Assembly: GCF_029541745.1 (NCBI RefSeq)
Contig: NZ_CP089746.1
Span: forward strand, 5,403,559 to 5,467,558
Length of the DNA: 64,000 bases
Direction of reading: 5' to 3'
Origin: Streptomyces sp. LX-29
GTDB taxonomy: Bacteria > Actinomycetota > Actinomycetes > Streptomycetales > Streptomycetaceae
Shown here: positions 1 through 64,000 of the stretch, in pieces
Numbering within the stretch: position 1 is the first letter of the stretch
How the letters are laid out: each line of letters starts with the position of its first letter
The notes under the pieces: generated by a model
What the model saw: the letters and a program-made list of their open reading frames with translations, nothing else
Told to the model about the DNA's origin: nothing
Database searches by the model: none
Made by a program: the position numbers and the translations under genes

Positions 1-454
1 CGCGGGTGACGATCCCCACGGGGTTGGTGAAGTCCACGATCCACGCGTCCGGGGTGCGGCGGCGCACCCGCTCGGCGATGTCGAGCACCACCGGGACGGT
101 GCGCAGCGCCTTGGCCAGGCCGCCGGCGCCGGTGGTCTCCTGGCCCACGCAGCCGCACTCCAGCGGCCAGGTCTCGTCCTGGTCGCGCGCCGCCTGCCCG
201 CCGACGCGCAGTTGGAGCAGGACCGCGTCGGCACCGTCCACGCCCGCGTCCAGGTCGCCGGTCCAGCCGATCCGCCCCGGGTGCCCCTGCCGGGCGAACA
301 TCCGCCGAGCGAGGGCGCCGATGAGCTCCAGCCGCTCGGCGGCCGGGTCGATGAGGACGAGCTCCTCCAGGGGCAGGACGTCGCGTAGCCGCGCGAATCC
401 GTCGACCAGTTCGGGGGTGTAGGTGGAGGCTCCTCCCACCACTGCGAGCTTCAA
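1..454 (-). CDS. csnH: GH4 family glycosidase (6-phospho-beta-glucosidase type), N-terminal part
   Basis: Partial gene; the 3' end lies beyond the left edge and 151 residues are visible. The protein opens MKLAVVGGASTYTPELV, the Rossmann NAD-binding start of glycoside hydrolase family 4, and later shows LQLRVGGQAARDQDE and DFTNPVGIVT, both typical of GH4 6-phospho-beta-glucosidases. These enzymes use NAD and a metal to cleave (phospho)glycosides in the cytoplasm. The start is TTG at 454 with AGGAG about seven bases upstream; it overlaps the stop of the upstream permease remnant by four bases, the usual operon coupling. With the ROK repressor at 951-2162 this fits the csnR...csnH chitosan-oligosaccharide locus of Streptomyces. 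The csn name is inferred from context; the GH4 call is firm. Confidence 0.8.
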   Translation of the reverse strand, partial: MKLAVVGGASTYTPELVDGFARLRDVLPLEELVLIDPAAERLELIGALARRMFARQGHPGRIGWTGDLDAGVDGADAVLLQLRVGGQAARDQDETWPLECGCVGQETTGAGGLAKALRTVPVVLDIAERVRRRTPDAWIVDFTNPVGIVTR

Positions 455-527
455 CCCTTGACTCCTGTCCGTGTCAGGCCTTCGACGAAGGCTTTCTGAG
501 CGAAGAAGAAGACGGCGATGACGGGGC
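451..527 (-). pseudogene. C-terminal remnant of a sugar ABC transporter permease (csnG-like)
   Basis: About 25 codons read GPVIAVFFFAQKAFVEGL then TRTGVKG and a stop at 451. This is the signature tail of MalG-type carbohydrate ABC permeases (AQKAFVEGLT.TGVKG). The stop overlaps the TTG start of the GH4 gene as in an intact operon. Upstream of about 527 the frame loses all resemblance to a membrane protein and runs into GC-rich repeats, so the rest of the permease is absent. No binding-protein gene or second permease lies between here and the ROK gene, where csn loci normally carry three transporter genes. This is either a real deletion or an assembly collapse. Confidence 0.75.
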
Positions 528-950
528 CGACCGGGCACGGGCCACAGGGCTCTGACCGGGCGGCGGCTCGGGGCGCGTTCGGGGGGCCCGGGCCGCGCCG
601 CCGGGCGGGGCCGGGGCGGGGGGGCGAGCCGGGACGGACGGCTTACGCGGGGCGGGCGGTCGTGCGGATGGCTTGCGCGGGGCGAACGGGGCTTGGGGAC
701 GGCTTACGCGGGGCGGACGGTCGTGCGGGCCGGTGCCTCCATCGCACGGCCGGGGGTGGTGGCTCAGCGGGGCCGATGTCGCCGGGGCGGGGCAGAGGCG
801 GGGCGGCAGCGGGCCGGGGCGTGTGTCGCTCGGAGGGGTCGGAAGGCGGGCCGGAAGGCGGTCGGTGGGCGGGTCGGAAGGCGGTCGGTGGGCGGGTCGG
901 AAGGCGGGCGGTGGGTGGTCGGGCGGTCGGTGGGCGAGGGCCGGGCGCGC
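528..950. repeat. GC-rich degenerate repeats replacing expected transporter genes
   Basis: No credible gene in 420 bases. A unit of about 31 bases beginning GACGGCTTACGCGGGGCG occurs at 637-667 and again at 698-728 with one mismatch. A second family, GTCGGAAGGCGG followed by TCGGTGGGCGG, recurs about three times between 838 and 930 with a period near 27-28 bases. Several frames stay open through this stretch only because it is almost all G and C. Confidence 0.7.
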
Positions 951-2162
951 TCAGGTCGTGTCGAAGACGGAGTGCCGGGCGGCTCGCAGAGCGGTGCGCA
1001 GTGCGCCCTTGAGGATCGGGGAGCCCTCCACGGCGCTCAGCCGCAGTTCGGGCCGGGGCAGAGCGAGGTCGGTGAGCTCGGCTTCGACCAGCGACCGCAG
1101 CCGCTCGCCCCCCGCCTGCGGCACCGCGCCGGAGAGCACCACCAACTCCGGGTCCACCACGGCGACGACGGAGGCCAGCCCGGTGGCCAGCCGGCGGGCG
1201 AGCTCGGCGAGCACCGCGTCGCCGCGGCCCGGGGTGCGCAGCGCCTCGGCGAGCGCCGCGGGCGCCGCGTCGGCCGTGAACCCGTGCGCGCGGGCGAGCG
1301 TGAGCACGGCGGGGGAGGAGACGAGCATCTGGAACCCGCCACCCCCGTCCGCCCCGGCGGTGGCGTCCGAGCCGCCGCGCGCCAGCGGGGCGCCGGGCAG
1401 CGGCATGTACCCGATCTCGCCGGCCCCGCCGGTCGCGCCGCGCAGCGGGTTCCCGCCGAGCACGATGGCGGCGCCGACGCCGTCGTCCGCCCAGACGAGC
1501 ACGAAGTCGTCGAAGTCCTGGGCGGTGCCGTGGTGCTGCTCGGCGACGGCGGCGAGGTTGACGTCGTTCTCGATCACGACGGGGGTGCCGAGCGTTTCGG
1601 CGAGTTCCTCGCGCAGCGTGCGGGACTGCCAGCCGGGCAGGTGGGGTGCGTAGCGCAGGGCACCGGTGAGCGGGTCCAGCGCACCCGGCGTGCCGATCAC
1701 AGTGTGGTGCAGGTCCTTCCGCGTCAGCCCGGCGGCGCTGAGCGCGCCGTCCACCGCCTCCGCCACCAGCCGAACCGTCCGCTCCGGAGTGCCGTCGGCG
1801 AGGGCGGGCGCGCGGATCCGGTGCTCGCCGACGACCTCGCCGGTGATGTCCGCGACGGCGGCGGTGATGCCCCGCTCGGGGTCCACGGCGAGCGCGGCGA
1901 TCCGGGCGGCGGACGGCTCGATCTCGTAGAGCCGGGCGTTGGGCCCCGGCCGTCCGGTCGCGGTCCCGGTCGCCCGCACCAGCCCGGCGGCCTCCAGCCG
2001 GGCCAGCAGCTGGGACGCGGTCGGCTTGGACAGCCCGGTCAGTTCGCCGAGCCGGGCGCGGGTCAGCGGGCCGTGGGCGACCAACAGCTCCAGCGCGGCC
2101 CGGTCGTTCATCGCGCGCAGCACGCGCGGCGTGCCCGGGGTGCCCCTCGCCGTACCGGCCAT
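951..2162 (-). CDS. csnR: ROK family transcriptional repressor (CsnR-like)
   Basis: 403 residues from ATG at 2162. A winged helix-turn-helix lies at about residues 15-75 (ALELLVAHGPLTRARLGEL, then GLSKPTASQLLARLE), followed by an ASKHA-fold ROK domain (AVDPERGITAAVADITGEV; VGAAIVLGGNPLRG). The Cys-rich zinc motif and the ExGH motif of ROK sugar kinases are missing (GEIGYM replaces ExGH), so it should be a regulator rather than a kinase. A perfect palindrome 84 bases upstream is a likely operator. CsnR in S. coelicolor and S. lividans represses chitosan-oligosaccharide uptake and chitosanase; here its neighbouring transporter is gone, so it may control only csnH and unlinked targets. Family firm, csnR assignment moderate. 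Confidence 0.85.
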   Translation of the reverse strand: MAGTARGTPGTPRVLRAMNDRAALELLVAHGPLTRARLGELTGLSKPTASQLLARLEAAGLVRATGTATGRPGPNARLYEIEPSAARIAALAVDPERGITAAVADITGEVVGEHRIRAPALADGTPERTVRLVAEAVDGALSAAGLTRKDLHHTVIGTPGALDPLTGALRYAPHLPGWQSRTLREELAETLGTPVVIENDVNLAAVAEQHHGTAQDFDDFVLVWADDGVGAAIVLGGNPLRGATGGAGEIGYMPLPGAPLARGGSDATAGADGGGGFQMLVSSPAVLTLARAHGFTADAAPAALAEALRTPGRGDAVLAELARRLATGLASVVAVVDPELVVLSGAVPQAGGERLRSLVEAELTDLALPRPELRLSAVEGSPILKGALRTALRAARHSVFDTT

Positions 2163-2543
2163 ACGGTGCCCCTCGTCTCCTGCCGTACGGAAACCCAGGC
2201 GTGCCCGCACGGGTTCCCCACGGCTCCCATGGAAAGGCGCTCTGTCAGGAAACCTTCCTGTCGAGTGACCAGGAAGGTAGAGGCGGCCGGAGGTCGGGTC
2301 AAGGGTGCGGGGCGTACCAGCGGACCCCGGGCCGCGCGGAGGGGACGGGCACCGGGGCGGGAAAGAGCGTGGCGCGGACCGCGGGCCGAAAGCAGCGACC
2401 GCGGAAGGGGAAAGCAACGACTGCGGGCCGAAAGCGGCGACCGCGGAGGGGAAAAGCGGCGACCGCGGAGGGGGAAGAGCAGCGACCGCGCGGGCGGCGC
2501 CCCGAGGAGCGGCCCGCGCGGTCGCGTCGTTCGCGCTCGCGCG
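2163..2543. other. Intergenic region csnR/mscS with short tandem repeats
   Basis: Apart from the operator at 2246-2260, this spacer holds a degenerate repeat at about 2385-2500: GCGACCGCGGA then AGGGGAAAAGC recurs four times with a period of roughly 28-35 bases. No gene or convincing hairpin is seen. Confidence 0.6.
2246..2260. promoter_or_regulatory. Palindromic operator upstream of the ROK gene
   Basis: CAGGAAACCTTCCTG has perfect six-base arms around a three-base spacer. It lies 84-98 bases before the csnR start. A further half-site, AGGAAGG, follows at 2271-2277. ROK repressors of actinobacteria bind AGGAAA...TTTCCT-type palindromes, so this is probably an autoregulatory CsnR site. Confidence 0.6.
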
Positions 2544-3623
2544 CTACTTCTGGGTGCTCGGGGTACCGACGCTCTGCGGCGCCAGCGGGGTCGCCGCCTG
2601 GGACTGCGGCGAGGTCGGGTTGGCCAGCGCGGAGGGGGCGGCGACGTTCGCCATGGGGTCGGGGACGGACTCCGTCTCCAGAGCCGGGTCGGTCGGGCGG
2701 CCGACGATGCGGATGCCCTCCGCGTCCAGCGCCCGCTTGATCCGCCAGCGCAGCTCGCGCTCCACGCCCAGCGCCACCCCGGGCATGGTCTTGGCAGACA
2801 CCCGGATGACCACCGAGTCGATGTAGACCGCGGTCAGGCCGAGGACCTCCACCGGCTCCCACAGCCGCTCGTTCCACGGCTCGTCCTTCTGCATGTCCTC
2901 GCCGACCCGGGTGATCACCTCGTTCACCCGGTCCAGGTCCTCGTCCGCGCGGACCTGCACATCGACGCCGGCGGTAGCCCAGCCCTGGCTGAGGTTGCCG
3001 ATCCGCTTCACCTCGCCGTTGCGCACGTACCAGATCTCGCCGTCCGCGCCGCGGAGCTTGGTCACCCGCAGCCCGACCTCGACCACCTCGCCGGAGGCCA
3101 CCCCGGCGTCGACCGAGTCGCCGACCCCGTACTGGTCCTCAAGGATCATGAAGACGCCGGAGAGGAAGTCGGTGACCAGGTTGCGGGCGCCGAAGCCGAT
3201 CGCTACGCCCGCGACACCGGCGCTGGCCAGCAGCGGGGCGAGATTGATCTCCAAGGTGGAGAGGATCATGAGCCCGGCCGTGCCCATGATCAGGAAGGAA
3301 GCGACGCTGCGCAGCACCGAGCCGATGGCCTCGGAGCGCTGCCGGCGCCGCTCGGCGTTGATCAGCAGACCGCCCAGGGCCGTGCCGTCCACCGCCTGCG
3401 CGGTGCGGTTCATCCGCTCTATCAGCTTGGTGATCGCGCGTCGGACGACCGTGCGCAGCACAAAGGCTATGACCAGGATCAGCAGGATGCGCAGCCCGAT
3501 GCTGAGCCAGGTGGACCAGTTCTCCTCCACCCAGCCCGCGGCGTTGGTGGCGCTCTCCTGGGCCTCATCGAAGCTGTTGGGACGGGGTGTCGGGTCTCCG
3601 GCCAGAGCAGCGGACCAGAACAC
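2544..3623 (-). CDS. Small-conductance mechanosensitive channel (MscS family)
   Basis: 359 residues from GTG at 3623, which has AAGGG about eight bases upstream; longer frames exist but start in an unlikely basic stretch. An N-terminal helix (about residues 35-60, WLSIGLRILLILVIAFVLRT) is followed by two more helices near residues 105-160. The pore-lining Gly/Ala-rich helix reads ASAGVAGVAIGFGARNL, the MscS signature. A beta domain follows (DSVDAGVASGEVVEVGLR; GEIWYVRNGEVKRIGNLSQ) and then a mixed C-terminal domain and a Pro/Ala-rich tail. It should release solutes across the membrane on hypo-osmotic shock. It is monocistronic. Confidence 0.9.
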   Translation of the reverse strand: MFWSAALAGDPTPRPNSFDEAQESATNAAGWVEENWSTWLSIGLRILLILVIAFVLRTVVRRAITKLIERMNRTAQAVDGTALGGLLINAERRRQRSEAIGSVLRSVASFLIMGTAGLMILSTLEINLAPLLASAGVAGVAIGFGARNLVTDFLSGVFMILEDQYGVGDSVDAGVASGEVVEVGLRVTKLRGADGEIWYVRNGEVKRIGNLSQGWATAGVDVQVRADEDLDRVNEVITRVGEDMQKDEPWNERLWEPVEVLGLTAVYIDSVVIRVSAKTMPGVALGVERELRWRIKRALDAEGIRIVGRPTDPALETESVPDPMANVAAPSALANPTSPQSQAATPLAPQSVGTPSTQK

Positions 3624-3882
3624 AGCAGGAACCCTTCGTGGGGGACATGCCCGGTGGATGACGCGCACCGGGGGCAGACCCTCCACACTAACGGGGCCGC
3701 GCAACGGACCCGACGTTGTGTTCGAGAGAGAACCGCTCTCTTGCGGGGGATGAACACAGTGTGGTCGAAAACACTCCCAGGCCGTTACCCGGCGGTGGTG
3801 GCGCGTCTACCAGGGATGCGGGGACACTGGGGGGAGATCGTCCCGGCGCGAGCCACGCGCCGCCGGCGTATTAGGAGGCACC

Positions 3883-4419
3883 GTGCCGCACGTCCTGGTC
3901 CTCAACGCGTCGTACGAGCCCCTCGGCGTCGTACCGCTCCGCCGCGCGCTCGTCCTCGTCCTTAACGACAAGGCCATCAGCCTTGAGGACTCAGGCGCCC
4001 TGATGCATAGCGCGACCCATGTCATACCCGCACCGAGCGTAGTCAGGTTGAAACGCTTCGTGCGGGTCCCTTTTCGAGGTCCCGTTCCCCTCACCCGCCG
4101 CGCCCTGTTCGCCCGAGACGGCGGGAGATGCGCGTACTGCGGCGGCGTGGCCACCAGCGTCGACCACGTCATTCCGCGCAGTCGGGGCGGCCAGCACACC
4201 TGGGAGAACGTGGTAGCGGCGTGTCGCCGCTGCAATCATGTCAAGGCCGACCGCCATGTCGCCGAGATCGGCTGGCGGCTGCGCCACCAACCCGCGCCCC
4301 CTTCCGGCCTGGCCTGGCGCATCATCGGCACCGGACATAGGGACCCGCGCTGGCTGCCATACCTGCAGCCGTACGGCGCGGACGACGCGATGGCCCGGAT
4401 CGACGGCATATCCGCCTGA
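3883..4419 (+). CDS. HNH endonuclease family protein
   Basis: 178 residues. The GTG start at 3883 has a strong AGGAGG at 3873-3878. The HNH core is DGGRCAYCGGVATSVDHVIPRSRGG followed by WENVVAACRRCNHVKAD, written here in two parts; it gives the DH, N and H residues and two CxxC zinc knuckles. This short, conserved actinobacterial protein begins VLVLNASYEPLGVVPLRRA. Its cellular role is not known. A plausible promoter -10 (TACCAG, 3808-3813) lies upstream. There is no methylase or toxin partner next to it, so a restriction role is unsupported. Confidence 0.85.
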   Translation: MPHVLVLNASYEPLGVVPLRRALVLVLNDKAISLEDSGALMHSATHVIPAPSVVRLKRFVRVPFRGPVPLTRRALFARDGGRCAYCGGVATSVDHVIPRSRGGQHTWENVVAACRRCNHVKADRHVAEIGWRLRHQPAPPSGLAWRIIGTGHRDPRWLPYLQPYGADDAMARIDGISA

Positions 4420-4621
4420 GGACCGGGCCATCGTCGTACCCGCGGCGCGGTCGCGGCGGACGGTGGTCCGGCCTCCCGGCCCGCCCGCCCCCGCGCGGCC
4501 GTGCGCCAGCCGCTTCGCGCGGCTCTTCGGCGCCTCTTCGGCCTCCCGTCCTTCGCCTCCCGCCGTCCGTGCAGTGCGCGCTCGCCCTGCGGTGCGCGCC
4601 TCGCGTGCCGTGCTTCGCGCG

Positions 4622-7600
4622 TTACTCCGCCACCGCGAAGGCCCGCACCGACCACAGGGAGTACCCGAACTCCGTCGCCCGCGCGACGCCCTGGATACGG
4701 ATGAACCGGGCGCCCGGGGCGTCCAGGCGCACGGTCTCCGTCCCGCCCCGCCCGTCGTTCACCGTCGCCGCCGTGCGCCAGCTACGGCCGTCCGCCGAGA
4801 CCTGGATCCGGTAGCGCGTCGCGTAGGCCTCCTGCCAGCGCAGCTCCAGCCGGCCGACGCGGGCCGGCCGGGCCAGCTCGACCTGGAGCCAGGCACCGTC
4901 CTCGGCGGGGGAGGACCAACGGGTCCCGGGGTCGCCGTCGACGGCCGCCGCGGCCGGGAAGTCCGACGTCTCGTCCCCGGAGGAGTCGGCCCGTGCGCCG
5001 CTCGCCGCCGCCGCCAGGTCGGGGCCACCGGTGCGCGGGACGGCCCGCACGGTCAGCATCGAGGTCTCCGAGCCGAACCGCACCGGTACGGAGAAGGTCC
5101 CCGACCTGGTGCCCGCCGGAACCGACACCGCGATCCGCGCGGTGGTCACCCCGCCGCGCTCCGCCGTGACCTGCTTCGGCGCCGTGACCGTGACGCCGCG
5201 CGGGGGCCGGACGGTCAGGTCGCCGCGCACATCGCCGGGGCGGCGGGCCGCGAGCCGGGCCTCCACCACGACGGGCGCACCACCGATCTCCACGTCCGCC
5301 ACGCTCTGCGACAGTTCCAGCTCGGCGGCCGGGGTGTCGCCGAACCAGGGGGTGACCTCGTGCACGGCGGGCGGCTCGGCCCCGCCGGCCCCCGACCACA
5401 CCAGCCGCACCGCGTCCGCCCGCACGCCCTTGCCGCTCGCCTGCGTCCAGCCGCTGCCGGAGACCGCGCCGAGCCGCCGCCAGCCCTCGCCCGGCACATG
5501 GGCCTCGATCGCGCCGTGCTCCTCGGGGCCGCGGCCGGTCAGCGCGGTGACGGCGGTGAGCGGGCGGGCCCGGCCGAAGCGGAGCGTCACCGGGGACGTC
5601 GAGGTCAGCGAGGTGGCGGGGTCGCCGTCGGCGGCCGCGCGGTGCTCCTTGTCGGCGCGCGGCGGCTTCTCCGCCGTCTCGTCCAGCCCCGTCCAGGCGT
5701 CCGCGCGGTCGGTGGCCCGCTTCAGGAAGGGCGCCAGGACGCCCTTGCCGACGGTGGCCGGACTGTCCGCGATCTCCTCGCGCAGCCGCTGGATCTCGAG
5801 CCGCTCGGCCCAGGCGGTGGCCCCGTCGCCGCGCCCCTGGGCGGTGAGCATGTCCACCGCGCGGATCCCCGCGTCGCCGTAGCGGCCCAGCTGGTCCAGC
5901 CACGGCCGCACCTCGGCGCCGAGCTTCGCGTCCAGCCGCGCCGGGGCGTCGCGCATGGTGCGGAAGGCGGACCGCAGTCGCTCGGCCGCCCGGTCCAGCG
6001 TCGGGTCCGAGGCTCCCGCCGTCCGCGCGGCCCCGCCGGGCGCCGTGCCGCCCGCCCCCGAGGCGTCCAGGGCGGCGAAGAAGGCGTCGATGCGGGGGCG
6101 GAGATAGGCGGACTCCTCGCCGCCCAGCACCGATGAGGCGTCGTTGCCGGCCAGCGCGCGCAGCGCCGCGCGGTCCTCGCGGTCCGGACCGGCCAGGTCG
6201 TCGATGGCGGCCAGCCAGGAGGCGCGCGGGTCGTAGCCGCGCGGGTTCCAGGCGAAGTCGGCGGCGGTGAACAGCGGGATCCGGGAGGCGGTGGCCTGCT
6301 GCATGGCGTTGGCCAGCAGTCCCGAGGAGCCGCTGGCCACGGCCGGGTCCCGACCGGTGTACGGGCCGAGGAAGACCCGGTCCTTGGCGTAGTCGTTGAC
6401 GGGGTAGTTGTCCATCGTCATCAGCCGGTGACCGAAGGCCGCGCGGGCGTCGGACAGCTCGCCCCCGGTGATCGTCCTGGGCACCACGCCGACCCCGGTC
6501 CAGGCGACCTCGACCCCGTCGTCCAGGGCGTCGGCCAGCGCGCTCCGGAAGTCCGTCGCCCCGTCCTGGAAGTACTCGGTCGGCATCAGCGACAGCGCCG
6601 CAGCGCCGGGGTGACGGCGCGCCAGGTGCTCGGCGACGGCGTTGGCGGTCTTGGCCTGCGCCATCGCGGCCGCCTCCGGCCCCGAGCCGAAGACCGAGCG
6701 GTCCCGGCCGCAGTGCCACTCGCTGTAGCTGACGTCCTGGAACTGGAGCTGGAAGGCGCGCACGCCCAGCGCCCACATCGCGTCGATCTTGCGGTTGAGC
6801 GCCTTGAGGTCGCTCTCGGAGGCGAAGCAGAAGTTCTGGCCGGGCGTCACCGCCCAGGCGAGCGTCACATGGTTGCGCCGGGCGCGCTCGGCGAGCGCCC
6901 GGAACTCCTCGCGCTTGTCCGCCGGGTACGGGTCGCGCCAGCGGGCCTGGCGGTACGGGTCGTCGCCCGGGGCGTACAGATAGCGGTTCTGCTTCGTCCG
7001 CCCCATGAAGTCCAGCTGCGCCAGCCGCTGCTCCCGGGTCCACGGCGTGCCGTAGAAGCCCTCCGTGGTGCCGCGGACGGTCGCCGCGGGCCAGTCGCGG
7101 ATGGTGACGGCGGAGAAGCCGTACGAGCCCGTGGCCGTGGAGCCGTCCCGCACCAGCAGTTGACGCAGCGTCTGGACCGCGTGGAACAGACCGTCAGCGT
7201 CGGACCCGGACAGCGCGATCGTGGGCGCCCCGGCCACCGTGCCGGTCGCCAGCCGGTAGCCGCCCGCCGGAAGGTCGCCCCGCGCGGGCGCGCGCAGGGC
7301 GCGCAGCGCGGCCTCCGCGTCGCGCCCCTGGACGCGCACGACCAGCCCGCGGGGCGGTGCCACCATGCCGGGGCGGCCGCCGGCCGCGGCGGGGTCCTCG
7401 GTCAACTCGACGACGTCGCGCGCCCCGGCCTCGTGCAGCAGGAGGCGCAGGGCGTCCAGCGCGTACGGGTCGGAGCTGCCGTCCGCGATCAGGGTGACCT
7501 CGTCGCCCACGGGCACGAACGTCCCCTGCGCGCGCATCGACTGCGGCCGCGGCCACACCGGCGGCGCCCCGCCGTCGCTGGTCCGCTCCGGCGCGGCGGC

Positions 7601-7744
7601 GCCCGAGGGGCCGGGCGTCCCGGGCGGCGTGGGCGCGGCGGTCGCGCTGGGCGCACCGCCGAGCAGCCCGCCTATCACGGCCGCGGCGACCGCGGTCGCC
7701 CCCGCCGACTTCGGCCTGTGCGACCGCATCCCCCGGAACTGCAC
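4622..7744 (-). CDS. Secreted GH84-type beta-N-acetylglucosaminidase with F5/8C domain
   Basis: 1040 residues from GTG at 7744 (GAGGAG six bases upstream). A signal peptide covers about residues 1-37 and ends SATAA. An N-terminal GH20b-like domain (WPRPQSMRAQG) leads to the GH84 barrel (RGTTEGFYGTPWTREQR; NRYLYAPGDDPYRQARWRD). A beta-sandwich NEW3-like region and a discoidin/F5-8C carbohydrate-binding domain (about the last 140 residues, DGDPGTRWSSPAEDGAWLQV) close the protein. The family removes GlcNAc from glycoproteins or hyaluronan outside the cell. The catalytic pair, DD in characterised GH84 enzymes, reads QD here (QFQDVSYSEW, about residue 335), so the substrate mechanism may differ. 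Neighbouring chitosan genes suit an aminosugar-scavenging role. Confidence 0.85.
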   Translation of the reverse strand: MQFRGMRSHRPKSAGATAVAAAVIGGLLGGAPSATAAPTPPGTPGPSGAAAPERTSDGGAPPVWPRPQSMRAQGTFVPVGDEVTLIADGSSDPYALDALRLLLHEAGARDVVELTEDPAAAGGRPGMVAPPRGLVVRVQGRDAEAALRALRAPARGDLPAGGYRLATGTVAGAPTIALSGSDADGLFHAVQTLRQLLVRDGSTATGSYGFSAVTIRDWPAATVRGTTEGFYGTPWTREQRLAQLDFMGRTKQNRYLYAPGDDPYRQARWRDPYPADKREEFRALAERARRNHVTLAWAVTPGQNFCFASESDLKALNRKIDAMWALGVRAFQLQFQDVSYSEWHCGRDRSVFGSGPEAAAMAQAKTANAVAEHLARRHPGAAALSLMPTEYFQDGATDFRSALADALDDGVEVAWTGVGVVPRTITGGELSDARAAFGHRLMTMDNYPVNDYAKDRVFLGPYTGRDPAVASGSSGLLANAMQQATASRIPLFTAADFAWNPRGYDPRASWLAAIDDLAGPDREDRAALRALAGNDASSVLGGEESAYLRPRIDAFFAALDASGAGGTAPGGAARTAGASDPTLDRAAERLRSAFRTMRDAPARLDAKLGAEVRPWLDQLGRYGDAGIRAVDMLTAQGRGDGATAWAERLEIQRLREEIADSPATVGKGVLAPFLKRATDRADAWTGLDETAEKPPRADKEHRAAADGDPATSLTSTSPVTLRFGRARPLTAVTALTGRGPEEHGAIEAHVPGEGWRRLGAVSGSGWTQASGKGVRADAVRLVWSGAGGAEPPAVHEVTPWFGDTPAAELELSQSVADVEIGGAPVVVEARLAARRPGDVRGDLTVRPPRGVTVTAPKQVTAERGGVTTARIAVSVPAGTRSGTFSVPVRFGSETSMLTVRAVPRTGGPDLAAAASGARADSSGDETSDFPAAAAVDGDPGTRWSSPAEDGAWLQVELARPARVGRLELRWQEAYATRYRIQVSADGRSWRTAATVNDGRGGTETVRLDAPGARFIRIQGVARATEFGYSLWSVRAFAVAE

Positions 7745-8145
7745 GGTGCTCTCCTCGTTCCTGGTCGTGGTGGCTGGCGTGATGGCTCGTCTGTGGTGTC
7801 GTGTGTGTCGTCTGCGGTGTCCCGCGCCGTGTGCTGCGCTCGGCGCTGAGCCCACCACCCCCCTGGCGAGGTGTCAACGGGAGTGACCGAAGTGCCGGTA
7901 TTGCGGTGGCGGGTGGCCGCGGGGCCCCGGTCGCACGGCTGTTCAGCGCCGTGCGCGGCGCCGTAAGACCGCCGCCCCGCCGGGTCGACATCCGGATGCT
8001 CTCCTCCGTCGGAGCCTCCCGGCCGACGATTCGCCTGTAGCCGGGGAGTGTGACCTGACGCACGTTCCCCGAGCGTGGACGTCTGCGATCGCCCGCAGTG
8101 GGTAGGGCTGTCGTATCCCCATTTCCGAGACTCACGGAGGCCCGT
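7745..8145. other. Divergent intergenic region, nothing specific
   Basis: Spacer of 400 bases between the GH84 gene (leftward) and a small rightward frame. It contains TGTCGTGTGTGTCGTCTG-type GT-rich sequence near 7796-7815 and presumably both promoters, but I cannot place a convincing -35/-10 pair or operator. Confidence 0.5.
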
Positions 8146-8472
8146 GTGGCCACGTCCTCCCGCCTTCTGCTCTCCGCCTTCTTCAAACCCGCCTCCGCCG
8201 CCTCCCTGCCCGAAACGGCCGCGCCGGCGGACTCCGGGGACCTCGTGCCGGACCGGGAGCCCGACCCATTCGCCGGGGTCTCCGGCCCCGACTCCATGAC
8301 CGGCGCCTCGGCCTCCGGTGGTGGCGTCGAAGCTCCGCTCACCAGCGAACCGCCGCTGCCCGCCCTCGCGCCCCTGACCAGCGAACCACCGCTGGCCGCG
8401 GAGCCGCCGCTGACCAGCGAGCCGACCGCCGCCGGGCTCGGTGGGGCGGCCATGGAACCGATCGAGTTCTGA
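8146..8472 (+). CDS. Hypothetical small protein with LTSEPPL repeats
   Basis: 108 residues from GTG at 8146 with GGAGG at 8137-8141, a well-placed ribosome site. The product begins MATSSRLLLSAFFKPASAAS and ends MEPIEF. Its second half has three tandem copies of an APLTSEPPL-type unit, mirrored in the DNA as CTGACCAGCGAACC repeats. No domain is recognised and no membrane helix or clear signal peptide is seen. It ends 16 bases before malQ and could be co-transcribed with it. The good ribosome site argues for a gene; the repeated, low-complexity sequence argues for caution. Confidence 0.45.
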   Translation: MATSSRLLLSAFFKPASAASLPETAAPADSGDLVPDREPDPFAGVSGPDSMTGASASGGGVEAPLTSEPPLPALAPLTSEPPLAAEPPLTSEPTAAGLGGAAMEPIEF

Positions 8473-8488
8473 GCGGCGGGGAGTCCCC

Positions 8489-11419
8489 ATGGACCGAGCG
8501 CGACTCGCCGAGCTGCATGGTGTGACCACGTCCTACGAGCCCGAGCCGGGTCGTACCGTCCGCGTGCCCGACGAGACCGTCGTGGCCGTGCTCGCCGCCC
8601 TCGGGGTCGACGCCTCGACGCCCCGCGCGGTGCGCGCCGCGCTGGAACGGCGCGCGCTGGCCGACCGCGAGCGCCTGTTGCCCCCGTGCGTCGTCCTCGG
8701 CCCCGGAAGCGGCCCCCGGCTCGCCCTGCCCCCGGGCACGGTGTTGCGACTGGAGACCGAGGCAGGGGAGGTGCGGGAGTGGCTCCCGGAGGCGAGCGAC
8801 CCCTGGGCGGGATCGGGCGCCTCGTGGGCCGGCGGCGACGGCACGGGGAGCACGGACGGAGCGGGCACGGGCCCCGCGGGGCACCGCGCGGCGACCACGG
8901 GCGGCGGAACGGGCCACGGCTCCGGGGCAGGGAGCCGTCAGGGCGGCCGCGCGGGCGGTGCGCGCACAGGCGCACCGGCGCGGCGCCAGGCCGGGGGCGG
9001 AGGCGTGCCCGGGCCGGGCCGCGGGGCCGGGCCGGGGCGCGCGGCGCGCGCGCGCGCGCGGCGCGCGGCGGGCCGGGCGCCGCGCCGCCGCCCCGCGCGC
9101 GCGAGCGCGGAACGCCAAGCGGCCGCCCGCGCGGCCGGCGGGGACGGCTCGGAGCGGGCGCCGCTGCCCCCGGGCGGCCACACCCTCCACGCGCACAGCC
9201 CCGACGGGCGGTCCGCCGTCGCCACCCTGCTGGTGGCCCCCGAGGGCATGCCCGCCCCGCCCGGCCGCACCCACGGCTTCCTCGTCCAGCTCTACTCGCT
9301 GCTGTCCGCCCGCTCCTGGGGCATGGGTGACCTCGGCGACCTGGCCGACCTCGCCTCCTGGTCGGGGCGGACGCTCGGCACCGACTTCGTCCAGATCAAC
9401 CCGCTGCACGCCGCCGTGCCGGGCGCGCCGACGGACCCGTCCCCCTACCGCCCCTCCTCGCGCCGCTTCCCGGACCCGGTCTACCTGCGAGTGGAGGACG
9501 TACCCGAGTACGCGCGGCTGAGCGGTTCGGCCCGGACGCGAGCCGCGGCCCTGCTGGAGGCGGCCGCGGCGCTGCGCGCGTCCGTGCTCGACCAGGGCGA
9601 GCTGATCGACCGGGACGCGGTGTGGGCGCTCAAGAGCGAGGCGCTGCGCCTGGTGCGGGCCGCCCCGATGAGCCCCGGTCGGCGCGCCGCCTACTGCGAC
9701 TTCCTGGCCGAGCGGGGCCAGGCCCTGGACGACCACGCCACCTGGTACGCGCTGGCCGAGGTGCACGGCCCGGACTGGCGCTCGTGGCCACGCGCGCTGC
9801 GCGACCCGCGCTCCGTCGCCACCGCCCGGGCCCGCGGGGAACTCCTCGACCGCATCGACTTCCACTGCTGGCTGGCCTGGCTGACGGACACCCAGCTCGC
9901 GGCCGCCCAACGGGCCGCGCTCGACGCGGGCATGTCCATCGGCCTCGTCCACGACCTGGCCGTGGGCGTCCACCCCTCCGGCGCCGACACCTGGGCGCAG
10001 CGGGACGTCTTCGCCGCGGGCATGTCCATCGGCGCCCCGCCGGACGCGTTCAACGCCCGCGGCCAGGACTGGGGCCTGCCTCCGTGGCGCCCGGACGTGC
10101 TGGCCGCCACCGGCTACACGCCCTACCGCGAGCTGCTGCGCGGGCTCCTGCGGCACGCGGGCGCGCTCCGCATCGACCATGTGATGGGCCTCTTCCGGCT
10201 CTGGTGGGTCCCGGAGGGCCGCGACCCCACCCAGGGCACATACGTCCGCTACGACGCGGAGGCGATGCTCGCCGTGCTGGCCCTGGAGGCCCAGCGGGCG
10301 GGGGCCGTGGTCATCGGGGAGGACCTGGGCACGGTCGAACCGGGCGTCCGGGAGACCCTGGCCGCGCGGGGCGTGCTGGGCACGTCCGTGCTCTGGTTCG
10401 AGCGCGACTACGCGCGGGCCGCGCCCGCGCCCGCGGCCGGGACCACCGCGGGAGCCGGGACCACCGCAGCGCCCGGGACCACCGCGGCGCCCGTGGAGGC
10501 CCCGACCGCGGGGCCGTCGGGCGCCGCGACCGATCCCGCCGTGCCGGAGGTCGAGCCGGTGGCGCTGGGGGCGGGGCCGGTGGGCTCGGACCTCGCGGTG
10601 CCCGATCCGGCGGTCGCGCCGGCGGTGCCCGAATCCCCGATGCCGGGGCCGGCGGAGGCGGACCCCGTGGTCGCCGTCGCCGTCGCCGGCGCCCCCGCCG
10701 GTCCGGGCGCCGCCGCGGCCGCCGGGACCGGGGGCGCGGACGACCTCCGTACCGCCGTGGCCGCCCCCGGGACCGACGTCGGGGCCGCTGCCGGGGTGGA
10801 CGTCGGGGCGGCCGCCGGGGCCGATGTGGGGGCTGGGCGCGGCGTCGCGACCGGGGCGGTGTCGAGGTCCGTGCGGGACGCCCTGGCCGGGGCGGCTGGC
10901 GAGCCCGCCGTCCGGGGTGGCGGGCGGGCCCGTCCGCTGCCGCCCGAGGCGTGGCGGGCCGGATGCCTGGCGACGGCCACGACGCACGATCTGCCCAGTA
11001 CGGCGGCGCGGCTGACCGGCGTCCACGTCGAGCTGCGGCACCGGCTGGGGCTGCTCACCCGGCCACTGGGGCGGGAACGGGCCGAGGACGCGATCGAGGT
11101 CGCGGAGTGGCTGGCGCTGCTCGGACGGCTGGGGCTGCTCCCCGAGGGGCCCGAGCACGAGGAGGCGGCGGTCAGGGCCGTGCACCGCTTCCTCGTCCGG
11201 ACGCCCGCGCGGATGGTCGGGGTGTGGCTGCCGGACGCGGTCGGCGACCGCCGGCCCCAGAACCTCCCCGGCACCTGGGGCGACCGGTACCCCAACTGGC
11301 GGCTGCCGATCGCCGACCACCGGGGGCGCCCGGTCTCCCTGGAGCGGCTGGTCGCGTCCCCCCGGCTGCACGCGCTGATGGAGGAGGTACGGGCCGGCCT
11401 CGCCGCCGCGCCCGGCTGA
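8489..11419 (+). CDS. malQ: 4-alpha-glucanotransferase (amylomaltase) with two low-complexity insertions
   Basis: 976 residues; Streptomyces MalQ proteins are usually around 700. ATG at 8489 follows GGCGGGGAG. GH77 landmarks are present: SWGMGDLGDLADL, FVQINPLHA, nucleophile region ALRIDHVMGLFRLWW (about 560), acid/base IGEDLGTVEPGVRE (about 611) and THDLPST (about 832). It transfers alpha-1,4-glucan segments during maltodextrin and glycogen metabolism in the cytoplasm. Two stretches do not belong to the family: about residues 102-224 (Gly/Arg/Ala-rich, 8795-9162) and about 641-814 (Ala/Gly/Val/Pro/Thr-rich, 10412-10930). The second separates the acid/base Glu from the third catalytic Asp. 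Both keep the frame. The enzyme could still fold if these form surface loops, but this is untested. Confidence 0.9.
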   Translation: MDRARLAELHGVTTSYEPEPGRTVRVPDETVVAVLAALGVDASTPRAVRAALERRALADRERLLPPCVVLGPGSGPRLALPPGTVLRLETEAGEVREWLPEASDPWAGSGASWAGGDGTGSTDGAGTGPAGHRAATTGGGTGHGSGAGSRQGGRAGGARTGAPARRQAGGGGVPGPGRGAGPGRAARARARRAAGRAPRRRPARASAERQAAARAAGGDGSERAPLPPGGHTLHAHSPDGRSAVATLLVAPEGMPAPPGRTHGFLVQLYSLLSARSWGMGDLGDLADLASWSGRTLGTDFVQINPLHAAVPGAPTDPSPYRPSSRRFPDPVYLRVEDVPEYARLSGSARTRAAALLEAAAALRASVLDQGELIDRDAVWALKSEALRLVRAAPMSPGRRAAYCDFLAERGQALDDHATWYALAEVHGPDWRSWPRALRDPRSVATARARGELLDRIDFHCWLAWLTDTQLAAAQRAALDAGMSIGLVHDLAVGVHPSGADTWAQRDVFAAGMSIGAPPDAFNARGQDWGLPPWRPDVLAATGYTPYRELLRGLLRHAGALRIDHVMGLFRLWWVPEGRDPTQGTYVRYDAEAMLAVLALEAQRAGAVVIGEDLGTVEPGVRETLAARGVLGTSVLWFERDYARAAPAPAAGTTAGAGTTAAPGTTAAPVEAPTAGPSGAATDPAVPEVEPVALGAGPVGSDLAVPDPAVAPAVPESPMPGPAEADPVVAVAVAGAPAGPGAAAAAGTGGADDLRTAVAAPGTDVGAAAGVDVGAAAGADVGAGRGVATGAVSRSVRDALAGAAGEPAVRGGGRARPLPPEAWRAGCLATATTHDLPSTAARLTGVHVELRHRLGLLTRPLGRERAEDAIEVAEWLALLGRLGLLPEGPEHEEAAVRAVHRFLVRTPARMVGVWLPDAVGDRRPQNLPGTWGDRYPNWRLPIADHRGRPVSLERLVASPRLHALMEEVRAGLAAAPG
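9037..9068. repeat. Alternating CG tract inside malQ
   Basis: A run of 17 strictly alternating G and C bases (9044-9060) is flanked by further GCGCG runs. It lies in the first malQ insertion and encodes mostly Arg/Ala. Such tracts favour Z-DNA and polymerase slippage. Confidence 0.7.
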
Positions 11420-11608
11420 GCGCCGCCCGGAGCCGAGCGGGCCGGGGCGGAGTCGGGGTGGGATATCGGGGTCGAAGGCCGGGCTCGGTGGCGGGCTCGG
11501 AGGTCCGGACGGGTGGAGCGCGGGCCCGCTCAGGGCCGAGGGAACCCGCTCGGGCCCCGTTTCGACCCGTACGGGCACCCCGGCCGCGCGGCGCGTTCGG
11601 GCGTTCGC

Positions 11609-11614
11609 TAGGTT
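11609..11614 (+). promoter_or_regulatory. -10 hexamer of a probably leaderless gene
   Basis: TAGGTT lies six bases before the GTG start at 11621. There is little room for a Shine-Dalgarno site, so transcription probably begins at or next to the start codon. Confidence 0.45.
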
Positions 11615-11620
11615 GGGAGC

Positions 11621-11854
11621 GTGGTCAAGAAGAATGCCCTGCGCGCCGGCGCCGTGTCCGCCGGAACGACGCTGATGCTGCTGATGTCGTCCCCTGCGTT
11701 CGCGCTCACCCGCGACGACGGCGACGACCCGGGTCCGGGTATGAGTGCCGCCGAGACGCTCGGCCTCTTCGTCGTGCTGCCGATCGTCTCCTTCCTGGTG
11801 ATCGCCGGCCTGGTGATGCTGGGCGACAAGTCCCGCAAGCAGCCGCAGCAGTAG
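11621..11854 (+). CDS. Small secreted/membrane protein of unknown function
   Basis: 77 residues from GTG. A signal-like segment (about residues 10-28, AVSAGTTLMLLMSSPAFA) precedes an acidic stretch (TRDDGDDPGPG), and a second hydrophobic helix (about 45-67, LGLFVVLPIVSFLVIAGLVML) ends in a basic tail GDKSRKQPQQ. It would be an exported, membrane-anchored peptide with the tail in the cytoplasm. Length, codon use and the tidy topology support a real gene; function is unknown. It stands alone between malQ and the desaturase. Confidence 0.75.
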   Translation: MVKKNALRAGAVSAGTTLMLLMSSPAFALTRDDGDDPGPGMSAAETLGLFVVLPIVSFLVIAGLVMLGDKSRKQPQQ

Positions 11855-11969
11855 CACACCTTCGCCGGTCCCCGACCGGCGTCGAAGCCGACTCCGGAGC
11901 CCGGGATCGGCGACTCCGCGCCCGAGGTCGGAACACCGACCGAAGGAATCGGACAAAAGCATATAGATG

Positions 11970-12003
11970 AGGCGCCCCTGGTCGTATCGGCCGGCGGGCG
12001 CCT
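11970..12003 (+). terminator. Hairpin downstream of the small membrane protein
   Basis: Perfect eight-base arms AGGCGCCC and GGGCGCCT enclose an 18-base loop. The T tail is weak (TTGTCG), so this is a modest terminator candidate. Confidence 0.45.
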
Positions 12004-12156
12004 TGTCGCGTCTTCTCGCGGGCGCCCGCCCCGCTTAGGCCGATTGGCCCTGTCTGGAGTCGGCCTCCTCCGCGCCGAACTCGACTTCCCTCACGCCGGA
12101 TTGACCGGCCGTCCGCCCGCCGCTCCTGGTGGCCAGGGGACCCTTATTTTCGCTTT

Positions 12157-12208
12157 AACCTACGGTGTCGTAACCTACGGGACCGTTACCTACGGGCTCG
12201 TAGGTAAC
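12157..12208. promoter_or_regulatory. Palindrome and repeated CCTACGG elements before the desaturase
   Basis: GTTACCTACG (12185-12194) and CGTAGGTAAC (12199-12208) form a perfect ten-base inverted repeat around GGCT. Two more AACCTACGG elements lie at about 12158-12166 and 12172-12180, and the first is followed by a second TACG-N4-CGTA core. The block ends 33 bases before the start codon, where a repressor would cover the promoter. The binding protein is unknown; a TetR-type lipid regulator is a reasonable guess. Confidence 0.65.
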
Positions 12209-12240
12209 GAGCCGCCCTCTCCCGTCCCCAGGAGCCTGCT

Positions 12241-13215
12241 GTGACCGTTGCCCCATCCCTTCACTCCGGCCGAGCCGAGTGGAGCGACAGCAAGCTGCTG
12301 TACGCGCTCGAAGAGGTCGTGGAGGAGGAGCTCAACCGCCACCTGAAGGTGGCCAAGGAGTGGATGCCGCACGAGTACGTGCCGTGGAGCGACGGCCGCA
12401 ACTTCGACGGGGTCATGGGCGGCGAGGCATGGGCGCCCGAGCAGTCCAAGGTCAGCGACATCGCACGCACGGCGCTGGTGGTCAACCTGCTGACCGAGGA
12501 CAACCTCCCCAGCTACCACCACGAGATCGCCACCCTCTTCGGCCGTGACGGCGCCTGGGGCACCTGGGTGCACCGCTGGACCGCCGAGGAGGGCCGGCAC
12601 GGCATCGTGATGCGCGACTACCTGCTGACCAGCCGGGCCGTCGACCCGGTCGCGCTGGAGCGGTTCCGGATGCAGCACATGTCCGAAGGCTTCGAGTCGG
12701 ACAACCGGCACAGCATGCTGCACTCCGTGGCGTACGTGGCCTTCCAGGAGCTGGCCACCCGGATCTCGCACCGCAACACCGGCCACCACTCCGGCGACCC
12801 GGTCTGCGACCGGATGCTGTCCCGCATCGCCACCGACGAGAACCTGCACATGGTCTTCTACCGCAATCTGCTCGCCAAGGCGTTCCAGATCGCGCCGGAG
12901 CAGACCATGGCCGCCGTCCGCGATGTGGTGGTGAACTTCCGCATGCCGGGGCACGGCATCCCCGGCTTCGAGCGCGCCGCCGCGCAGATGGCCATCGGCG
13001 GGGTCTACAACCTGCGCATCCACCACGACGACGTGCTGCAGCCCGTGCTGCGCTTCCTCAAGGTCCTGGACCTGCCGGGGCTCGGTGCCGAGGGGCTGCA
13101 GGCGCAGGAGGAGCTGGGCCTGTTCATGAACGGCCTCGACGACCAGGCCACCCGGTTCGACGAGCGCCGTGCGGCCCTCCTGGCCCGCCGCGCCGCCCGC
13201 GCCGAACGGGGCTGA
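12241..13215 (+). CDS. desA: Acyl-[acyl-carrier-protein] desaturase (diiron)
   Basis: 324 residues from GTG at 12241, with AGGAG at 12230-12234. It belongs to the soluble stearoyl-ACP desaturase family. Diiron ligands are visible in the two helical motifs, TAEEGRHG (about residue 115) and ATDENLHMV (about 198), with upstream Glu residues in VVEEELNRHL and LTEDNLPSYHHE. The enzyme places a double bond in acyl-ACP using O2 and ferredoxin, adjusting membrane fluidity. A strong palindrome in the promoter implies specific transcriptional control. No electron-transfer partner is adjacent. Confidence 0.92.
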   Translation: MTVAPSLHSGRAEWSDSKLLYALEEVVEEELNRHLKVAKEWMPHEYVPWSDGRNFDGVMGGEAWAPEQSKVSDIARTALVVNLLTEDNLPSYHHEIATLFGRDGAWGTWVHRWTAEEGRHGIVMRDYLLTSRAVDPVALERFRMQHMSEGFESDNRHSMLHSVAYVAFQELATRISHRNTGHHSGDPVCDRMLSRIATDENLHMVFYRNLLAKAFQIAPEQTMAAVRDVVVNFRMPGHGIPGFERAAAQMAIGGVYNLRIHHDDVLQPVLRFLKVLDLPGLGAEGLQAQEELGLFMNGLDDQATRFDERRAALLARRAARAERG

Positions 13216-13445
13216 GCCGAGCGCACGCGTCGCCCCGCACCGCCGGCACCCGCCGGTGGACGCGGGCGGGCACCGGGCGCGGGGCCCGCGGCCCCCGTGA
13301 CCGGTCCGGTCGATGCCGGTCCGGTCCGGGGGCGTCCTCGCGGTCATCCCGGGCCCGCCCTGGTCTCAGGCCGAGGCCCCCGCCGCGCGCTCACCCGGCC
13401 GAGGCCGGAGACCCGAGCCGGAAGCCCTGACCTTCGGCGTCGGAC

Positions 13446-16019
13446 TCAGGCACCCGCCGCCGCGTCGGCGGCCTGGGCCCTGAGGGCACGCTCGATGCCC
13501 GCCCGGGACTCGGTGACCAGGCGGCGGAGCGCCGCGTTGGGCTCGGCGGAGGCCAGCCAGGCGTCCGTGGCGTCCAGGGTGGCCTGGGAGACCTGGAGCG
13601 ACGGGTAGAGCCCCACGGCGATCTGCTGGGCCATCTCGTGGCTGCGGCCCTCCCAGACGCCCTTCACCGAGGCGAAGTACTTCTCGGCGTAGGCGGCCAG
13701 CAGCTCGCGCTGGTCGGTCTGGACGAAGCCGCCGATGACCGCCTCCTGCACCGCGTTCGGCAGCTTGTCGGACTCCACCACCGACGCCCATGCCTCGGCC
13801 TTCGCCTCCGGGGTCGGCCGGGAGGCGCGCGCGGTGGCCGCGTGGCGCTCGCCTGCCGAGGTCCGGTCCCGCTCCAGCTCGGCGGCGATCTCCGGCTCAT
13901 CGGCCTTGCCGGTGGCGGCCAGCCGCTCCAGCAGGGCCCAGCGCAGCTCGGTGTCGACGACCAGGCCCTCGATGGTCTCCGAACCGTCCAGCAGCCCGGC
14001 CAGCAGAGCGAGCTGCTCGTCGGTGCGCGCGGTGGCGGCGAAGGCCCGGGCCCACGCCAGCTGGTGGTCGCTGCCGGGGGCCGCCGCGCGCAGGTGTCGC
14101 AGCGTCGCCTCGGTCCAGGCGGCCAGGCCGGTCGCCCGCCAGTCCGGGGCGCCGTACAGATCCAGCGCCAGCTTCACCTGGCGGTGCAGCGACTGCACGA
14201 CGCCGATGTCGGACTCCTTGGCGATGCCGCTCAGCACCAGGTCCAGATAGTCGCGGGTGGGCAGCTCGCCGTCGCGGGTCATGTCCCAGGCCGAGGACCA
14301 GCACAGGGCGCGCGGCAGGGACGCCTCGAAGTCGCCGAGGTGCGCGGTGACGGCCTTCAGCGACTCCGCGTCCAGCCGGACCTTGGCGTAGGACAGGTCG
14401 TCGTCGTTCAGCAGCACCACGCCCGGGCGCTTCCGGCCGACCAGCTCCGGCACCTCGGTCAGCTCGCCGTCCACGTCGAGCTCGATGCGGTCGGTGCGCA
14501 CCAGCTTGCCGGTGGCGTCCAGGTCGTAGGCGCCGATCGCGATGCGGTGCGGGCGCAGCACCGGCTCGCCGGTCGCGCCGGCCGGCAGCGCCGGGGCCTC
14601 CTGGCGCACCGCGAAGGCGGTGATGGTGCCGGAGTCGTCGGTCTCGATCTCCGGGCGCAGGATGTTGATGCCCGCCGTCTCCAGCCACTTCTTCGACCAG
14701 GTCTTCAGGTCGCGCCCGCTGGTCTCCTCCAGCGCGCCCAGCAGGTCGGACAGTCGGGTGTTGTCCCACTGGTGCTGCTTGAAGTACGCCTGGACGCCCT
14801 TGAAGAACTCGTCCATGCCGACGTAGGCGACCAGCTGCTTCAGCACGGAGGCGCCCTTGGCGTACGTGATGCCGTCGAAGTTGACCAGCACGTCGTCCAG
14901 GTCGCGGATCTCGGCCATGATCGGGTGGGTCGACGGCAGCTGGTCCTGCCGGTAGGCCCAGGTCTTCATGGAGTTGGCGAAGGTGGTCCAGGCGTGCGGC
15001 CACTTCGACCCCGGCGCGTACGCCTGGCAGGCGATGGAGGTGTAGGTGGCGAACGACTCGTTCAGCCACAGGTCGTTCCACCACTCCATGGTGACCAGGT
15101 CGCCGAACCACATGTGGGCCAGCTCGTGCAGGATCGTCTCGGCGCGCGTCTCGTACGCCGCGTCCGTCACCTTGGAGCGGAAGACGTACTGGTCGCGGAT
15201 GGTCACCGCGCCGGCGTTCTCCATCGCGCCCGCGTTGAACTCGGGCACGAAGAGCTGGTCGTACTTGGCGAACGGGTAGTCGTAGTCGAACTTCTCCTGG
15301 AACCAGTCGAAGCCCTGGCGGGTCACCTCGAAGATCGCGTCCGCGTCGAGGAACTCGGCGAGCGAGGGCCGGCAGTAGATGCCCAGCGGGACCGACTGGC
15401 CGTTCTTCTCGTAGCTGCTGTGCACCGAGTGGTACGGACCGGCGATCAGCGCGGTGATGTAGGTGGAGATGCGCGGCGTCGGCTCGAAGTGCCAGACGTT
15501 GTCCTTGGGCTCGGGCGTCGGCGAGTTGGAGATCACCGTCCAGCCCTCGGGCGCGGTGACGGTGAACTGGAAGGTCGCCTTGAGGTCCGGCTGCTCGAAG
15601 CTCGCGAACACCCGCCGGGCGTCCGGCACCTCGAACTGCGTGTACAGATATGCCTGCTGGTCCACGGGGTCGACGAAGCGGTGCAGCCCCTCACCCGTGT
15701 TGGTGTACCCGCAGTCGGCGACCACCGTCAGCTCGTTGGCACCTGCCAGCAGTCCCGGCAGCGCGATCCGCGAGTCCTTGAACACCTGCTCCGGGTCGAG
15801 CGCCTCGCCGTTCAGCACCACCTCGTGCACGGTGGGGGCGACCAGGTCGATGAAGGACTCCGCGCCCGCCTCGGCGGCGTTGAAGCGGACCCGGGTCACC
15901 GAGCGGTAGGTGCCCCCCTCCTGCGCGCCGGAGAGGTCGAGGTCGATCTCGTACGAGTCGACGGTGAGCAGGCGCGCCCGCTGCTGCGCCTCGTCGCGGG
16001 TCAGATTCGTGCCAGGCAC
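13446..16019 (-). CDS. pepN: Aminopeptidase N (M1 family), first copy
   Basis: 857 residues from GTG at 16019 with AAGGAG nine bases upstream. It shows the substrate-binding GAMEN motif (FNAGAMENAGAVT, about residue 260) and the zinc site HELAHMWFGDL with the third ligand in LWLNESFA, followed by the long helical C-terminal domain of actinobacterial PepN. It removes N-terminal residues from cytosolic peptides, downstream of Clp and proteasome cleavage. A second PepN gene lies at 25903-28512; both begin MPG.NLTRDEA and share the layout. It is monocistronic on the minus strand. Confidence 0.95.
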   Translation of the reverse strand: MPGTNLTRDEAQQRARLLTVDSYEIDLDLSGAQEGGTYRSVTRVRFNAAEAGAESFIDLVAPTVHEVVLNGEALDPEQVFKDSRIALPGLLAGANELTVVADCGYTNTGEGLHRFVDPVDQQAYLYTQFEVPDARRVFASFEQPDLKATFQFTVTAPEGWTVISNSPTPEPKDNVWHFEPTPRISTYITALIAGPYHSVHSSYEKNGQSVPLGIYCRPSLAEFLDADAIFEVTRQGFDWFQEKFDYDYPFAKYDQLFVPEFNAGAMENAGAVTIRDQYVFRSKVTDAAYETRAETILHELAHMWFGDLVTMEWWNDLWLNESFATYTSIACQAYAPGSKWPHAWTTFANSMKTWAYRQDQLPSTHPIMAEIRDLDDVLVNFDGITYAKGASVLKQLVAYVGMDEFFKGVQAYFKQHQWDNTRLSDLLGALEETSGRDLKTWSKKWLETAGINILRPEIETDDSGTITAFAVRQEAPALPAGATGEPVLRPHRIAIGAYDLDATGKLVRTDRIELDVDGELTEVPELVGRKRPGVVLLNDDDLSYAKVRLDAESLKAVTAHLGDFEASLPRALCWSSAWDMTRDGELPTRDYLDLVLSGIAKESDIGVVQSLHRQVKLALDLYGAPDWRATGLAAWTEATLRHLRAAAPGSDHQLAWARAFAATARTDEQLALLAGLLDGSETIEGLVVDTELRWALLERLAATGKADEPEIAAELERDRTSAGERHAATARASRPTPEAKAEAWASVVESDKLPNAVQEAVIGGFVQTDQRELLAAYAEKYFASVKGVWEGRSHEMAQQIAVGLYPSLQVSQATLDATDAWLASAEPNAALRRLVTESRAGIERALRAQAADAAAGA

Positions 16020-16381
16020 GTAGGCATCTCCTTATGTCGCGTTTCCGGTCATCCTTCCACGTCGCACCTGACCGTGGCGGGAGCATTTCCGGGCGTGAAC
16101 GTGACGGTCCGGGGGCGAACGTGACGGACCGGGAGGCGACGGAGGAGCGCCGGGATCGGCGAAGGAGGAGTGTCGCGGGAGGGGCGCGGTCGGGCGACGG
16201 GACACGCCGTGGCGACCCGGCGCCGAGAGGCGGCCGGACGCCGGGAGGAGGCGCGGAAGCGCGGCGGGGGCGGGCGGAGAACCGCCGTCGGTGACGTGGG
16301 ACATGCTGGAACCGTCCCACATCCGTCCGGGCGGCCACGGTGGTTGTCCACAGCCCGCCCCCGCCGGTATGACTTATGCCG
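16020..16381. other. Intergenic region pepN/asd
   Basis: A 360-base spacer. GTGAACGTGACGGTCCGGG (16095-16113) is followed by a near copy, GCGAACGTGACGGACCGGG (16116-16134). The rest is purine-rich GC sequence with no gene. It must carry the pepN promoter and any asd terminator, but none is clear. Confidence 0.5.
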
Positions 16382-20894
<4,513 letters not shown>

Positions 20895-21441
20895 GGGCAT
20901 CCTTGTTCGGAAATCGGAGCCAACAGTCCGTTCACCTTTGTGGAATGAGCGGATGTTTGGGGAGAGTTGCCCGAGCCTGATTGCCTCATTGGCATATTTC
21001 CGCCATGCGTCATCGGGGACGAAACGGTGGGAATAGCCGTCAAGTGGCCGGTCACAGCGGCCCTGTGCCCTTTATGGATCGCTCTCAGTGCGGCGCGGTT
21101 CCCGTGCTGCCCGTTGTTGTCCGCGATGTGGTTGGCAATGTGTGTGGCGACGCGGCCGGTGGCGTGGAGGACGACGACACGCCCGGGTGGCGGCCCGGCG
21201 GATCTCCCTCGCCGCCCGTACGGGCCGTCGCCTTCCCCGGCAGATGAACGGCAAGTGAGCGACACCGCGCCGGCGGAGGAGCGGCAGATGACCGTCCACG
21301 GGCCGGCAGATCGATGTGCGGTGATCGGCGGCGCGCGTTGCCGCTTCGTTAACGCGCAGGTCACTCCCGGTGCCAACGATCCCAGTGACAGGGCAGGACC
21401 CCTGCCCGACCGCTCACGCCTCGCCCCCGGGGAGATCGCGC
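20895..21441. promoter_or_regulatory. Divergent control region, subtilase / metallophosphoesterase
   Basis: 547 bases with no supported gene; a short plus-strand frame at 20981-21247 lacks codon bias and a ribosome site. GTTCACCTTTG at 20930-20940 matches one unit of the Streptomyces PHO box. GTTAACGCGCA and GGTCACTCCCG (21348-21369), 73 bases before the phosphoesterase start, are two adjacent 11-base units that resemble PHO-box repeats imperfectly. Confidence 0.35.
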
Positions 21442-23181
21442 ATGTCCCGCATACGGTCCGCAGCACGCGCCCTCGACCGTCGTACGTTCATCGCCGCCGC
21501 CGGTGCCGCGGGGGCCGCCACGGGCCTCGGTGTGGCCTTCGGGCCGGGCAGCGGCTCCGCGACCGCCTCCCCGCCCACCGGCTCGCTCGAGGCCGCCGGC
21601 GCCCCCGCCGCCGCCCGGGTGGTCACCGCCCCCGCCGGGCCCTCCACCGCGGGCACCACACTCCGGAGCGTCGCCGCCCCGCGCGGCAGCGGCGCCTTCA
21701 AGCGGCTGGGCGACGGCCCCGGTTGGGCCCGCGTCGTACGGACCGAGCTGGCCGCCGCCAAGAGCGGCCGCGAACGCCGCCGCACCGCGCTGGCCTCCTT
21801 CGTCCAGCTCACCGACCTCCACCTCACCGACGTGCAGCACCCGGTGCGGTACGAGTTCCTCCGCTCCGGTCAGGTCAACGCGTGGCGGCCGCACGAGGCG
21901 CTGTCGGCGGCCGGGGTGGTCTCCCTGATCGAGCGGATCAACGGGCTGCGGGGCGGGCCGGTCACCGGCGCGCCGCTGTCCTTCGCGATGACCACGGGAG
22001 ACAACACCGACAACAACGCGAAGATCGAGCTGGACTGGTTCCTGACGGCCATGAGCGGGGGCCGCATCACCCCGAACAGCGGCGACCCGCGCCGCTACGA
22101 GGGCGTGCAGGACAGCGGGCTGAAGACCTTCTGGCACCCCGACGCCGCGCTGCGCGACGCCGACAAGCAGCTCGGCTTCCCACGCATCGACGGCTTCCTC
22201 AAGGCCGCGCTCCGCACCGTCAACAGCCCCGGCCTGCACCTGCCGTGGTACTCCACCGTCGGCAACCACGACGACCTCTCGGGCGGCGTCTACGCCTTCG
22301 ACCGCGGCTACATCACGGATCTGGCCACCGGCGGCCGCAAGCTCCAGATCATCCCGGCCGCGGAGGCCAAGAGGATCTACGAAGCGGAGCGCCAGGGCGC
22401 CGACCCCAAGGGCAAGGTCATGAAGGAGCTCTTCCGTACCTACGCGAGAAAGATGCGGTCGGTCACCCCCGACGAGCGCCGGGCGCCGTTCACGCCCAAG
22501 GAGTACCTGGCGGCGCACCTCGACCCGAAGTACGCCGGGGCGGGCCCGGTCGGCCACGGCTACACCCGGGCCAACCTGGAGAAGGGCACCCTCTACTACT
22601 CGTTCCGGATCTCCGACGACGTCATCGGCGTCAGCGTCGACTCCACCGACCCGGGCGGCCACTACACCGGATCCATCGGGACCGGGCAACTGCGCTGGCT
22701 GGAGCGGACCCTGAAGGCGCACAAGGACGACCACGTCCTGGTCTTCAGCCACCACTACAGCCGCAGCATGAAGAACATGACGCCCGATCCCGCCAACCCC
22801 CGCGAGGCCCGGCACACCGGCGAGGAGCTCGTCCAGCTCTTCCGGCGCCACACCAACGTGCTGGCCTGGATCAACGGCCACAGCCACCGCAACGAGATCA
22901 CCCCGCGCGGCAGCTTCTGGGAGATCACCACCGCCTCGCACATCGACTTCCCCCAACTGGCCCGGGTGATCGAGGTCGTGGACAACCACGACGGGACGCT
23001 GTCGCTCTTCACCACGCTGGTGGAGTCCGCCGCCCCGCACCGCACGGACTTCACCGACCTCTCCCAGACCGGCCTGGCCGCGCTCTACCGGGAGCTGTCC
23101 TTCAACGCGCCCGGTGCCCGCGGCACCCTTGCGGGGCAGCCGACCGACCGCAACACGGAGCTGCTGCTGCGCAAGCGCTGA
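21442..23181 (+). CDS. Tat-exported metallophosphoesterase (TIGR03767-like)
   Basis: 579 residues from ATG at 21442, with GGGAG seven bases upstream. A twin-arginine signal is visible (ALDRRTFIAAAGAAGAATGLG broken as RRTFI plus an Ala/Gly helix, residues about 12-35). All metal-binding blocks of calcineurin-type phosphoesterases are present: QLTDLHLTD, TTGDNTDNN, VGNHDD, FSHHYS and NGHSHRN. The length and block order fit an actinobacterial family named after a Propionibacterium protein. The substrate is unknown; an extracytoplasmic phosphomono- or diesterase role is likely. It may share an operon with the serine hydrolase 90 bases downstream. Confidence 0.88.
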   Translation: MSRIRSAARALDRRTFIAAAGAAGAATGLGVAFGPGSGSATASPPTGSLEAAGAPAAARVVTAPAGPSTAGTTLRSVAAPRGSGAFKRLGDGPGWARVVRTELAAAKSGRERRRTALASFVQLTDLHLTDVQHPVRYEFLRSGQVNAWRPHEALSAAGVVSLIERINGLRGGPVTGAPLSFAMTTGDNTDNNAKIELDWFLTAMSGGRITPNSGDPRRYEGVQDSGLKTFWHPDAALRDADKQLGFPRIDGFLKAALRTVNSPGLHLPWYSTVGNHDDLSGGVYAFDRGYITDLATGGRKLQIIPAAEAKRIYEAERQGADPKGKVMKELFRTYARKMRSVTPDERRAPFTPKEYLAAHLDPKYAGAGPVGHGYTRANLEKGTLYYSFRISDDVIGVSVDSTDPGGHYTGSIGTGQLRWLERTLKAHKDDHVLVFSHHYSRSMKNMTPDPANPREARHTGEELVQLFRRHTNVLAWINGHSHRNEITPRGSFWEITTASHIDFPQLARVIEVVDNHDGTLSLFTTLVESAAPHRTDFTDLSQTGLAALYRELSFNAPGARGTLAGQPTDRNTELLLRKR

Positions 23182-23271
23182 TCTCCACTCAACTTCCCGG
23201 CGCCGACCGGAGTCCTCTCCCGTGGATCCCGAGAAACGGGGTCAAGAGGGCTCGACGGAAGAAGAGTTGAA

Positions 23272-24552
23272 GTGTCAAACAATGTGACGACACCGGTGAG
23301 CTCGTCCGTGACGCGCGCGAAGCGCCGGGGGCGGGTCGCACGGGCTTCGCTGGCGGCCGTGGCGGCCACCGCCGCCTTGGGCACGAGCGCGCTCCTGGCG
23401 CCGGGCGCCTCCGCCACGACCCACTCCGCCGGCGCGGGCGCCGGCAAGGGCCACGCCGCCACCCAGAAGGCCCTCGACGCCAACGTGGCGCTCGGCGTGC
23501 CGGGGGTCGTCGCCCAGGCCCGCGACGCGCGCGGCACCTGGAACGGCACCTCGGGGGTCGGCAACCTCAAGACCAAGAAGCCGCGGGGTGCCGACGACCG
23601 CTTCCGAATAGGCAGCATCAGCAAGACGTTCGTGGCGACCGTGGTGCTCCAACTGGAGGCGGACGGCAAGCTCGACATCGACGACAAGGTCGACAAGTGG
23701 CTGCCGGGCGTGGTCCGCGGCAACGGCCACGACGGCCGTCGCATCACCATCCGCCAGCTGCTCAACCACTCCAGCGGCATCTACAACTACACCGAGGACG
23801 CGGCCTTCGGCCGGAAGATCCTCAGCAAGAACTTCCTCGAGCACCGCTACGACACCTTCACCCCGCGCCAGCTGGTGAAGACCGCCATGGGGCACCGGCC
23901 GTACTTCAAGCCGGGCGCCGACTGGCACTACTCCAACACCAACTACATCCTCGCCGGGATGATCATCGAGAAGGCGACCGGCCGCCCGTACGCCACCGAG
24001 GTCGAACGGCGCATCCTCAAGCCGCTCAAGCTGCGCTCCACCTCGCTCCCCGGCACCAAGGCCAGTGTGCCCGGCCCGCACAGCCGCGGGTACAGCACGC
24101 TCTTCGACACCAGCCCGAAGGCCAAGGTCTACGACGTCACCTCGATGAACCCGTCATGGGGCCACTCGGCGGGCGAGATGATCTCCACCACGAGCGACCT
24201 CAACCGCTTCTACGGGTCCCTGCTGGGCGGCCGGCTCCTCCCGGCCAAGCAGCTCAAGGAGATGAAGACCACCATTCCGATGGGCAAGGCGGCGCCCAAC
24301 GGCCGCTACGGACTGGCGCTGGCGAAGATCAAGCTGCCCTGCTCCGTCACCGTCTGGGGCCATGACGGCGGCATCCACGGCTCGACGAGTCTCGGCCTCA
24401 CCACCGGGGACGGGCGCCACACGCTGGCCGTGAACCTCAACGGGGACTGGGCCGAGGACCTCGGCTCCGTGATGACGGCGGAGTTCTGCGGCAAGGGCAC
24501 CCCGACGGCGGCCGGCGGCTGGTCGACCCCCTCGCTCACCGGGGGAGAATGA
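23272..24552 (+). CDS. Secreted beta-lactamase-fold serine hydrolase
   Basis: 426 residues from GTG at 23272 (GAAGAAGAG upstream, moderate). A signal peptide (about residues 1-48) ends GASA. The penicillin-binding fold is shown by IGSISKTF (SxxK, about residue 117), HYSNTNY (YxN) and HDGGIHG replacing the KTG motif, typical of class-C-like esterases and D-alanyl carboxypeptidases. It probably cleaves D-Ala-D-Ala peptides or esters outside the cell; a true beta-lactamase is less likely given the HxG motif. Its end overlaps the convergent gene by 17 bases. Confidence 0.88.
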   Translation: MSNNVTTPVSSSVTRAKRRGRVARASLAAVAATAALGTSALLAPGASATTHSAGAGAGKGHAATQKALDANVALGVPGVVAQARDARGTWNGTSGVGNLKTKKPRGADDRFRIGSISKTFVATVVLQLEADGKLDIDDKVDKWLPGVVRGNGHDGRRITIRQLLNHSSGIYNYTEDAAFGRKILSKNFLEHRYDTFTPRQLVKTAMGHRPYFKPGADWHYSNTNYILAGMIIEKATGRPYATEVERRILKPLKLRSTSLPGTKASVPGPHSRGYSTLFDTSPKAKVYDVTSMNPSWGHSAGEMISTTSDLNRFYGSLLGGRLLPAKQLKEMKTTIPMGKAAPNGRYGLALAKIKLPCSVTVWGHDGGIHGSTSLGLTTGDGRHTLAVNLNGDWAEDLGSVMTAEFCGKGTPTAAGGWSTPSLTGGE

Positions 24553-25573
24553 CGACATAGGCGGCGGGCTCGCGGTCGGCCGCGGCCATCAGGGCCGTGC
24601 GGACCACCGCGGCCTGCTGTGCGGGGACCTCGCGCAGCTTGCGCGGAGTGATCCGGACCACCGTGATGCCCAGTCGCTCCAGGTGCTCGCGCCTGCCGGC
24701 GAATCCGGCCGACGGCGGGTTCTGCTCATGGCGAGAGGACCGGGTGTCCAGGTCCACCGCCACCGACTGCTCCGGCCAGAAGGCGTCCACACCGCCGAGG
24801 CACGGGCCGCCGGGCAGCCGCAGATCGACGTTCCACAGCGGCTGGGGCAGCACGTGCGCGCGCACCATCTCGTACAGCTGCCCCTCCGCGATCGCCCGTC
24901 CCTCGGCGAGCAGGCCGTCGACCGCGTCGACCACGTGCGGCCGGGACAGCAGCCGCGAGGCGGAGAGCTCTCCCACGATCGCCGTCGCCTCGCAGTGCCC
25001 GCCGCGCACCGCCTCGGTGAGCAGCCGGCGCACCGCCGAGGCGTCGGTGAGCCGTGCCACGGTGTCGGCCAGCGCCCGGGCGACGGGGGCGGTGGGCACC
25101 CCGGCGATCTCCTCGGACCGGGGCATCGCCTGGGTGCGTACGAACCGTACGAAGCCGGTGGAGCGCAGCCGTCGGTTGCGCGGCACGAGGACGTCCACGC
25201 GGTCCAGCGAGAGCAGCGGGGGAGCGGAGGAGAAGCGGTGCAGGGCGAGTGCGGCCAGGCCGGTGATCGCCGCCGGCCCGTAGCCCTCGGCACCCGGGGG
25301 GCCCTCCTCCGCCGGCTCGGCGACGCCGCCGGGGGTACGGCTCGCGGTGTACAGCAGCGCCGCGTGCAGCCGCTCCTCGCTGGTCGGCGGCCCGGGATGG
25401 AGCAGATGGACGCCCGGCAGGATCTGCTGCCACGGCCCGCCGGTCCGGCACCGCTCGGCCGCCGTCGCCGCCGAGACGCCGTGCGCCCGTAGCTGACGTG
25501 TCGTCATCACCAGGCGCTGCGTGTCGGACAGGTGGTGGAGGGGGCGGGGCGAGAGTGGAGTGTTGTGGTTCAT
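24536..25573 (-). CDS. AbiEi-antitoxin / DUF559-type protein
   Basis: 345 residues. The N-terminus is a winged-helix-like segment (RQLRAHGVSAATAAERCRTG, about 25-45) followed by WQQILPGVHLLHPG and ITGLAALALH, as in AbiEi-type antitoxin-like proteins of actinobacteria. The C-terminal third (GVDAFWPEQSVAVDLDT, EHLERLGITVVRITPRKL) resembles the Vsr/DUF559 nuclease fold. No toxin partner (AbiEii nucleotidyltransferase) is adjacent, so a toxin-antitoxin role is unproven; many actinobacterial copies are orphans. The start could also be ATG at 25507. It converges on the serine hydrolase with a 17-base overlap. Confidence 0.7.
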   Translation of the reverse strand: MNHNTPLSPRPLHHLSDTQRLVMTTRQLRAHGVSAATAAERCRTGGPWQQILPGVHLLHPGPPTSEERLHAALLYTASRTPGGVAEPAEEGPPGAEGYGPAAITGLAALALHRFSSAPPLLSLDRVDVLVPRNRRLRSTGFVRFVRTQAMPRSEEIAGVPTAPVARALADTVARLTDASAVRRLLTEAVRGGHCEATAIVGELSASRLLSRPHVVDAVDGLLAEGRAIAEGQLYEMVRAHVLPQPLWNVDLRLPGGPCLGGVDAFWPEQSVAVDLDTRSSRHEQNPPSAGFAGRREHLERLGITVVRITPRKLREVPAQQAAVVRTALMAAADREPAAYVVILPR

Positions 25574-25902
25574 GCCCCGGCCATTCCCGCGTCCGCTCGG
25601 CCCCCAACCCCTGTTACACAGTCGTCGACAAAACTGGACAACACCGTACTAAAGCAAGGGCGTTCGGACTTCCGTCATCTGTGCGGACGAGCCGGGCGGC
25701 CACGGTGGTTCCCCGTGGTCCCGGGAGCCCGGGGCGCGAGCCACGGGGTGCCGGCTCCGCGCGGCCACGGACGACCGCGGCCGCGCGGGGCTGGACCTCG
25801 TATCGAAGGCGGAACACCGGTGCGGTCGCGGAGGCCCGCGGCGCGCACGCCCGAGCGGGTCACCGGCCCCCCGACCGGATCGCCGGCCCCCCGACCGGAT
25901 CG
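25574..25902. other. Intergenic region, short direct repeat
   Basis: About 330 bases between two leftward genes. Just after the pepN-2 stop, two tandem copies of CCGGCCCCCCGACCGGATCG occur within 25863-25903. Otherwise nothing is recognised; the DUF559-gene promoter should lie near 25600-25660, where A+T rises. Confidence 0.5.
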
Positions 25903-28512
25903 CTAGACCACGGCGCGGGCGTCGCACTCCTGGGCCCGCAGCGCGCGGGCCAGGTCGTCGCGGGCCTCGATGACCAGACGACGCAGCGCCGGGGCGGCGT
26001 CCTCGTGCGCGGCCAGCCAGACGTCCGCGGCCTCCAGCGTCGTGGGGTCGTCCTGGAGCGCCGGGAAGAGACCGCGCACGATCGCCATGGCGATCTCGAT
26101 CGACCGGGTGCGCCACACGTCCTCGATCACCGCGAAGTACCGCGGGGCGTACGGCGCGAGCAGCTCCCGCTGGCCCGGCTGGTCGAACCCGGCGATGGTG
26201 GCCTCCACCAGCGCGTTCGACAGCGCGTCGGACTCCACGACCACCGCCCACGCCTCCGCCTTGACCTCGGCCGAGGGGCGCGCGGCCAGGCAGCGCACCT
26301 GGTGGCGCTTGCCGGACGCGGTGTCGTCCCGGCGCAGCTCGGCGGCGAGCACCGACTCGTCCGCCACGCCCTGCCCGGCCAGCGTCTCCAGGAAGGTCCA
26401 GCGCAGCTCCTGGTCGACGTCGAGCCCGTCGATCCGGGCCGTGCCGTCCAACAGCCCGGTCAGCAGCTGCAGATCGGCGTCGTCGGAGGCCGCCTGGGCG
26501 AAGAAGCGGGCCCACGCCAGCTGGTGGCCGCTGCCCGGCTCGGCGAGCCGCAGCTCGCGCAGCGCCCCCTCGGCCAAGGCCCGGCCCCCGCGCTCGCGCC
26601 ACTCCGGCGCCGCGTAGTGCACCAGCGCGCCGCGGGCCCAGACGTGGAGCATCTGGAGCACGCCGATGTCGGTCTCCGCCCCGGCGAACCGCAGCACCAG
26701 GTCGAGGTAGTCGCGGGCCGGCATCAGCCCGTCCCGGGTCAGGTTCCACAGCGCGGACCAGCACAGCGCGCGGGCCAACGGGTCGGTCAGGTCGCCGAGA
26801 TGACGGCGCAGCGTGTCCAGCGAGTCGGCGTCGAAGCGCACCTTGCAGTACGTCAGGTCATCGTCGTTGACCAGGATCAGCTCGGGCCGCTCGGCACCGG
26901 CCAGCTCCGCCACCACGGTGCGCTGTCCGGTGACGTCGACCTCCGCGCGGGCGTAGCGCACCAGCGGCCCGCCCGCCTCCACGCGGCGGTAGAGGCCGAC
27001 GGCGACCCGGTGCGGCCGCAGCGTCGGCAGCGCGGGGTCGGCCTCCTGCATGATCGCCAGCTCGGTGACGCGGTCCGCGGCGTCGTAGGTGGCCTGGGGG
27101 GTGAGCACATTGACCCCGGCGGTCTGCAGCCAGGACTGGGCCCAGGCGGTCATGTCGCGTCCGGAGGTCTCCTCCAGCACCGACAGCAGATCGGCCAACC
27201 GGGTGTTGCCGTAGGCGTGCCGCTTGAAGTAGCGGCGGGCGCCCTCCAGGAAGGCGTCCCGGCCCACGTACGCCACGAGCTGCTTGAGCACCGAGGCGCC
27301 CTTGGCGTAGGTGATGCCGTCGAAGTTGAGCTTGGCGTCCTCCAGGTCACGGATGTCGGCGGTGACCGGGTGGGTGGAGGGCAGCTGGTCCGCGCGGTAC
27401 GCCCACGCCTTGCGGCGGTTGGCGAAGGTGATCCAGCCCTCGGTGAAGCGCGTCGCCTCCACCAGCGAGAAGGCGCCCATGAAGTCCGCGAACGACTCCT
27501 TGAGCCAGAGGTCGTCCCACCACTCCATGGTGACCAGGTCGCCGAACCACATGTGCGCCATCTCGTGCAGGATGACGTTGGCCCGGTTCTCGTACGCGGC
27601 GCGGGTCACCTTGCCGCGGAAGACGAACTCCTCGCGGAAGGTCACGCACCCCGGGTTCTCCATGGCCCCGATGTTGTACTCCGGCACGAACGCCTGGTCG
27701 TACTTGCCGAACGGGTACGGGTAGTCGAAGTGGTCGTGGAAGAAGTCCAGGCCCTGCTTGGTGACGGTGAAGATGTCGTCCGCGTCGAAGTGCTTGGCCA
27801 GCGAGGCCCGGCACAGCGCGCCGAGCGGGATCTCCAGCACCGTGCCGTCCTCGAGGGAGCGGCGGTAGTGGTCGCGCTCGACGTGGTAGGGGCCGGCGAC
27901 GATCGCGGTGATGTAGGTGGAGATCGGCCGGGTCGGCACGAAGCGCCACACGGCCGCCCCGCCCTCGGCGGGCTCCGGCGCCGCCGCCTCACCGTTGCTC
28001 AGCACCGTCCAGTCGGCGGGGGCGGTCACCGAGAAGGTGAACGGCGCCTTCAGGTCCGGCTGCTCGAAGTTGGCGAAGACGCGCCGGGCGTCGGCCGGTT
28101 CGTACTGCGTGTAGAGGTAGACCTGTCCGTCCTCCGGGTCGACGAACCGGTGCAGGCCCTCACCGGTCCGGCTGAACGCGCACCGCGCGTCCACCACCAG
28201 CACGTTCTCCTCGGCCAGCCCCTCCAGCGCGATCCGCGCGCCGTCGAAGACGGCCGCCGGGTCCAGCTCGCGCCCGTTCAGCGTCACCGAGGTCACCCGC
28301 GGCGCGACCAGGTCCGCGAAGCTGTCCGCGCCCGGCTCGGCGCAGCGGAACCGGATCGTCGTCCTCGAGCCGAAGGTGCGTGGGCCCTCGCCGTCTCCCG
28401 TGTCCGCCGGGTCGACCGCCGTCCGCAGGTCCAGCGCCACCTCGTACGAGTCCACCGTCAGCAGCCGGGCCCGCTCGTGGGCCTCGTCTCGGGTCAGGTT
28501 CTCACCGGGCAC
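25903..28512 (-). CDS. pepN: Aminopeptidase N (M1 family), second copy
   Basis: 869 residues from GTG at 28512 (GAGGGAG upstream). It carries GAMEN (YNIGAMENPGCVT) and the zinc site HEMAHMWFGDL with LWLKESFAD, so both active-site motifs are intact. Compared with the copy at 13446-16019 it has an extra acidic segment near residues 33-45 (DPADTGDGEGPRT) and differs in many surface positions, which points to an old duplication. It trims N-terminal residues from peptides in the cytoplasm, perhaps with a different side-chain preference. Confidence 0.95.
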   Translation of the reverse strand: MPGENLTRDEAHERARLLTVDSYEVALDLRTAVDPADTGDGEGPRTFGSRTTIRFRCAEPGADSFADLVAPRVTSVTLNGRELDPAAVFDGARIALEGLAEENVLVVDARCAFSRTGEGLHRFVDPEDGQVYLYTQYEPADARRVFANFEQPDLKAPFTFSVTAPADWTVLSNGEAAAPEPAEGGAAVWRFVPTRPISTYITAIVAGPYHVERDHYRRSLEDGTVLEIPLGALCRASLAKHFDADDIFTVTKQGLDFFHDHFDYPYPFGKYDQAFVPEYNIGAMENPGCVTFREEFVFRGKVTRAAYENRANVILHEMAHMWFGDLVTMEWWDDLWLKESFADFMGAFSLVEATRFTEGWITFANRRKAWAYRADQLPSTHPVTADIRDLEDAKLNFDGITYAKGASVLKQLVAYVGRDAFLEGARRYFKRHAYGNTRLADLLSVLEETSGRDMTAWAQSWLQTAGVNVLTPQATYDAADRVTELAIMQEADPALPTLRPHRVAVGLYRRVEAGGPLVRYARAEVDVTGQRTVVAELAGAERPELILVNDDDLTYCKVRFDADSLDTLRRHLGDLTDPLARALCWSALWNLTRDGLMPARDYLDLVLRFAGAETDIGVLQMLHVWARGALVHYAAPEWRERGGRALAEGALRELRLAEPGSGHQLAWARFFAQAASDDADLQLLTGLLDGTARIDGLDVDQELRWTFLETLAGQGVADESVLAAELRRDDTASGKRHQVRCLAARPSAEVKAEAWAVVVESDALSNALVEATIAGFDQPGQRELLAPYAPRYFAVIEDVWRTRSIEIAMAIVRGLFPALQDDPTTLEAADVWLAAHEDAAPALRRLVIEARDDLARALRAQECDARAVV

Positions 28513-28662
28513 GACGCGACTCCCTCGTCTCCGTCACGGAGTTCTCGAATATCGGACGCTCGAAATCATGACACGCGGGGCGGATGGCGGGAATCGTGGG
28601 AATGAGACCTGTGGACAACGGCGTTCCGAAGAGTGACGTACTTTCCCGTTCAAGGAGCGACC

Positions 28663-29304
28663 GTGACCGCGACCACTGCCAAGACCCCCGTCGACTTCTG
28701 GTTCGACCCGCTGTGCCCCTGGGCGTGGATGACCTCGCGCTGGATGCTCGAAGTGGAGAAGGTGCGCCCCGTCGAGGTGCGCTGGCATGTGATGAGCCTC
28801 GCCGTGCTGAACGAGAACAAGCTGGACCAGGTGCCCGAGGAGTACCGGGAGATGCTGCGCACCACCGCCTGGTGGCCGGTGCGGGTGTGCATCGCGGCCG
28901 AGCAGAAGTTCGGCAGCGAGGTGCTGGGTCGGCTCTACACGGCGCTCGGCACCCGCTTCCACAACCAGGGTCTGGAGCGCGACCGCGAGACGATCGTCGC
29001 GGCGTTGGAGGAGGCCGGCCTGCCCGCCGAGCTGGCGGACGCCGCGTACACCGACGCGTACGACGCCGAGCTGCGCGCCTCCCACCAGGAGGGCATAGGT
29101 CTGGTCGGCGAGGACGTCGGCACCCCGGTGATCGCGGTCCCGGGCGCGGACGGGGAGCGCGTCGCCTTCTTCGGTCCGGTCGTCACCCCGGCTCCCAAGG
29201 GCGAGGCCGCGGCCCGACTGTGGGACGGCACGCTGCTGGTGGCCTCGACGCCGGGCTTCTACGAGATCAAGCGCACCCGGACGGCCGGCCCGATCTTCGA
29301 CTGA
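28663..29304 (+). CDS. DsbA-family mycothiol-dependent reductase-like protein (Rv2466c type)
   Basis: 213 residues from GTG at 28663 with AAGGAG at 28652-28657; an in-frame upstream extension lacks a ribosome site. The thioredoxin-fold start VDFWFDPLCPWAWMTSRW and the helical insertion match the mycobacterial nitroreductase Rv2466c. The active site reads CPWA, with one Cys, where Rv2466c has CPWC. It has no signal peptide, so it works in the cytoplasm, probably with mycothiol as electron donor in oxidative-stress defence. Its neighbour sodF fits that theme. Confidence 0.85.
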   Translation: MTATTAKTPVDFWFDPLCPWAWMTSRWMLEVEKVRPVEVRWHVMSLAVLNENKLDQVPEEYREMLRTTAWWPVRVCIAAEQKFGSEVLGRLYTALGTRFHNQGLERDRETIVAALEEAGLPAELADAAYTDAYDAELRASHQEGIGLVGEDVGTPVIAVPGADGERVAFFGPVVTPAPKGEAAARLWDGTLLVASTPGFYEIKRTRTAGPIFD

Positions 29305-29380
29305 GCACCGGCACCGGCGTCGGCGACCGACGCCCGCCGCGGAGCGCAGAGCGAAAAGCGCAGAGCGAAGAGTGAAGTGA

Positions 29381-29412
29381 AAGGCCCCGCGCGAGCCACC
29401 GCGCGGGGCCTT
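29381..29412. terminator. Strong bidirectional terminator between the DsbA-like gene and sodF
   Basis: Perfect 13-base arms AAGGCCCCGCGCG and CGCGCGGGGCCTT enclose loop AGCCAC, followed by TT on the plus strand. It lies between convergent genes and should end both transcripts; on the minus strand it would form the 3' end of the candidate s-SodF RNA. Confidence 0.85.
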
Positions 29413-29470
29413 TTCGCGCCTGCCACGTGAAGGGTGAGAAGACGATCACGAGCAGGACGACCGTGCCGGG
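29381..29470 (-). ncRNA. Candidate s-SodF small RNA from the sodF 3' UTR
   Basis: In S. coelicolor a roughly 90-nt RNA processed from the sodF 3' UTR base-pairs with the start of sodN mRNA and blocks nickel SOD synthesis. Here the sodF stop is followed by about 125 bases ending in a strong hairpin. On the minus strand that stretch contains CTTCTCACCCTTCACGT (29442-29426), whose complement ACGTGAAGGGTGAGAAG looks like a ribosome-binding region. The right end is set by the terminator; the left end is estimated from the known length. sodN is not in this window, so pairing could not be checked. Confidence 0.5.
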
Positions 29471-29534
29471 CAGGTCCTCCCCGGACGTGCGGGTCCCGAC
29501 CGGATGAGCAGGTCCCTACCGGGAGAGCCGGCCC

Positions 29535-30176
29535 TTACGGGGCGAGCAGGAGGTTGTTGGCGTTCTCCTTGGCGGCCGCGTACCGCTTCGCCACGTCCTG
29601 CCAGTTGACGACCTGCCACATGGCCTCGATGAAGTCCACCTTCTGGTTCTTGTACTGGAGGTAGAAGGCGTGCTCCCAGGCGTCGAAGACCAGGATCGGC
29701 ACCGATCCCTGGCCCACGTTGCCCTGGTGGTCGTAGACCTGCTCCACGATGAGGCGGCCGGTGACCGGCTCGTAGGCGAGCACGCCCCAGCCCGAGCCCT
29801 GGGTGGTGGCGGAGGCCTTGGTGAGCTGCGCCTTGAACTTGGCGAAGGAGCCGAAGCTCTCGACGATCGCGTCCGCGAGCTCGCCCACGCCGTCCTTCTC
29901 CAGCGGCTCGCCGCCGCCGTCGCCGGTCATGTTCTGCCAGTAGATGCTGTGCAGGATGTGGCCCGACAGGTGGAAGGCCAGGTTCTTCTGAAGACCGTTG
30001 ATGGCACCCCACTGGTCCTTGTCGCGGGCCTCCGCGAGCTGCTCCAGGGTGTCGTTCGCGCCCTTCACGTACGCGGCGTGGTGCTTGTCGTGGTGCAGCT
30101 CGATGATCTCGGGGCTGATGACCGGAGCCAGCGCCGAGTAGTCATACGGAAGTTCAGGAAGTGTGTAGATGGCCAT
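29535..30176 (-). CDS. sodF: Superoxide dismutase, Fe/Mn family
   Basis: 213 residues from ATG at 30176. Metal ligands are in the classical places: [11 protein letters not shown] (His, about 28), [11 protein letters not shown] (His, about 76) and [12 protein letters not shown] (Asp and His, about 164-168). It converts superoxide to O2 and H2O2 in the cytoplasm. The [11 protein letters not shown] segment and context fit the Fe(Zn)-type SodF of Streptomyces, the enzyme made when nickel is scarce. A perfect Nur box sits 21 bases upstream, and the 3' UTR resembles s-SodF, so the gene should be repressed by nickel through Nur. Confidence 0.95.
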
Positions 30177-30196
30177 GCCGAGCCCTCCGACGCTTA

Positions 30197-30213
30197 TTGC
30201 AATTCACTTGCAA
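30197..30213. promoter_or_regulatory. Nur box (nickel-responsive repressor site) at sodF
   Basis: TTGCAATTCACTTGCAA reads TTGCAA-N5-TTGCAA, an exact match to the Nur consensus (tTGCaa-N5-ttGCAA). It covers the expected promoter position 21-37 bases before the sodF start. Confidence 0.85.
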
Positions 30214-30275
30214 GTGCACGCTACCAGCAGGGATGTCGCGCGACGGTGATCAGGGGCGGACTCCGACCAAAGACG

Positions 30276-30316
30276 GAGGCGGGGCGGGTCCTCGGTCTGA
30301 GGACCCGCCCCGCCTC
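30276..30316 (-). terminator. Hairpin downstream of the first APC permease
   Basis: Perfect 18-base arms, GAGGCGGGGCGGGTCCTC and its complement, surround loop GGTCT. It lies 64 bases after the permease stop and shields sodF control from read-through. No T run follows, as is common in Streptomyces. Confidence 0.75.
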
Positions 30317-30379
30317 GGGAGCCGGTCGCCGCGCGGAGCGGCTGGGGGAGGGGGTGGCTGTGTGTTCAGCCGCCGCCCG

Positions 30380-31828
30380 TCACCGGGTGAGCTCGGCCGC
30401 CTGCTTCCGCTCGGCCGCCTTCTGTCGGACGATGCCGAGAACGGCCAGCACCACGGTCAGTCCGCCGGTGTAGTAGAGCTGCTCACGGGTGCCCTCCTGG
30501 CGGGCCATCAGGGCCAGGAAGGCCAGCACGCCGGCGAGCGCCACCCAGGTCAGGTACGGGAAGGCCCACATGCGGACGACCAGCTTCTCCGGCGACTCGC
30601 GCTCCAGCCGGCGGCGCATCTGGAGCTGGGAGACGGCGATGAAGCCCCAGACCACCAGCACGACCGCGCCGATCATGTTCGCCACCCAGACGAAGACCTT
30701 GTCCGGCGACCAGTAGTTCAGCAGCACGGTGATGAAGCCGAAGAGGCAGGACGCGGCCACCGCGAGCCGGGGCACGCCGCCGCTGACCTTGCCCAGGAAG
30801 GCCGGGCCCTGGCCGCGGGCGACCAGCGAGTAGGCCATCCGGGAGGAGCCGTAGATGTTGGCGTTCATCGCGGACAGCAGGGCGACGAGCACCACGACGT
30901 TCATGATCTCGCCGGCCGCGGGGATGTCCAGGTGGTTCAGGACCGAGACGTAGGGGCCGTCGCCGACGACCTTGGGGTCGTTCCACGGGATCAGCATGAC
31001 GATGATGAGCATCGAGCCGATGTAGAAGAGCGCGATCCGCCACATCGCGGTGCGCACGGCGTTCGCGACGCCCTTGACCGGGTTCTCGGACTCGGCGGCG
31101 GCGATGGTGACCGTCTCCAGACCGCCGTACGCGATCACGGAGGCGACCAGACCGACGACCAGGCCGTCGACGCCGTTGGGCATGAAGCCGCCGTGGCCGG
31201 TGAGGTTGTCGGTGCCCGGGGCGTCGGTGCCCGGCAGCACGCCGAAGATCGCGAGCAGGCCCAGCACCAGGAAGAGACCGATGGCGCCCACCTTCAGGGC
31301 GGCGAACCAGAACTCGAACTCGCCGAAGTTCTTCACCGAGGCGAGGTTGGAGCCCAGGAAGACGATCATGAAGATCAGGACCCACATCCAGGACTCGGTC
31401 TCGGGGAACCAGCCCGTCATGATGCCGGCCGCGCCGAGCCCCTCGACGCCCACCGCGAAGGTCAGCAGCGTCCAGTACATCCAGCCGGCGGTGAAGCCGG
31501 CCCAGGGGCCGAGGGCCCGCTCCGCGTAGACGGAGAAGGATCCGGAGGCCGGGTTGGCCGCGGACATCTCGCCCAGCATCCGCATGACCAGCATCACCAG
31601 GAGGCCGGACAGCGCGTACGCCAGGACGATGGAGGGGCCGGCCGCCGCGATGCCGAGACCGGAGCTGACGAAGAGTCCGGCGCCGATCACGCCGCCGAGC
31701 GCGATCATCGACAGATGGCGCTGCTTGAGGCTGTGGGAGAGCGAGGCGCCGGAATCCCCGGGCATGCCGGTCTTGTCGGTCGCCTCGACGTCGCGCTCTG
31801 GCGCGGAGGACGCAGGTGTCCGATTCAT
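30380..31828 (-). CDS. APC-superfamily amino-acid permease, paralogue 1
   Basis: 482 residues with about 12 membrane helices. The signature LGGVIGAGLFVSSG in helix 1, the RMLGEMSAANPASGSFS loop and GEFEFWFAALKV place it in the amino-acid transporter (AAT) group with GABA, aromatic and proline permeases. The substrate cannot be read from sequence. Its core is closely similar to the permeases at 32001-33377 and 34786-36258. Start ATG at 31828 has no strong ribosome site; ATG at 31765 is an alternative. A nested inverted repeat lies 62-111 bases upstream. It should import amino acids by proton symport. Confidence 0.9.
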   Translation of the reverse strand: MNRTPASSAPERDVEATDKTGMPGDSGASLSHSLKQRHLSMIALGGVIGAGLFVSSGLGIAAAGPSIVLAYALSGLLVMLVMRMLGEMSAANPASGSFSVYAERALGPWAGFTAGWMYWTLLTFAVGVEGLGAAGIMTGWFPETESWMWVLIFMIVFLGSNLASVKNFGEFEFWFAALKVGAIGLFLVLGLLAIFGVLPGTDAPGTDNLTGHGGFMPNGVDGLVVGLVASVIAYGGLETVTIAAAESENPVKGVANAVRTAMWRIALFYIGSMLIIVMLIPWNDPKVVGDGPYVSVLNHLDIPAAGEIMNVVVLVALLSAMNANIYGSSRMAYSLVARGQGPAFLGKVSGGVPRLAVAASCLFGFITVLLNYWSPDKVFVWVANMIGAVVLVVWGFIAVSQLQMRRRLERESPEKLVVRMWAFPYLTWVALAGVLAFLALMARQEGTREQLYYTGGLTVVLAVLGIVRQKAAERKQAAELTR

Positions 31829-31889
31829 GTCGATGATGTGTCCAGTACGTGAGAGCGGAGAGGTACGGAGGGCCCTCAGTGTGGGGTGC

Positions 31890-31939
31890 GTGTCCGCTCA
31901 GGACAACACCTGCGTCAGTGTTGTCTGAATATCGGACAC
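31890..31939. promoter_or_regulatory. Nested inverted repeat upstream of permease 1
   Basis: Inner arms GACAACAC (31902-31909) and GTGTTGTC (31918-31925) are perfect with an eight-base spacer. Outer arms GTGTCCG (31890-31896) and CGGACAC (31933-31939) are also perfect. The element lies between permease 2 (stop at 32001) and permease 1 (start at 31828). It may be an operator for permease 1, a terminator for permease 2, or both; the AT-containing sequence favours an operator. Confidence 0.55.
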
Positions 31940-32000
31940 CGACGTGACGCTAAGCGACCGAACATTCGTCAGGTTGTGATCGAAGTAGAACGAATCATGG

Positions 32001-33377
32001 TCATTTGTTCCGGGCGCGCAGCTCCCGCAGCCCGGCCACCGCCAGCACCGCGGCGGTCGCCCCAGCCGACCACAGCAGCTGCGGACGCGCCTGCTCGTCG
32101 GTGGCCATGAGAACCAGCACACCCGCCATCCCGACCAGCGACACCCACGTCAGCCAGGGGAAACACCACATGCGCAGTATCAGGTCGCCCGGCGCCTCAC
32201 GCTCGATACGGCGCCGCAGCCGCAGTTGCGACACGGCGATCAGGCCCCAGACGAAGAGCAGTACCGCGCCGACGGCGTTCAGCAAATACTGGAAGATCGA
32301 ATCCGGCCACTTGAGATTGAGTAGGACCGAGGCGAAACCGAAGGCGACCGAGGCCAGTACCGCCCGGCGCGGCACCCCGCCCCGGGAGATCGCGAGCAGC
32401 GAGCGCGGCGCCTCGCCCCGCTCCGCCAACGAGAAGACCATCCGAGATGAGCCATACAGATTGGCGTTGAGCGCGGACAGCAGCGCCACGAAGACGACCA
32501 CGTTCATGATCTGCCCGGCGGCCGGCACCCCGATGTGGTCCAGCACGGCCACGTACGGGCTCGTCCCCGGCGTCATGGCCGTCCAGGGCAGCACGGTGAC
32601 GATGACCAGGATCGAGCCGATGTAGAAGAAGAGGATGCGCCACACCGCGCTGCGCACGGCGCGGCCGACGGCCCGTGCGGGGTCCTCCGACTCCGCCGCC
32701 GCGATCGTGACGACCTCCAGGCCGCCGAAGGCGAAGACGACGGCCAGGACGCCGGAGACCACGCCGCTCCAGCCGTTGGGCAGGAAGCCGCCCTGTCCGG
32801 TGAGGTTGGTCAGCCCGACCGGATCCGTGTCGGGCAGCACCCCGAAGATCGCGAGCAGGCCGAGGCCGAGGAAGAGCACGATCGCGCCGACCTTGAGCGC
32901 CGCGAACCAGAACTCGAACTCACCGAAGTTCTTCACGGCCGCCAGGTTCGCGAGCGTGAAGACCACCATGAAGACCAGCACCCACGCCCACTGCGGCACC
33001 GACGGGGCCCAGCCGTTGGCGATCCGCGCCGCCCCCGTCGCCTCCACCGCCAACACGACCACCAGCAGGAACCAGTAGAGCCAGCCCACCGAGAAACCCG
33101 CCCAGCGGCCCAGCGCCCGCTCCGCGTGCACCGAGAACGCGCCGGAGGCCGGCATCGCCGCCGACATCTCGCCCAGCATGCGCATCACCAGCATCGCGAG
33201 CGTGCCGGCGAGCAGATACGAGACCACGATGCCGGGTCCCGCGACGGCGATTCCGGCGCCGGAGCCGACGAACAGCCCCGCCCCGATCACCCCGCCGAGG
33301 CCGAGCATCGTCAGATGGCGCTGCTTGAGCCCGTGCGCGAGGGGTTCTTGGGGCAGGGGCTCGGACATGGTGCTCAT
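32001..33377 (-). CDS. APC-superfamily amino-acid permease, paralogue 2
   Basis: 458 residues from ATG at 33377 (MSTMSEPLPQEP), with weak GAAAGA just upstream; ATG at 33368 is possible. It has about 12 helices and the same landmarks as paralogue 1: LGGVIGAGLFVGSG, RMLGEMSAAMPASGAFS, NLAAVKNFGEFEFWFAALKV. The body aligns by eye almost without gaps with paralogue 1. The substrate is unknown; loops and the last 30 residues differ most, so specificities may differ. It is transcribed away from bioY. Confidence 0.9.
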   Translation of the reverse strand: MSTMSEPLPQEPLAHGLKQRHLTMLGLGGVIGAGLFVGSGAGIAVAGPGIVVSYLLAGTLAMLVMRMLGEMSAAMPASGAFSVHAERALGRWAGFSVGWLYWFLLVVVLAVEATGAARIANGWAPSVPQWAWVLVFMVVFTLANLAAVKNFGEFEFWFAALKVGAIVLFLGLGLLAIFGVLPDTDPVGLTNLTGQGGFLPNGWSGVVSGVLAVVFAFGGLEVVTIAAAESEDPARAVGRAVRSAVWRILFFYIGSILVIVTVLPWTAMTPGTSPYVAVLDHIGVPAAGQIMNVVVFVALLSALNANLYGSSRMVFSLAERGEAPRSLLAISRGGVPRRAVLASVAFGFASVLLNLKWPDSIFQYLLNAVGAVLLFVWGLIAVSQLRLRRRIEREAPGDLILRMWCFPWLTWVSLVGMAGVLVLMATDEQARPQLLWSAGATAAVLAVAGLRELRARNK

Positions 33378-33685
33378 ATCTTTCGGGTTTGGGGAGACTC
33401 CACAGTCTCCCGTACAACCGCGACTCCCTGCAAAAAGCCGGGAGTGCGCCCCGGACCTCACGTGACGAGCATCACGTCACCCATGCGCGGGAGAACGCAT
33501 GAACGTCTGACTTTGTGTGAACTCCACCAAGGCCACTCCCGCGCCTTTGTGGCCAAATCATGGTGATGGGCCGTTGATCACTGGGCTAACGTCACCTTGT
33601 TCCACGTGTTTTCGCATGCCCGGTCCTTCTTTGCCGTCCGCGTCACCACCAGCTGTTCCGAGCCTTTCGACCAAGCGGAGTCCTG
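33378..33685. promoter_or_regulatory. Divergent control region, permease 2 / bioY
   Basis: 308 bases. GTGACG (33462-33467) and CGTCAC (33475-33480) form a six-base inverted repeat with a seven-base spacer; the left arm itself sits in palindromic TCACGTGA. A+T is locally raised (33490-33620), as expected for promoters. I cannot assign a regulator; no full GlnR box is seen. Confidence 0.4.
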
Positions 33686-34285
33686 ATGAGCACTGCTGCC
33701 GCCGCCCCCCGTTCCGGAGCGGTCCTCGCCGATCTGCTGCCCGCCGCCACCAGCGGCCGGGCCCACGTCCGTGACGCGGCCCTGATCCTCGGCGGCGCCG
33801 CGCTGACCGGCCTGGCCGCGCAGCTCTCGGTGCCGGTCCCCGGCTCCCCGGTCCCGGTGACGGGGCAGACCTTCGCGGCGCTGCTGGTGGGCACCTCCCT
33901 CGGCGCCCGCCGCGGCTTCCTCTCGCTCGCGGTCTACACCCTGGTCGGTATGGCGGGCATGCCGTGGTTCGCCCAGGCCACCTCCGGCGCCGCGATGCCG
34001 TCCTTCGGCTATGTGCTGGGCATGCTGCTGGCGGCGACCGTGGTCGGCGCGCTGGCGCGGCGCGGCGGCGACCGCGGGGTGCTGCGCACGGCGGGCACCA
34101 TGGCGATCGGCTCCGCGATCATCTACGCGATCGGCGTGCCGTACCTGGCGCTCGCCACGGGCATGTCGATGAACGAGGCGGTGGCCGCCGGCCTCACCCC
34201 GTTCCTGATCGGCGACGCGCTCAAGGCCGCGCTCGCCATGGGCGCCCTGCCCGCCGCCTGGAAGCTGCTGGGCCGCAAGGGCTGA
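33686..34285 (+). CDS. bioY: Biotin transporter substrate-binding subunit BioY
   Basis: 199 residues from ATG at 33686 with GGAG seven bases upstream. The BioY signature SVPVPGSPVPVTGQTFAALL is present, followed by GTSLGARRG and GMAGMPWFA, with about six hydrophobic helices. It is the S component of an ECF transporter (or works alone) that takes up biotin across the membrane. No bioMN (ATPase and T component) genes lie nearby, so it must use shared ECF modules or act solo. A strong terminator follows at once, so it is monocistronic. Confidence 0.93.
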   Translation: MSTAAAAPRSGAVLADLLPAATSGRAHVRDAALILGGAALTGLAAQLSVPVPGSPVPVTGQTFAALLVGTSLGARRGFLSLAVYTLVGMAGMPWFAQATSGAAMPSFGYVLGMLLAATVVGALARRGGDRGVLRTAGTMAIGSAIIYAIGVPYLALATGMSMNEAVAAGLTPFLIGDALKAALAMGALPAAWKLLGRKG

Positions 34286-34308
34286 GCCTGACTGGTACCC
34301 CGCGTACG

Positions 34309-34347
34309 AGCCGGGGCCGGCGCACCTCGTGTGCGCCGGCCCCGGCT
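34309..34347 (+). terminator. Strong terminator of bioY
   Basis: Perfect 17-base arms, AGCCGGGGCCGGCGCAC and its complement, surround loop CTCGT and are followed by TTT. It begins 24 bases after the bioY stop. Confidence 0.9.
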
Positions 34348-34666
34348 TTTCCGTTGCGGGCGGGCGTCGGTGCGGCGCCCTTGGGGGCGCGTGGGCCGGT
34401 GTATGCGGTCGCGAAGGGGGGGGCGGTTTCCCGGCGTAGGCCCGAAGAGTGGGACGGTCTTCCGGTGCGGGCCGGGCGGCGCGGTCTCCCGTCGGAGGGC
34501 GGCACGGCGGGGCGGTCTCCCGTCGTAGGCATCGGTGGGACGCCACCGGCGTCCTCTGAGCCCGCACCGCGCCTCCCGGGCCGGTGAGTGCCTCGCCTCG
34601 CTCACGCCTCGCTCACGCCTCGCTCACCTCGCCCTCTCCTCGCTCCTCCCGCCCCGAAACGCAGAC

Positions 34667-34702
34667 GACCCGTACACCCCCATAAGAGGGGGTGTACGGG
34701 TC
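34667..34702 (-). terminator. Terminator of permease 3
   Basis: Perfect 15-base arms GACCCGTACACCCCC and GGGGGTGTACGGGTC with loop ATAAGA, 84 bases downstream of the permease 3 stop. Confidence 0.85.
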
Positions 34703-34785
34703 GAGGTCGCTTCCTGCGTCGCTCGAACCGCAGACCCAGCGGCAGCGGATCGAGCGACTGCGGAGGGCGCTCGGGGGCGGCTCGG

Positions 34786-36258
34786 TTACGAGCGGGTCAG
34801 AGCGTCCTCGGACTCGCTCTGCGCGGCCGACGCCCCGTCCTTCGACTGCTGGGCGGCGGCACCGAGGCCGAGCTTGTCGCGGACCAGGGCGATGGCCAGG
34901 ACCAGCACGGCCACCAGCACCGACAGGCTCACGACCTCGCGGTTGGCGTCGTCGAAGAACATGTAGCCGATCACGAAGGTGATCATCGCGATGGTGGCCC
35001 AGGTGAGGTACGGGTACAGCCACATCCGGACGACCAGCTTCTCCGGGTTCTCGCGCTCGATGATCTTGCGCATCCGCAGCTGGGTGAAGCAGATGACCAG
35101 CCAGACGAAGAGCGCGACCGCGCCGGAGGAGTTCAGCAGGAACTGGAAGACGGTGTCCGGCCACTGGTAGTTGAACCAGACGGCGAGGAAGCCGAAGACG
35201 ACCGAGCCGAGGATGGCGGGCTGCGGGACGCCGCGCTCGTTGACCTTGGCGAACGCCTTCGGGGCGTCGCCGCGCTGGCCGAGCGAGAAGGCCATGCGGG
35301 AGGCGGTGTACAGACCGGAGTTCAGGCAGGAGAGCACGGCGGTCAGCACGATGACGTTCATGACCTGGCCGGCGTGCGGGATGCCGATCGAGTTCAGCGC
35401 GGCGACGTAGCTGCCGTCCTTGACGATCGACGGGTCGTTCCACTTCAGCAGGGTCACGACGACGAGGATCGAGCCCAGGTAGAAGACCGCGATACGCCAG
35501 ATGACGCTGTTGGTGGCCTTGGTGACCGCGCGCTGCGGGTCCTCCGACTCGCCGGCCGCCAGGGTGACGATCTCGGAGCCCATGAAGGAGAAGACGACCA
35601 TCAGCACACCGGTGAGGATGGCGCCCCAGCCGTTGGGCAGGAAGCCGCCGGCGTCGGTGAGGTGCGCGAAGCCGGCACCCTCGTTGTCCGAACCGGGGAG
35701 GACGCCGAAGACGGCGAGCAGGCCGATGACCACGAAGGCGCCGATGGCGACGACCTTGATGCCGGCGAACCAGAACTCGAACTCACCGTAGGAGGAGACC
35801 GAGGCCAGGTTGGTGGCGGTGAGCACCACCATGACGATCCCCGCCCAGGCCCACTGCGGGACGTCCGGGATCCAGCCCTCCAGGATCGCGGCGCCGGCCG
35901 TGGCCTCCACGGCGAGCACGACCACCCAGAAGAACCAGTAGAGCCAGCCGATGGTGAAGCCGGCCCAGCGGCCGAGCGCGCGGTCGGCGTAGGCGGAGAA
36001 GGAGCCGGAGGTGGGGTTGGCCGCCGACATCTCACCGAGCATGCGCATCACGAAGACGACCAACATGCCGACGAGGGCGTACGACAGCAGAATGCCGGGA
36101 CCGGCCTTGGCGATGCCGCCGCTGGATCCGACGAACAGGCCGGCGCCGATCACACCGCCGATCGCGATCATGGAGAGATGGCGGTTCTTGAGGCCGGCCT
36201 TGAGGCCGTCGGAGGCCTGACCGGGGTCGCCGGAGGGCGTCGCGGGCTGTGCGCTCAT
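34786..36258 (-). CDS. APC-superfamily amino-acid permease, paralogue 3
   Basis: 490 residues from ATG at 36258 with AAGGA eight bases upstream; GTG at 36276 would place the ribosome site inside the gene. About 12 helices; landmarks IGGVIGAGLFVGSS, RMLGEMSAANPTSGSFSAY and NLASVSSYGEFEFWFAGIKV. It is the most divergent of the three paralogues, with a hydrophilic C-terminal tail (AAQQSKDGASAAQSESED). It should import amino acids by proton symport; the substrate is unknown. The shared upstream region with rpiB holds a Nur-like element. Confidence 0.9.
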   Translation of the reverse strand: MSAQPATPSGDPGQASDGLKAGLKNRHLSMIAIGGVIGAGLFVGSSGGIAKAGPGILLSYALVGMLVVFVMRMLGEMSAANPTSGSFSAYADRALGRWAGFTIGWLYWFFWVVVLAVEATAGAAILEGWIPDVPQWAWAGIVMVVLTATNLASVSSYGEFEFWFAGIKVVAIGAFVVIGLLAVFGVLPGSDNEGAGFAHLTDAGGFLPNGWGAILTGVLMVVFSFMGSEIVTLAAGESEDPQRAVTKATNSVIWRIAVFYLGSILVVVTLLKWNDPSIVKDGSYVAALNSIGIPHAGQVMNVIVLTAVLSCLNSGLYTASRMAFSLGQRGDAPKAFAKVNERGVPQPAILGSVVFGFLAVWFNYQWPDTVFQFLLNSSGAVALFVWLVICFTQLRMRKIIERENPEKLVVRMWLYPYLTWATIAMITFVIGYMFFDDANREVVSLSVLVAVLVLAIALVRDKLGLGAAAQQSKDGASAAQSESEDALTRS

Positions 36259-36564
36259 GTGCGCGATCCTTTGCACTGGGGTTTCGAGCCACGCCAGTGA
36301 ATCTCAGGGGAAGCGATAGATGAACCTTTGAATCCAGATTGTTACTTGAGGTTTCCATGAGCTTTCTCCGGCTTTCCCGAAGATCAAGCAGGGAACTCGG
36401 CGAGATTGCCTCGTGGTTGCACTGCGTTTGCAACGCCTTTCGGCGTGCCGTTCGCGCCATGCCGCGTGTGGCCGCCGGGGTGAATGGCCCCGTTCGGGGT
36501 GCGTGTGGGGGTGGTCGCCCACCCATGGCCGCCGGTGGATGGCGCCCATGTCACACTGCATGCC
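36259..36564. promoter_or_regulatory. Divergent control region, permease 3 / rpiB
   Basis: 306 bases with raised A+T near 36300-36380. TTGCAC-TGCGT-TTGCAA at 36417-36433 matches the Nur-box spacing with one changed base. No other motif is clear. Confidence 0.4.
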
Positions 36565-37053
36565 ATGCGCGTCTACCTCGGCTCTGATCATGCCGGATTC
36601 GAACTCAAGAACCGCCTCGTCGAGTGGCTGACGGCCCACGGCCACGAGCCCGTCGACTGCGGCCCGCACATTTACGACGCCCAGGACGACTACCCGCCGT
36701 TCTGCCTGCGTGCGGCCGAGCGGACCGCCGCCGACCCGGACAGCCTCGGCATCGTGATCGGCGGTTCCGGCAACGGCGAGCAGATCGCCGCCAACAAGGT
36801 CAAGGGCGTGCGCGCCGCGCTGGCCTGGAGCGAGCAGACCGCCGCCCTGGGCCGCGAGCACAACAACGCCAACGTGATCAGCATCGGCGGCCGGATGCAC
36901 ACCGAGGAAGAGGCGACGAAGTTCGTCGAGATCTTCCTGGGCACCCCGTACTCCGGCGAGGAGCGGCACACCCGCCGCATCGAGATGCTCAGCGTCTACG
37001 AGACCACCGGTGAGCTCCCGCCGATCCCGGCCCACCACCCGCAGCAGCCGTAG
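36565..37053 (+). CDS. rpiB: Ribose-5-phosphate isomerase B
   Basis: 162 residues from ATG at 36565. The start MRVYLGSDHAGFELKN and GGSGNGEQIAANKVKGVRAAL are diagnostic of RpiB. The Glu in SGNGE corresponds to the catalytic base used by the mycobacterial enzyme. It interconverts ribose 5-phosphate and ribulose 5-phosphate in the pentose phosphate pathway. There is no Shine-Dalgarno site; CACACT seven bases before the ATG could be a poor -10 of a leaderless transcript. Its C-terminal extension (GELPPIPAHHPQQP) is typical of actinobacteria. Confidence 0.93.
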   Translation: MRVYLGSDHAGFELKNRLVEWLTAHGHEPVDCGPHIYDAQDDYPPFCLRAAERTAADPDSLGIVIGGSGNGEQIAANKVKGVRAALAWSEQTAALGREHNNANVISIGGRMHTEEEATKFVEIFLGTPYSGEERHTRRIEMLSVYETTGELPPIPAHHPQQP

Positions 37054-37244
37054 CCCCCGGCCGGCCAGCCAGCCGGCCATTCGGCCACGCCCGCCCCGCG
37101 CGCCGAAGCGACCGGGGCGGGCGCTCGCGTTTCTCCGGAGGTGGCGTTCCTGAGGTGGCGTTCCTTCGGATCCGGCGTTCTTCCGGCGTCCGGGTGCCGG
37201 CCGCGTACCCTCATCCGTGTCGAATCGCCTCCGGAGGAGTCCGC

Positions 37245-38054
37245 GTGCCCGAGGGCCACACCATTCACCGTCTGGCGGCGGACCACCGCGCCCTCTTCGC
37301 GGGGCGCCCGGTGCGGGTGAGCAGTCCGCAGGGCAAGTTCGCCGACAGTGCCGCGCTGCTGGACGGGGAGCGGCTCACCTTCGCCGAGGCGCACGGCAAG
37401 CACCTCTTCCTCGGCTTCGGCGAGCAGGGCTGGGTCCATGTCCACCTGGGCCTGTTCGGCAAGTACGACCTCGGTGACGCCCCCGCCCCGCCGGCGACGG
37501 AGACCGTGCGACTGCGACTGGTCGCCGTCGACTCGTACGCTGACCTGCGCGGCCCCACCACCTGTGCGCTGATCACCGACGCCGAGAAGCAGGCGATACA
37601 CGACCGGCTCGGGCCCGACCCGCTGCGCCCGGCGGACGACGGCGAGGGCGCCTGGGCCCGCGTCTCGCGCAGCCGCACCTCGGTCGCCGCACTGCTCATG
37701 GACCAGAAGGTGATCGCGGGCGTCGGAAACGTCTACCGCGCGGAAGTGCTGTTCCGGCATGGCATCGATCCGTACCGATCGGGGCGTGATCTCACCCGCG
37801 CTGAATGGGACGCGATCTGGGACGATCTGGTCGCCCTGATGCGCGAGGGGGTGCGGAACAACCGGATCGACACCGTCCGGCCCGAACACACCCCCGAGGC
37901 CATGGGACGCCCGCCGCGCGTCGACGACCACGGCGGCGAGGTGTACGTCTACCGCCGTGCCACCATGCCGTGCCACATCTGCGGCGGCGAGGTCCGCACC
38001 GCCGACCTCGCCGCCCGCAACCTCTTCTGGTGCCCGGGCTGTCAGCGGAGGTAG
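37245..38054 (+). CDS. DNA glycosylase/AP lyase, Fpg/Nei family
   Basis: 269 residues from GTG at 37245 with GGAGGAG just upstream; the encoded PEGHTIHR places catalytic Pro2 and Glu3 at the N-terminus, which fixes the start. The helix-two-turn-helix motif reads LLMDQKVIAGVGNVYRAEVLF, and a C-terminal zinc finger (CHICGGEV...FWCPGC) ends the protein. PEGHTIH marks the Nei rather than MutM branch, so it excises oxidised pyrimidines and related lesions. It is 191 bases after rpiB and likely has its own promoter. Confidence 0.92.
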   Translation: MPEGHTIHRLAADHRALFAGRPVRVSSPQGKFADSAALLDGERLTFAEAHGKHLFLGFGEQGWVHVHLGLFGKYDLGDAPAPPATETVRLRLVAVDSYADLRGPTTCALITDAEKQAIHDRLGPDPLRPADDGEGAWARVSRSRTSVAALLMDQKVIAGVGNVYRAEVLFRHGIDPYRSGRDLTRAEWDAIWDDLVALMREGVRNNRIDTVRPEHTPEAMGRPPRVDDHGGEVYVYRRATMPCHICGGEVRTADLAARNLFWCPGCQRR

Positions 38055-38115
38055 CGGCCCCGGAGAGCGAGGGCCTGGGCCCCGAGCGAGGTGACCCCCG
38101 GGCGCCGCGCGGCCG

Positions 38116-39354
38116 TCAGAAGCTGTGCGGCAGCCACGGCGCGACATCGCTGCCGAACGCCGTCGACACCTCCGCCAGCGCCCCCGGCCGCAGCTCGTGC
38201 ACCCGCCCCGCGCCGGCCAGCGCGGAGAGCGCCACCCCGCCCAGATAGGCGGCGCCCAACTCGCGGACACCCAGCCGCAGATCGGCCGGCTCGGTGTCGT
38301 CGACGCGCTTGCAGGAGGCGCCCTTGGCGTCGCCCGCCAGCCGCCAACGCCCCTCGTTCCACGGGCAGAACGGGTCGACCACCTCCAGCACGGCGTCGAC
38401 CGGGACGGGGTACGTCCGCGCCTCCAGCGCCGCGCCGACATCCACCAGTCGTACGTGCAGCGCGTCCCGCACCCCGACCTTGCAGCGCCGAACGTCGGAC
38501 ACCAACTGCCAGAGCGGATCGTCGACCGCGCGGGAGCTCAGCCTGAGCGTCGAGGTCAGATCGAGCTCGAACAGGTAGCGCCACAGGGCGGCGTACGCGG
38601 CCGGAGTCAGCGCCTCCAGATCGGTCAGGACCACCTTGCCCTCCGGGCCGGACGGCAGCCACTCCGCGATGATCGCGTACCGCGCGTAGCCGAGCACCTC
38701 GCCGCCCGCCGACTCGGCCAGCACGCAGCGCAGTGGTGAGGAGCCCTTGCGCCTGCCCGGTGGATCGAGCAGCGGCATCCGGTCCCAACCCGGCTGTCGC
38801 ACCAGCATGCCCGGCCGGGTGGCGACCCGCTGCGCGTAGACGCCCTCGCAGGCCGACCGCGCGGCCTCGGGGGTGCTCTGACGCAGCCGTATGCCCTCGG
38901 TGCCCTGCGGAAGATCGATCCGGACCCGCGAGGTGTCGATCTCGGCGTACGCACTCTGCGTAGCGATGCCGTAGCCGAAGCGGCCGTAGATGGCGGGCTC
39001 CGAGGCGGTGAGCACCGCGAGGGGTTCGCCCAGCGCGCGTACGTCATCCAACTGCCGGCGCATCATCGCGGTCAGCACGCCGCGCCGCCGGTGGGTCGCC
39101 CGCACCCCGACCATGGTCACGCCGGCCGCCGGCACCAGCGCCCCGCCCGGGACCGACACCCGGAAGCTGAAGGCGCCCGCCGAGCCGATGATCAGGTCCT
39201 CGTCCCAGGCGCACAGGGAACGCTCCACCTCGGCGAGCTCGCGCCACAGCGCGCGCTCCGCCCGGGACTCCAGGGCGCCGCCGAAGGCGCCGTCCAAGAC
39301 CCCGTACCACTCGTCCCAGTCCTCCGCGCGCAGCACCCGTAGCTCCGTGGTCAT
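38116..39354 (-). CDS. Eis-like GNAT N-acetyltransferase
   Basis: 412 residues from ATG at 39354. An N-terminal GNAT domain contains the acetyl-CoA loop VRATHRRRGVLTAMMRRQLDD (quoted in part), then GEPLAVLTASEPAIYGRFGYG. A second GNAT-like domain and a C-terminal sterol-carrier-like domain ending in a free carboxylate (WLPHSF) give the three-part plan of mycobacterial Eis. Eis proteins acetylate amines, including aminoglycosides and peptide lysines; the substrate here is unknown. A -10 (TAGTCC) seven bases before the ATG suggests a leaderless mRNA. It diverges from the phosphatase gene. Confidence 0.85.
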   Translation of the reverse strand: MTTELRVLRAEDWDEWYGVLDGAFGGALESRAERALWRELAEVERSLCAWDEDLIIGSAGAFSFRVSVPGGALVPAAGVTMVGVRATHRRRGVLTAMMRRQLDDVRALGEPLAVLTASEPAIYGRFGYGIATQSAYAEIDTSRVRIDLPQGTEGIRLRQSTPEAARSACEGVYAQRVATRPGMLVRQPGWDRMPLLDPPGRRKGSSPLRCVLAESAGGEVLGYARYAIIAEWLPSGPEGKVVLTDLEALTPAAYAALWRYLFELDLTSTLRLSSRAVDDPLWQLVSDVRRCKVGVRDALHVRLVDVGAALEARTYPVPVDAVLEVVDPFCPWNEGRWRLAGDAKGASCKRVDDTEPADLRLGVRELGAAYLGGVALSALAGAGRVHELRPGALAEVSTAFGSDVAPWLPHSF

Positions 39355-39361
39355 GTGGCCA

Positions 39362-39367
39362 GGACTA
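39362..39367 (-). promoter_or_regulatory. -10 hexamer of the Eis-like gene
   Basis: TAGTCC on the minus strand stands seven bases before the ATG at 39354, the spacing of a leaderless transcript. Confidence 0.45.
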
Positions 39368-39507
39368 TCAGCCCGGTTCCGTCGCGCGCGAACGATTTTC
39401 CCCCTGATCGGGCACGGCGATACCCACCGGTTCGCCCCACCCCGGCGGGTGGTTCGGGACACCGCGAATCGACGCGCGTCCGAACGGATCGATAGGGTCC
39501 CAAAGCA

Positions 39508-40656
39508 ATGACTGGTAGCGGCGGAGCGGACAGCCCCACGGCCCGGATGCGCAAGGCGCTGCACCGGGCCCGGACAAGCGTGCGCAAAGCCGGGGTCGAC
39601 TACTTCCGCGGCGACGGCTCCGACTGGCTGGCGCTGGCCACCCTGCTGCTCGCCGTGCCGGCCATCGCCCTGGGCACCATCGCCCAACCCGACTGGTGCG
39701 CCCCCTCGGCCCTCGTCCTGCCGATCGTCGCCGGCGGGTTGCTGCTGCGCCCGGCCAGCCTGCTGGCGCTCTACGCCGCGGCCGCGGCGGCGCTCATCGT
39801 GGAGTCCGCGGTCCTCGGCCCCTATCCGGGGTCGGGAGGCGCCGCCCGGGTCACGCCCGGCACCATCCTGGTCGTCGCCGCGGTGGGCTTCTTCGGGCTG
39901 CTGATCGCCCAGTTCCGCAGCAGAGTCGGCGTTCCCTGGCGGCGCGGCGGCACCATGCTGTTCGACCTGCGCGAACGCATCCGGGTGCAGAGCAAGTTGC
40001 CCGGACTGCCGCGCGGCTGGCACCGGGAGATGGCGCTGCGCCCGGCCGGCGGCCAGTCCTTCTCCGGCGACTTCGTGGTCGCGGCCCGCACCAACGGCGG
40101 GCGGACCCTGGAGGTCGTGCTGACCGACGTCTCCGGCAAGGGCATGGACGCGGCCTCCCGCGCGCTGCTGCTGTCGGGTGCCTTCGGCGGACTGCTCGGC
40201 TCGCTGCCCCCGCACGGCTTCCTCCCGGCCGCCAACGGCTATCTGCTGCGCCAGGACTGGGACGAGGGCTTCGCCACCTCCGTCCACCTCGTCCTGGACC
40301 TCGACAGCGGCGACTACGAGCTGCTGTCCGCCGGCCACCTCCCCGCCCTCCAGTTGAACGCCGGCACCGGCCGCTGGGAGGAGAAGGCGGCGGAAGGCCC
40401 GCTGCTGGGCGTCTACGACGGGGCCCAGTTCGACCCGGTCAAGGGCACCCTGCGCCAGGGCGACGTCCTGATGCTCTTCACCGACGGGCTCGTGGAGACG
40501 GCGGAGCGGGACATCAGCGAGGGCATGGACCGGCTCACCGGCGAGGCCGACCGCTATGTGACGGCCGGCTTCAACGGGGCGGCCTGGCACCTGATCGAGA
40601 CCGTGGCCAAGGACGTCAACGACGACCGCGCGTTGCTGCTGATCTGCCGGCACTGA
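39508..40656 (+). CDS. Membrane PP2C/SpoIIE-type serine phosphatase
   Basis: 382 residues from ATG at 39508. Three or four N-terminal helices (about residues 40-135) anchor the protein. The cytoplasmic SpoIIE phosphatase domain follows (SFSGDFVVAA; VLTDVSGKGMDAASRALLL; LLSAGHLPALQL; DVLMLFTDGLVET), with metal-binding Asp residues in GDF, DVSGKG and TDG. Such phosphatases act on anti-anti-sigma factors or related partners; no STAS or anti-sigma gene is adjacent. TAGGGT nine bases before the ATG suggests an almost leaderless mRNA. Confidence 0.9.
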   Translation: MTGSGGADSPTARMRKALHRARTSVRKAGVDYFRGDGSDWLALATLLLAVPAIALGTIAQPDWCAPSALVLPIVAGGLLLRPASLLALYAAAAAALIVESAVLGPYPGSGGAARVTPGTILVVAAVGFFGLLIAQFRSRVGVPWRRGGTMLFDLRERIRVQSKLPGLPRGWHREMALRPAGGQSFSGDFVVAARTNGGRTLEVVLTDVSGKGMDAASRALLLSGAFGGLLGSLPPHGFLPAANGYLLRQDWDEGFATSVHLVLDLDSGDYELLSAGHLPALQLNAGTGRWEEKAAEGPLLGVYDGAQFDPVKGTLRQGDVLMLFTDGLVETAERDISEGMDRLTGEADRYVTAGFNGAAWHLIETVAKDVNDDRALLLICRH

Positions 40657-40676
40657 CCGGCCTGGGAGGAGCCGAG

Positions 40677-41171
40677 ATGGATGCCGGGACGAACGCCCGG
40701 AGAATCGCCGAGCGAGACGCCGGGACGAGCCCGCTGAGCCTGGCGGAGGTCGAGCGGCTGGCGCGGCGGGCACACGCGGCGCAGCGGGACAAGGCGGGCC
40801 GGCCCTACGTCGAGCACCTGGCGGCGGTGGCGGCCGGCGTGCGGGAGCGCGGCGGCACGGACGAGCAGATCGCCGCCGCCTGGCTGCACGACGCCGTGGA
40901 GGACGGCGCCGTCACCGCCGAGTGGCTCGCCGACGCGGCGCTGTCGCCGTGGACCAAGGACATGATCCGCGCCGTGACGAAGGTGCCGGGCGAGTCGCTC
41001 GCGGAGTACACCGCCCGCGTCCTGGCCACCCCGGGCGCCCTGCTGATCAAGGAGGCGGATGTGGCGCACAACGCCGACCCGGACCGTCTCGCCGCCCTCG
41101 ACCCGGCGACCCGCGACCGCCTCACCGCCAAGTACGCCGAAGTCCGTCGCCTGCTGGGACTGGCCGACTGA
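40677..41171 (+). CDS. Small HD-domain protein, SpoT/MESH1 hydrolase-like
   Basis: 164 residues from ATG at 40677 with GGAGGA eight bases upstream, 20 bases after the phosphatase gene, so probably co-transcribed. The order ARRAHAAQRDKAG, PYVEHLAAVA, WLHDAVEDG, then LIKEADVAHNAD follows the RelA/SpoT hydrolase HD domain (HxxQxxK, H, HDxxED, KxxDxxHN) without synthetase or regulatory domains. That fits a small alarmone hydrolase of the MESH1 type that could remove (p)ppGpp. Other HD phosphohydrolases remain possible. Confidence 0.75.
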   Translation: MDAGTNARRIAERDAGTSPLSLAEVERLARRAHAAQRDKAGRPYVEHLAAVAAGVRERGGTDEQIAAAWLHDAVEDGAVTAEWLADAALSPWTKDMIRAVTKVPGESLAEYTARVLATPGALLIKEADVAHNADPDRLAALDPATRDRLTAKYAEVRRLLGLAD

Positions 41172-41345
41172 CCGGCTCACCCGCCGCCCGCGCGGTCCCG
41201 CGCGGCCCCACCTCGGGACAACCCCGGCCTCATGCTCGGGTTTTCCCCACCTCCGATCCGCCAGCAGTCGCCATGGTCCCGGCCCCCTTCCCCTCCGTAC
41301 GTTCGAGGGGCTGAACGAACGGACGAGGCGGAGGGACGGACGGCC

Positions 41346-42158
41346 ATGGGGCTGGGCGGTAAGCGGCGGCGGGCGCGGGCGGAGGAGGCGCCCCTGAGCA
41401 CGGGGGACTGGGCCGTGGAACTGCGCGGTGTGCGCCGCCAGTACGGGCGGGGGTCGGGCGCCGTCCACGCCCTGCGCGGAATCGATCTCGCCCTGCCGCG
41501 CGGCAGCTTCACGGCCGTCATGGGCCCCTCCGGCTCCGGCAAGTCGACCTTCCTGCAGTGCGCCGCCGGGCTGGACCGGCCCACCGCCGGCTCGGTCCTC
41601 CTGGGCGGCACCGAGATCACCGGCATGAGCGAGAACAAGCTCACCGCGCTGCGCCGCAGTCGCCTCGGCTTCGTCTTCCAGGCGTTCAACCTGTTGCCCT
41701 CCCTCACCGTCGAGCAGAACGTCGTGCTGCCGATGCGGCTCGCCGGGCGGCGCCCCGATCGGCACCACGCCCGCGAGGTGCTGGACCGGGTCGGGCTGCG
41801 CGAGCACGCGCGGCGCCGCCCCGGGCAGCTCTCCGGCGGCCAGCAGCAGCGCGTCGCCATCGCCCGCGCCCTGGTCACCCGCCCGGACGTGGTCTTCGCC
41901 GACGAGCCGACCGGCGCCCTGGACACCGGCACCGCGGCCGATGTGCTGACGCTGCTGCGGCAGGCGGTGGACGGGCTCGGGGCGACCGTCGTCATGGTCA
42001 CCCACGACCCCGTCGCCGCCGGCTACGCCGACCGGGTGCTCTTCCTTGCCGACGGCACCCTCGCCGACAGCCTCAGCCGCGGTTCCGCCGCGGAGATCGC
42101 CGCCCGGATGACCCGGCTCACCGCCGGCACGCGCCCGATGGTCGGAGCGGTGGGATGA
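41346..42158 (+). CDS. ABC transporter ATP-binding protein (MacB/LolD type)
   Basis: 270 residues from ATG at 41346 (GGAGGG upstream). Walker A is MGPSGSGKSTFLQC, the Q-loop region FVFQAFNLLPSLTVEQNV, the signature LSGGQQQRVAIARAL and Walker B VVFADEPTGALD, with the H-loop in MVTHDP. The pattern NLLPSLTVEQN is characteristic of exporters paired with FtsX permeases. Its stop overlaps the permease start (ATGA at 42155-42158). The pair probably exports a lipid, peptide or antibiotic; no sensor kinase is adjacent. Confidence 0.93.
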   Translation: MGLGGKRRRARAEEAPLSTGDWAVELRGVRRQYGRGSGAVHALRGIDLALPRGSFTAVMGPSGSGKSTFLQCAAGLDRPTAGSVLLGGTEITGMSENKLTALRRSRLGFVFQAFNLLPSLTVEQNVVLPMRLAGRRPDRHHAREVLDRVGLREHARRRPGQLSGGQQQRVAIARALVTRPDVVFADEPTGALDTGTAADVLTLLRQAVDGLGATVVMVTHDPVAAGYADRVLFLADGTLADSLSRGSAAEIAARMTRLTAGTRPMVGAVG

Positions 42159-44710
42159 GGTCCCTGACCAACGGGCTGGCCCGCGCGGCGGTGCGGTTCA
42201 AACCGTCCTCCTTTGTCGGCACCTTCGTCGCGCTGGCCTTGGCCGCGTTCATCGTGTCCGCCTGCGGCATCCTTCTGGAGACCGGGATACGAGCCTCCGC
42301 GCCCCCGCGGCGCTACGCCGACGCCCCCGTGGTCGTCGCCGCGGACCAGACGTCCCATCTGCCCGTCGGCCACGGCGAGGACCGCGAAGACGGCGCCGCG
42401 CCGGTGCCCGACCGGGCCCGGCTGGACGCCGCCCTCCTGACCACGGTGGCCCGTACGCCCGGGGTGGCCGCCGCCGCGCCCGACATGACCTTCCCCGTGC
42501 GCGGCGACGAGGAGGCGCTGACCGCGCACGGCTGGGGCGCCGCCCCGCTCACCGGGGTGACCCTGAGCGCGGGCGCCGCTCCGCGCGGCGGCGAGGTGGT
42601 GCTGGACGCCGCCGCCGCGCGGGCGCTGGGCGTCCGCCCCGGCGACCGGACCGCGCTGACCACGCCCGCCGGTGATCGGGAGGTCCGCGTGGCGGGCGTG
42701 GCCCGCGCCCGCGCCGAGGCCGGGCCCACGGTCTGGTTCCCCGACGACCGGGCGCGGGAGGCATCGGGGCACTCCGACCGGATCGACGCGATCCTGGTCC
42801 GCCCGACGTCCGGCGTCACGCCGGACCGGCTGGCCGACCGGCTGAAGAAGGCCCTCGACGAGCCGCGCGGCGCGGATGCGCGCGCCGCGGCCGCCGCCCG
42901 GGTGCACACCGGCGAGGACCGCGGCGGCGCCGAGGAGTCCGGCCTGGCCGGGGCGAAGGAGATGCTGGTCGCCCTCGGCGGCTCCTTCGGCGGTATCGCG
43001 GCGGCCGTCGCCGTCTTCACCACCGCCGGCACGGTCGCCCTCTCCATCGGCCAGCGCGGCCGCGAGTTCGCGCTGCTGCGCGCCATCGGCGCCACCCCGC
43101 GACAGATCCGTCGCTCCGTGGCCACCGAGGCGCTGCTGGTGGCGCCGGCGGCGGGCGCGCTCGGCTGCCTGCCCGGCATCGCGCTGGCGCACTGGTGGTT
43201 CGGCCAGCTCAAGGAGAAAGGGGCGATCCCCGCACCGGTGGAGCTCGCCGTCTCCTGGATACCGCTGGTCTCGGCGGTCGGCGCCGGCCTGCTCACCTCG
43301 TTGCTCGCCGGGCTGATCGCGGCCCGCCGGCCCGCCCGGATCAGGCCGGGACAGGCGCTCGGCGAGGCCGCCGTCGAACGCCTCCGACCCGGCTGGATCC
43401 GCACCCCGCTCGGCGTGGCAGCCCTGGCCGGCGGCGTCGCGCTGGCGGGTGTGGCCGCCCACGAGTCCGGCGAGGACGCGGCCAACGCGGCGCTCGGCGT
43501 CGTCATGCTCTTCATGCTGGCGGTCGCCCTGCTCGGCCCGGTCATCGCCCGCTGCTGCGCCTGGCTGCTGGGCCTGCCGCTCCGCGCGGGCTCCGCCCCC
43601 GCCGAGCTGGCCTCGGCCAACTCCCGCGCGAACGCCCGCCGCCTGGCCTCCGCGATCACCCCGATCGTGCTCGCCATGGCCTTCGCCTCCACGCTGGTGT
43701 TCCTCCACACGAGCGAGGACCATGTGATGACCGAGCAGCGCCGCGCGGGCATCGTGGCCGACCACGTCATCGGAGGGCCCGAGGGGCTGCCCGCCGACAC
43801 CGCCGCGCGGGCCGCCGCGACGCCCGGCGTCGCCACCGCCGTCGGCGTCCTGCGCACCGGCGTGCTGGTCCCGGTGGGCTCGGGCGCCGACCGTTGGCTG
43901 GAGAGCGCCTCCGCCCAGGGGGTGTCGAACGGCGGCCGCGACCTGGCGGCCGTCCAGGACCTGGACGTGCGCACCGGCCGATCCGAGGAGATCGGCCGCC
44001 CCGGCACGGTGGCCGTCGACGCCCTGCTCGCACGCTCCGCCCGGGTGAAGGTCGGCGACCGGCTGGATCTGCGGCTCCCGGACGGCACCGAGCTGTCGCC
44101 CCGGGTCGTGGCCACCTACGGCCGCGGGCTGGGCCTCTCTCAGGTCACGCTGGCCCGCGCGGCCCTCGCGCCGCATGTGACCGCGGCGTACGACGGCGAT
44201 GTGCTCGTCCGCGCGGAGCACGGCGTGGACCGGGCCGCCCTGGCCGCCCGCCTCGCCACGCTCGGGGAGGTCGGGGACGCCGACGGCTACGCGGCCGCGG
44301 AGGACGAGGACCGCGCGGTCAACGCCTGGGCCAACGCCACCATGGCGGCGGTGCTCGCCGGCTTCGCCACCGTGTCCGCCGCCAACACCCTGGTCATGAC
44401 GGTCCTGGACCGCCGCCGAGAGCTGGGCACGCTGCGCCTGGTGGGGTCCACCAGGCGCCAGGTTCTGGGCATGGTCCAGTGGGAGGCGCTGCTGGTGGCC
44501 GTCGCGGGCATCGTCCTGGGCACCGCGATCGCTCTCGCCACCCTGGTGCCCATGGTGCGCGGAATGACGGGGGAGGACCCCTATATCCCGCCGCTGCTGT
44601 ACGCGGCCTTCGCGGGTGCGACGGTTGCCGTGGGGCTGGCCGCCACCTCGCTACCGGCCCGCGCGGCGCTGCGTTCGGCCGCCCTGGCGACGGGCGGGCA
44701 GAAGCAGTGA
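42155..44710 (+). CDS. FtsX-like ABC transporter permease
   Basis: 851 residues, translationally coupled to the ATPase. An N-terminal helix (about residues 22-44) and a large extracellular domain precede the first FtsX domain (about 265-410: TAGTVALSIGQRGREFALLRAIGATPRQIRRS, in part). A middle helix set, a second extracellular domain and a second FtsX domain (about 725-840: LVMTVLDRRRELGTLRLVGSTRRQVLGM, in part) follow. Duplicated FtsX halves are usual for actinobacterial MacB-type permeases that act with one ATPase. The substrate is unknown. Confidence 0.92.
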   Translation: MRSLTNGLARAAVRFKPSSFVGTFVALALAAFIVSACGILLETGIRASAPPRRYADAPVVVAADQTSHLPVGHGEDREDGAAPVPDRARLDAALLTTVARTPGVAAAAPDMTFPVRGDEEALTAHGWGAAPLTGVTLSAGAAPRGGEVVLDAAAARALGVRPGDRTALTTPAGDREVRVAGVARARAEAGPTVWFPDDRAREASGHSDRIDAILVRPTSGVTPDRLADRLKKALDEPRGADARAAAAARVHTGEDRGGAEESGLAGAKEMLVALGGSFGGIAAAVAVFTTAGTVALSIGQRGREFALLRAIGATPRQIRRSVATEALLVAPAAGALGCLPGIALAHWWFGQLKEKGAIPAPVELAVSWIPLVSAVGAGLLTSLLAGLIAARRPARIRPGQALGEAAVERLRPGWIRTPLGVAALAGGVALAGVAAHESGEDAANAALGVVMLFMLAVALLGPVIARCCAWLLGLPLRAGSAPAELASANSRANARRLASAITPIVLAMAFASTLVFLHTSEDHVMTEQRRAGIVADHVIGGPEGLPADTAARAAATPGVATAVGVLRTGVLVPVGSGADRWLESASAQGVSNGGRDLAAVQDLDVRTGRSEEIGRPGTVAVDALLARSARVKVGDRLDLRLPDGTELSPRVVATYGRGLGLSQVTLARAALAPHVTAAYDGDVLVRAEHGVDRAALAARLATLGEVGDADGYAAAEDEDRAVNAWANATMAAVLAGFATVSAANTLVMTVLDRRRELGTLRLVGSTRRQVLGMVQWEALLVAVAGIVLGTAIALATLVPMVRGMTGEDPYIPPLLYAAFAGATVAVGLAATSLPARAALRSAALATGGQKQ

Positions 44711-44742
44711 CCGCCCGCCCCGCCCGCCGTCCGGCAGGACGT

Positions 44743-45888
44743 TCATGGCGTCGATGACGTCCATGGCGTCGGCGACGTCTGTGGCCCCGGTGACGTCTGC
44801 GGGCTCGGCGACGTCTTCCGGAACGCCCACGCCATCCTGGGTTCCATCGCCCAGCGGAACATCCGCTGGACGGGTGGTGTGCACAGGGCGGTGACCACCG
44901 CGGCGGCGATCAGGGAGACGGCGATCTCCCCGAGCGGCTTGTGCAGCCAGGCGTACTCGTCGAACCAGCCCCAGAAGCGGGAGCCCTTGGCGAGGAAGCC
45001 GTGCAGCAGATAGCCGTAGAGCGTCCCGGCGCCGAGCACCGTGAACCACATCCGGCGCCGGGGCACCCAGGACAGGAAGCAGACGACCAGCAGCATGGAG
45101 CAGCCGAAGAGCGCGAGGGTCATCACCGGGCCGGTCCACGGCGGAGCGGACAGCTCCTGCACGCTGTCGCGGTGGTAGAACCAGGCGGAGTTCATCCGGG
45201 GGGCTGCCCAGTAGGCCACCAGCACGGCGCAGCCGAACGCCGGGAGGGACAGCAGCCGCACCTCACGCCGTCGCATCAGCTGGAAGTGCTCGGCCTTCAT
45301 ACACAGGCCGATCACGAAGAAGGGCAGGAACTGCAGCACCCGCTGGAGGTCGAGGTCGTCGCCGATGTCGGGGGAGACGGAGGCCAGCACCGCGATCGCC
45401 AGGGCGAGCGGGACGGGCCAGCGCACCAGCTTCCAGATCGGCGTGGTCAACCGCCAGACGAAGAGCGCGGCCAGGAACCAGGTGAGGTACCAGGGGTCGA
45501 GCAGGCTGAAGTCGTACGTGGGGTCGTCGTCGGCCCAGCGCTTGAAGAGCGTGTAGGCGAGCTCGAAGATCACGTAGGGCACCGCCACGCCGGTGATCAG
45601 CCGCTGGAGACGGTCCGGCCGCATGTCGAAACTGCGTGAGAAGTAGCCGGAGATGAGGATGAACGCGGGCATGTGGAAGGCGTAGACGGTCATGTACAGG
45701 GCCTCGGCGGCCCGACTGCCGTCGGTCAGCGGCTCCCACGCGTGCCCCATGGCGACCAGCACGATGGCGAGGTACTTGGCGTTGTCGAAGAACGCGTCTC
45801 GCTGCTTCGGCTGACCTTTGCCCGGTGGGGCGGGCTCGGCGGGGCGGGGAGCGGCCTCGCGTACACGGGCGGGGGGAGCGGGGAACAT
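44743..45888 (-). CDS. Acyltransferase-3 family membrane protein
   Basis: 381 residues from ATG at 45888, with about ten hydrophobic helices. The start of the domain, RDAFFDNAKYLAIVLVAMGHAWEPL, and PAFILISGYFSRSF are typical of acyltransferase-3 (OafA/fucose-4-O-acetylase type) proteins that add acyl groups to surface sugars. The last 25 residues are a low-complexity repeat of TSP.PQTSP/TPWTSS, encoded by GACGTC-rich tandem DNA at about 44745-44815. The -10 TATCGT lies seven bases before the ATG, so the mRNA may be leaderless. It converges on the FtsX gene. Confidence 0.85.
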   Translation of the reverse strand: MFPAPPARVREAAPRPAEPAPPGKGQPKQRDAFFDNAKYLAIVLVAMGHAWEPLTDGSRAAEALYMTVYAFHMPAFILISGYFSRSFDMRPDRLQRLITGVAVPYVIFELAYTLFKRWADDDPTYDFSLLDPWYLTWFLAALFVWRLTTPIWKLVRWPVPLALAIAVLASVSPDIGDDLDLQRVLQFLPFFVIGLCMKAEHFQLMRRREVRLLSLPAFGCAVLVAYWAAPRMNSAWFYHRDSVQELSAPPWTGPVMTLALFGCSMLLVVCFLSWVPRRRMWFTVLGAGTLYGYLLHGFLAKGSRFWGWFDEYAWLHKPLGEIAVSLIAAAVVTALCTPPVQRMFRWAMEPRMAWAFRKTSPSPQTSPGPQTSPTPWTSSTP

Positions 45889-46383
45889 CTGCGGCACGAT
45901 AGCGCCGCGCGCGCAATTCGTAAAACCACGGAGTGCTCCCCTTTGACGCTCGGGGATTTTCCATAGCCGTAAGTGAATTGATCTCCGTACGATGACCGAT
46001 CTGTACGGTTTCATCCTGTTTAAACGGTGCATATGCCCCGGAACCGACGCGGGTGAAATGTCCAAATCAATGGCGCTTTGGCGGTTCGCCGAGTGGTTCT
46101 TCGTCGAATTCGGAATTCCGACTCCCCGTGACTGATCGACTCCGAATTCGGCCCGCCGTGCATACCCTCGAATTGTGTGTGGGGTCACTTTCCGGTCGTC
46201 GTTCCGGGATGGTCGGCGGGTGGCTCGAGAGGGTCGTCGGCGGGGTCGAGGACTGTCCGACGATTCACCAGCGGCCTCCAACGCGGGGCGAGTTGATGGC
46301 ACGATGGTGGTGGCGGGGGGTGTGCGGGGTCGTGTGCCTCCCGGGCTGGTGAGACGTGTGGCGACCGAGGTGAGTGATCTGTT
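45889..46383. other. AT-rich intergenic region with an inverted repeat
   Basis: 495 bases. The part from 45900 to 46170 is unusually AT-rich for this genome. CGAATTCGGA (46105-46114) and TCCGAATTCG (46141-46150) are perfect ten-base arms around a 26-base spacer. TGTACGG and CCGTACG-type half-sites appear near 45985-46010. No gene is supported. Confidence 0.55.
45896..45901 (-). promoter_or_regulatory. -10 hexamer of the acyltransferase gene
   Basis: TATCGT on the minus strand, seven bases before the ATG at 45888. Confidence 0.4.
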
Positions 46384-46578
46384 GTGGCCATTTCCCTTTC
46401 GTTGGTGCTCCTGGTGGGCATCATCCTGGTGCTGATGATTCGCCAGGGCCAGGTGAAGTGGGGGCCGGCGCTCGTCGCGGCGCTCTTCGGCTTCCTGCTC
46501 GCCTCGACGGACATGGCCCCGGACATTCAGAACTTTTTGGACTCGGTCGCGGAGACGATCGGCGATATCAACCCCTGA
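46384..46578 (+). CDS. Small membrane protein, 64 residues, unknown function
   Basis: From GTG at 46384 with GAGGTGAG about 12 bases upstream. Residues 3-18 (ISLSLVLLVGIILVLM) and about 28-42 (PALVAALFGFLLAST) are hydrophobic, separated by RQGQVKWG; the tail is acidic (DMAPDIQNFLDSVAETIGDINP). Clean codon bias and the regular helix-loop-helix plan support a real gene. Similar small proteins are common in Streptomyces; none has a function I can name. It precedes the tRNA pair and tig. Confidence 0.7.
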   Translation: MAISLSLVLLVGIILVLMIRQGQVKWGPALVAALFGFLLASTDMAPDIQNFLDSVAETIGDINP

Positions 46579-46897
46579 GCCCGCCCCGCCCCGGTCCGTC
46601 TCGTCGGCGCTTGCCGCGTGCGGCTCCCCCCGGCGGGCGTCGCGATCGCGAACGGTCGGGTGGGGCGCGTACGGGTGAAGGCGGGGCGCCCTGAGGTGCG
46701 GAGCGCGGGCGGAGGCGTGTCCGCGCTCGGGCGTGCCCCGGGGGCGCGTCGCGGCGGGCCGCGCGCCGGGTGTCGGGTGGGGTGTGTCCGGCGCCGGATG
46801 GCGTCGGCGGTCGTCCTGCGTGGGAAGTCGGCGGTCGTGCTGCGCGGGAACGCGAACGGCCCGGTCGGGGGACACCCCCGGCCGGGCCGGACCATGG
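46579..46897. other. GC-rich spacer, nothing recognised
   Basis: About 320 bases between the small membrane protein and tRNA-Gly. GTCGGCGGTCGT followed by CTGCG occurs twice (about 46804-46850). No gene, promoter or clear terminator is seen. Confidence 0.5.
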
Positions 46898-46968
46898 AGC
46901 GGGCGACGGGAATCGAACCCGCGTAGCCAGTTTGGAAGACTGGGGCTCTACCATTGAGCTACGCCCGC
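46898..46968 (-). tRNA. tRNA-Gly (anticodon TCC)
   Basis: 71 bases. The acceptor arm GCGGGCG pairs with CGCCCGC, the D arm is GCTC...GAGC, the anticodon arm CCAGT-CTTCCAA-ACTGG gives TCC, and the T loop is GTTCGATTC. CCA is not encoded. It reads GGA and GGG codons. Confidence 0.95.
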
Positions 46969-47122
46969 GCGCGCCGGTGAACACCCCTTCGGTCGAGGAC
47001 CTCGGGGCACGGCACGGTGTGCATCGTAGCGGGTCCGGTGGGTTTCCCGCACACCCCCGCCTGCCAGCGGAAAAGCAGCAGCCAGGGCCCCTCCTGGCCA
47101 TGTACCCTACGTGTCGCACCGA

Positions 47123-47199
47123 CGGGGTGTGGCGCAGCTTGGTAGCGCGTCCGCTTTGGGAGCGGAAGGTCGTCGGTTCGAATCCGGCCACCCCGACCA
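47123..47199 (+). tRNA. tRNA-Pro (anticodon TGG)
   Basis: 77 bases including an encoded CCA. Acceptor CGGGGTG pairs with CACCCCG; the anticodon arm TCCGC-TTTGGGA-GCGGA gives TGG; the T loop is GTTCGAATC. It lies opposite in orientation to tRNA-Gly and upstream of tig. Confidence 0.95.
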
Positions 47200-47218
47200 T
47201 CACACCGGCAAGATCACA

Positions 47219-47249
47219 TTGTGGGGCTCATCCGGCGTGCGGTTACTAT
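47219..47249 (+). promoter_or_regulatory. Likely promoter of tig
   Basis: TTGTGG (47219-47224) and TACTAT (47244-47249) are 19 bases apart, in the only AT-containing part of the tRNA-tig spacer. The spacing is slightly long for a vegetative promoter. Confidence 0.45.
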
Positions 47250-47367
47250 GCAAGCTGCGCGTCTGTGTCTCTCTGCTACCGGGCGCGATCAGCTGGACCG
47301 CTGAAGCCCGACCGCTGAAGCCCAGCGTCAGCAGATACCGAGAAGTCAGCCCCAAGGAGACCGAACC

Positions 47368-48762
47368 GTGAAGAGCGCCGTGGAGACCCTGAACCCGACT
47401 CGGGTTCGGCTCACTGTCGAGGTGCCCTTCGAGGAGCTCAAGCCCAGCCTCGACGCGGCGTACAAGAAGATCAACCAGCAGGTCAGCGTGCCGGGCTTCC
47501 GCAAGGGCAAGATCCCGGCCCGGGTCATCGACCAGCGGTTCGGTCGTGGCGCCGTGCTGGAGGAGGCCGTCAACGACGCGCTCCCGAAGTTCTACACCGA
47601 GGCCGTCAACGAGGGTGAGCTCAACCCGCTCGGCCAGCCCGATGTCGACATCACCGAGCTCAAGGACAACGAGCTGCTGACCTTCACCGCCGAGGTGGAC
47701 GTCCGCCCGACCATCGAGATCCCGGACTACTCCGGCATCGAGGTCACCGTCGACGCCGTCGAGGTCTCGGACGAGGACATCGAGAAGTCGGTCGAGCAGC
47801 TGCGCGACCGCTTCGCCACCACCTCCGTCGTCGAGCGCGCCGCCGTCGAGGGCGACGTCGTCACCATCGACCTGGAGGCCAAGGTCGACGGCGAGGTCCT
47901 CGCGGACGGCGTCGCCAAGGGCGTCAGCTACACCATCGGCTCGGGCGAGCTGCTGGACGGCATCGACGCCGCCGTCACCGGCCTGGAGGCCGGCGGCAGC
48001 GCCACCTTCACCTCCGAGCTCAAGGGCGGCTCCGCCAAGGGCAAGGAGGCCGAGGTCAAGGTCGACGTCACCGAGGTCAAGGCCCGTGAGCTGCCGGAGC
48101 TGGACGACGAGTTCGCCCAGCTGGCCAGCGAGTTCGACACCCTCGACGAGCTGAAGGCCGACAGCCGCAAGCGGCTGGAGCAGGCCCGCAAGTTCGAGCA
48201 GGCCACCCAGGCCCAGGAGAAGGTGCTCGACGCCCTCCTGGAGCTGGTCGAGGTCCCGATGCCCGAGAAGCTGCTCGAGGACGAGATCAAGACCCGCAAG
48301 CACAACCTGGAGCACCACCAGCTCGGCCAGATGGGCCTGTCCCTGGAGGCCTACCTCCAGATGCAGGACAAGACGGTCGAGGAGTTCGACGCCGAGACGA
48401 AGGAGCAGGCCGAGCGGGGCATCAAGACCCAGTTCGTCCTCGACGAGCTCGTCAACAAGGAGAAGCTGTCGGTCGGCCAGGAGGAGCTCACCGAGCACCT
48501 CGTGCGCCGTGCGCAGTCCTCCGGCATGAGCCCGGACCAGTTCGCCCAGGCCGTCGTCGAGGGCGGCCAGGTGCCGATGCTCGTCGGCGAGGTCGCCCGC
48601 GGCAAGGCCCTCGCGGTCGTCGTCGAGGCCGCCACGGTCAAGGACAGCAACGGCGAGGTCGTGGACCTGGACGACGAGGACGAGACCGCCGAGACGGTCG
48701 AGGCCACCTCCGAGACCACCGAGGAGGCCGCCGAGGCCGCCGAGGAGAAGACCGAGAGCTGA
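47368..48762 (+). CDS. tig: Trigger factor, ribosome-associated chaperone
   Basis: 464 residues from GTG at 47368 with AAGGAG at 47354-47359. The ribosome-binding signature [13 protein letters not shown] is at about residues 41-53, followed by the FKBP-like prolyl isomerase domain (about 155-245: [17 protein letters not shown] in part) and the long helical C-terminal arms. The tail (from about 432) is very acidic, [19 protein letters not shown], as in other Streptomyces. It shields nascent chains at the exit tunnel. It stands next to the Clp genes as in most bacteria, but here 2.25 kb separates it from clpP1. Confidence 0.97.
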
Positions 48763-48798
48763 GCCTCGGGGGCGCTCTGAGCCCCTGACAGCTCGTGT

Positions 48799-48837
48799 GA
48801 ACGGGCCCGGAAGCGCATTGCGCTCCCGGGCCCGTTC
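48799..48837 (+). terminator. Terminator of tig
   Basis: Arms GAACGGGCCCGG and CCGGGCCCGTTC pair perfectly; after one mismatch AGCGC and GCGCT extend the stem around loop ATT. It lies 37 bases after the stop and is followed by CCCGTTCTC. Confidence 0.85.
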
Positions 48838-50860
48838 CCGTTCTCGGGAGCCCCTCCAGCGGCCGTACGCGGCCTCTGTCGCCCGGGCCCGGGGGCGGGG
48901 AGGTCGCCGGGCCCGGGACGCGCGGCCCGGCCCCGGCGGGCCGCCCCCGACGCCGGGCGTCCGGCCTTCCGCGCTGCGGTTTCTACGCTGCGGTTTCCGC
49001 GCTGCGGCTTCCGCGTGTCCGCCTGCCCGCCGACACCCGTCCCGCGTAACCGCTGGGCGCCTCTCCGCGGCGGCACGGCCTCGCCCGAGGGGCCCGAGCG
49101 CGTCAGAGGGGCACTCGAGGACGCGGAGCCCGCGCGGGCTCCGGCGAGACCGCGTACCCGGCGCGTGCCCGCGCGGGGCCGCTCAGCCCGGGCCTACGGG
49201 CGGGGAGGTCGCGGGGCCCGCCGGGCGCGGCACCCGTCGGCGCGGGCCGTACGCGGCGCTGGCGTCCGGGGCCGCGCTCCGGCTCCCGCGCGTCCCCTGC
49301 CCGCCCACACCCGTGCCCCCGCACCGCCGGGCTCCTCTCGGCCCGCGCGGCCCTGCCCGATCACCCGAGGCGCCCGAGCGCGTGAGCGAGTCCCTCAAGG
49401 ACGCGGCGCCCCACGCGGGGCCCCGGCGGGACCAGTACCCCCCGCGCGCTCGCGCGGGGCCGCTCGCCCGGGCCTACGGGCGGGAAGGCCGCGGGGCCCG
49501 CCGGGCGCGGCACCCGTCGGCGCGGGCCCCACGCGGCGCCGGGCCTCCGGGGCTGTGCTCCGGCTGCCTTGCGTCCCCCCTGCCTGCCGACACCCGTGCC
49601 TCGCACCGCTGAGCTCCTCTTCGGGCCGGCACGGCCTCGCGATTCGCCCAAGGGGCTGGGCGTCAGCGAGTCACTCACGGACACGGCGCCCGCGCGGGGC
49701 CCCGACGGGACCGCGTACCCCGCGCGGGTACGCGGGGCCGCTCAGCCGGGCCCCAGCCCGCGGATACGCCGCGCCCCATGCCAGGGCGGCCTTTCCCGGC
49801 GCCGAGAGCTCCCGTAGTCGCCCGCGCGGGCACGGCATCGGCCGGCCGAAGTGCGGTGGGCCGCGAGGCTGCGACCAGGAGGGCCGCGGTGCGGCGAGCA
49901 ACGCCCACGGCCGCGGCGCCCGCGCGGACGCCGCGGCGGCCGGTCGCGGACCAGCCGCCGTCCGCGCGGCGCGGCGCGGGCCAGCCAGTCGACGCCGGCG
50001 CCGAGTGGAGGGCGAGGTCCGCGCGAGAACGTGCGTACCGCGGCCCTGGGGACCCGGCTCCCGACCACGGGGCCCGCTCCCGGCCGAAGCCCGTGGCGGG
50101 CTCCTGGTCGGCCCCGTCGCGCCCCGCCTTGCCGTGACGGCCCACCATGCCTCTGAAGCCCGCAGACACCCCCGCACGGGCCGGCTCGGCACCAGCAGAC
50201 GCGGCCGCCCCCGCGCCGCGCACCTCGCCCCTGTGTCGAGCGGTCGCTCCGGCGCCCTGCCCCATGCCGAGCCGCCGGCCGGTGTCCCGCCACCCCGCGC
50301 ACGGGCCGGCGTGCCACCCAGGCGCGGCCGCTCCGGCGCCCCGCCCCACGCCCAGCGACCCGCCGGTGTCGCGCTCTGGTGTCGCTCGCCTCTCCCCGCC
50401 CGCCGTGCCTGCACAGCGTTGCGCGCGGCCGCACCGTACCCCCGGTGAGGCGCTGAGCGAGCCCGCGCGGGTGCCCGCCAGGGCCGGCGGGGTCGGGCCG
50501 GTGGGCACCGGCGGGGTCGGGGCCGGTGTGCAGGAGCGGCCCATGGGGGCAGCCCCGGGCGGGCCCGCGTAGCGGCCCACGACGGCACCCCGGGCGGGCC
50601 CGCGTGGCGCCGCCCCGCGTGAGCGGCCCCAGCCGCCCCGCCCCCCCCATGGCGCGGGCGGCCGCCCTCCACCCGCGGAGGCGGGCCCATACGTCGTGCC
50701 CGGGATGGGCGGCACCCCCGCGCGCCGACGTGGCCGCGCGCGGTCCCCCCGGCACGCGGTTGGCCCACCGGGGCGGGCCGGGGACGCCGGGTGCTGTTCG
50801 AGCGCGGTGATCAGGGCCGCTCGGCGGCCCGGGGCGTGGGTCTCACCGGGGGTGAACCTG

Positions 50861-50874
50861 CGCTCAGAGCGAAC
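50861..50874. promoter_or_regulatory. ClgR box upstream of clpP1
   Basis: On the minus strand this reads GTTCGC-TCTGA-GCG, exactly the GTTCGC-N5-GCG motif bound by ClgR, the activator of clpP1P2 and other protease genes in Streptomyces. It is 143-156 bases before the clpP1 start; a -10 candidate, TAGGGT, lies at 50913-50918. Confidence 0.75.
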
Positions 50875-51016
50875 AGTTCCTGATGCGGGATGGCGGCCGG
50901 TCACCAGCGCGTTAGGGTCCGTAGATACGAGGGCAGGGGAGTCCCCGGAGCCCGGAAGAACCCGAAGATGATGCTGAGACGGCGCGCGCCGCCGTCAGAG
51001 ACGAGCAGGTGGACAC

Positions 51017-51631
51017 GTGACGATTCCGATGCCTTCCGCCGCCAGCGAGCCCAACCTCGGTGGCCTCGGCGACCAGGTCTACAACCGACTGCTCGGCGAG
51101 CGGATCATCTTCCTCGGTCAGCCCGTCGACGACGACATCGCCAACAAGATCACCGCGCAGCTGCTGCTCCTTGCCGCCGACCCGGACAAGGACATCTACC
51201 TCTACATCAACAGCCCCGGTGGTTCGATCTCGGCGGGCATGGCCATCTACGACACCATGCAGTACATCAAGAACGACGTGGTCACCATCGCGATGGGCCT
51301 CGCCGCGTCGATGGGTCAGTTCCTGCTGAGCGCCGGCACGCCCGGCAAGCGCTTCGCGCTGCCGAACGCCGAGATCCTGATCCACCAGCCCTCCGCCGGG
51401 CTGGCCGGTTCCGCCTCGGACATCAAGATCCACGCTGAGCGGCTGCTGCACACCAAGAAGCGGATGGCCGAGCTCACCGCCTTCCACACCGGTCAGTCGG
51501 TCGAGCAGATCACCCGTGACTCGGACCGCGACCGCTGGTTCTCCGCCGAGGAGGCCAAGGACTACGGCCTGATCGACGACGTCATGACCACCGCCGCGGC
51601 GGTGCCGGGCGGCGGCGGCACCGGCGCCTGA
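51017..51631 (+). CDS. clpP1: ATP-dependent Clp protease proteolytic subunit ClpP1
   Basis: 204 residues from GTG at 51017; the ribosome site (AGGTGGA) is modest. The catalytic Ser is in [15 protein letters not shown] (about residue 99), His in ILIHQPS (about 124) and Asp in the DRDRW region. [19 protein letters not shown] is the oxyanion segment. It forms mixed heptamers with ClpP2 and degrades proteins delivered by ClpX or ClpC. It is 52 bases before clpP2 in the same transcript, under a ClgR box. Confidence 0.97.
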
Positions 51632-51683
51632 GCGCCCTCCGCCCCAGCCCTTGATCGCTCATCACGAGGACGGTGACACCCAC

Positions 51684-52337
51684 ATGAACAACCTTTCCGG
51701 CATCAGCCGCTACGCCGGCCCCCGGGCCGAGTCGCGCTACGTCGTTCCGCGCTTCGTCGAGCGCACCTCGCAGGGCATCCGCGAGTACGACCCGTACGCC
51801 AAGCTCTTCGAGGAGCGCGTGATCTTCCTCGGCGTGCAGATCGACGACGCCTCGGCCAACGACGTGATGGCGCAGCTGCTGTGCCTGGAGTCGATGGACC
51901 CGGACCGTGACATCTCGATCTACATCAACTCGCCGGGCGGCTCGTTCACCGCGCTGACCGCGATCTACGACACGATGCAGTTCGTGAAGCCCGACATCCA
52001 GACGGTCTGCATGGGCCAGGCGGCCTCCGCCGCGGCCGTGCTGCTCGCGGCCGGCACCCCCGGCAAGCGGATGGCGCTGCCCAACGCGCGGGTGCTGATC
52101 CACCAGCCGTACAGCGAGACCGGCCGGGGCCAGGTCTCCGACCTGGAGATCGCCGCCAACGAGATCCTGCGGATGCGCTCGCAGCTGGAGGAGATGCTGG
52201 CCAAGCACTCCACCCAGCCGATCGAGAAGATCCGTGAGGACATCGAGCGCGACAAGATCCTCACCGCCGAGGAGTCGCTGGCCTACGGCCTGGTCGACCA
52301 GATCGTGTCGACCCGCAAGACCTCCGTCGGCGTCTGA
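51684..52337 (+). CDS. clpP2: ATP-dependent Clp protease proteolytic subunit ClpP2
   Basis: 217 residues from ATG at 51684; the frame continues upstream but GAGGA lies before this ATG. A longer N-terminus ([18 protein letters not shown]) distinguishes it from ClpP1 and may be processed. Catalytic Ser in [15 protein letters not shown] and His in VLIHQPYSE are intact. In actinobacteria ClpP2 pairs with ClpP1 to form the active tetradecamer and usually docks the ATPase. Confidence 0.97.
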
Positions 52338-52427
52338 CGGAGACGCCTCGTAGGCGGCGCCGGACCCGGCGCTGACGCGTACGAGTGGCGTACGAGCGCG
52401 GCACGGTCGCGCTCCTTGCCCAGGTCG

Positions 52428-52483
52428 CCCCCTTGGACCGGGAACGGCGGACACGGTCCGCACACCGAGTCGGTCCAAGGGGG
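52428..52483. promoter_or_regulatory. Large inverted repeat between clpP2 and clpX
   Basis: CCCCCTTGGACCG (52428-52440) and CGGTCCAAGGGGG (52471-52483) are perfect 13-base arms. The 30-base loop contains a smaller hairpin (CGGAC-ACG-GTCCG). It may terminate clpP1P2, fold in the clpX leader, or bind a regulator. TACCGT or CATAGG just downstream (about 52508-52520) could be the clpX -10. Confidence 0.6.
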
Positions 52484-52616
52484 GCCCGCACACCGGGCCC
52501 GGCAAGGTACCGTCATAGGGGGCTGGGGCCTGCCTCCAGGCGAACAAGCAGCAAGCGCAGCGCAAGCACTCGGGTCCGCGGAGCAAAGCGGATCCCAGGC
52601 GAAGGGGAAGCACCTC

Positions 52617-53900
52617 GTGGCACGCATCGGTGACGGCGGCGACCTGCTCAAGTGCTCGTTCTGCGGAAAGAGCCAGAAGCAGGTGAAGAAGCTCATCGCA
52701 GGCCCGGGTGTGTACATCTGCGACGAGTGCATCGACCTCTGTAACGAGATCATCGAGGAGGAGCTCGCGGAGACCTCCGAGGTGCGCTGGGAAGAGCTTC
52801 CCAAGCCCCGCGAGATCTACGAGTTCCTCGAGGGCTACGTGGTCGGCCAGGAGGCCGCCAAGAAGGCGCTGTCCGTCGCCGTCTACAACCACTACAAGCG
52901 GGTGCAGGCCGGCGAGAACGGCGGCAACCGCGACGACGGCATCGAGCTGGCCAAGTCCAACATCCTGCTGCTCGGCCCCACCGGCTCCGGCAAGACGCTG
53001 CTCGCCCAGACGCTGGCCCGGATGCTGAACGTGCCCTTCGCCATCGCCGACGCCACCGCCCTCACCGAGGCGGGCTATGTCGGCGAGGACGTGGAGAACA
53101 TCCTCCTGAAGCTGATCCAGGCCGCGGACTACGACGTCAAGAAGGCCGAGACCGGCATCATCTACATCGACGAGATCGACAAGGTCGCCCGGAAGAGCGA
53201 GAACCCGTCGATCACCCGCGATGTCTCCGGCGAGGGCGTCCAGCAGGCCCTGCTGAAGATCCTGGAGGGCACCACCGCCTCGGTGCCCCCGCAGGGCGGC
53301 CGCAAGCACCCGCACCAGGAGTTCATCCAGATCGACACGACGAACGTGCTGTTCATCGTGGGTGGCGCCTTCGCCGGTCTGGAGAAGATCATCGAGGCGC
53401 GCGCCGGCGCCAAGGGCATCGGCTTCGGCGCCACCATCCGCTCCAAGCGGGAGATCGAGGCGAGCGACCAGTTCCAGGAGGTCATGCCGGAGGACCTGGT
53501 GAAGTTCGGGATGATCCCGGAGTTCATCGGCAGACTTCCGGTCATCACCTCGGTGCACAACCTGGACCGCGAGGCGCTGCTGCAGATCCTCGTCGAGCCG
53601 CGCAACGCGCTCGTCAAGCAGTACCAGCGGCTCTTCGAACTCGACGGTGTCGAGCTGGACTTCGACCGGCCCGCCCTGGAGGCCATCGCCGACCAGGCGA
53701 TCCTGCGCGGCACCGGCGCGCGCGGACTGCGCGCCATCATGGAAGAGGTCCTGATGTCGGTGATGTACGAGGTGCCGTCCCGCAAGGACGTGGCCCGCGT
53801 CGTCATCACCGCCGACGTCGTCCACTCCAACGTCAACCCGACGCTCGTGCCGCGCACCCGCGGCGGCGAGCCGGGGGAGCGGCACGAGAAGAGCGCGTAG
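52617..53900 (+). CDS. clpX: ATP-dependent Clp protease ATP-binding subunit ClpX
   Basis: 427 residues from GTG at 52617 with AAGGGGAAG upstream; the preceding open stretch is the leader. The N-terminal C4 zinc domain is CSFCGK...CDECIDLC (residues about 13-40). AAA+ motifs follow: Walker [15 protein letters not shown] (about 120), pore loop [10 protein letters not shown], Walker [10 protein letters not shown], sensor FIGRLPV (the RKH/IGF region is present). It unfolds ssrA-tagged and other substrates and feeds them to ClpP1P2. Confidence 0.97.
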
Positions 53901-53913
53901 CCGACACACGGAA

Positions 53914-53948
53914 GAGGGGCCGTACGGCGTGCTGCCGTGCGGCCCCTC
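53914..53948 (+). terminator. Terminator of clpX
   Basis: GAGGGGCCG and CGGCCCCTC form the stem base, extended after one mismatch by ACGGC/GCCGT around loop GTGCT. It starts 13 bases after the stop. Convergent genes may share it. Confidence 0.8.
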
Positions 53949-53975
53949 CGCGCGTCCGCTCCGCGCCGCCGTCGG

Positions 53976-54836
53976 TCACTCGGCCGGCTTGCGCGTCTCC
54001 TCGTAGATCCCGGCGGTCACCTTCGCGAACTCCTCCACGTCGACGTCGTCGACATTGGTGTTGTCCGCGTCCAGGTCGAGCACCATCGCCGCGTCCGTCT
54101 TCTCCGCCCAGGCGCACACCGGCGCGTAGTACTCGTCGTACATCTTGACGACCTCGCAGCTGAGCTTCGGACCGTCCGCGCCGTTCGGCTGGAACGACGC
54201 GCGCTTCTTCTCGACCGCGGCCTTGCCCCCGGACTCGAAGCTCTTGAACATCTCGTCCTGGATCTTGGCGGGGTCGCCGATGTCGCCGTACATCCCGGAG
54301 AAGGACAGACCGGAGTTCGGGTCGTCGGCGTGCTTGTAGGAGGCCAGCACCGAGGTGGTGCCCTCGGGCATGTCCTGCTGCACGCTGGTCCCGGCGTCCT
54401 TGAGCGCCTTGGTGTCCTTGTCCAGCTCGTAGTCGTCGTCGTGCAGCGAGTTGGGTGTGACCAGCCGCATCGCGTCGGTGGACTCGCCCTTCCCGGTCAG
54501 GAAGAAGGCCCCCACGGCGACCGCGGCGACGACCACCACGGCCGCCGAGCTGATCGCGATCACCTTGGTCCTGTTGCTCCCGCCGCCCGGCTGCTGCGGA
54601 GGCGGCGCCTGACCCGGGTCCGGCTGCTGCGGATAGCCGTACCCCGACTGCGCGGGCGGCTGCTGGGGGTAGCCGTAGCCGGGCTGCGCGGCCGGCTGCT
54701 GCTGCGGGTAGCCGTACCCCGGCTGCTGCGCGTACGGATTGGACCCGCCCGGGGGCTGCTGCGGCGCCCCGCCGTACGGGTTGGGCTGACCGCCCCCGTA
54801 CGGACCGGGCTGGGGCGGCGGCTGGTTGTAGCTCAT
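53976..54836 (-). CDS. Pro/Gln/Tyr-rich single-pass membrane protein, paralogue A
   Basis: 286 residues from ATG at 54836 (AAGGGG upstream). About 90 residues of PYG, YGYPQQ and NPYG repeats lead to RTK and one membrane helix (about 91-113, VIAISSAAVVVVAAVAVGAFF in part). The outer domain of about 170 residues has two Cys (LSCEVVKMYDEYYAPVCAWAEKT in part), a likely disulphide. The N-terminal tail should be cytoplasmic. It is the first of three tandem paralogues between clpX and valS with the same plan. The function is unknown; the family resembles conserved Streptomyces surface proteins without assignment. Confidence 0.82.
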   Translation of the reverse strand: MSYNQPPPQPGPYGGGQPNPYGGAPQQPPGGSNPYAQQPGYGYPQQQPAAQPGYGYPQQPPAQSGYGYPQQPDPGQAPPPQQPGGGSNRTKVIAISSAAVVVVAAVAVGAFFLTGKGESTDAMRLVTPNSLHDDDYELDKDTKALKDAGTSVQQDMPEGTTSVLASYKHADDPNSGLSFSGMYGDIGDPAKIQDEMFKSFESGGKAAVEKKRASFQPNGADGPKLSCEVVKMYDEYYAPVCAWAEKTDAAMVLDLDADNTNVDDVDVEEFAKVTAGIYEETRKPAE

Positions 54837-54914
54837 GGGGTTCCCCTTCGGGGTTCGCTGAGAACCGGTGGGCTGGGCGACGCGGACGCGACGGCGGGCC
54901 GTGGCGGAAGGGCG

Positions 54915-55949
54915 CTACGGCAGGGCGACGCGAGTCTCGGAGCGCACCTTGGCGGTGGTCGCGCCGGCCTCTTCCAGCGTGACGGTCTTGCCGGAGGTCA
55001 TGGCCGCCGCGTCGCTGAGCGCCACATAGCCGATGGTGCTGCTGTCGCCCCAGATGCAGAACGGGATGGTGAACGAGGCGCTGGTGCCGGCGGCGCCGGT
55101 GAACTTGACGTTCTGACACTTGAGCACGGCGCCCGCGTCCAGGCCCGGCGCGTTGATCTGCTGCGGGCTGCCGTCCAGGGCCGCGGTGCCGCCGCCGCCG
55201 AGGTCCGGGTCCTTCTTGGCCTCTTCGGCCATCTTCGCGAACATCGCGTCGACGACCTTGTTCGGGTCGCTGACGGTCCCCCAGACACCGCTGAACTGCA
55301 TCTGCTTGGCGGAGAGGCCCTCACCGGCCTTGTACTCGGCTCCGGTGGAGTCCGTGGTCACGACCCCCAGCTGGGAGAGCTCGGACTTGCTGTCCGAGAA
55401 GATGGAGTCGTCGGCGCCGCTGGTGGGGTCCTTCTTGTACTCACCAACCAGCACCGGCGGGGTCTGCAGCTTGTACTTCTTGCTGTCGACCGGGACGTCG
55501 CCGCCACCACCGTTGGCGCCGGGGACGGTGACCTTCTGGCCGCCCTTGCCCTTCTTGCCCTTCTTGCCGTCGTCGTCACCGCCGGTGAACATGAGGACGC
55601 CGCCGATGATCGCGCCGACCACCACCAGGGCACCGACGACCAGACCTATCGTCTTGTTCTTGTTGCCGCCGCCCTGCGGGGGCATCGGCACCTGCGGCGG
55701 CTGGCCGTACGGCGCCGGCTGCTGGGGCTGGCCGTACGGGCCCGGCTGCGGCTGCTGCGGGAAGCCGTAGCCCGCCGCCTGCGTCGGCTGGTTGTACGGG
55801 TTCGGCTGCCCCGCGGGCTGCTGAGGGTAGCCGTACCCCGGCTGGCCGGCCGTGCCGCCCTGGCCGTACGGGTTGGGCTGCTGGGGCTGGCCCTGCCCGT
55901 AGGGACCGGGCTGCTGCGGCTGGCCCTGCCCGTACTGGTTGTAGCTCAT
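54915..55949 (-). CDS. Pro/Gln/Tyr-rich single-pass membrane protein, paralogue B
   Basis: 344 residues from ATG at 55949. The tail (about 1-95) repeats GQPQQPGPYGQ and PYGYPQQ-type units; the membrane helix (about 100-122) is TIGLVVGALVVVGAIIGGVL. A Lys/Gly linker (GKKGKKGKGG) and a larger outer domain follow, with the shared elements FSGVWGTVSDP and LKCQNVKFTG...PFCIWGDSS. The C-x-W-G and [FS]G[VM][WY]G patterns are common to all three paralogues. The role is unknown; a stress-sensing or wall-associated part is only a guess. Confidence 0.82.
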   Translation of the reverse strand: MSYNQYGQGQPQQPGPYGQGQPQQPNPYGQGGTAGQPGYGYPQQPAGQPNPYNQPTQAAGYGFPQQPQPGPYGQPQQPAPYGQPPQVPMPPQGGGNKNKTIGLVVGALVVVGAIIGGVLMFTGGDDDGKKGKKGKGGQKVTVPGANGGGGDVPVDSKKYKLQTPPVLVGEYKKDPTSGADDSIFSDSKSELSQLGVVTTDSTGAEYKAGEGLSAKQMQFSGVWGTVSDPNKVVDAMFAKMAEEAKKDPDLGGGGTAALDGSPQQINAPGLDAGAVLKCQNVKFTGAAGTSASFTIPFCIWGDSSTIGYVALSDAAAMTSGKTVTLEEAGATTAKVRSETRVALP

Positions 55950-55998
55950 GTCAGTCCTTCGTTTGATTGCGTGTTGCCTTCGGGGCGGGCCCGATGTG

Positions 55999-56958
55999 CT
56001 ACCCGTCGATCTCGACGCGTGCGTCCTTCCGTACCTTCGCCGTGAGTTCCGCCGCGTCCTCCAGTGACATGCCGCCGCTGCCCAGGACGGCCGCGGCCGG
56101 GTCCGCCATCACCGTGACGCCCAGCGTGCTCTTATCGCCCCAGACGCACGCGGGGGCCTCCATGGATCCCTTGGGGGAGGCGAACTTCAACATCTGACAC
56201 TTGAGTACGTCCCCGTCGAAGCCGTCCGGGGTGAAGCTCTGGGCCGCGCCCTGGGGTTGGGCCGTGTCGCTGTCCTGGAGGGCCTTGACGATGCCGGCGA
56301 GGGCGAGTTCGGCTCCCCGCGCGGGGTCGGATATCTCGCCCCAGACGCCGGTGAACTTCATCATCTGCTTGCCGGAACTGAGGTAGTTGGCGGCCACCAG
56401 GTGCGGATCCTTGACGCCGGGGACCTGCTTCAGCTGCTGCTGCCCCGACTCGGAAAGGTCCTTCTCACTGGTGCCGGAGCCCTGCCGGGCGTAGTCGCCG
56501 GCGACGGTGTCGGGGGTGGTCAGCTTGTGCGGGCCGGAGTCGCCCGAGCCGCCGCCGGTCAGCAGGACGGCGCCCACGCCCACCGCGGCCAGCGCCAGCA
56601 GCGCCCCGCCGGCGAGCGCGAGCTTCCTGCCCTTGCCGCCGCGGGGGGCGGGAGCGGGCGGGGGATAACCGTAGCCGTAGCCCGGCTGGGCCTGGGTCTG
56701 CGCCGGGGCCTGCGGCTGCGCCGGCTGGCCGTAGGGACCCGGCTGGGTGTACGGGCCGGGGGCCGGCTGCTGCGCGTACGGGCCGGGAGCGGGCGTCTGG
56801 GGGTACGGGCCGGGCTGGCCCTGGCCGCCGCCGGCCGGGGGGTAGCCGTAACCGGGCTGCTGGGCGTAGGGATTCGGCATCGGTGGCTGACCTGCGCCGT
56901 ACGGGCCCTGCTGGGACCCGTAGGGCCCGGGCTGCGGTGGCGGCTGGTGGTAGCTCAA
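55999..56958 (-). CDS. Pro/Gln/Tyr-rich single-pass membrane protein, paralogue C
   Basis: 319 residues from TTG at 56958. TTG is chosen because its product, (M)[13 protein letters not shown], matches the MSYNQ starts of paralogues A and B, and GAGGGG lies seven bases upstream. The tail repeats [12 protein letters not shown] and GYGYPP; the membrane helix (about 125-148) reads [20 protein letters not shown]. The outer domain shares [11 protein letters not shown] and LKCQMLKF...PACVWGDKS with B. It is first in the transcription order C-B-A, with gaps of 49 and 78 bases, so the three probably form one operon divergent from valS. Confidence 0.8.
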
Positions 56959-57087
56959 GCGTGCCCCTCTTCGATGCGACGGAATGCTCTTCGATGCTCG
57001 CGACAGATGCGCAACATCCTTCCCGACGTCATACGGACGCTTGACGCCGGGGCGACAACGGGTTCGTAACGGAGTGGCGGGGCCCCT

Positions 57088-57093
57088 TAGACT
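57088..57093 (+). promoter_or_regulatory. -10 hexamer of valS
   Basis: TAGACT is exactly seven bases before the GTG at 57101, the same sequence and spacing as at folC. A leaderless transcript is likely; no good -35 is seen. Confidence 0.6.
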
Positions 57094-57100
57094 GACCGTC

Positions 57101-59743
57101 GTGACCGAGAACACTCAGCAGAGCCCCGCGAGCGGGCCGAACAGCCACCCTGAACTGCCGACCCAGTACGCACCGGCCGAGGTAGAGGGGCAGCTGTACG
57201 AGCGCTGGGTAGAGCGCGGTTACTTCACGGCCGACGCGAAGAGCGACAAGCCCTCGTACACCATCGTCATCCCCCCGCCGAACGTCACCGGCTCGCTCCA
57301 CCTGGGCCACGCCTTCCAGCACACCCTCATGGACGCGCTCACCCGGCGCAAGCGCATGCAGGGCTTCGAGTCGCTGTGGCTGCCCGGCATGGACCACGCC
57401 GGCATCGCCACCCAGAACAAGGTCGAGCAGCAGCTCGCCGAGGAGGGCAAGTCCCGGCACGACCTCGGGCGCGAGGAGTTCGTCGAGCGCGTGTGGCGGT
57501 GGAAGGAGGAGTACGGCGGCAAGATCCTCGGCCAGATGCGCCGCCTCGGCGACGGCGTCGACTGGAGCCGTGAGCGCTTCACCATGGACGAGGGCCTGTC
57601 CCGCGCCGTCCAGACGATCTTCAAGCGGCTCTACGACGACGAGCTGATCTACCGCGCCGAGCGCATCATCAACTGGTGCCCGCGCTGCCTCACGGCCATC
57701 TCCGACATCGAGGTGGAGTACCAGGAGGACGACGGCGAGCTCGTCTCGATCCGGTACGGCGAGGGCGAGGACAGCGTCGTCGTCGCGACGACCCGCGCCG
57801 AGACCATGCTGGGCGACACCGCCGTGGCCGTCCACCCGGACGACGAGCGCTACGCCCACCTCATCGGCAAGCAGATCAAGCTGCCGCTGACGGACCGCAC
57901 CATCCCGGTCGTCGCCGACACCCACGTCGACCCCGAGTTCGGCACCGGTGCCGTCAAGGTCACCCCGGCGCACGACCCCAACGACTTCGCGATCGGCCAG
58001 CGCCACGGCCTGCCCTCGCTGACGGTCATGGACGAGCGCGGCAACATCACCGTCCACGGTCCCTTCCAGGGCCTGGACCGCTTCGAGGCCCGCTCAGCCA
58101 TCGTCGGCGCCCTGCGCTCCCAGGGCCGGATCGTCGCCGAGAAGCGCCCGTACGTGCACTCCGTCGGCCACTGCTCGCGCTGCAAGACCACGATCGAGCC
58201 GCGGCTGTCCATGCAGTGGTGGGTCAAGGTCGGCCCGCTGGCCCAGGCCGCCGGCGACGTCGTCCGCGACGGCGTGGTGAAGATCCACCCGGAGGACATG
58301 TCGAAGCGCTACTTCGACTGGGTCGACAACATGCACGACTGGTGCATCTCGCGCCAGCTGTGGTGGGGCCACCGCATCCCGGTCTGGTACGGCCCGGACG
58401 GCGAGGTCGTCTGCGTCGGACCGGACGAGCAGCCGCCGACGGGCGAGGGCTGGCACCAGGACACCGACGTCCTCGACACCTGGTTCTCCTCCGGCCTGTG
58501 GCCGTTCTCCACCCTCGGCTGGCCGGACCGGACCCCGGACCTCGAGAAGTTCTACGCCACCGACGTCCTGCTCACCGGCCACGACATCATCTTCTTCTGG
58601 GTCGCCCGGATGATGATGTTCGGTCTGTACGCGATGGACGGTGTCGCGCCCTTCCACACCATCTCCCTCACCGGCCTGGTGCGGGACGAGCGCGGCAAGA
58701 AGATGTCGAAGTCCTTCGGCAACGTCGTCGACCCGCTGGACTGGATGGACAAGTACGGCTCCGACGCCGTCCGCTTCACCCTGGCCAAGGGCGCCAACCC
58801 GGGCACCGACGTGCCGATCGGCGAGGACTGGGTGCAGGGCTCCCGCAACTTCGCCAACAAGATCTGGAACGCCACCCGCTTCGCGCTGATGAACGGCGCG
58901 ACGGTGGAGGGCGAGCTGCCGCCGGCCGAGCGGCTGCGGCCCGAGGACCGCTGGATCCTGTCCCGGCTCAACGCGGTCATCGCCGAGGTCGACGCCTACT
59001 ACGACGACTACCAGTTCGCGAAGCTCTCCGACGCGCTGTTCCACTTCGCCTGGGACGAGGTCTTCGACTGGTACGTCGAGCTCTCCAAGACCACCTTCCT
59101 CAAGGGCGGCCCCGAGGCCGACGCCTCGCGCCGCGTCCTGGGCGAGGTCCTGGACGTGACGCTGCGGCTGCTGCACCCGGTCGTCCCGTTCGTCACCGAG
59201 ACCCTGTGGACCTCCCTCACCGGCGGCGAGTCGATCGTCATCGCCGCATGGCCGGTCGACAGCGGTTTCCGCGACCCGGCCGCCGAGCGGGAGATCGAGA
59301 CCGTCCAGCAGGTGGTCACCGAGGTCCGCCGGTTCCGCGCCGACCAGGGCCTGCAGCCCGGCCAGCGGGTCCCGGCCCGGCTCGACCTGGAGGACGCCGT
59401 GCTTCCGGGGCTCGCGGCCCACGAGGACGCCATGCGTGCCCTGCTGCGGCTCCAGCCGGCCGGTGACGACTTCACCGCCACCGCCTCGCTGCCGGTCGCG
59501 GGCGCGACCGTGGCCCTGGACCTGTCCGGCGCCATCGACGTCGCGGCCGAGCGCAAGCGGCTGGCCAAGGACCTCGCGGCCGCCGAGAAGGACCTGGCGC
59601 AGACCACGGCGAAGCTCGGCAACGAGGCCTTCCTGGGCAAGGCCCCCGACCACGTGGTCGAGAAGATCCGCACCCGGAAGGCGGCCGCCGAGGCGGACAT
59701 CGCCCGGATCACCGCCCAGCTGGCGAACCTGCCGCAGGGCTGA
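57101..59743 (+). CDS. valS: Valyl-tRNA synthetase
   Basis: 880 residues from GTG at 57101. The class I HIGH motif is in [16 protein letters not shown] (about residue 57) and KMSKS in [11 protein letters not shown] (about 530). The editing domain ([15 protein letters not shown]) and the C-terminal coiled coil ([19 protein letters not shown], from about 808) are complete. It charges tRNA-Val and hydrolyses mischarged Thr-tRNA. The start codon lacks a Shine-Dalgarno site and follows TAGACT-N7, so it is probably translated from a leaderless mRNA. Confidence 0.97.
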
Positions 59744-59758
59744 CCCCGGCACCACCCC

Positions 59759-59801
59759 ACGGCGGGCCCGTACGGATGTCGCATCCGTACGGGCCCGCCG
59801 T
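59759..59801 (+). terminator. Very strong terminator of valS
   Basis: Perfect 20-base arms starting ACGGCGGGCCCGTACGGATG and their complement enclose loop TCG. GT-rich sequence (GTGTGTGGGTGTGGG-type, 59802-59840) follows instead of a T run. Confidence 0.9.
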
Positions 59802-59913
59802 GCGTGTGTGGGTGTGGGTGCGGGTGTGGTGTGGTGCGTGGCCCGCACCACCCGGGCGCCGGTCGGATCCGGCCTCGTCCGCCTGTCCGGCCGGTGTTGT
59901 CACAGGGGGCTCG

Positions 59914-59919
59914 TAGACT
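59914..59919 (+). promoter_or_regulatory. -10 hexamer of folC
   Basis: TAGACT is seven bases before the GTG at 59927, identical to the valS arrangement. Confidence 0.6.
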
Positions 59920-59926
59920 GGTCCGC

Positions 59927-61453
59927 GTGAGCGAGCGCCCCCGAAACGACGACCCCGACTCCACGCCCGGTCCGATCGACGAGTTCGACGAGATCGTGGA
60001 GTCGGAGACCGACCGCGACCCCGACCTGGCGGTGATCGAGGCGGGGAGTCGCACCCTGCGCACGCAGGCCGGGCCGCCGACGGGAGACCCGATCCCGGCC
60101 CGCCCCACCGACCCCGAGGTCGACCGCGCGCTGCGCGAGGTGGAGACGGAGCTCGCCAGCCGCTGGGGCGAGACCAAGCTCGACCCGTCGCTGGTGCGCA
60201 TCGAGGCGCTGCTGGACATCCTCGGCTCGCCGCAGCGCGCGTACCCGTCGATCCACATCACCGGCACCAACGGCAAGACCAGCACCGCCCGCATGATCGA
60301 GGCACTGCTGGCCGCCTTCGACCTGCGCACCGGGCGCTACACGAGCCCGCACGTGCAGTCGGTCACCGAGCGGATCAGCCTGGACGGGGCGCCGATCTCC
60401 GCCGAGCGGTTCATCGAGACGTACCGGGACATCCAGCCGTACATCGAGATGGTCGACACCCAGCAGCAGTACCGGCTGTCCTTCTTCGAGGTGCTCACCG
60501 CCATGGCCTTCGCGGCCTTCGCGGACGCCCCGGTGGACGTCGCCGTGGTCGAGGTCGGCATGGGCGGCACCTGGGACGCCACCAACGCGATCGACGCGGG
60601 CGTGGCCGTGGTCACCCCCATCGCGCTGGACCACACCGACCGGCTCGGCGCCACGCCCGAGGAGATCGCGGTCGAGAAGTCCGGGATCATCAAGAAGGAC
60701 GCCACCGTGGTGCTCGCGCAGCAGCCGGTGGACGCCGCCTCGGTGCTGCTGAAGAAGGCCGTCGAGGTGGACGCCACGGTCGCGCGCGAGGGCCTGGAGT
60801 TCGGCGTGCTGGCGCGCGAGGTGGCGGTCGGCGGACAGCTGCTGACGCTGCGCGGGCTGGGCGGCGAGTACCCCGAGGTCTTCCTGCCGCTGCACGGGGC
60901 GCACCAGGCGCACAACGCGGCGGTGGCGCTGGCGGCGGTCGAGGCGTTCTTCGGCATCGGCTCGCAGCACGCCCGCACGCTCGACATCGACACGGTGCGC
61001 CGGGCGTTCGCCTCCGTCACCTCGCCGGGCCGGCTGGAGGTGGTGCGGCACAGCCCGACCGTGGTGCTGGACGCCGCGCACAACCCGGCGGGCGCGCAGG
61101 CCACGGCCGCCGCGATCTCCGAGGCGTTCGGCTTCAGCCGGCTCATCGGCGTGGTCGGGGCCAGCGGCGACAAGGACGTGCGCGGCTTCCTGGAGGCGTT
61201 CGAACCGATCTTCGCCGAGATCGTGGTGACGCAGAACTCCACCCACCGCGCGATGGACGCCGACGCGCTGGCGGCGCTCGCGGTGGAGGTCTTCGGCGCG
61301 GAGCGGGTGCAGGTCGAGCCGCGACTGGACGACGCCCTGGAGGCGGCGATCACGCTGGCCGAGGAAGAGGGCGAGTTCACCGGCGCGGGCGTGCTGGTCA
61401 CCGGCTCCGTGATCACGGTGGGCGAGGCCCGGCTGCTGCTGGGGAGGGGCTGA
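59927..61453 (+). CDS. folC: Folylpolyglutamate synthase / dihydrofolate synthase
   Basis: 508 residues from GTG at 59927; no Shine-Dalgarno site, TAGACT-N7 precedes. An acidic extension of about 65 residues (DDPDSTPGPIDEFDEIVES) comes before the catalytic core, as in other Streptomyces. The P-loop is HITGTNGKTSTARMIE (about 107), with YTSPHVQSVTERI, VEVGMGGTWDATN and LDHTDRLG, and the C-terminal VLDAAHNPAGA. It adds glutamates to folates. The DUF4233 gene starts two bases after its stop. Confidence 0.96.
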   Translation: MSERPRNDDPDSTPGPIDEFDEIVESETDRDPDLAVIEAGSRTLRTQAGPPTGDPIPARPTDPEVDRALREVETELASRWGETKLDPSLVRIEALLDILGSPQRAYPSIHITGTNGKTSTARMIEALLAAFDLRTGRYTSPHVQSVTERISLDGAPISAERFIETYRDIQPYIEMVDTQQQYRLSFFEVLTAMAFAAFADAPVDVAVVEVGMGGTWDATNAIDAGVAVVTPIALDHTDRLGATPEEIAVEKSGIIKKDATVVLAQQPVDAASVLLKKAVEVDATVAREGLEFGVLAREVAVGGQLLTLRGLGGEYPEVFLPLHGAHQAHNAAVALAAVEAFFGIGSQHARTLDIDTVRRAFASVTSPGRLEVVRHSPTVVLDAAHNPAGAQATAAAISEAFGFSRLIGVVGASGDKDVRGFLEAFEPIFAEIVVTQNSTHRAMDADALAALAVEVFGAERVQVEPRLDDALEAAITLAEEEGEFTGAGVLVTGSVITVGEARLLLGRG

Positions 61454-61454
61454 G

Positions 61455-61805
61455 ATGCGAACCCTGTGTTCGAGCACGCTGATAGGCGAGTTCTTCGTGA
61501 TCGGCTTCGCCGGGCTGGTGGCGATGAACACCTCCGACCTGTCGACCGCCACGGTGTGGACGGTCAGCGGCGTCGCCATGGTGCTGTGCCTGCTGCTGTG
61601 CGGCATGGTCAGCCGCCCGGGAGCGGTGCAGATCGGCTGGGCGCTCCAGATCGGACTGATCCTCAGCGGCTTCGTCGTCGGCACGATGTTCGTCCTGGGC
61701 GCCCTCTTCGCCGCCCTGTGGTGGGCCTCGGTCCACTTCGGCCGCAAGGTCGACGAGGCGAAGGCCCGCTTCGCGGCGCAGGCGGCGGCCGAGCGATCCG
61801 CCTAG
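61455..61805 (+). CDS. DUF4233 membrane protein
   Basis: 116 residues from ATG at 61455; GGGGAGGGG inside the end of folC serves as the ribosome site. About four hydrophobic helices (EFFVIGFAGLVAM; VWTVSGVAMVLCLLLCGMV; IGWALQIGLILSGFVVG; FVLGALFAALWWASVHFG). It is always found after folC in Streptomyces and relatives, which suggests a linked but unknown function. The C-terminus is a short charged helix (RKVDEAKARFAAQ). Confidence 0.92.
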   Translation: MRTLCSSTLIGEFFVIGFAGLVAMNTSDLSTATVWTVSGVAMVLCLLLCGMVSRPGAVQIGWALQIGLILSGFVVGTMFVLGALFAALWWASVHFGRKVDEAKARFAAQAAAERSA

Positions 61806-62309
61806 CCGCGTAGCCGGGCGTCCCGCCTGGCGCGGGTGACCGGCCATGCGATGCGTCCCGGTGGGGGCGCCGGCCAAGCGTCCGTCGCCCCGCGCGGCCC
61901 GTTCGCGAAGCCGGGTGGAGGCCGTACGCGAAGCCGGCCGAAGGCCCGTCCGTGAAGCCGGCCGGAAGCCCGTTCGCGATGCCGGCCGGAGGCCCGTCCG
62001 TGAAGCCGGCCGGAGGCCCGTTCGACCAGCGGATGCCCCGGCCGGATCCGGACCCGGCGGTGGTCCGGGCGGGGTCCGGAGGCGGTTCGGGAGGGCACGA
62101 CGGGGCCCGGTCGGGGCCCGGCAGCGGCCGCTTCGGGCGGCCGCCGTTCCGGTCCGTCCGAGCGATCGATGAATATCCGATGACCAGGTGTGATGCCGGG
62201 TGCTGCGCACCCGTCCCGCCCCTGTAGCCTTCGGCACACACACCGACCGCGTACACCCGTCTGTGCGACATCGCCATGCCGCGCGACGCCTGCCCCAAGG
62301 AGCCGCACC
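61806..62309. repeat. Intergenic region with 24-base tandem repeat
   Basis: Five tandem copies of a 24-base unit, GAAGCCGGCCGGAGGCCCG followed by TCCGT, occupy 61907-62025 (first copy 23 bases). Because 24 is a multiple of three, all frames through it give eight-residue repeats, but none has a ribosome site or domain. 62030-62170 is GC-rich. The ndk promoter should lie around 62165-62235, where TATCCGATG and TAGCCT occur. Confidence 0.75.
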
Positions 62310-62723
62310 ATGACCCAGCGCACCCTCGTCCTCCTCAAGCCCGACGCCGTTCGGCGGGGCCTGGTCGGCGAGATCATCGGCCGGATCGAGCGCAAGGCGA
62401 ACTGGGCCGTCACCGCGCTGGAGCTGCGTACCCTCGGCCGCGACACGCTGGAGCAGCACTACGCCGAGCACGTCGGCCGGGACTTCTACGAGCCGCTGGT
62501 GGGCTTCATGTCCTCCGGCCCGATCGTGGCGCTCGTCGTCGAGGGCGAGCGGGTCATCGAGGGCGTCCGCGCGCTGGCCGGCCCGACCGACCCGATCAAG
62601 GCGCCGAGCGGCACCATCCGGGGCGACTTCGGCACCATCACGCGCGAGAACCTGATTCACGCCTCGGACTCGGAGGAATCCGCCGAGCGGGAAATCAAGA
62701 TTTTCTTCCCCGGACTCGGCTGA
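62310..62723 (+). CDS. ndk: Nucleoside diphosphate kinase
   Basis: 137 residues from ATG at 62310 with AAGGAG at 62297-62302. The start TQRTLVLLKPDAVRRGLVGEII (in part) and the active-site segment ENLIHASDSEESAEREI, with the phospho-accepting His (about 117), are intact. It exchanges terminal phosphates among NTPs and dNTPs using a His phosphate. It is monocistronic, with a terminator behind. Confidence 0.97.
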   Translation: MTQRTLVLLKPDAVRRGLVGEIIGRIERKANWAVTALELRTLGRDTLEQHYAEHVGRDFYEPLVGFMSSGPIVALVVEGERVIEGVRALAGPTDPIKAPSGTIRGDFGTITRENLIHASDSEESAEREIKIFFPGLG

Positions 62724-62774
62724 ACCCGCACCATCTTCGTCTGAGGCGGAATCACGGCCACACCCCGCTGACCG

Positions 62775-62801
62775 GGGGCGACCGCTATTTTCGGTCGCCC
62801 C
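62775..62801 (+). terminator. Terminator of ndk
   Basis: Ten-base arms GGGGCGACCG and CGGTCGCCCC with loop CTATTTT, followed by TTGG, 51 bases after the stop. Confidence 0.8.
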
Positions 62802-63014
62802 TTGGCATATGCCGGCCGATCGGGGGAACGCGACACCCCGACACGACGTCACCATGAGAGGGGGCGGGGACGTGTTCTGCTGACAATGGCGGAGGACCCT
62901 CGCGTCGTGTTCGAGCGAGCGAGACTACGATGAAGCTTCCGCGCCTCGCAGCGCACCCATCCTGCCGACCTCAAGTAAGCATTCGCTCCAGTTGGGAAGG
63001 CCAGACGTATCCTC

Positions 63015-64000
63015 ATGGGGAACAACATGTCGTTCATCGGCCGTGACATGGCTGTCGACCTCGGGACCGCCAACACGCTGGTGTACGTCAGGGGCCGCGG
63101 GATCGTCCTCAACGAGCCGTCAGTCGTCGCCATCAATACCAACACCGGCGGAATCCTCGCGGTGGGCGCCGAGGCGAAGAAGATGATCGGCCGGACCCCT
63201 GGCAATATCGTGGCCGTCCGTCCGCTCAAGGACGGTGTGATCGCCGATTTCGAGATCACCGAGCGGATGCTCCGTTATTTCATCCTCAAGATCCACAAGC
63301 GGCGCTATCTGGCGCGTCCGCGGGTCGTGGTCTGCGTGCCGTCCGGTATCACCGGGGTCGAGCGCCGCGCCGTGATCGAGGCGTCCACCCAGGCGGGTGC
63401 CCGTCAGGTGCACATCATCGAGGAGCCGATGGCGGCGGCGATCGGCTCGGGTCTGCCGGTCCACGAGGCCACCGGCAACATGGTCGTGGACATCGGCGGC
63501 GGCACCACCGAGGTCGCCGTCATCTCGCTCGGTGGAATCGTCACCGCGCAGTCCATCCGGGTCGCCGGCGACGAGTTGGACAACGCGATCATCCAGCACG
63601 TCAAGAAGGAGTACAGCCTCCTGCTGGGCGAGCGCACCGCCGAGAACATCAAGATCACCATCGGCTCGGCCTACGAGACCGAGCAGGAGGAGCACACCGA
63701 GATCCGCGGCCGTGACCTGGTCAGCGGACTCCCCAAGACCGTGGTGATCTCCGCCGCGGAGGTCCGCAAGGCCATGGAGGAGCCGGTCAACTCCATCGTC
63801 GACGCGGTCAAGACCACGCTCGACAAGTGCCCGCCCGAGCTCTCCGGCGACGTGATGGACCGCGGCATCGTGCTCACCGGCGGCGGCGCGCTGCTGCGTG
63901 GCCTGGACGAGCGGCTGCGCCGGGAGACCGGTATGCCCATCCACATCGCCGAGGACCCGCTGGACTCCGTCGCCCTGGGCTCCGGCAAGTGCGTCGAGGA
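63015..64000 (+). CDS. mreB: Rod-shape-determining protein MreB, 5' part
   Basis: 328 residues are visible; only about 15 should be missing past the right edge. Actin-fold nucleotide motifs are present: [15 protein letters not shown] (phosphate 1), [18 protein letters not shown] (phosphate 2) and [14 protein letters not shown] (adenosine). The start could be ATG at 63015 or ATG at 63027; GGGGAA precedes the second, while the [11 protein letters not shown] form matches other Streptomyces entries I recall. TATCCT at 63008-63013 resembles a -10. In Streptomyces MreB acts mainly in spore-wall synthesis; mreCD normally follow. Confidence 0.96.

Follow-up and report, generated by a model that had tools for sequence, protein, structure and literature searches.

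The window analyzed here, a 64,000-bp stretch (G000:C1:5403559-5467558) of genome G000, which consists of one contig of 8,228,343 bp, carries on the minus strand, in this order, a ROK repressor gene, a spacer, a 3' scar of the permease gene csnG, and a GH4 glycosidase gene. The csnR-type ROK repressor gene (951..2162, minus strand; ATG at 2162, stop codon at 953-951) is intact and encodes 403 aa. Its ORF, in a longer version, matches the Pfam ROK domain (E 3.7e-29) and the MarR_2 HTH (6.6e-9); the gene is 50-80% identical to csnR of intact loci, and the protein contains the ENDVN and GEIGY motifs, with 2 of 148 near-invariant columns altered. A CsnR-box-like palindrome, AGGAAACCTTCCT (2247..2259, no strand assigned), lies 84 bp before the csnR ATG and differs by one mismatch from AGGAAANTTTCCT, the CsnR box consensus given in PMC6097792. 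The spacer upstream of csnR also contains a second GC-rich tandem array, with 22/42 bp units, at 2377-2490. The GH4 gene, csnH, begins with a TTG codon (454-452), and its 5' part occupies positions 1..454 on the minus strand (Pfam Glyco_hydro_4, E 1.2e-36); the whole gene (420 aa, G000:C1:5402753-5404012) extends to the left beyond the window and is followed on its 3' side, outside the window, by csnK, which encodes a 324 aa kinase of the BadF family (BcrAD_BadFG). A tyrosinase gene (L039:8130-8957; Pfam E 8.1e-47) is located 3' of csnK in G000; none was noticed after csnK in the intact locus L041.

Across G000, there are four CsnR-box-like sites at no more than one mismatch, one of which is that of the csnR promoter. 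Another, TGGAAAGTTTCCT, at L290:2295-2307 (G000:C1:4325794), is inside the start of an ORF for an RpiR/SIS regulator that adjoins a second SIS-domain gene, MurQ-like in appearance; as a guess, the site may be of the kind that this regulator itself recognizes.

In Streptomyces coelicolor/lividans, the csnREFGHK operon corresponds to SCO2657-2662 (PMC6097792, PMC5635096; the SCO2662 end from PMC6520443). CsnEFG is reported to be involved in the transport of chitosan-derived oligosaccharides (PMC6097792) and also to take up GlcN (PMC6520443), and (GlcN)2 is described as the strongest competitor of CsnR binding (PMC6097792). The locus in the window shares with this operon the order csnR...csnH-csnK, the boxed ROK repressor, the GH4 enzyme, the saccharide kinase, and the overlap of the csnG 3' end, here a remnant, with csnH. 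Unlike that operon, it has no csnE or csnF and keeps only 24 codons of csnG, and the genome contains neither a GH46 nor a GH75 chitosanase. The domains, motifs, and gene order thus bear out the first-pass annotation insofar as it described an intact ROK repressor and an intact GH4 gene arranged as in csnR...csnH loci.

The junction between csnR and csnH

The distance from csnR to csnH in the window is 496 bp (455-950), or 499 bp with the csnR stop codon counted, and the G+C content of the gap is 79%. Positions 527..950 (no strand assigned) form a GC-rich spacer in which units of 23 and 30 bp are repeated in tandem; the scar (451..526, minus strand) consists of the final 24 codons and the stop codon of the MalG-type permease gene csnG and bears a GGAG motif that resembles a ribosome-binding site and belongs to csnH. 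The TTG of csnH (454-452) and the TGA of csnG (453-451) overlap in the four bases TTGA, likewise in the intact locus L041. The 76 nucleotides that end in the scar stop codon match the csnG 3' end of many intact loci, including that of S. palmae (L083), at up to 93% identity, and at the protein level the scar is 81% identical to intact csnG across 26 codons. The scar peptide, PVIAVFFFAQKAFVEGLTRTGVKG, aligns with the C-terminal end of CsnG in 120 intact rows, one of them a duplicate, and contains two odd residues, at positions occupied in the same rows by V in 119 of 120 and by L in all 120; such changes at near-invariant positions are to be expected of a remnant that has been freed. The permease tail and its four-base overlap with the GH4 start had been recognized initially and are upheld here, with the estimate of about 25 remaining codons revised to 24 that are clearly homologous.

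When six-frame pieces of the gap were compared by blastp with the proteins of csnE, csnF, and csnG, with up to four targets for each piece, the csnG C-terminus alone matched clearly (best E 3.6e-10). The other blastp matches had E values of 0.02 or worse, and no csnEFG remnants beyond the csnG tail were found in the spacer by six-frame blastp or blastn. The 26-residue scar peptide had no match in Pfam, nor was there a consensus match to a promoter or terminator on either strand of the spacer, the sigma-70 consensus fitting Streptomyces poorly.

The same deletion in a second genome

G058, a genome labelled as the same species as G000 and assembled in 70 contigs, bears the same csnG scar, both odd residues included, and has no csnEFG at the locus; the aligned parts of the two loci are 96-98% identical. 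The deletion thus predates the split of the two strains. The csnR-csnH gap of G058 is 137 bp long, versus 499 bp in the window (csnR stop codon counted), and holds only about 40 bp of repeat, most of the spacer being missing. The long repeat array is therefore strain-variable padding and not a substitute for the lost genes, so that, of the original proposal that 420 bases of GC repeats had replaced the importer genes, the absence of the importer stands and the replacement does not.

That the importer genes exist in the cell and were dropped during assembly might be suspected because the spacer, being GC-rich and repetitive, is of a kind that is hard to assemble. However, the same scar occurs in the shorter gap of G058, which argues against such a collapse, as do the two odd residues common to both scars and the lack of a csnE ortholog elsewhere in either genome. 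With the same junction in a second assembly, the collapse that had been named as a possible refutation of the loss was ruled out, and we regard it as exceedingly improbable.

A search with CsnE from G055 recovered the csn locus in all five importer-bearing genomes searched, G055 among them (54-100% identity, at least 503 bits). By contrast, in six of six importer-less genomes (G000, G058, G060, G053, G035, and G009), no csnE ortholog was found, the matches reaching at most 33% identity and 80 bits; for the remaining importer-less loci, the search covered the fetched neighborhood only. The genome-wide search called for in the first-pass annotation therefore agrees with the loss, and relocation of the importer was ruled out at the ortholog level in the six genomes. 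An unrelated or diverged importer encoded elsewhere could nevertheless have taken over, in which case chitosan-oligomer uptake would persist and the operon would merely have been split. G000 has 16 SBP_bac_1 and 61 BPD_transp_1 matches, each a conceivable carrier of GlcN oligomers, and two of its three CsnR-box-like sites outside the csnR promoter have no gene assignment. Given the gulf between the CsnE matches in the six genomes and those at intact loci, we consider such a replacement quite improbable.

Recurrent loss of csnEFG in Streptomyces

The genus set comprised 61 genomes, 55 of which have csnR and csnH on one contig; left out were G017, G037, and G050 (no csnH at E 1e-60), G032 (csnR and csnH on separate contigs), and G051 and G008 (no csnR ortholog). 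The importer genes lie between csnR and csnH in 48 of the 55, with a gap of about 3.2-3.7 kb, which indicates that the locus in the window once had the importer; the reservation that relatives might never have had csnEFG thus falls away. The other seven (G000, G058, G060, G053, G035, G009, and G043) lack csnEFG and have gaps of 33-499 bp. Among the named loci, the top 80 of 588 when ranked by similarity of csnH and hence leaning to csnH like that of the window, 70 keep csnEFG, 8 do not, and 2 (L065 and L069) were unscorable, with csnG cut by a contig edge. Altogether, after removal of three duplicates (L073 = L045, L085 = L043, L094 = L051), 14 of the 132 csn loci scored have no csnEFG. At one importer-bearing locus, L132 (S. 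albicerus), csnG and csnH are separated by roughly 1.4 kb of additional sequence.

On a csnH-csnK protein tree (134 rows, built with a quick method), the presence and absence of the importer require at least eight changes, all forced by starred branches, with long branches and unsure placing for G043 and G035. The sister of the locus in the window is the importer-bearing locus of S. palmae (L083). The count of changes alone cannot separate loss from gain, but a csnG remnant can. Such remnants were detected by tblastn in the window's species, in Streptomyces sp. CB02058 (G053), and in S. spirodelae (L126, about 60 codons), and by eye in translations of G009 and Streptomyces sp. ADI96-02 (L137, the weakest case); the changes in these five lineages are accordingly losses. 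No csnG coding was visible in the gaps of S. klenkii, S. hiroshimensis, G043, and G035. The scar, the sister locus, and the lack of a csnE ortholog genome-wide thus corroborate the loss of the importer with retention of the regulator and the glycosidase, as first suggested for the strain; the loss is not confined to the strain, being shared by the species and recurrent on the tree.

Five importer-less relatives, CB02058 (L051/L094), S. klenkii (L043/L085), S. hiroshimensis (L079), S. spirodelae, and ADI96-02, resemble the window in that csnR-csnH-csnK is kept and csnEFG is excised between the csnR stop codon and the csnG 3' end. They differ in their breakpoints, in the number of csnG codons kept (0 to about 60), and in gap length (61-332 bp), and they represent separate events by the tree, except S. 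klenkii with S. hiroshimensis. The GGAG motif precedes csnH in all 10 importer-less loci that retain csnR; the excisions thus spare the csnH ribosome-binding site, which, in our reading, is why a csnG tail remains. Simple tandem repeats were seen by eye, as in the window, at the independent deletion junctions in the gaps of L126 and L079.

Conservation of the retained genes

The retained genes could be decaying remnants of an operon from which csnEFG was lost by chance. Consistent with such neutral decay, csnR is also missing at four importer-less loci: it was not found within 9-10 kb upstream in L084, L087, and L124, and genome G051 has no csnR ortholog. Three genomes with a csnR-less csn locus, namely, G051, AV19 (G062), and S. 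huiliensis (G064), contain no CsnR box at no more than one mismatch and are the only 3 of 79 genomes without any. However, csnH is clearly constrained, with a dN/dS of 0.135 between G000 and G058. For csnR, the value of 0.39 may reflect relaxed constraint, yet those of csnK (0.34) and of a neighboring mscS-like gene (0.31, with the G058 row starting off its start codon) are alike. Furthermore, in 9 of the 10 importer-less loci with csnR, only 0-4 of the 148 near-invariant CsnR columns are altered (mean 1.2 and maximum 6 in importer-keeping loci), G035 with 16 being the exception, and csnK is present in all 14 importer-less loci. Neutral decay therefore appears unlikely.

Association with CsnR-boxed chitosanases

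In a search that covered the families GH46 and GH75 but not GH2, GH5, or GH8, no chitosanase was found in G000, G058, G060, or G043. Within the two families covered, G000 and G058 thus have no chitosanase gene with a CsnR box, of which a CsnR regulon comprises at least one. We scanned 821 bp upstream regions of 68 GH46 and 44 GH75 genes for CsnR boxes, leaving out 5 of 73 GH46 rows and 1 of 45 GH75 rows (contig ends, fragments, and G017). The best mismatch counts are bimodal, with 47 genes at 0-2 and 65 at 3-6; a reversed box gave no gene below three mismatches and a scrambled palindrome gave one at two.

At no more than one mismatch, a boxed GH46 or GH75 gene is present in 0 of 7 importer-less versus 30 of 48 importer-bearing genomes (p 0.0024), and, at no more than two, in 0 of 7 versus 31 of 48 (p 0.0017); with exact boxes only, the difference (0 of 7 versus 15 of 48) is not significant (p 0.17). 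In a second set of 18 genomes, where GH46 alone was searched, at no more than one mismatch, and the 12 importer-bearing genomes were tree neighbors picked before their chitosanase content was known, a boxed GH46 occurs in 0 of 6 importer-less versus 7 of 12 importer-bearing genomes. For the 74 genomes combined, with G051 back in as importer-less and G008, G017, G032, G037, and G050 left out, the counts for GH46 at no more than one mismatch are 0 of 14 versus 37 of 60 (Fisher 2.7e-5); the omitted G032 has a boxed GH46.

When eight losses were placed randomly on the tree by branch length, no boxed genome fell among the lost in 0.2% of draws (p 0.002), or in 0.3% when the number of lost rows was left unconstrained. 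Across eight independent pairs, the box was found only in the importer-bearing row in a mean of 5.4, the reverse in 0, and both rows were equal in 2.6 (sign test, median p 0.031, range 0.016-0.25 depending on pairing). In one comparison, G053 (L209) keeps a GH46 gene syntenic with that of G052 (L201) but lacks the promoter segment in which the G052 box lies. However, no boxed GH46 is present in 23 of the 60 importer-bearing genomes either, including that of the sister S. palmae, where GH46 is absent altogether; the absence of a box thus does not force importer loss.

Discussion

Taken as a whole, the following history appears likely to us. An ancestral csnREFGHK operon lost csnE, csnF, and csnG before the two strains diverged, through a breakpoint that left the csnR stop codon and the csnG 3' end together with the ribosome-binding-like motif of csnH; the remaining csnR, csnH, and csnK form a short operon behind the CsnR box. 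Such excision recurred in the genus in lineages where a secreted GH46 is absent or lacks the CsnR box, and, with no CsnR-controlled production of GlcN oligomers outside the cell, the importer would no longer be under selection. The importer thus seems to become expendable after the CsnR-controlled chitosanase is gone, and the 23 importer-bearing genomes without a boxed GH46 may represent the stage before importer loss, if the events followed in this order. Genome size, ecology, or a general loss of chitin use could also drive both losses. In the importer-less strains, chitosan oligomers would presumably not be taken up; CsnR most likely continues to repress the operon to which it belongs, and CsnH-CsnK may deal with low levels of GlcN sugars that reach the cell interior, or form there, in some other way.

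Such dismantling, with csnR-csnH-csnK perhaps taking on a new role, seems to fit better than the rewired chitosan response proposed in the first-pass annotation, which is poorly supported because G000 contains neither a GH46 nor a GH75 chitosanase. A bolder reading, which we advance tentatively and deem possible but doubtful, is that in several lineages CsnR-CsnH-CsnK has been released from its tie to chitosan uptake and works as a module that regulates itself and serves a task inside the cell, such as salvaging metabolites or wall fragments that contain GlcN, the boxed secreted chitosanase and the importer being lost jointly as an outer-loop unit.

The csn cluster is described as conserved in many actinomycetes (PMC6097792), highly conserved (PMC5635096), and conserved in Actinobacteria (PMC6520443). 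No titles or abstract openings among the matches listed, with subscription journals mostly uncovered, named a loss of csnEFG, and a prior report is possible. What is new here is that, in the genomes checked, importer loss goes with a GH46 chitosanase that is missing or lacks the CsnR box. The csn importer has been lost repeatedly even though the cluster is described as conserved, and, among the 74 genomes tested, the loss is confined to those in which no GH46 with a CsnR box was found. The presence of csnR and csnH in a genome does not, then, predict chitosan use, which raises the question of the role of csnR-csnH-csnK without the importer. The pattern of importer loss ties the secreted enzyme, its operator, and the importer into one evolutionary unit.
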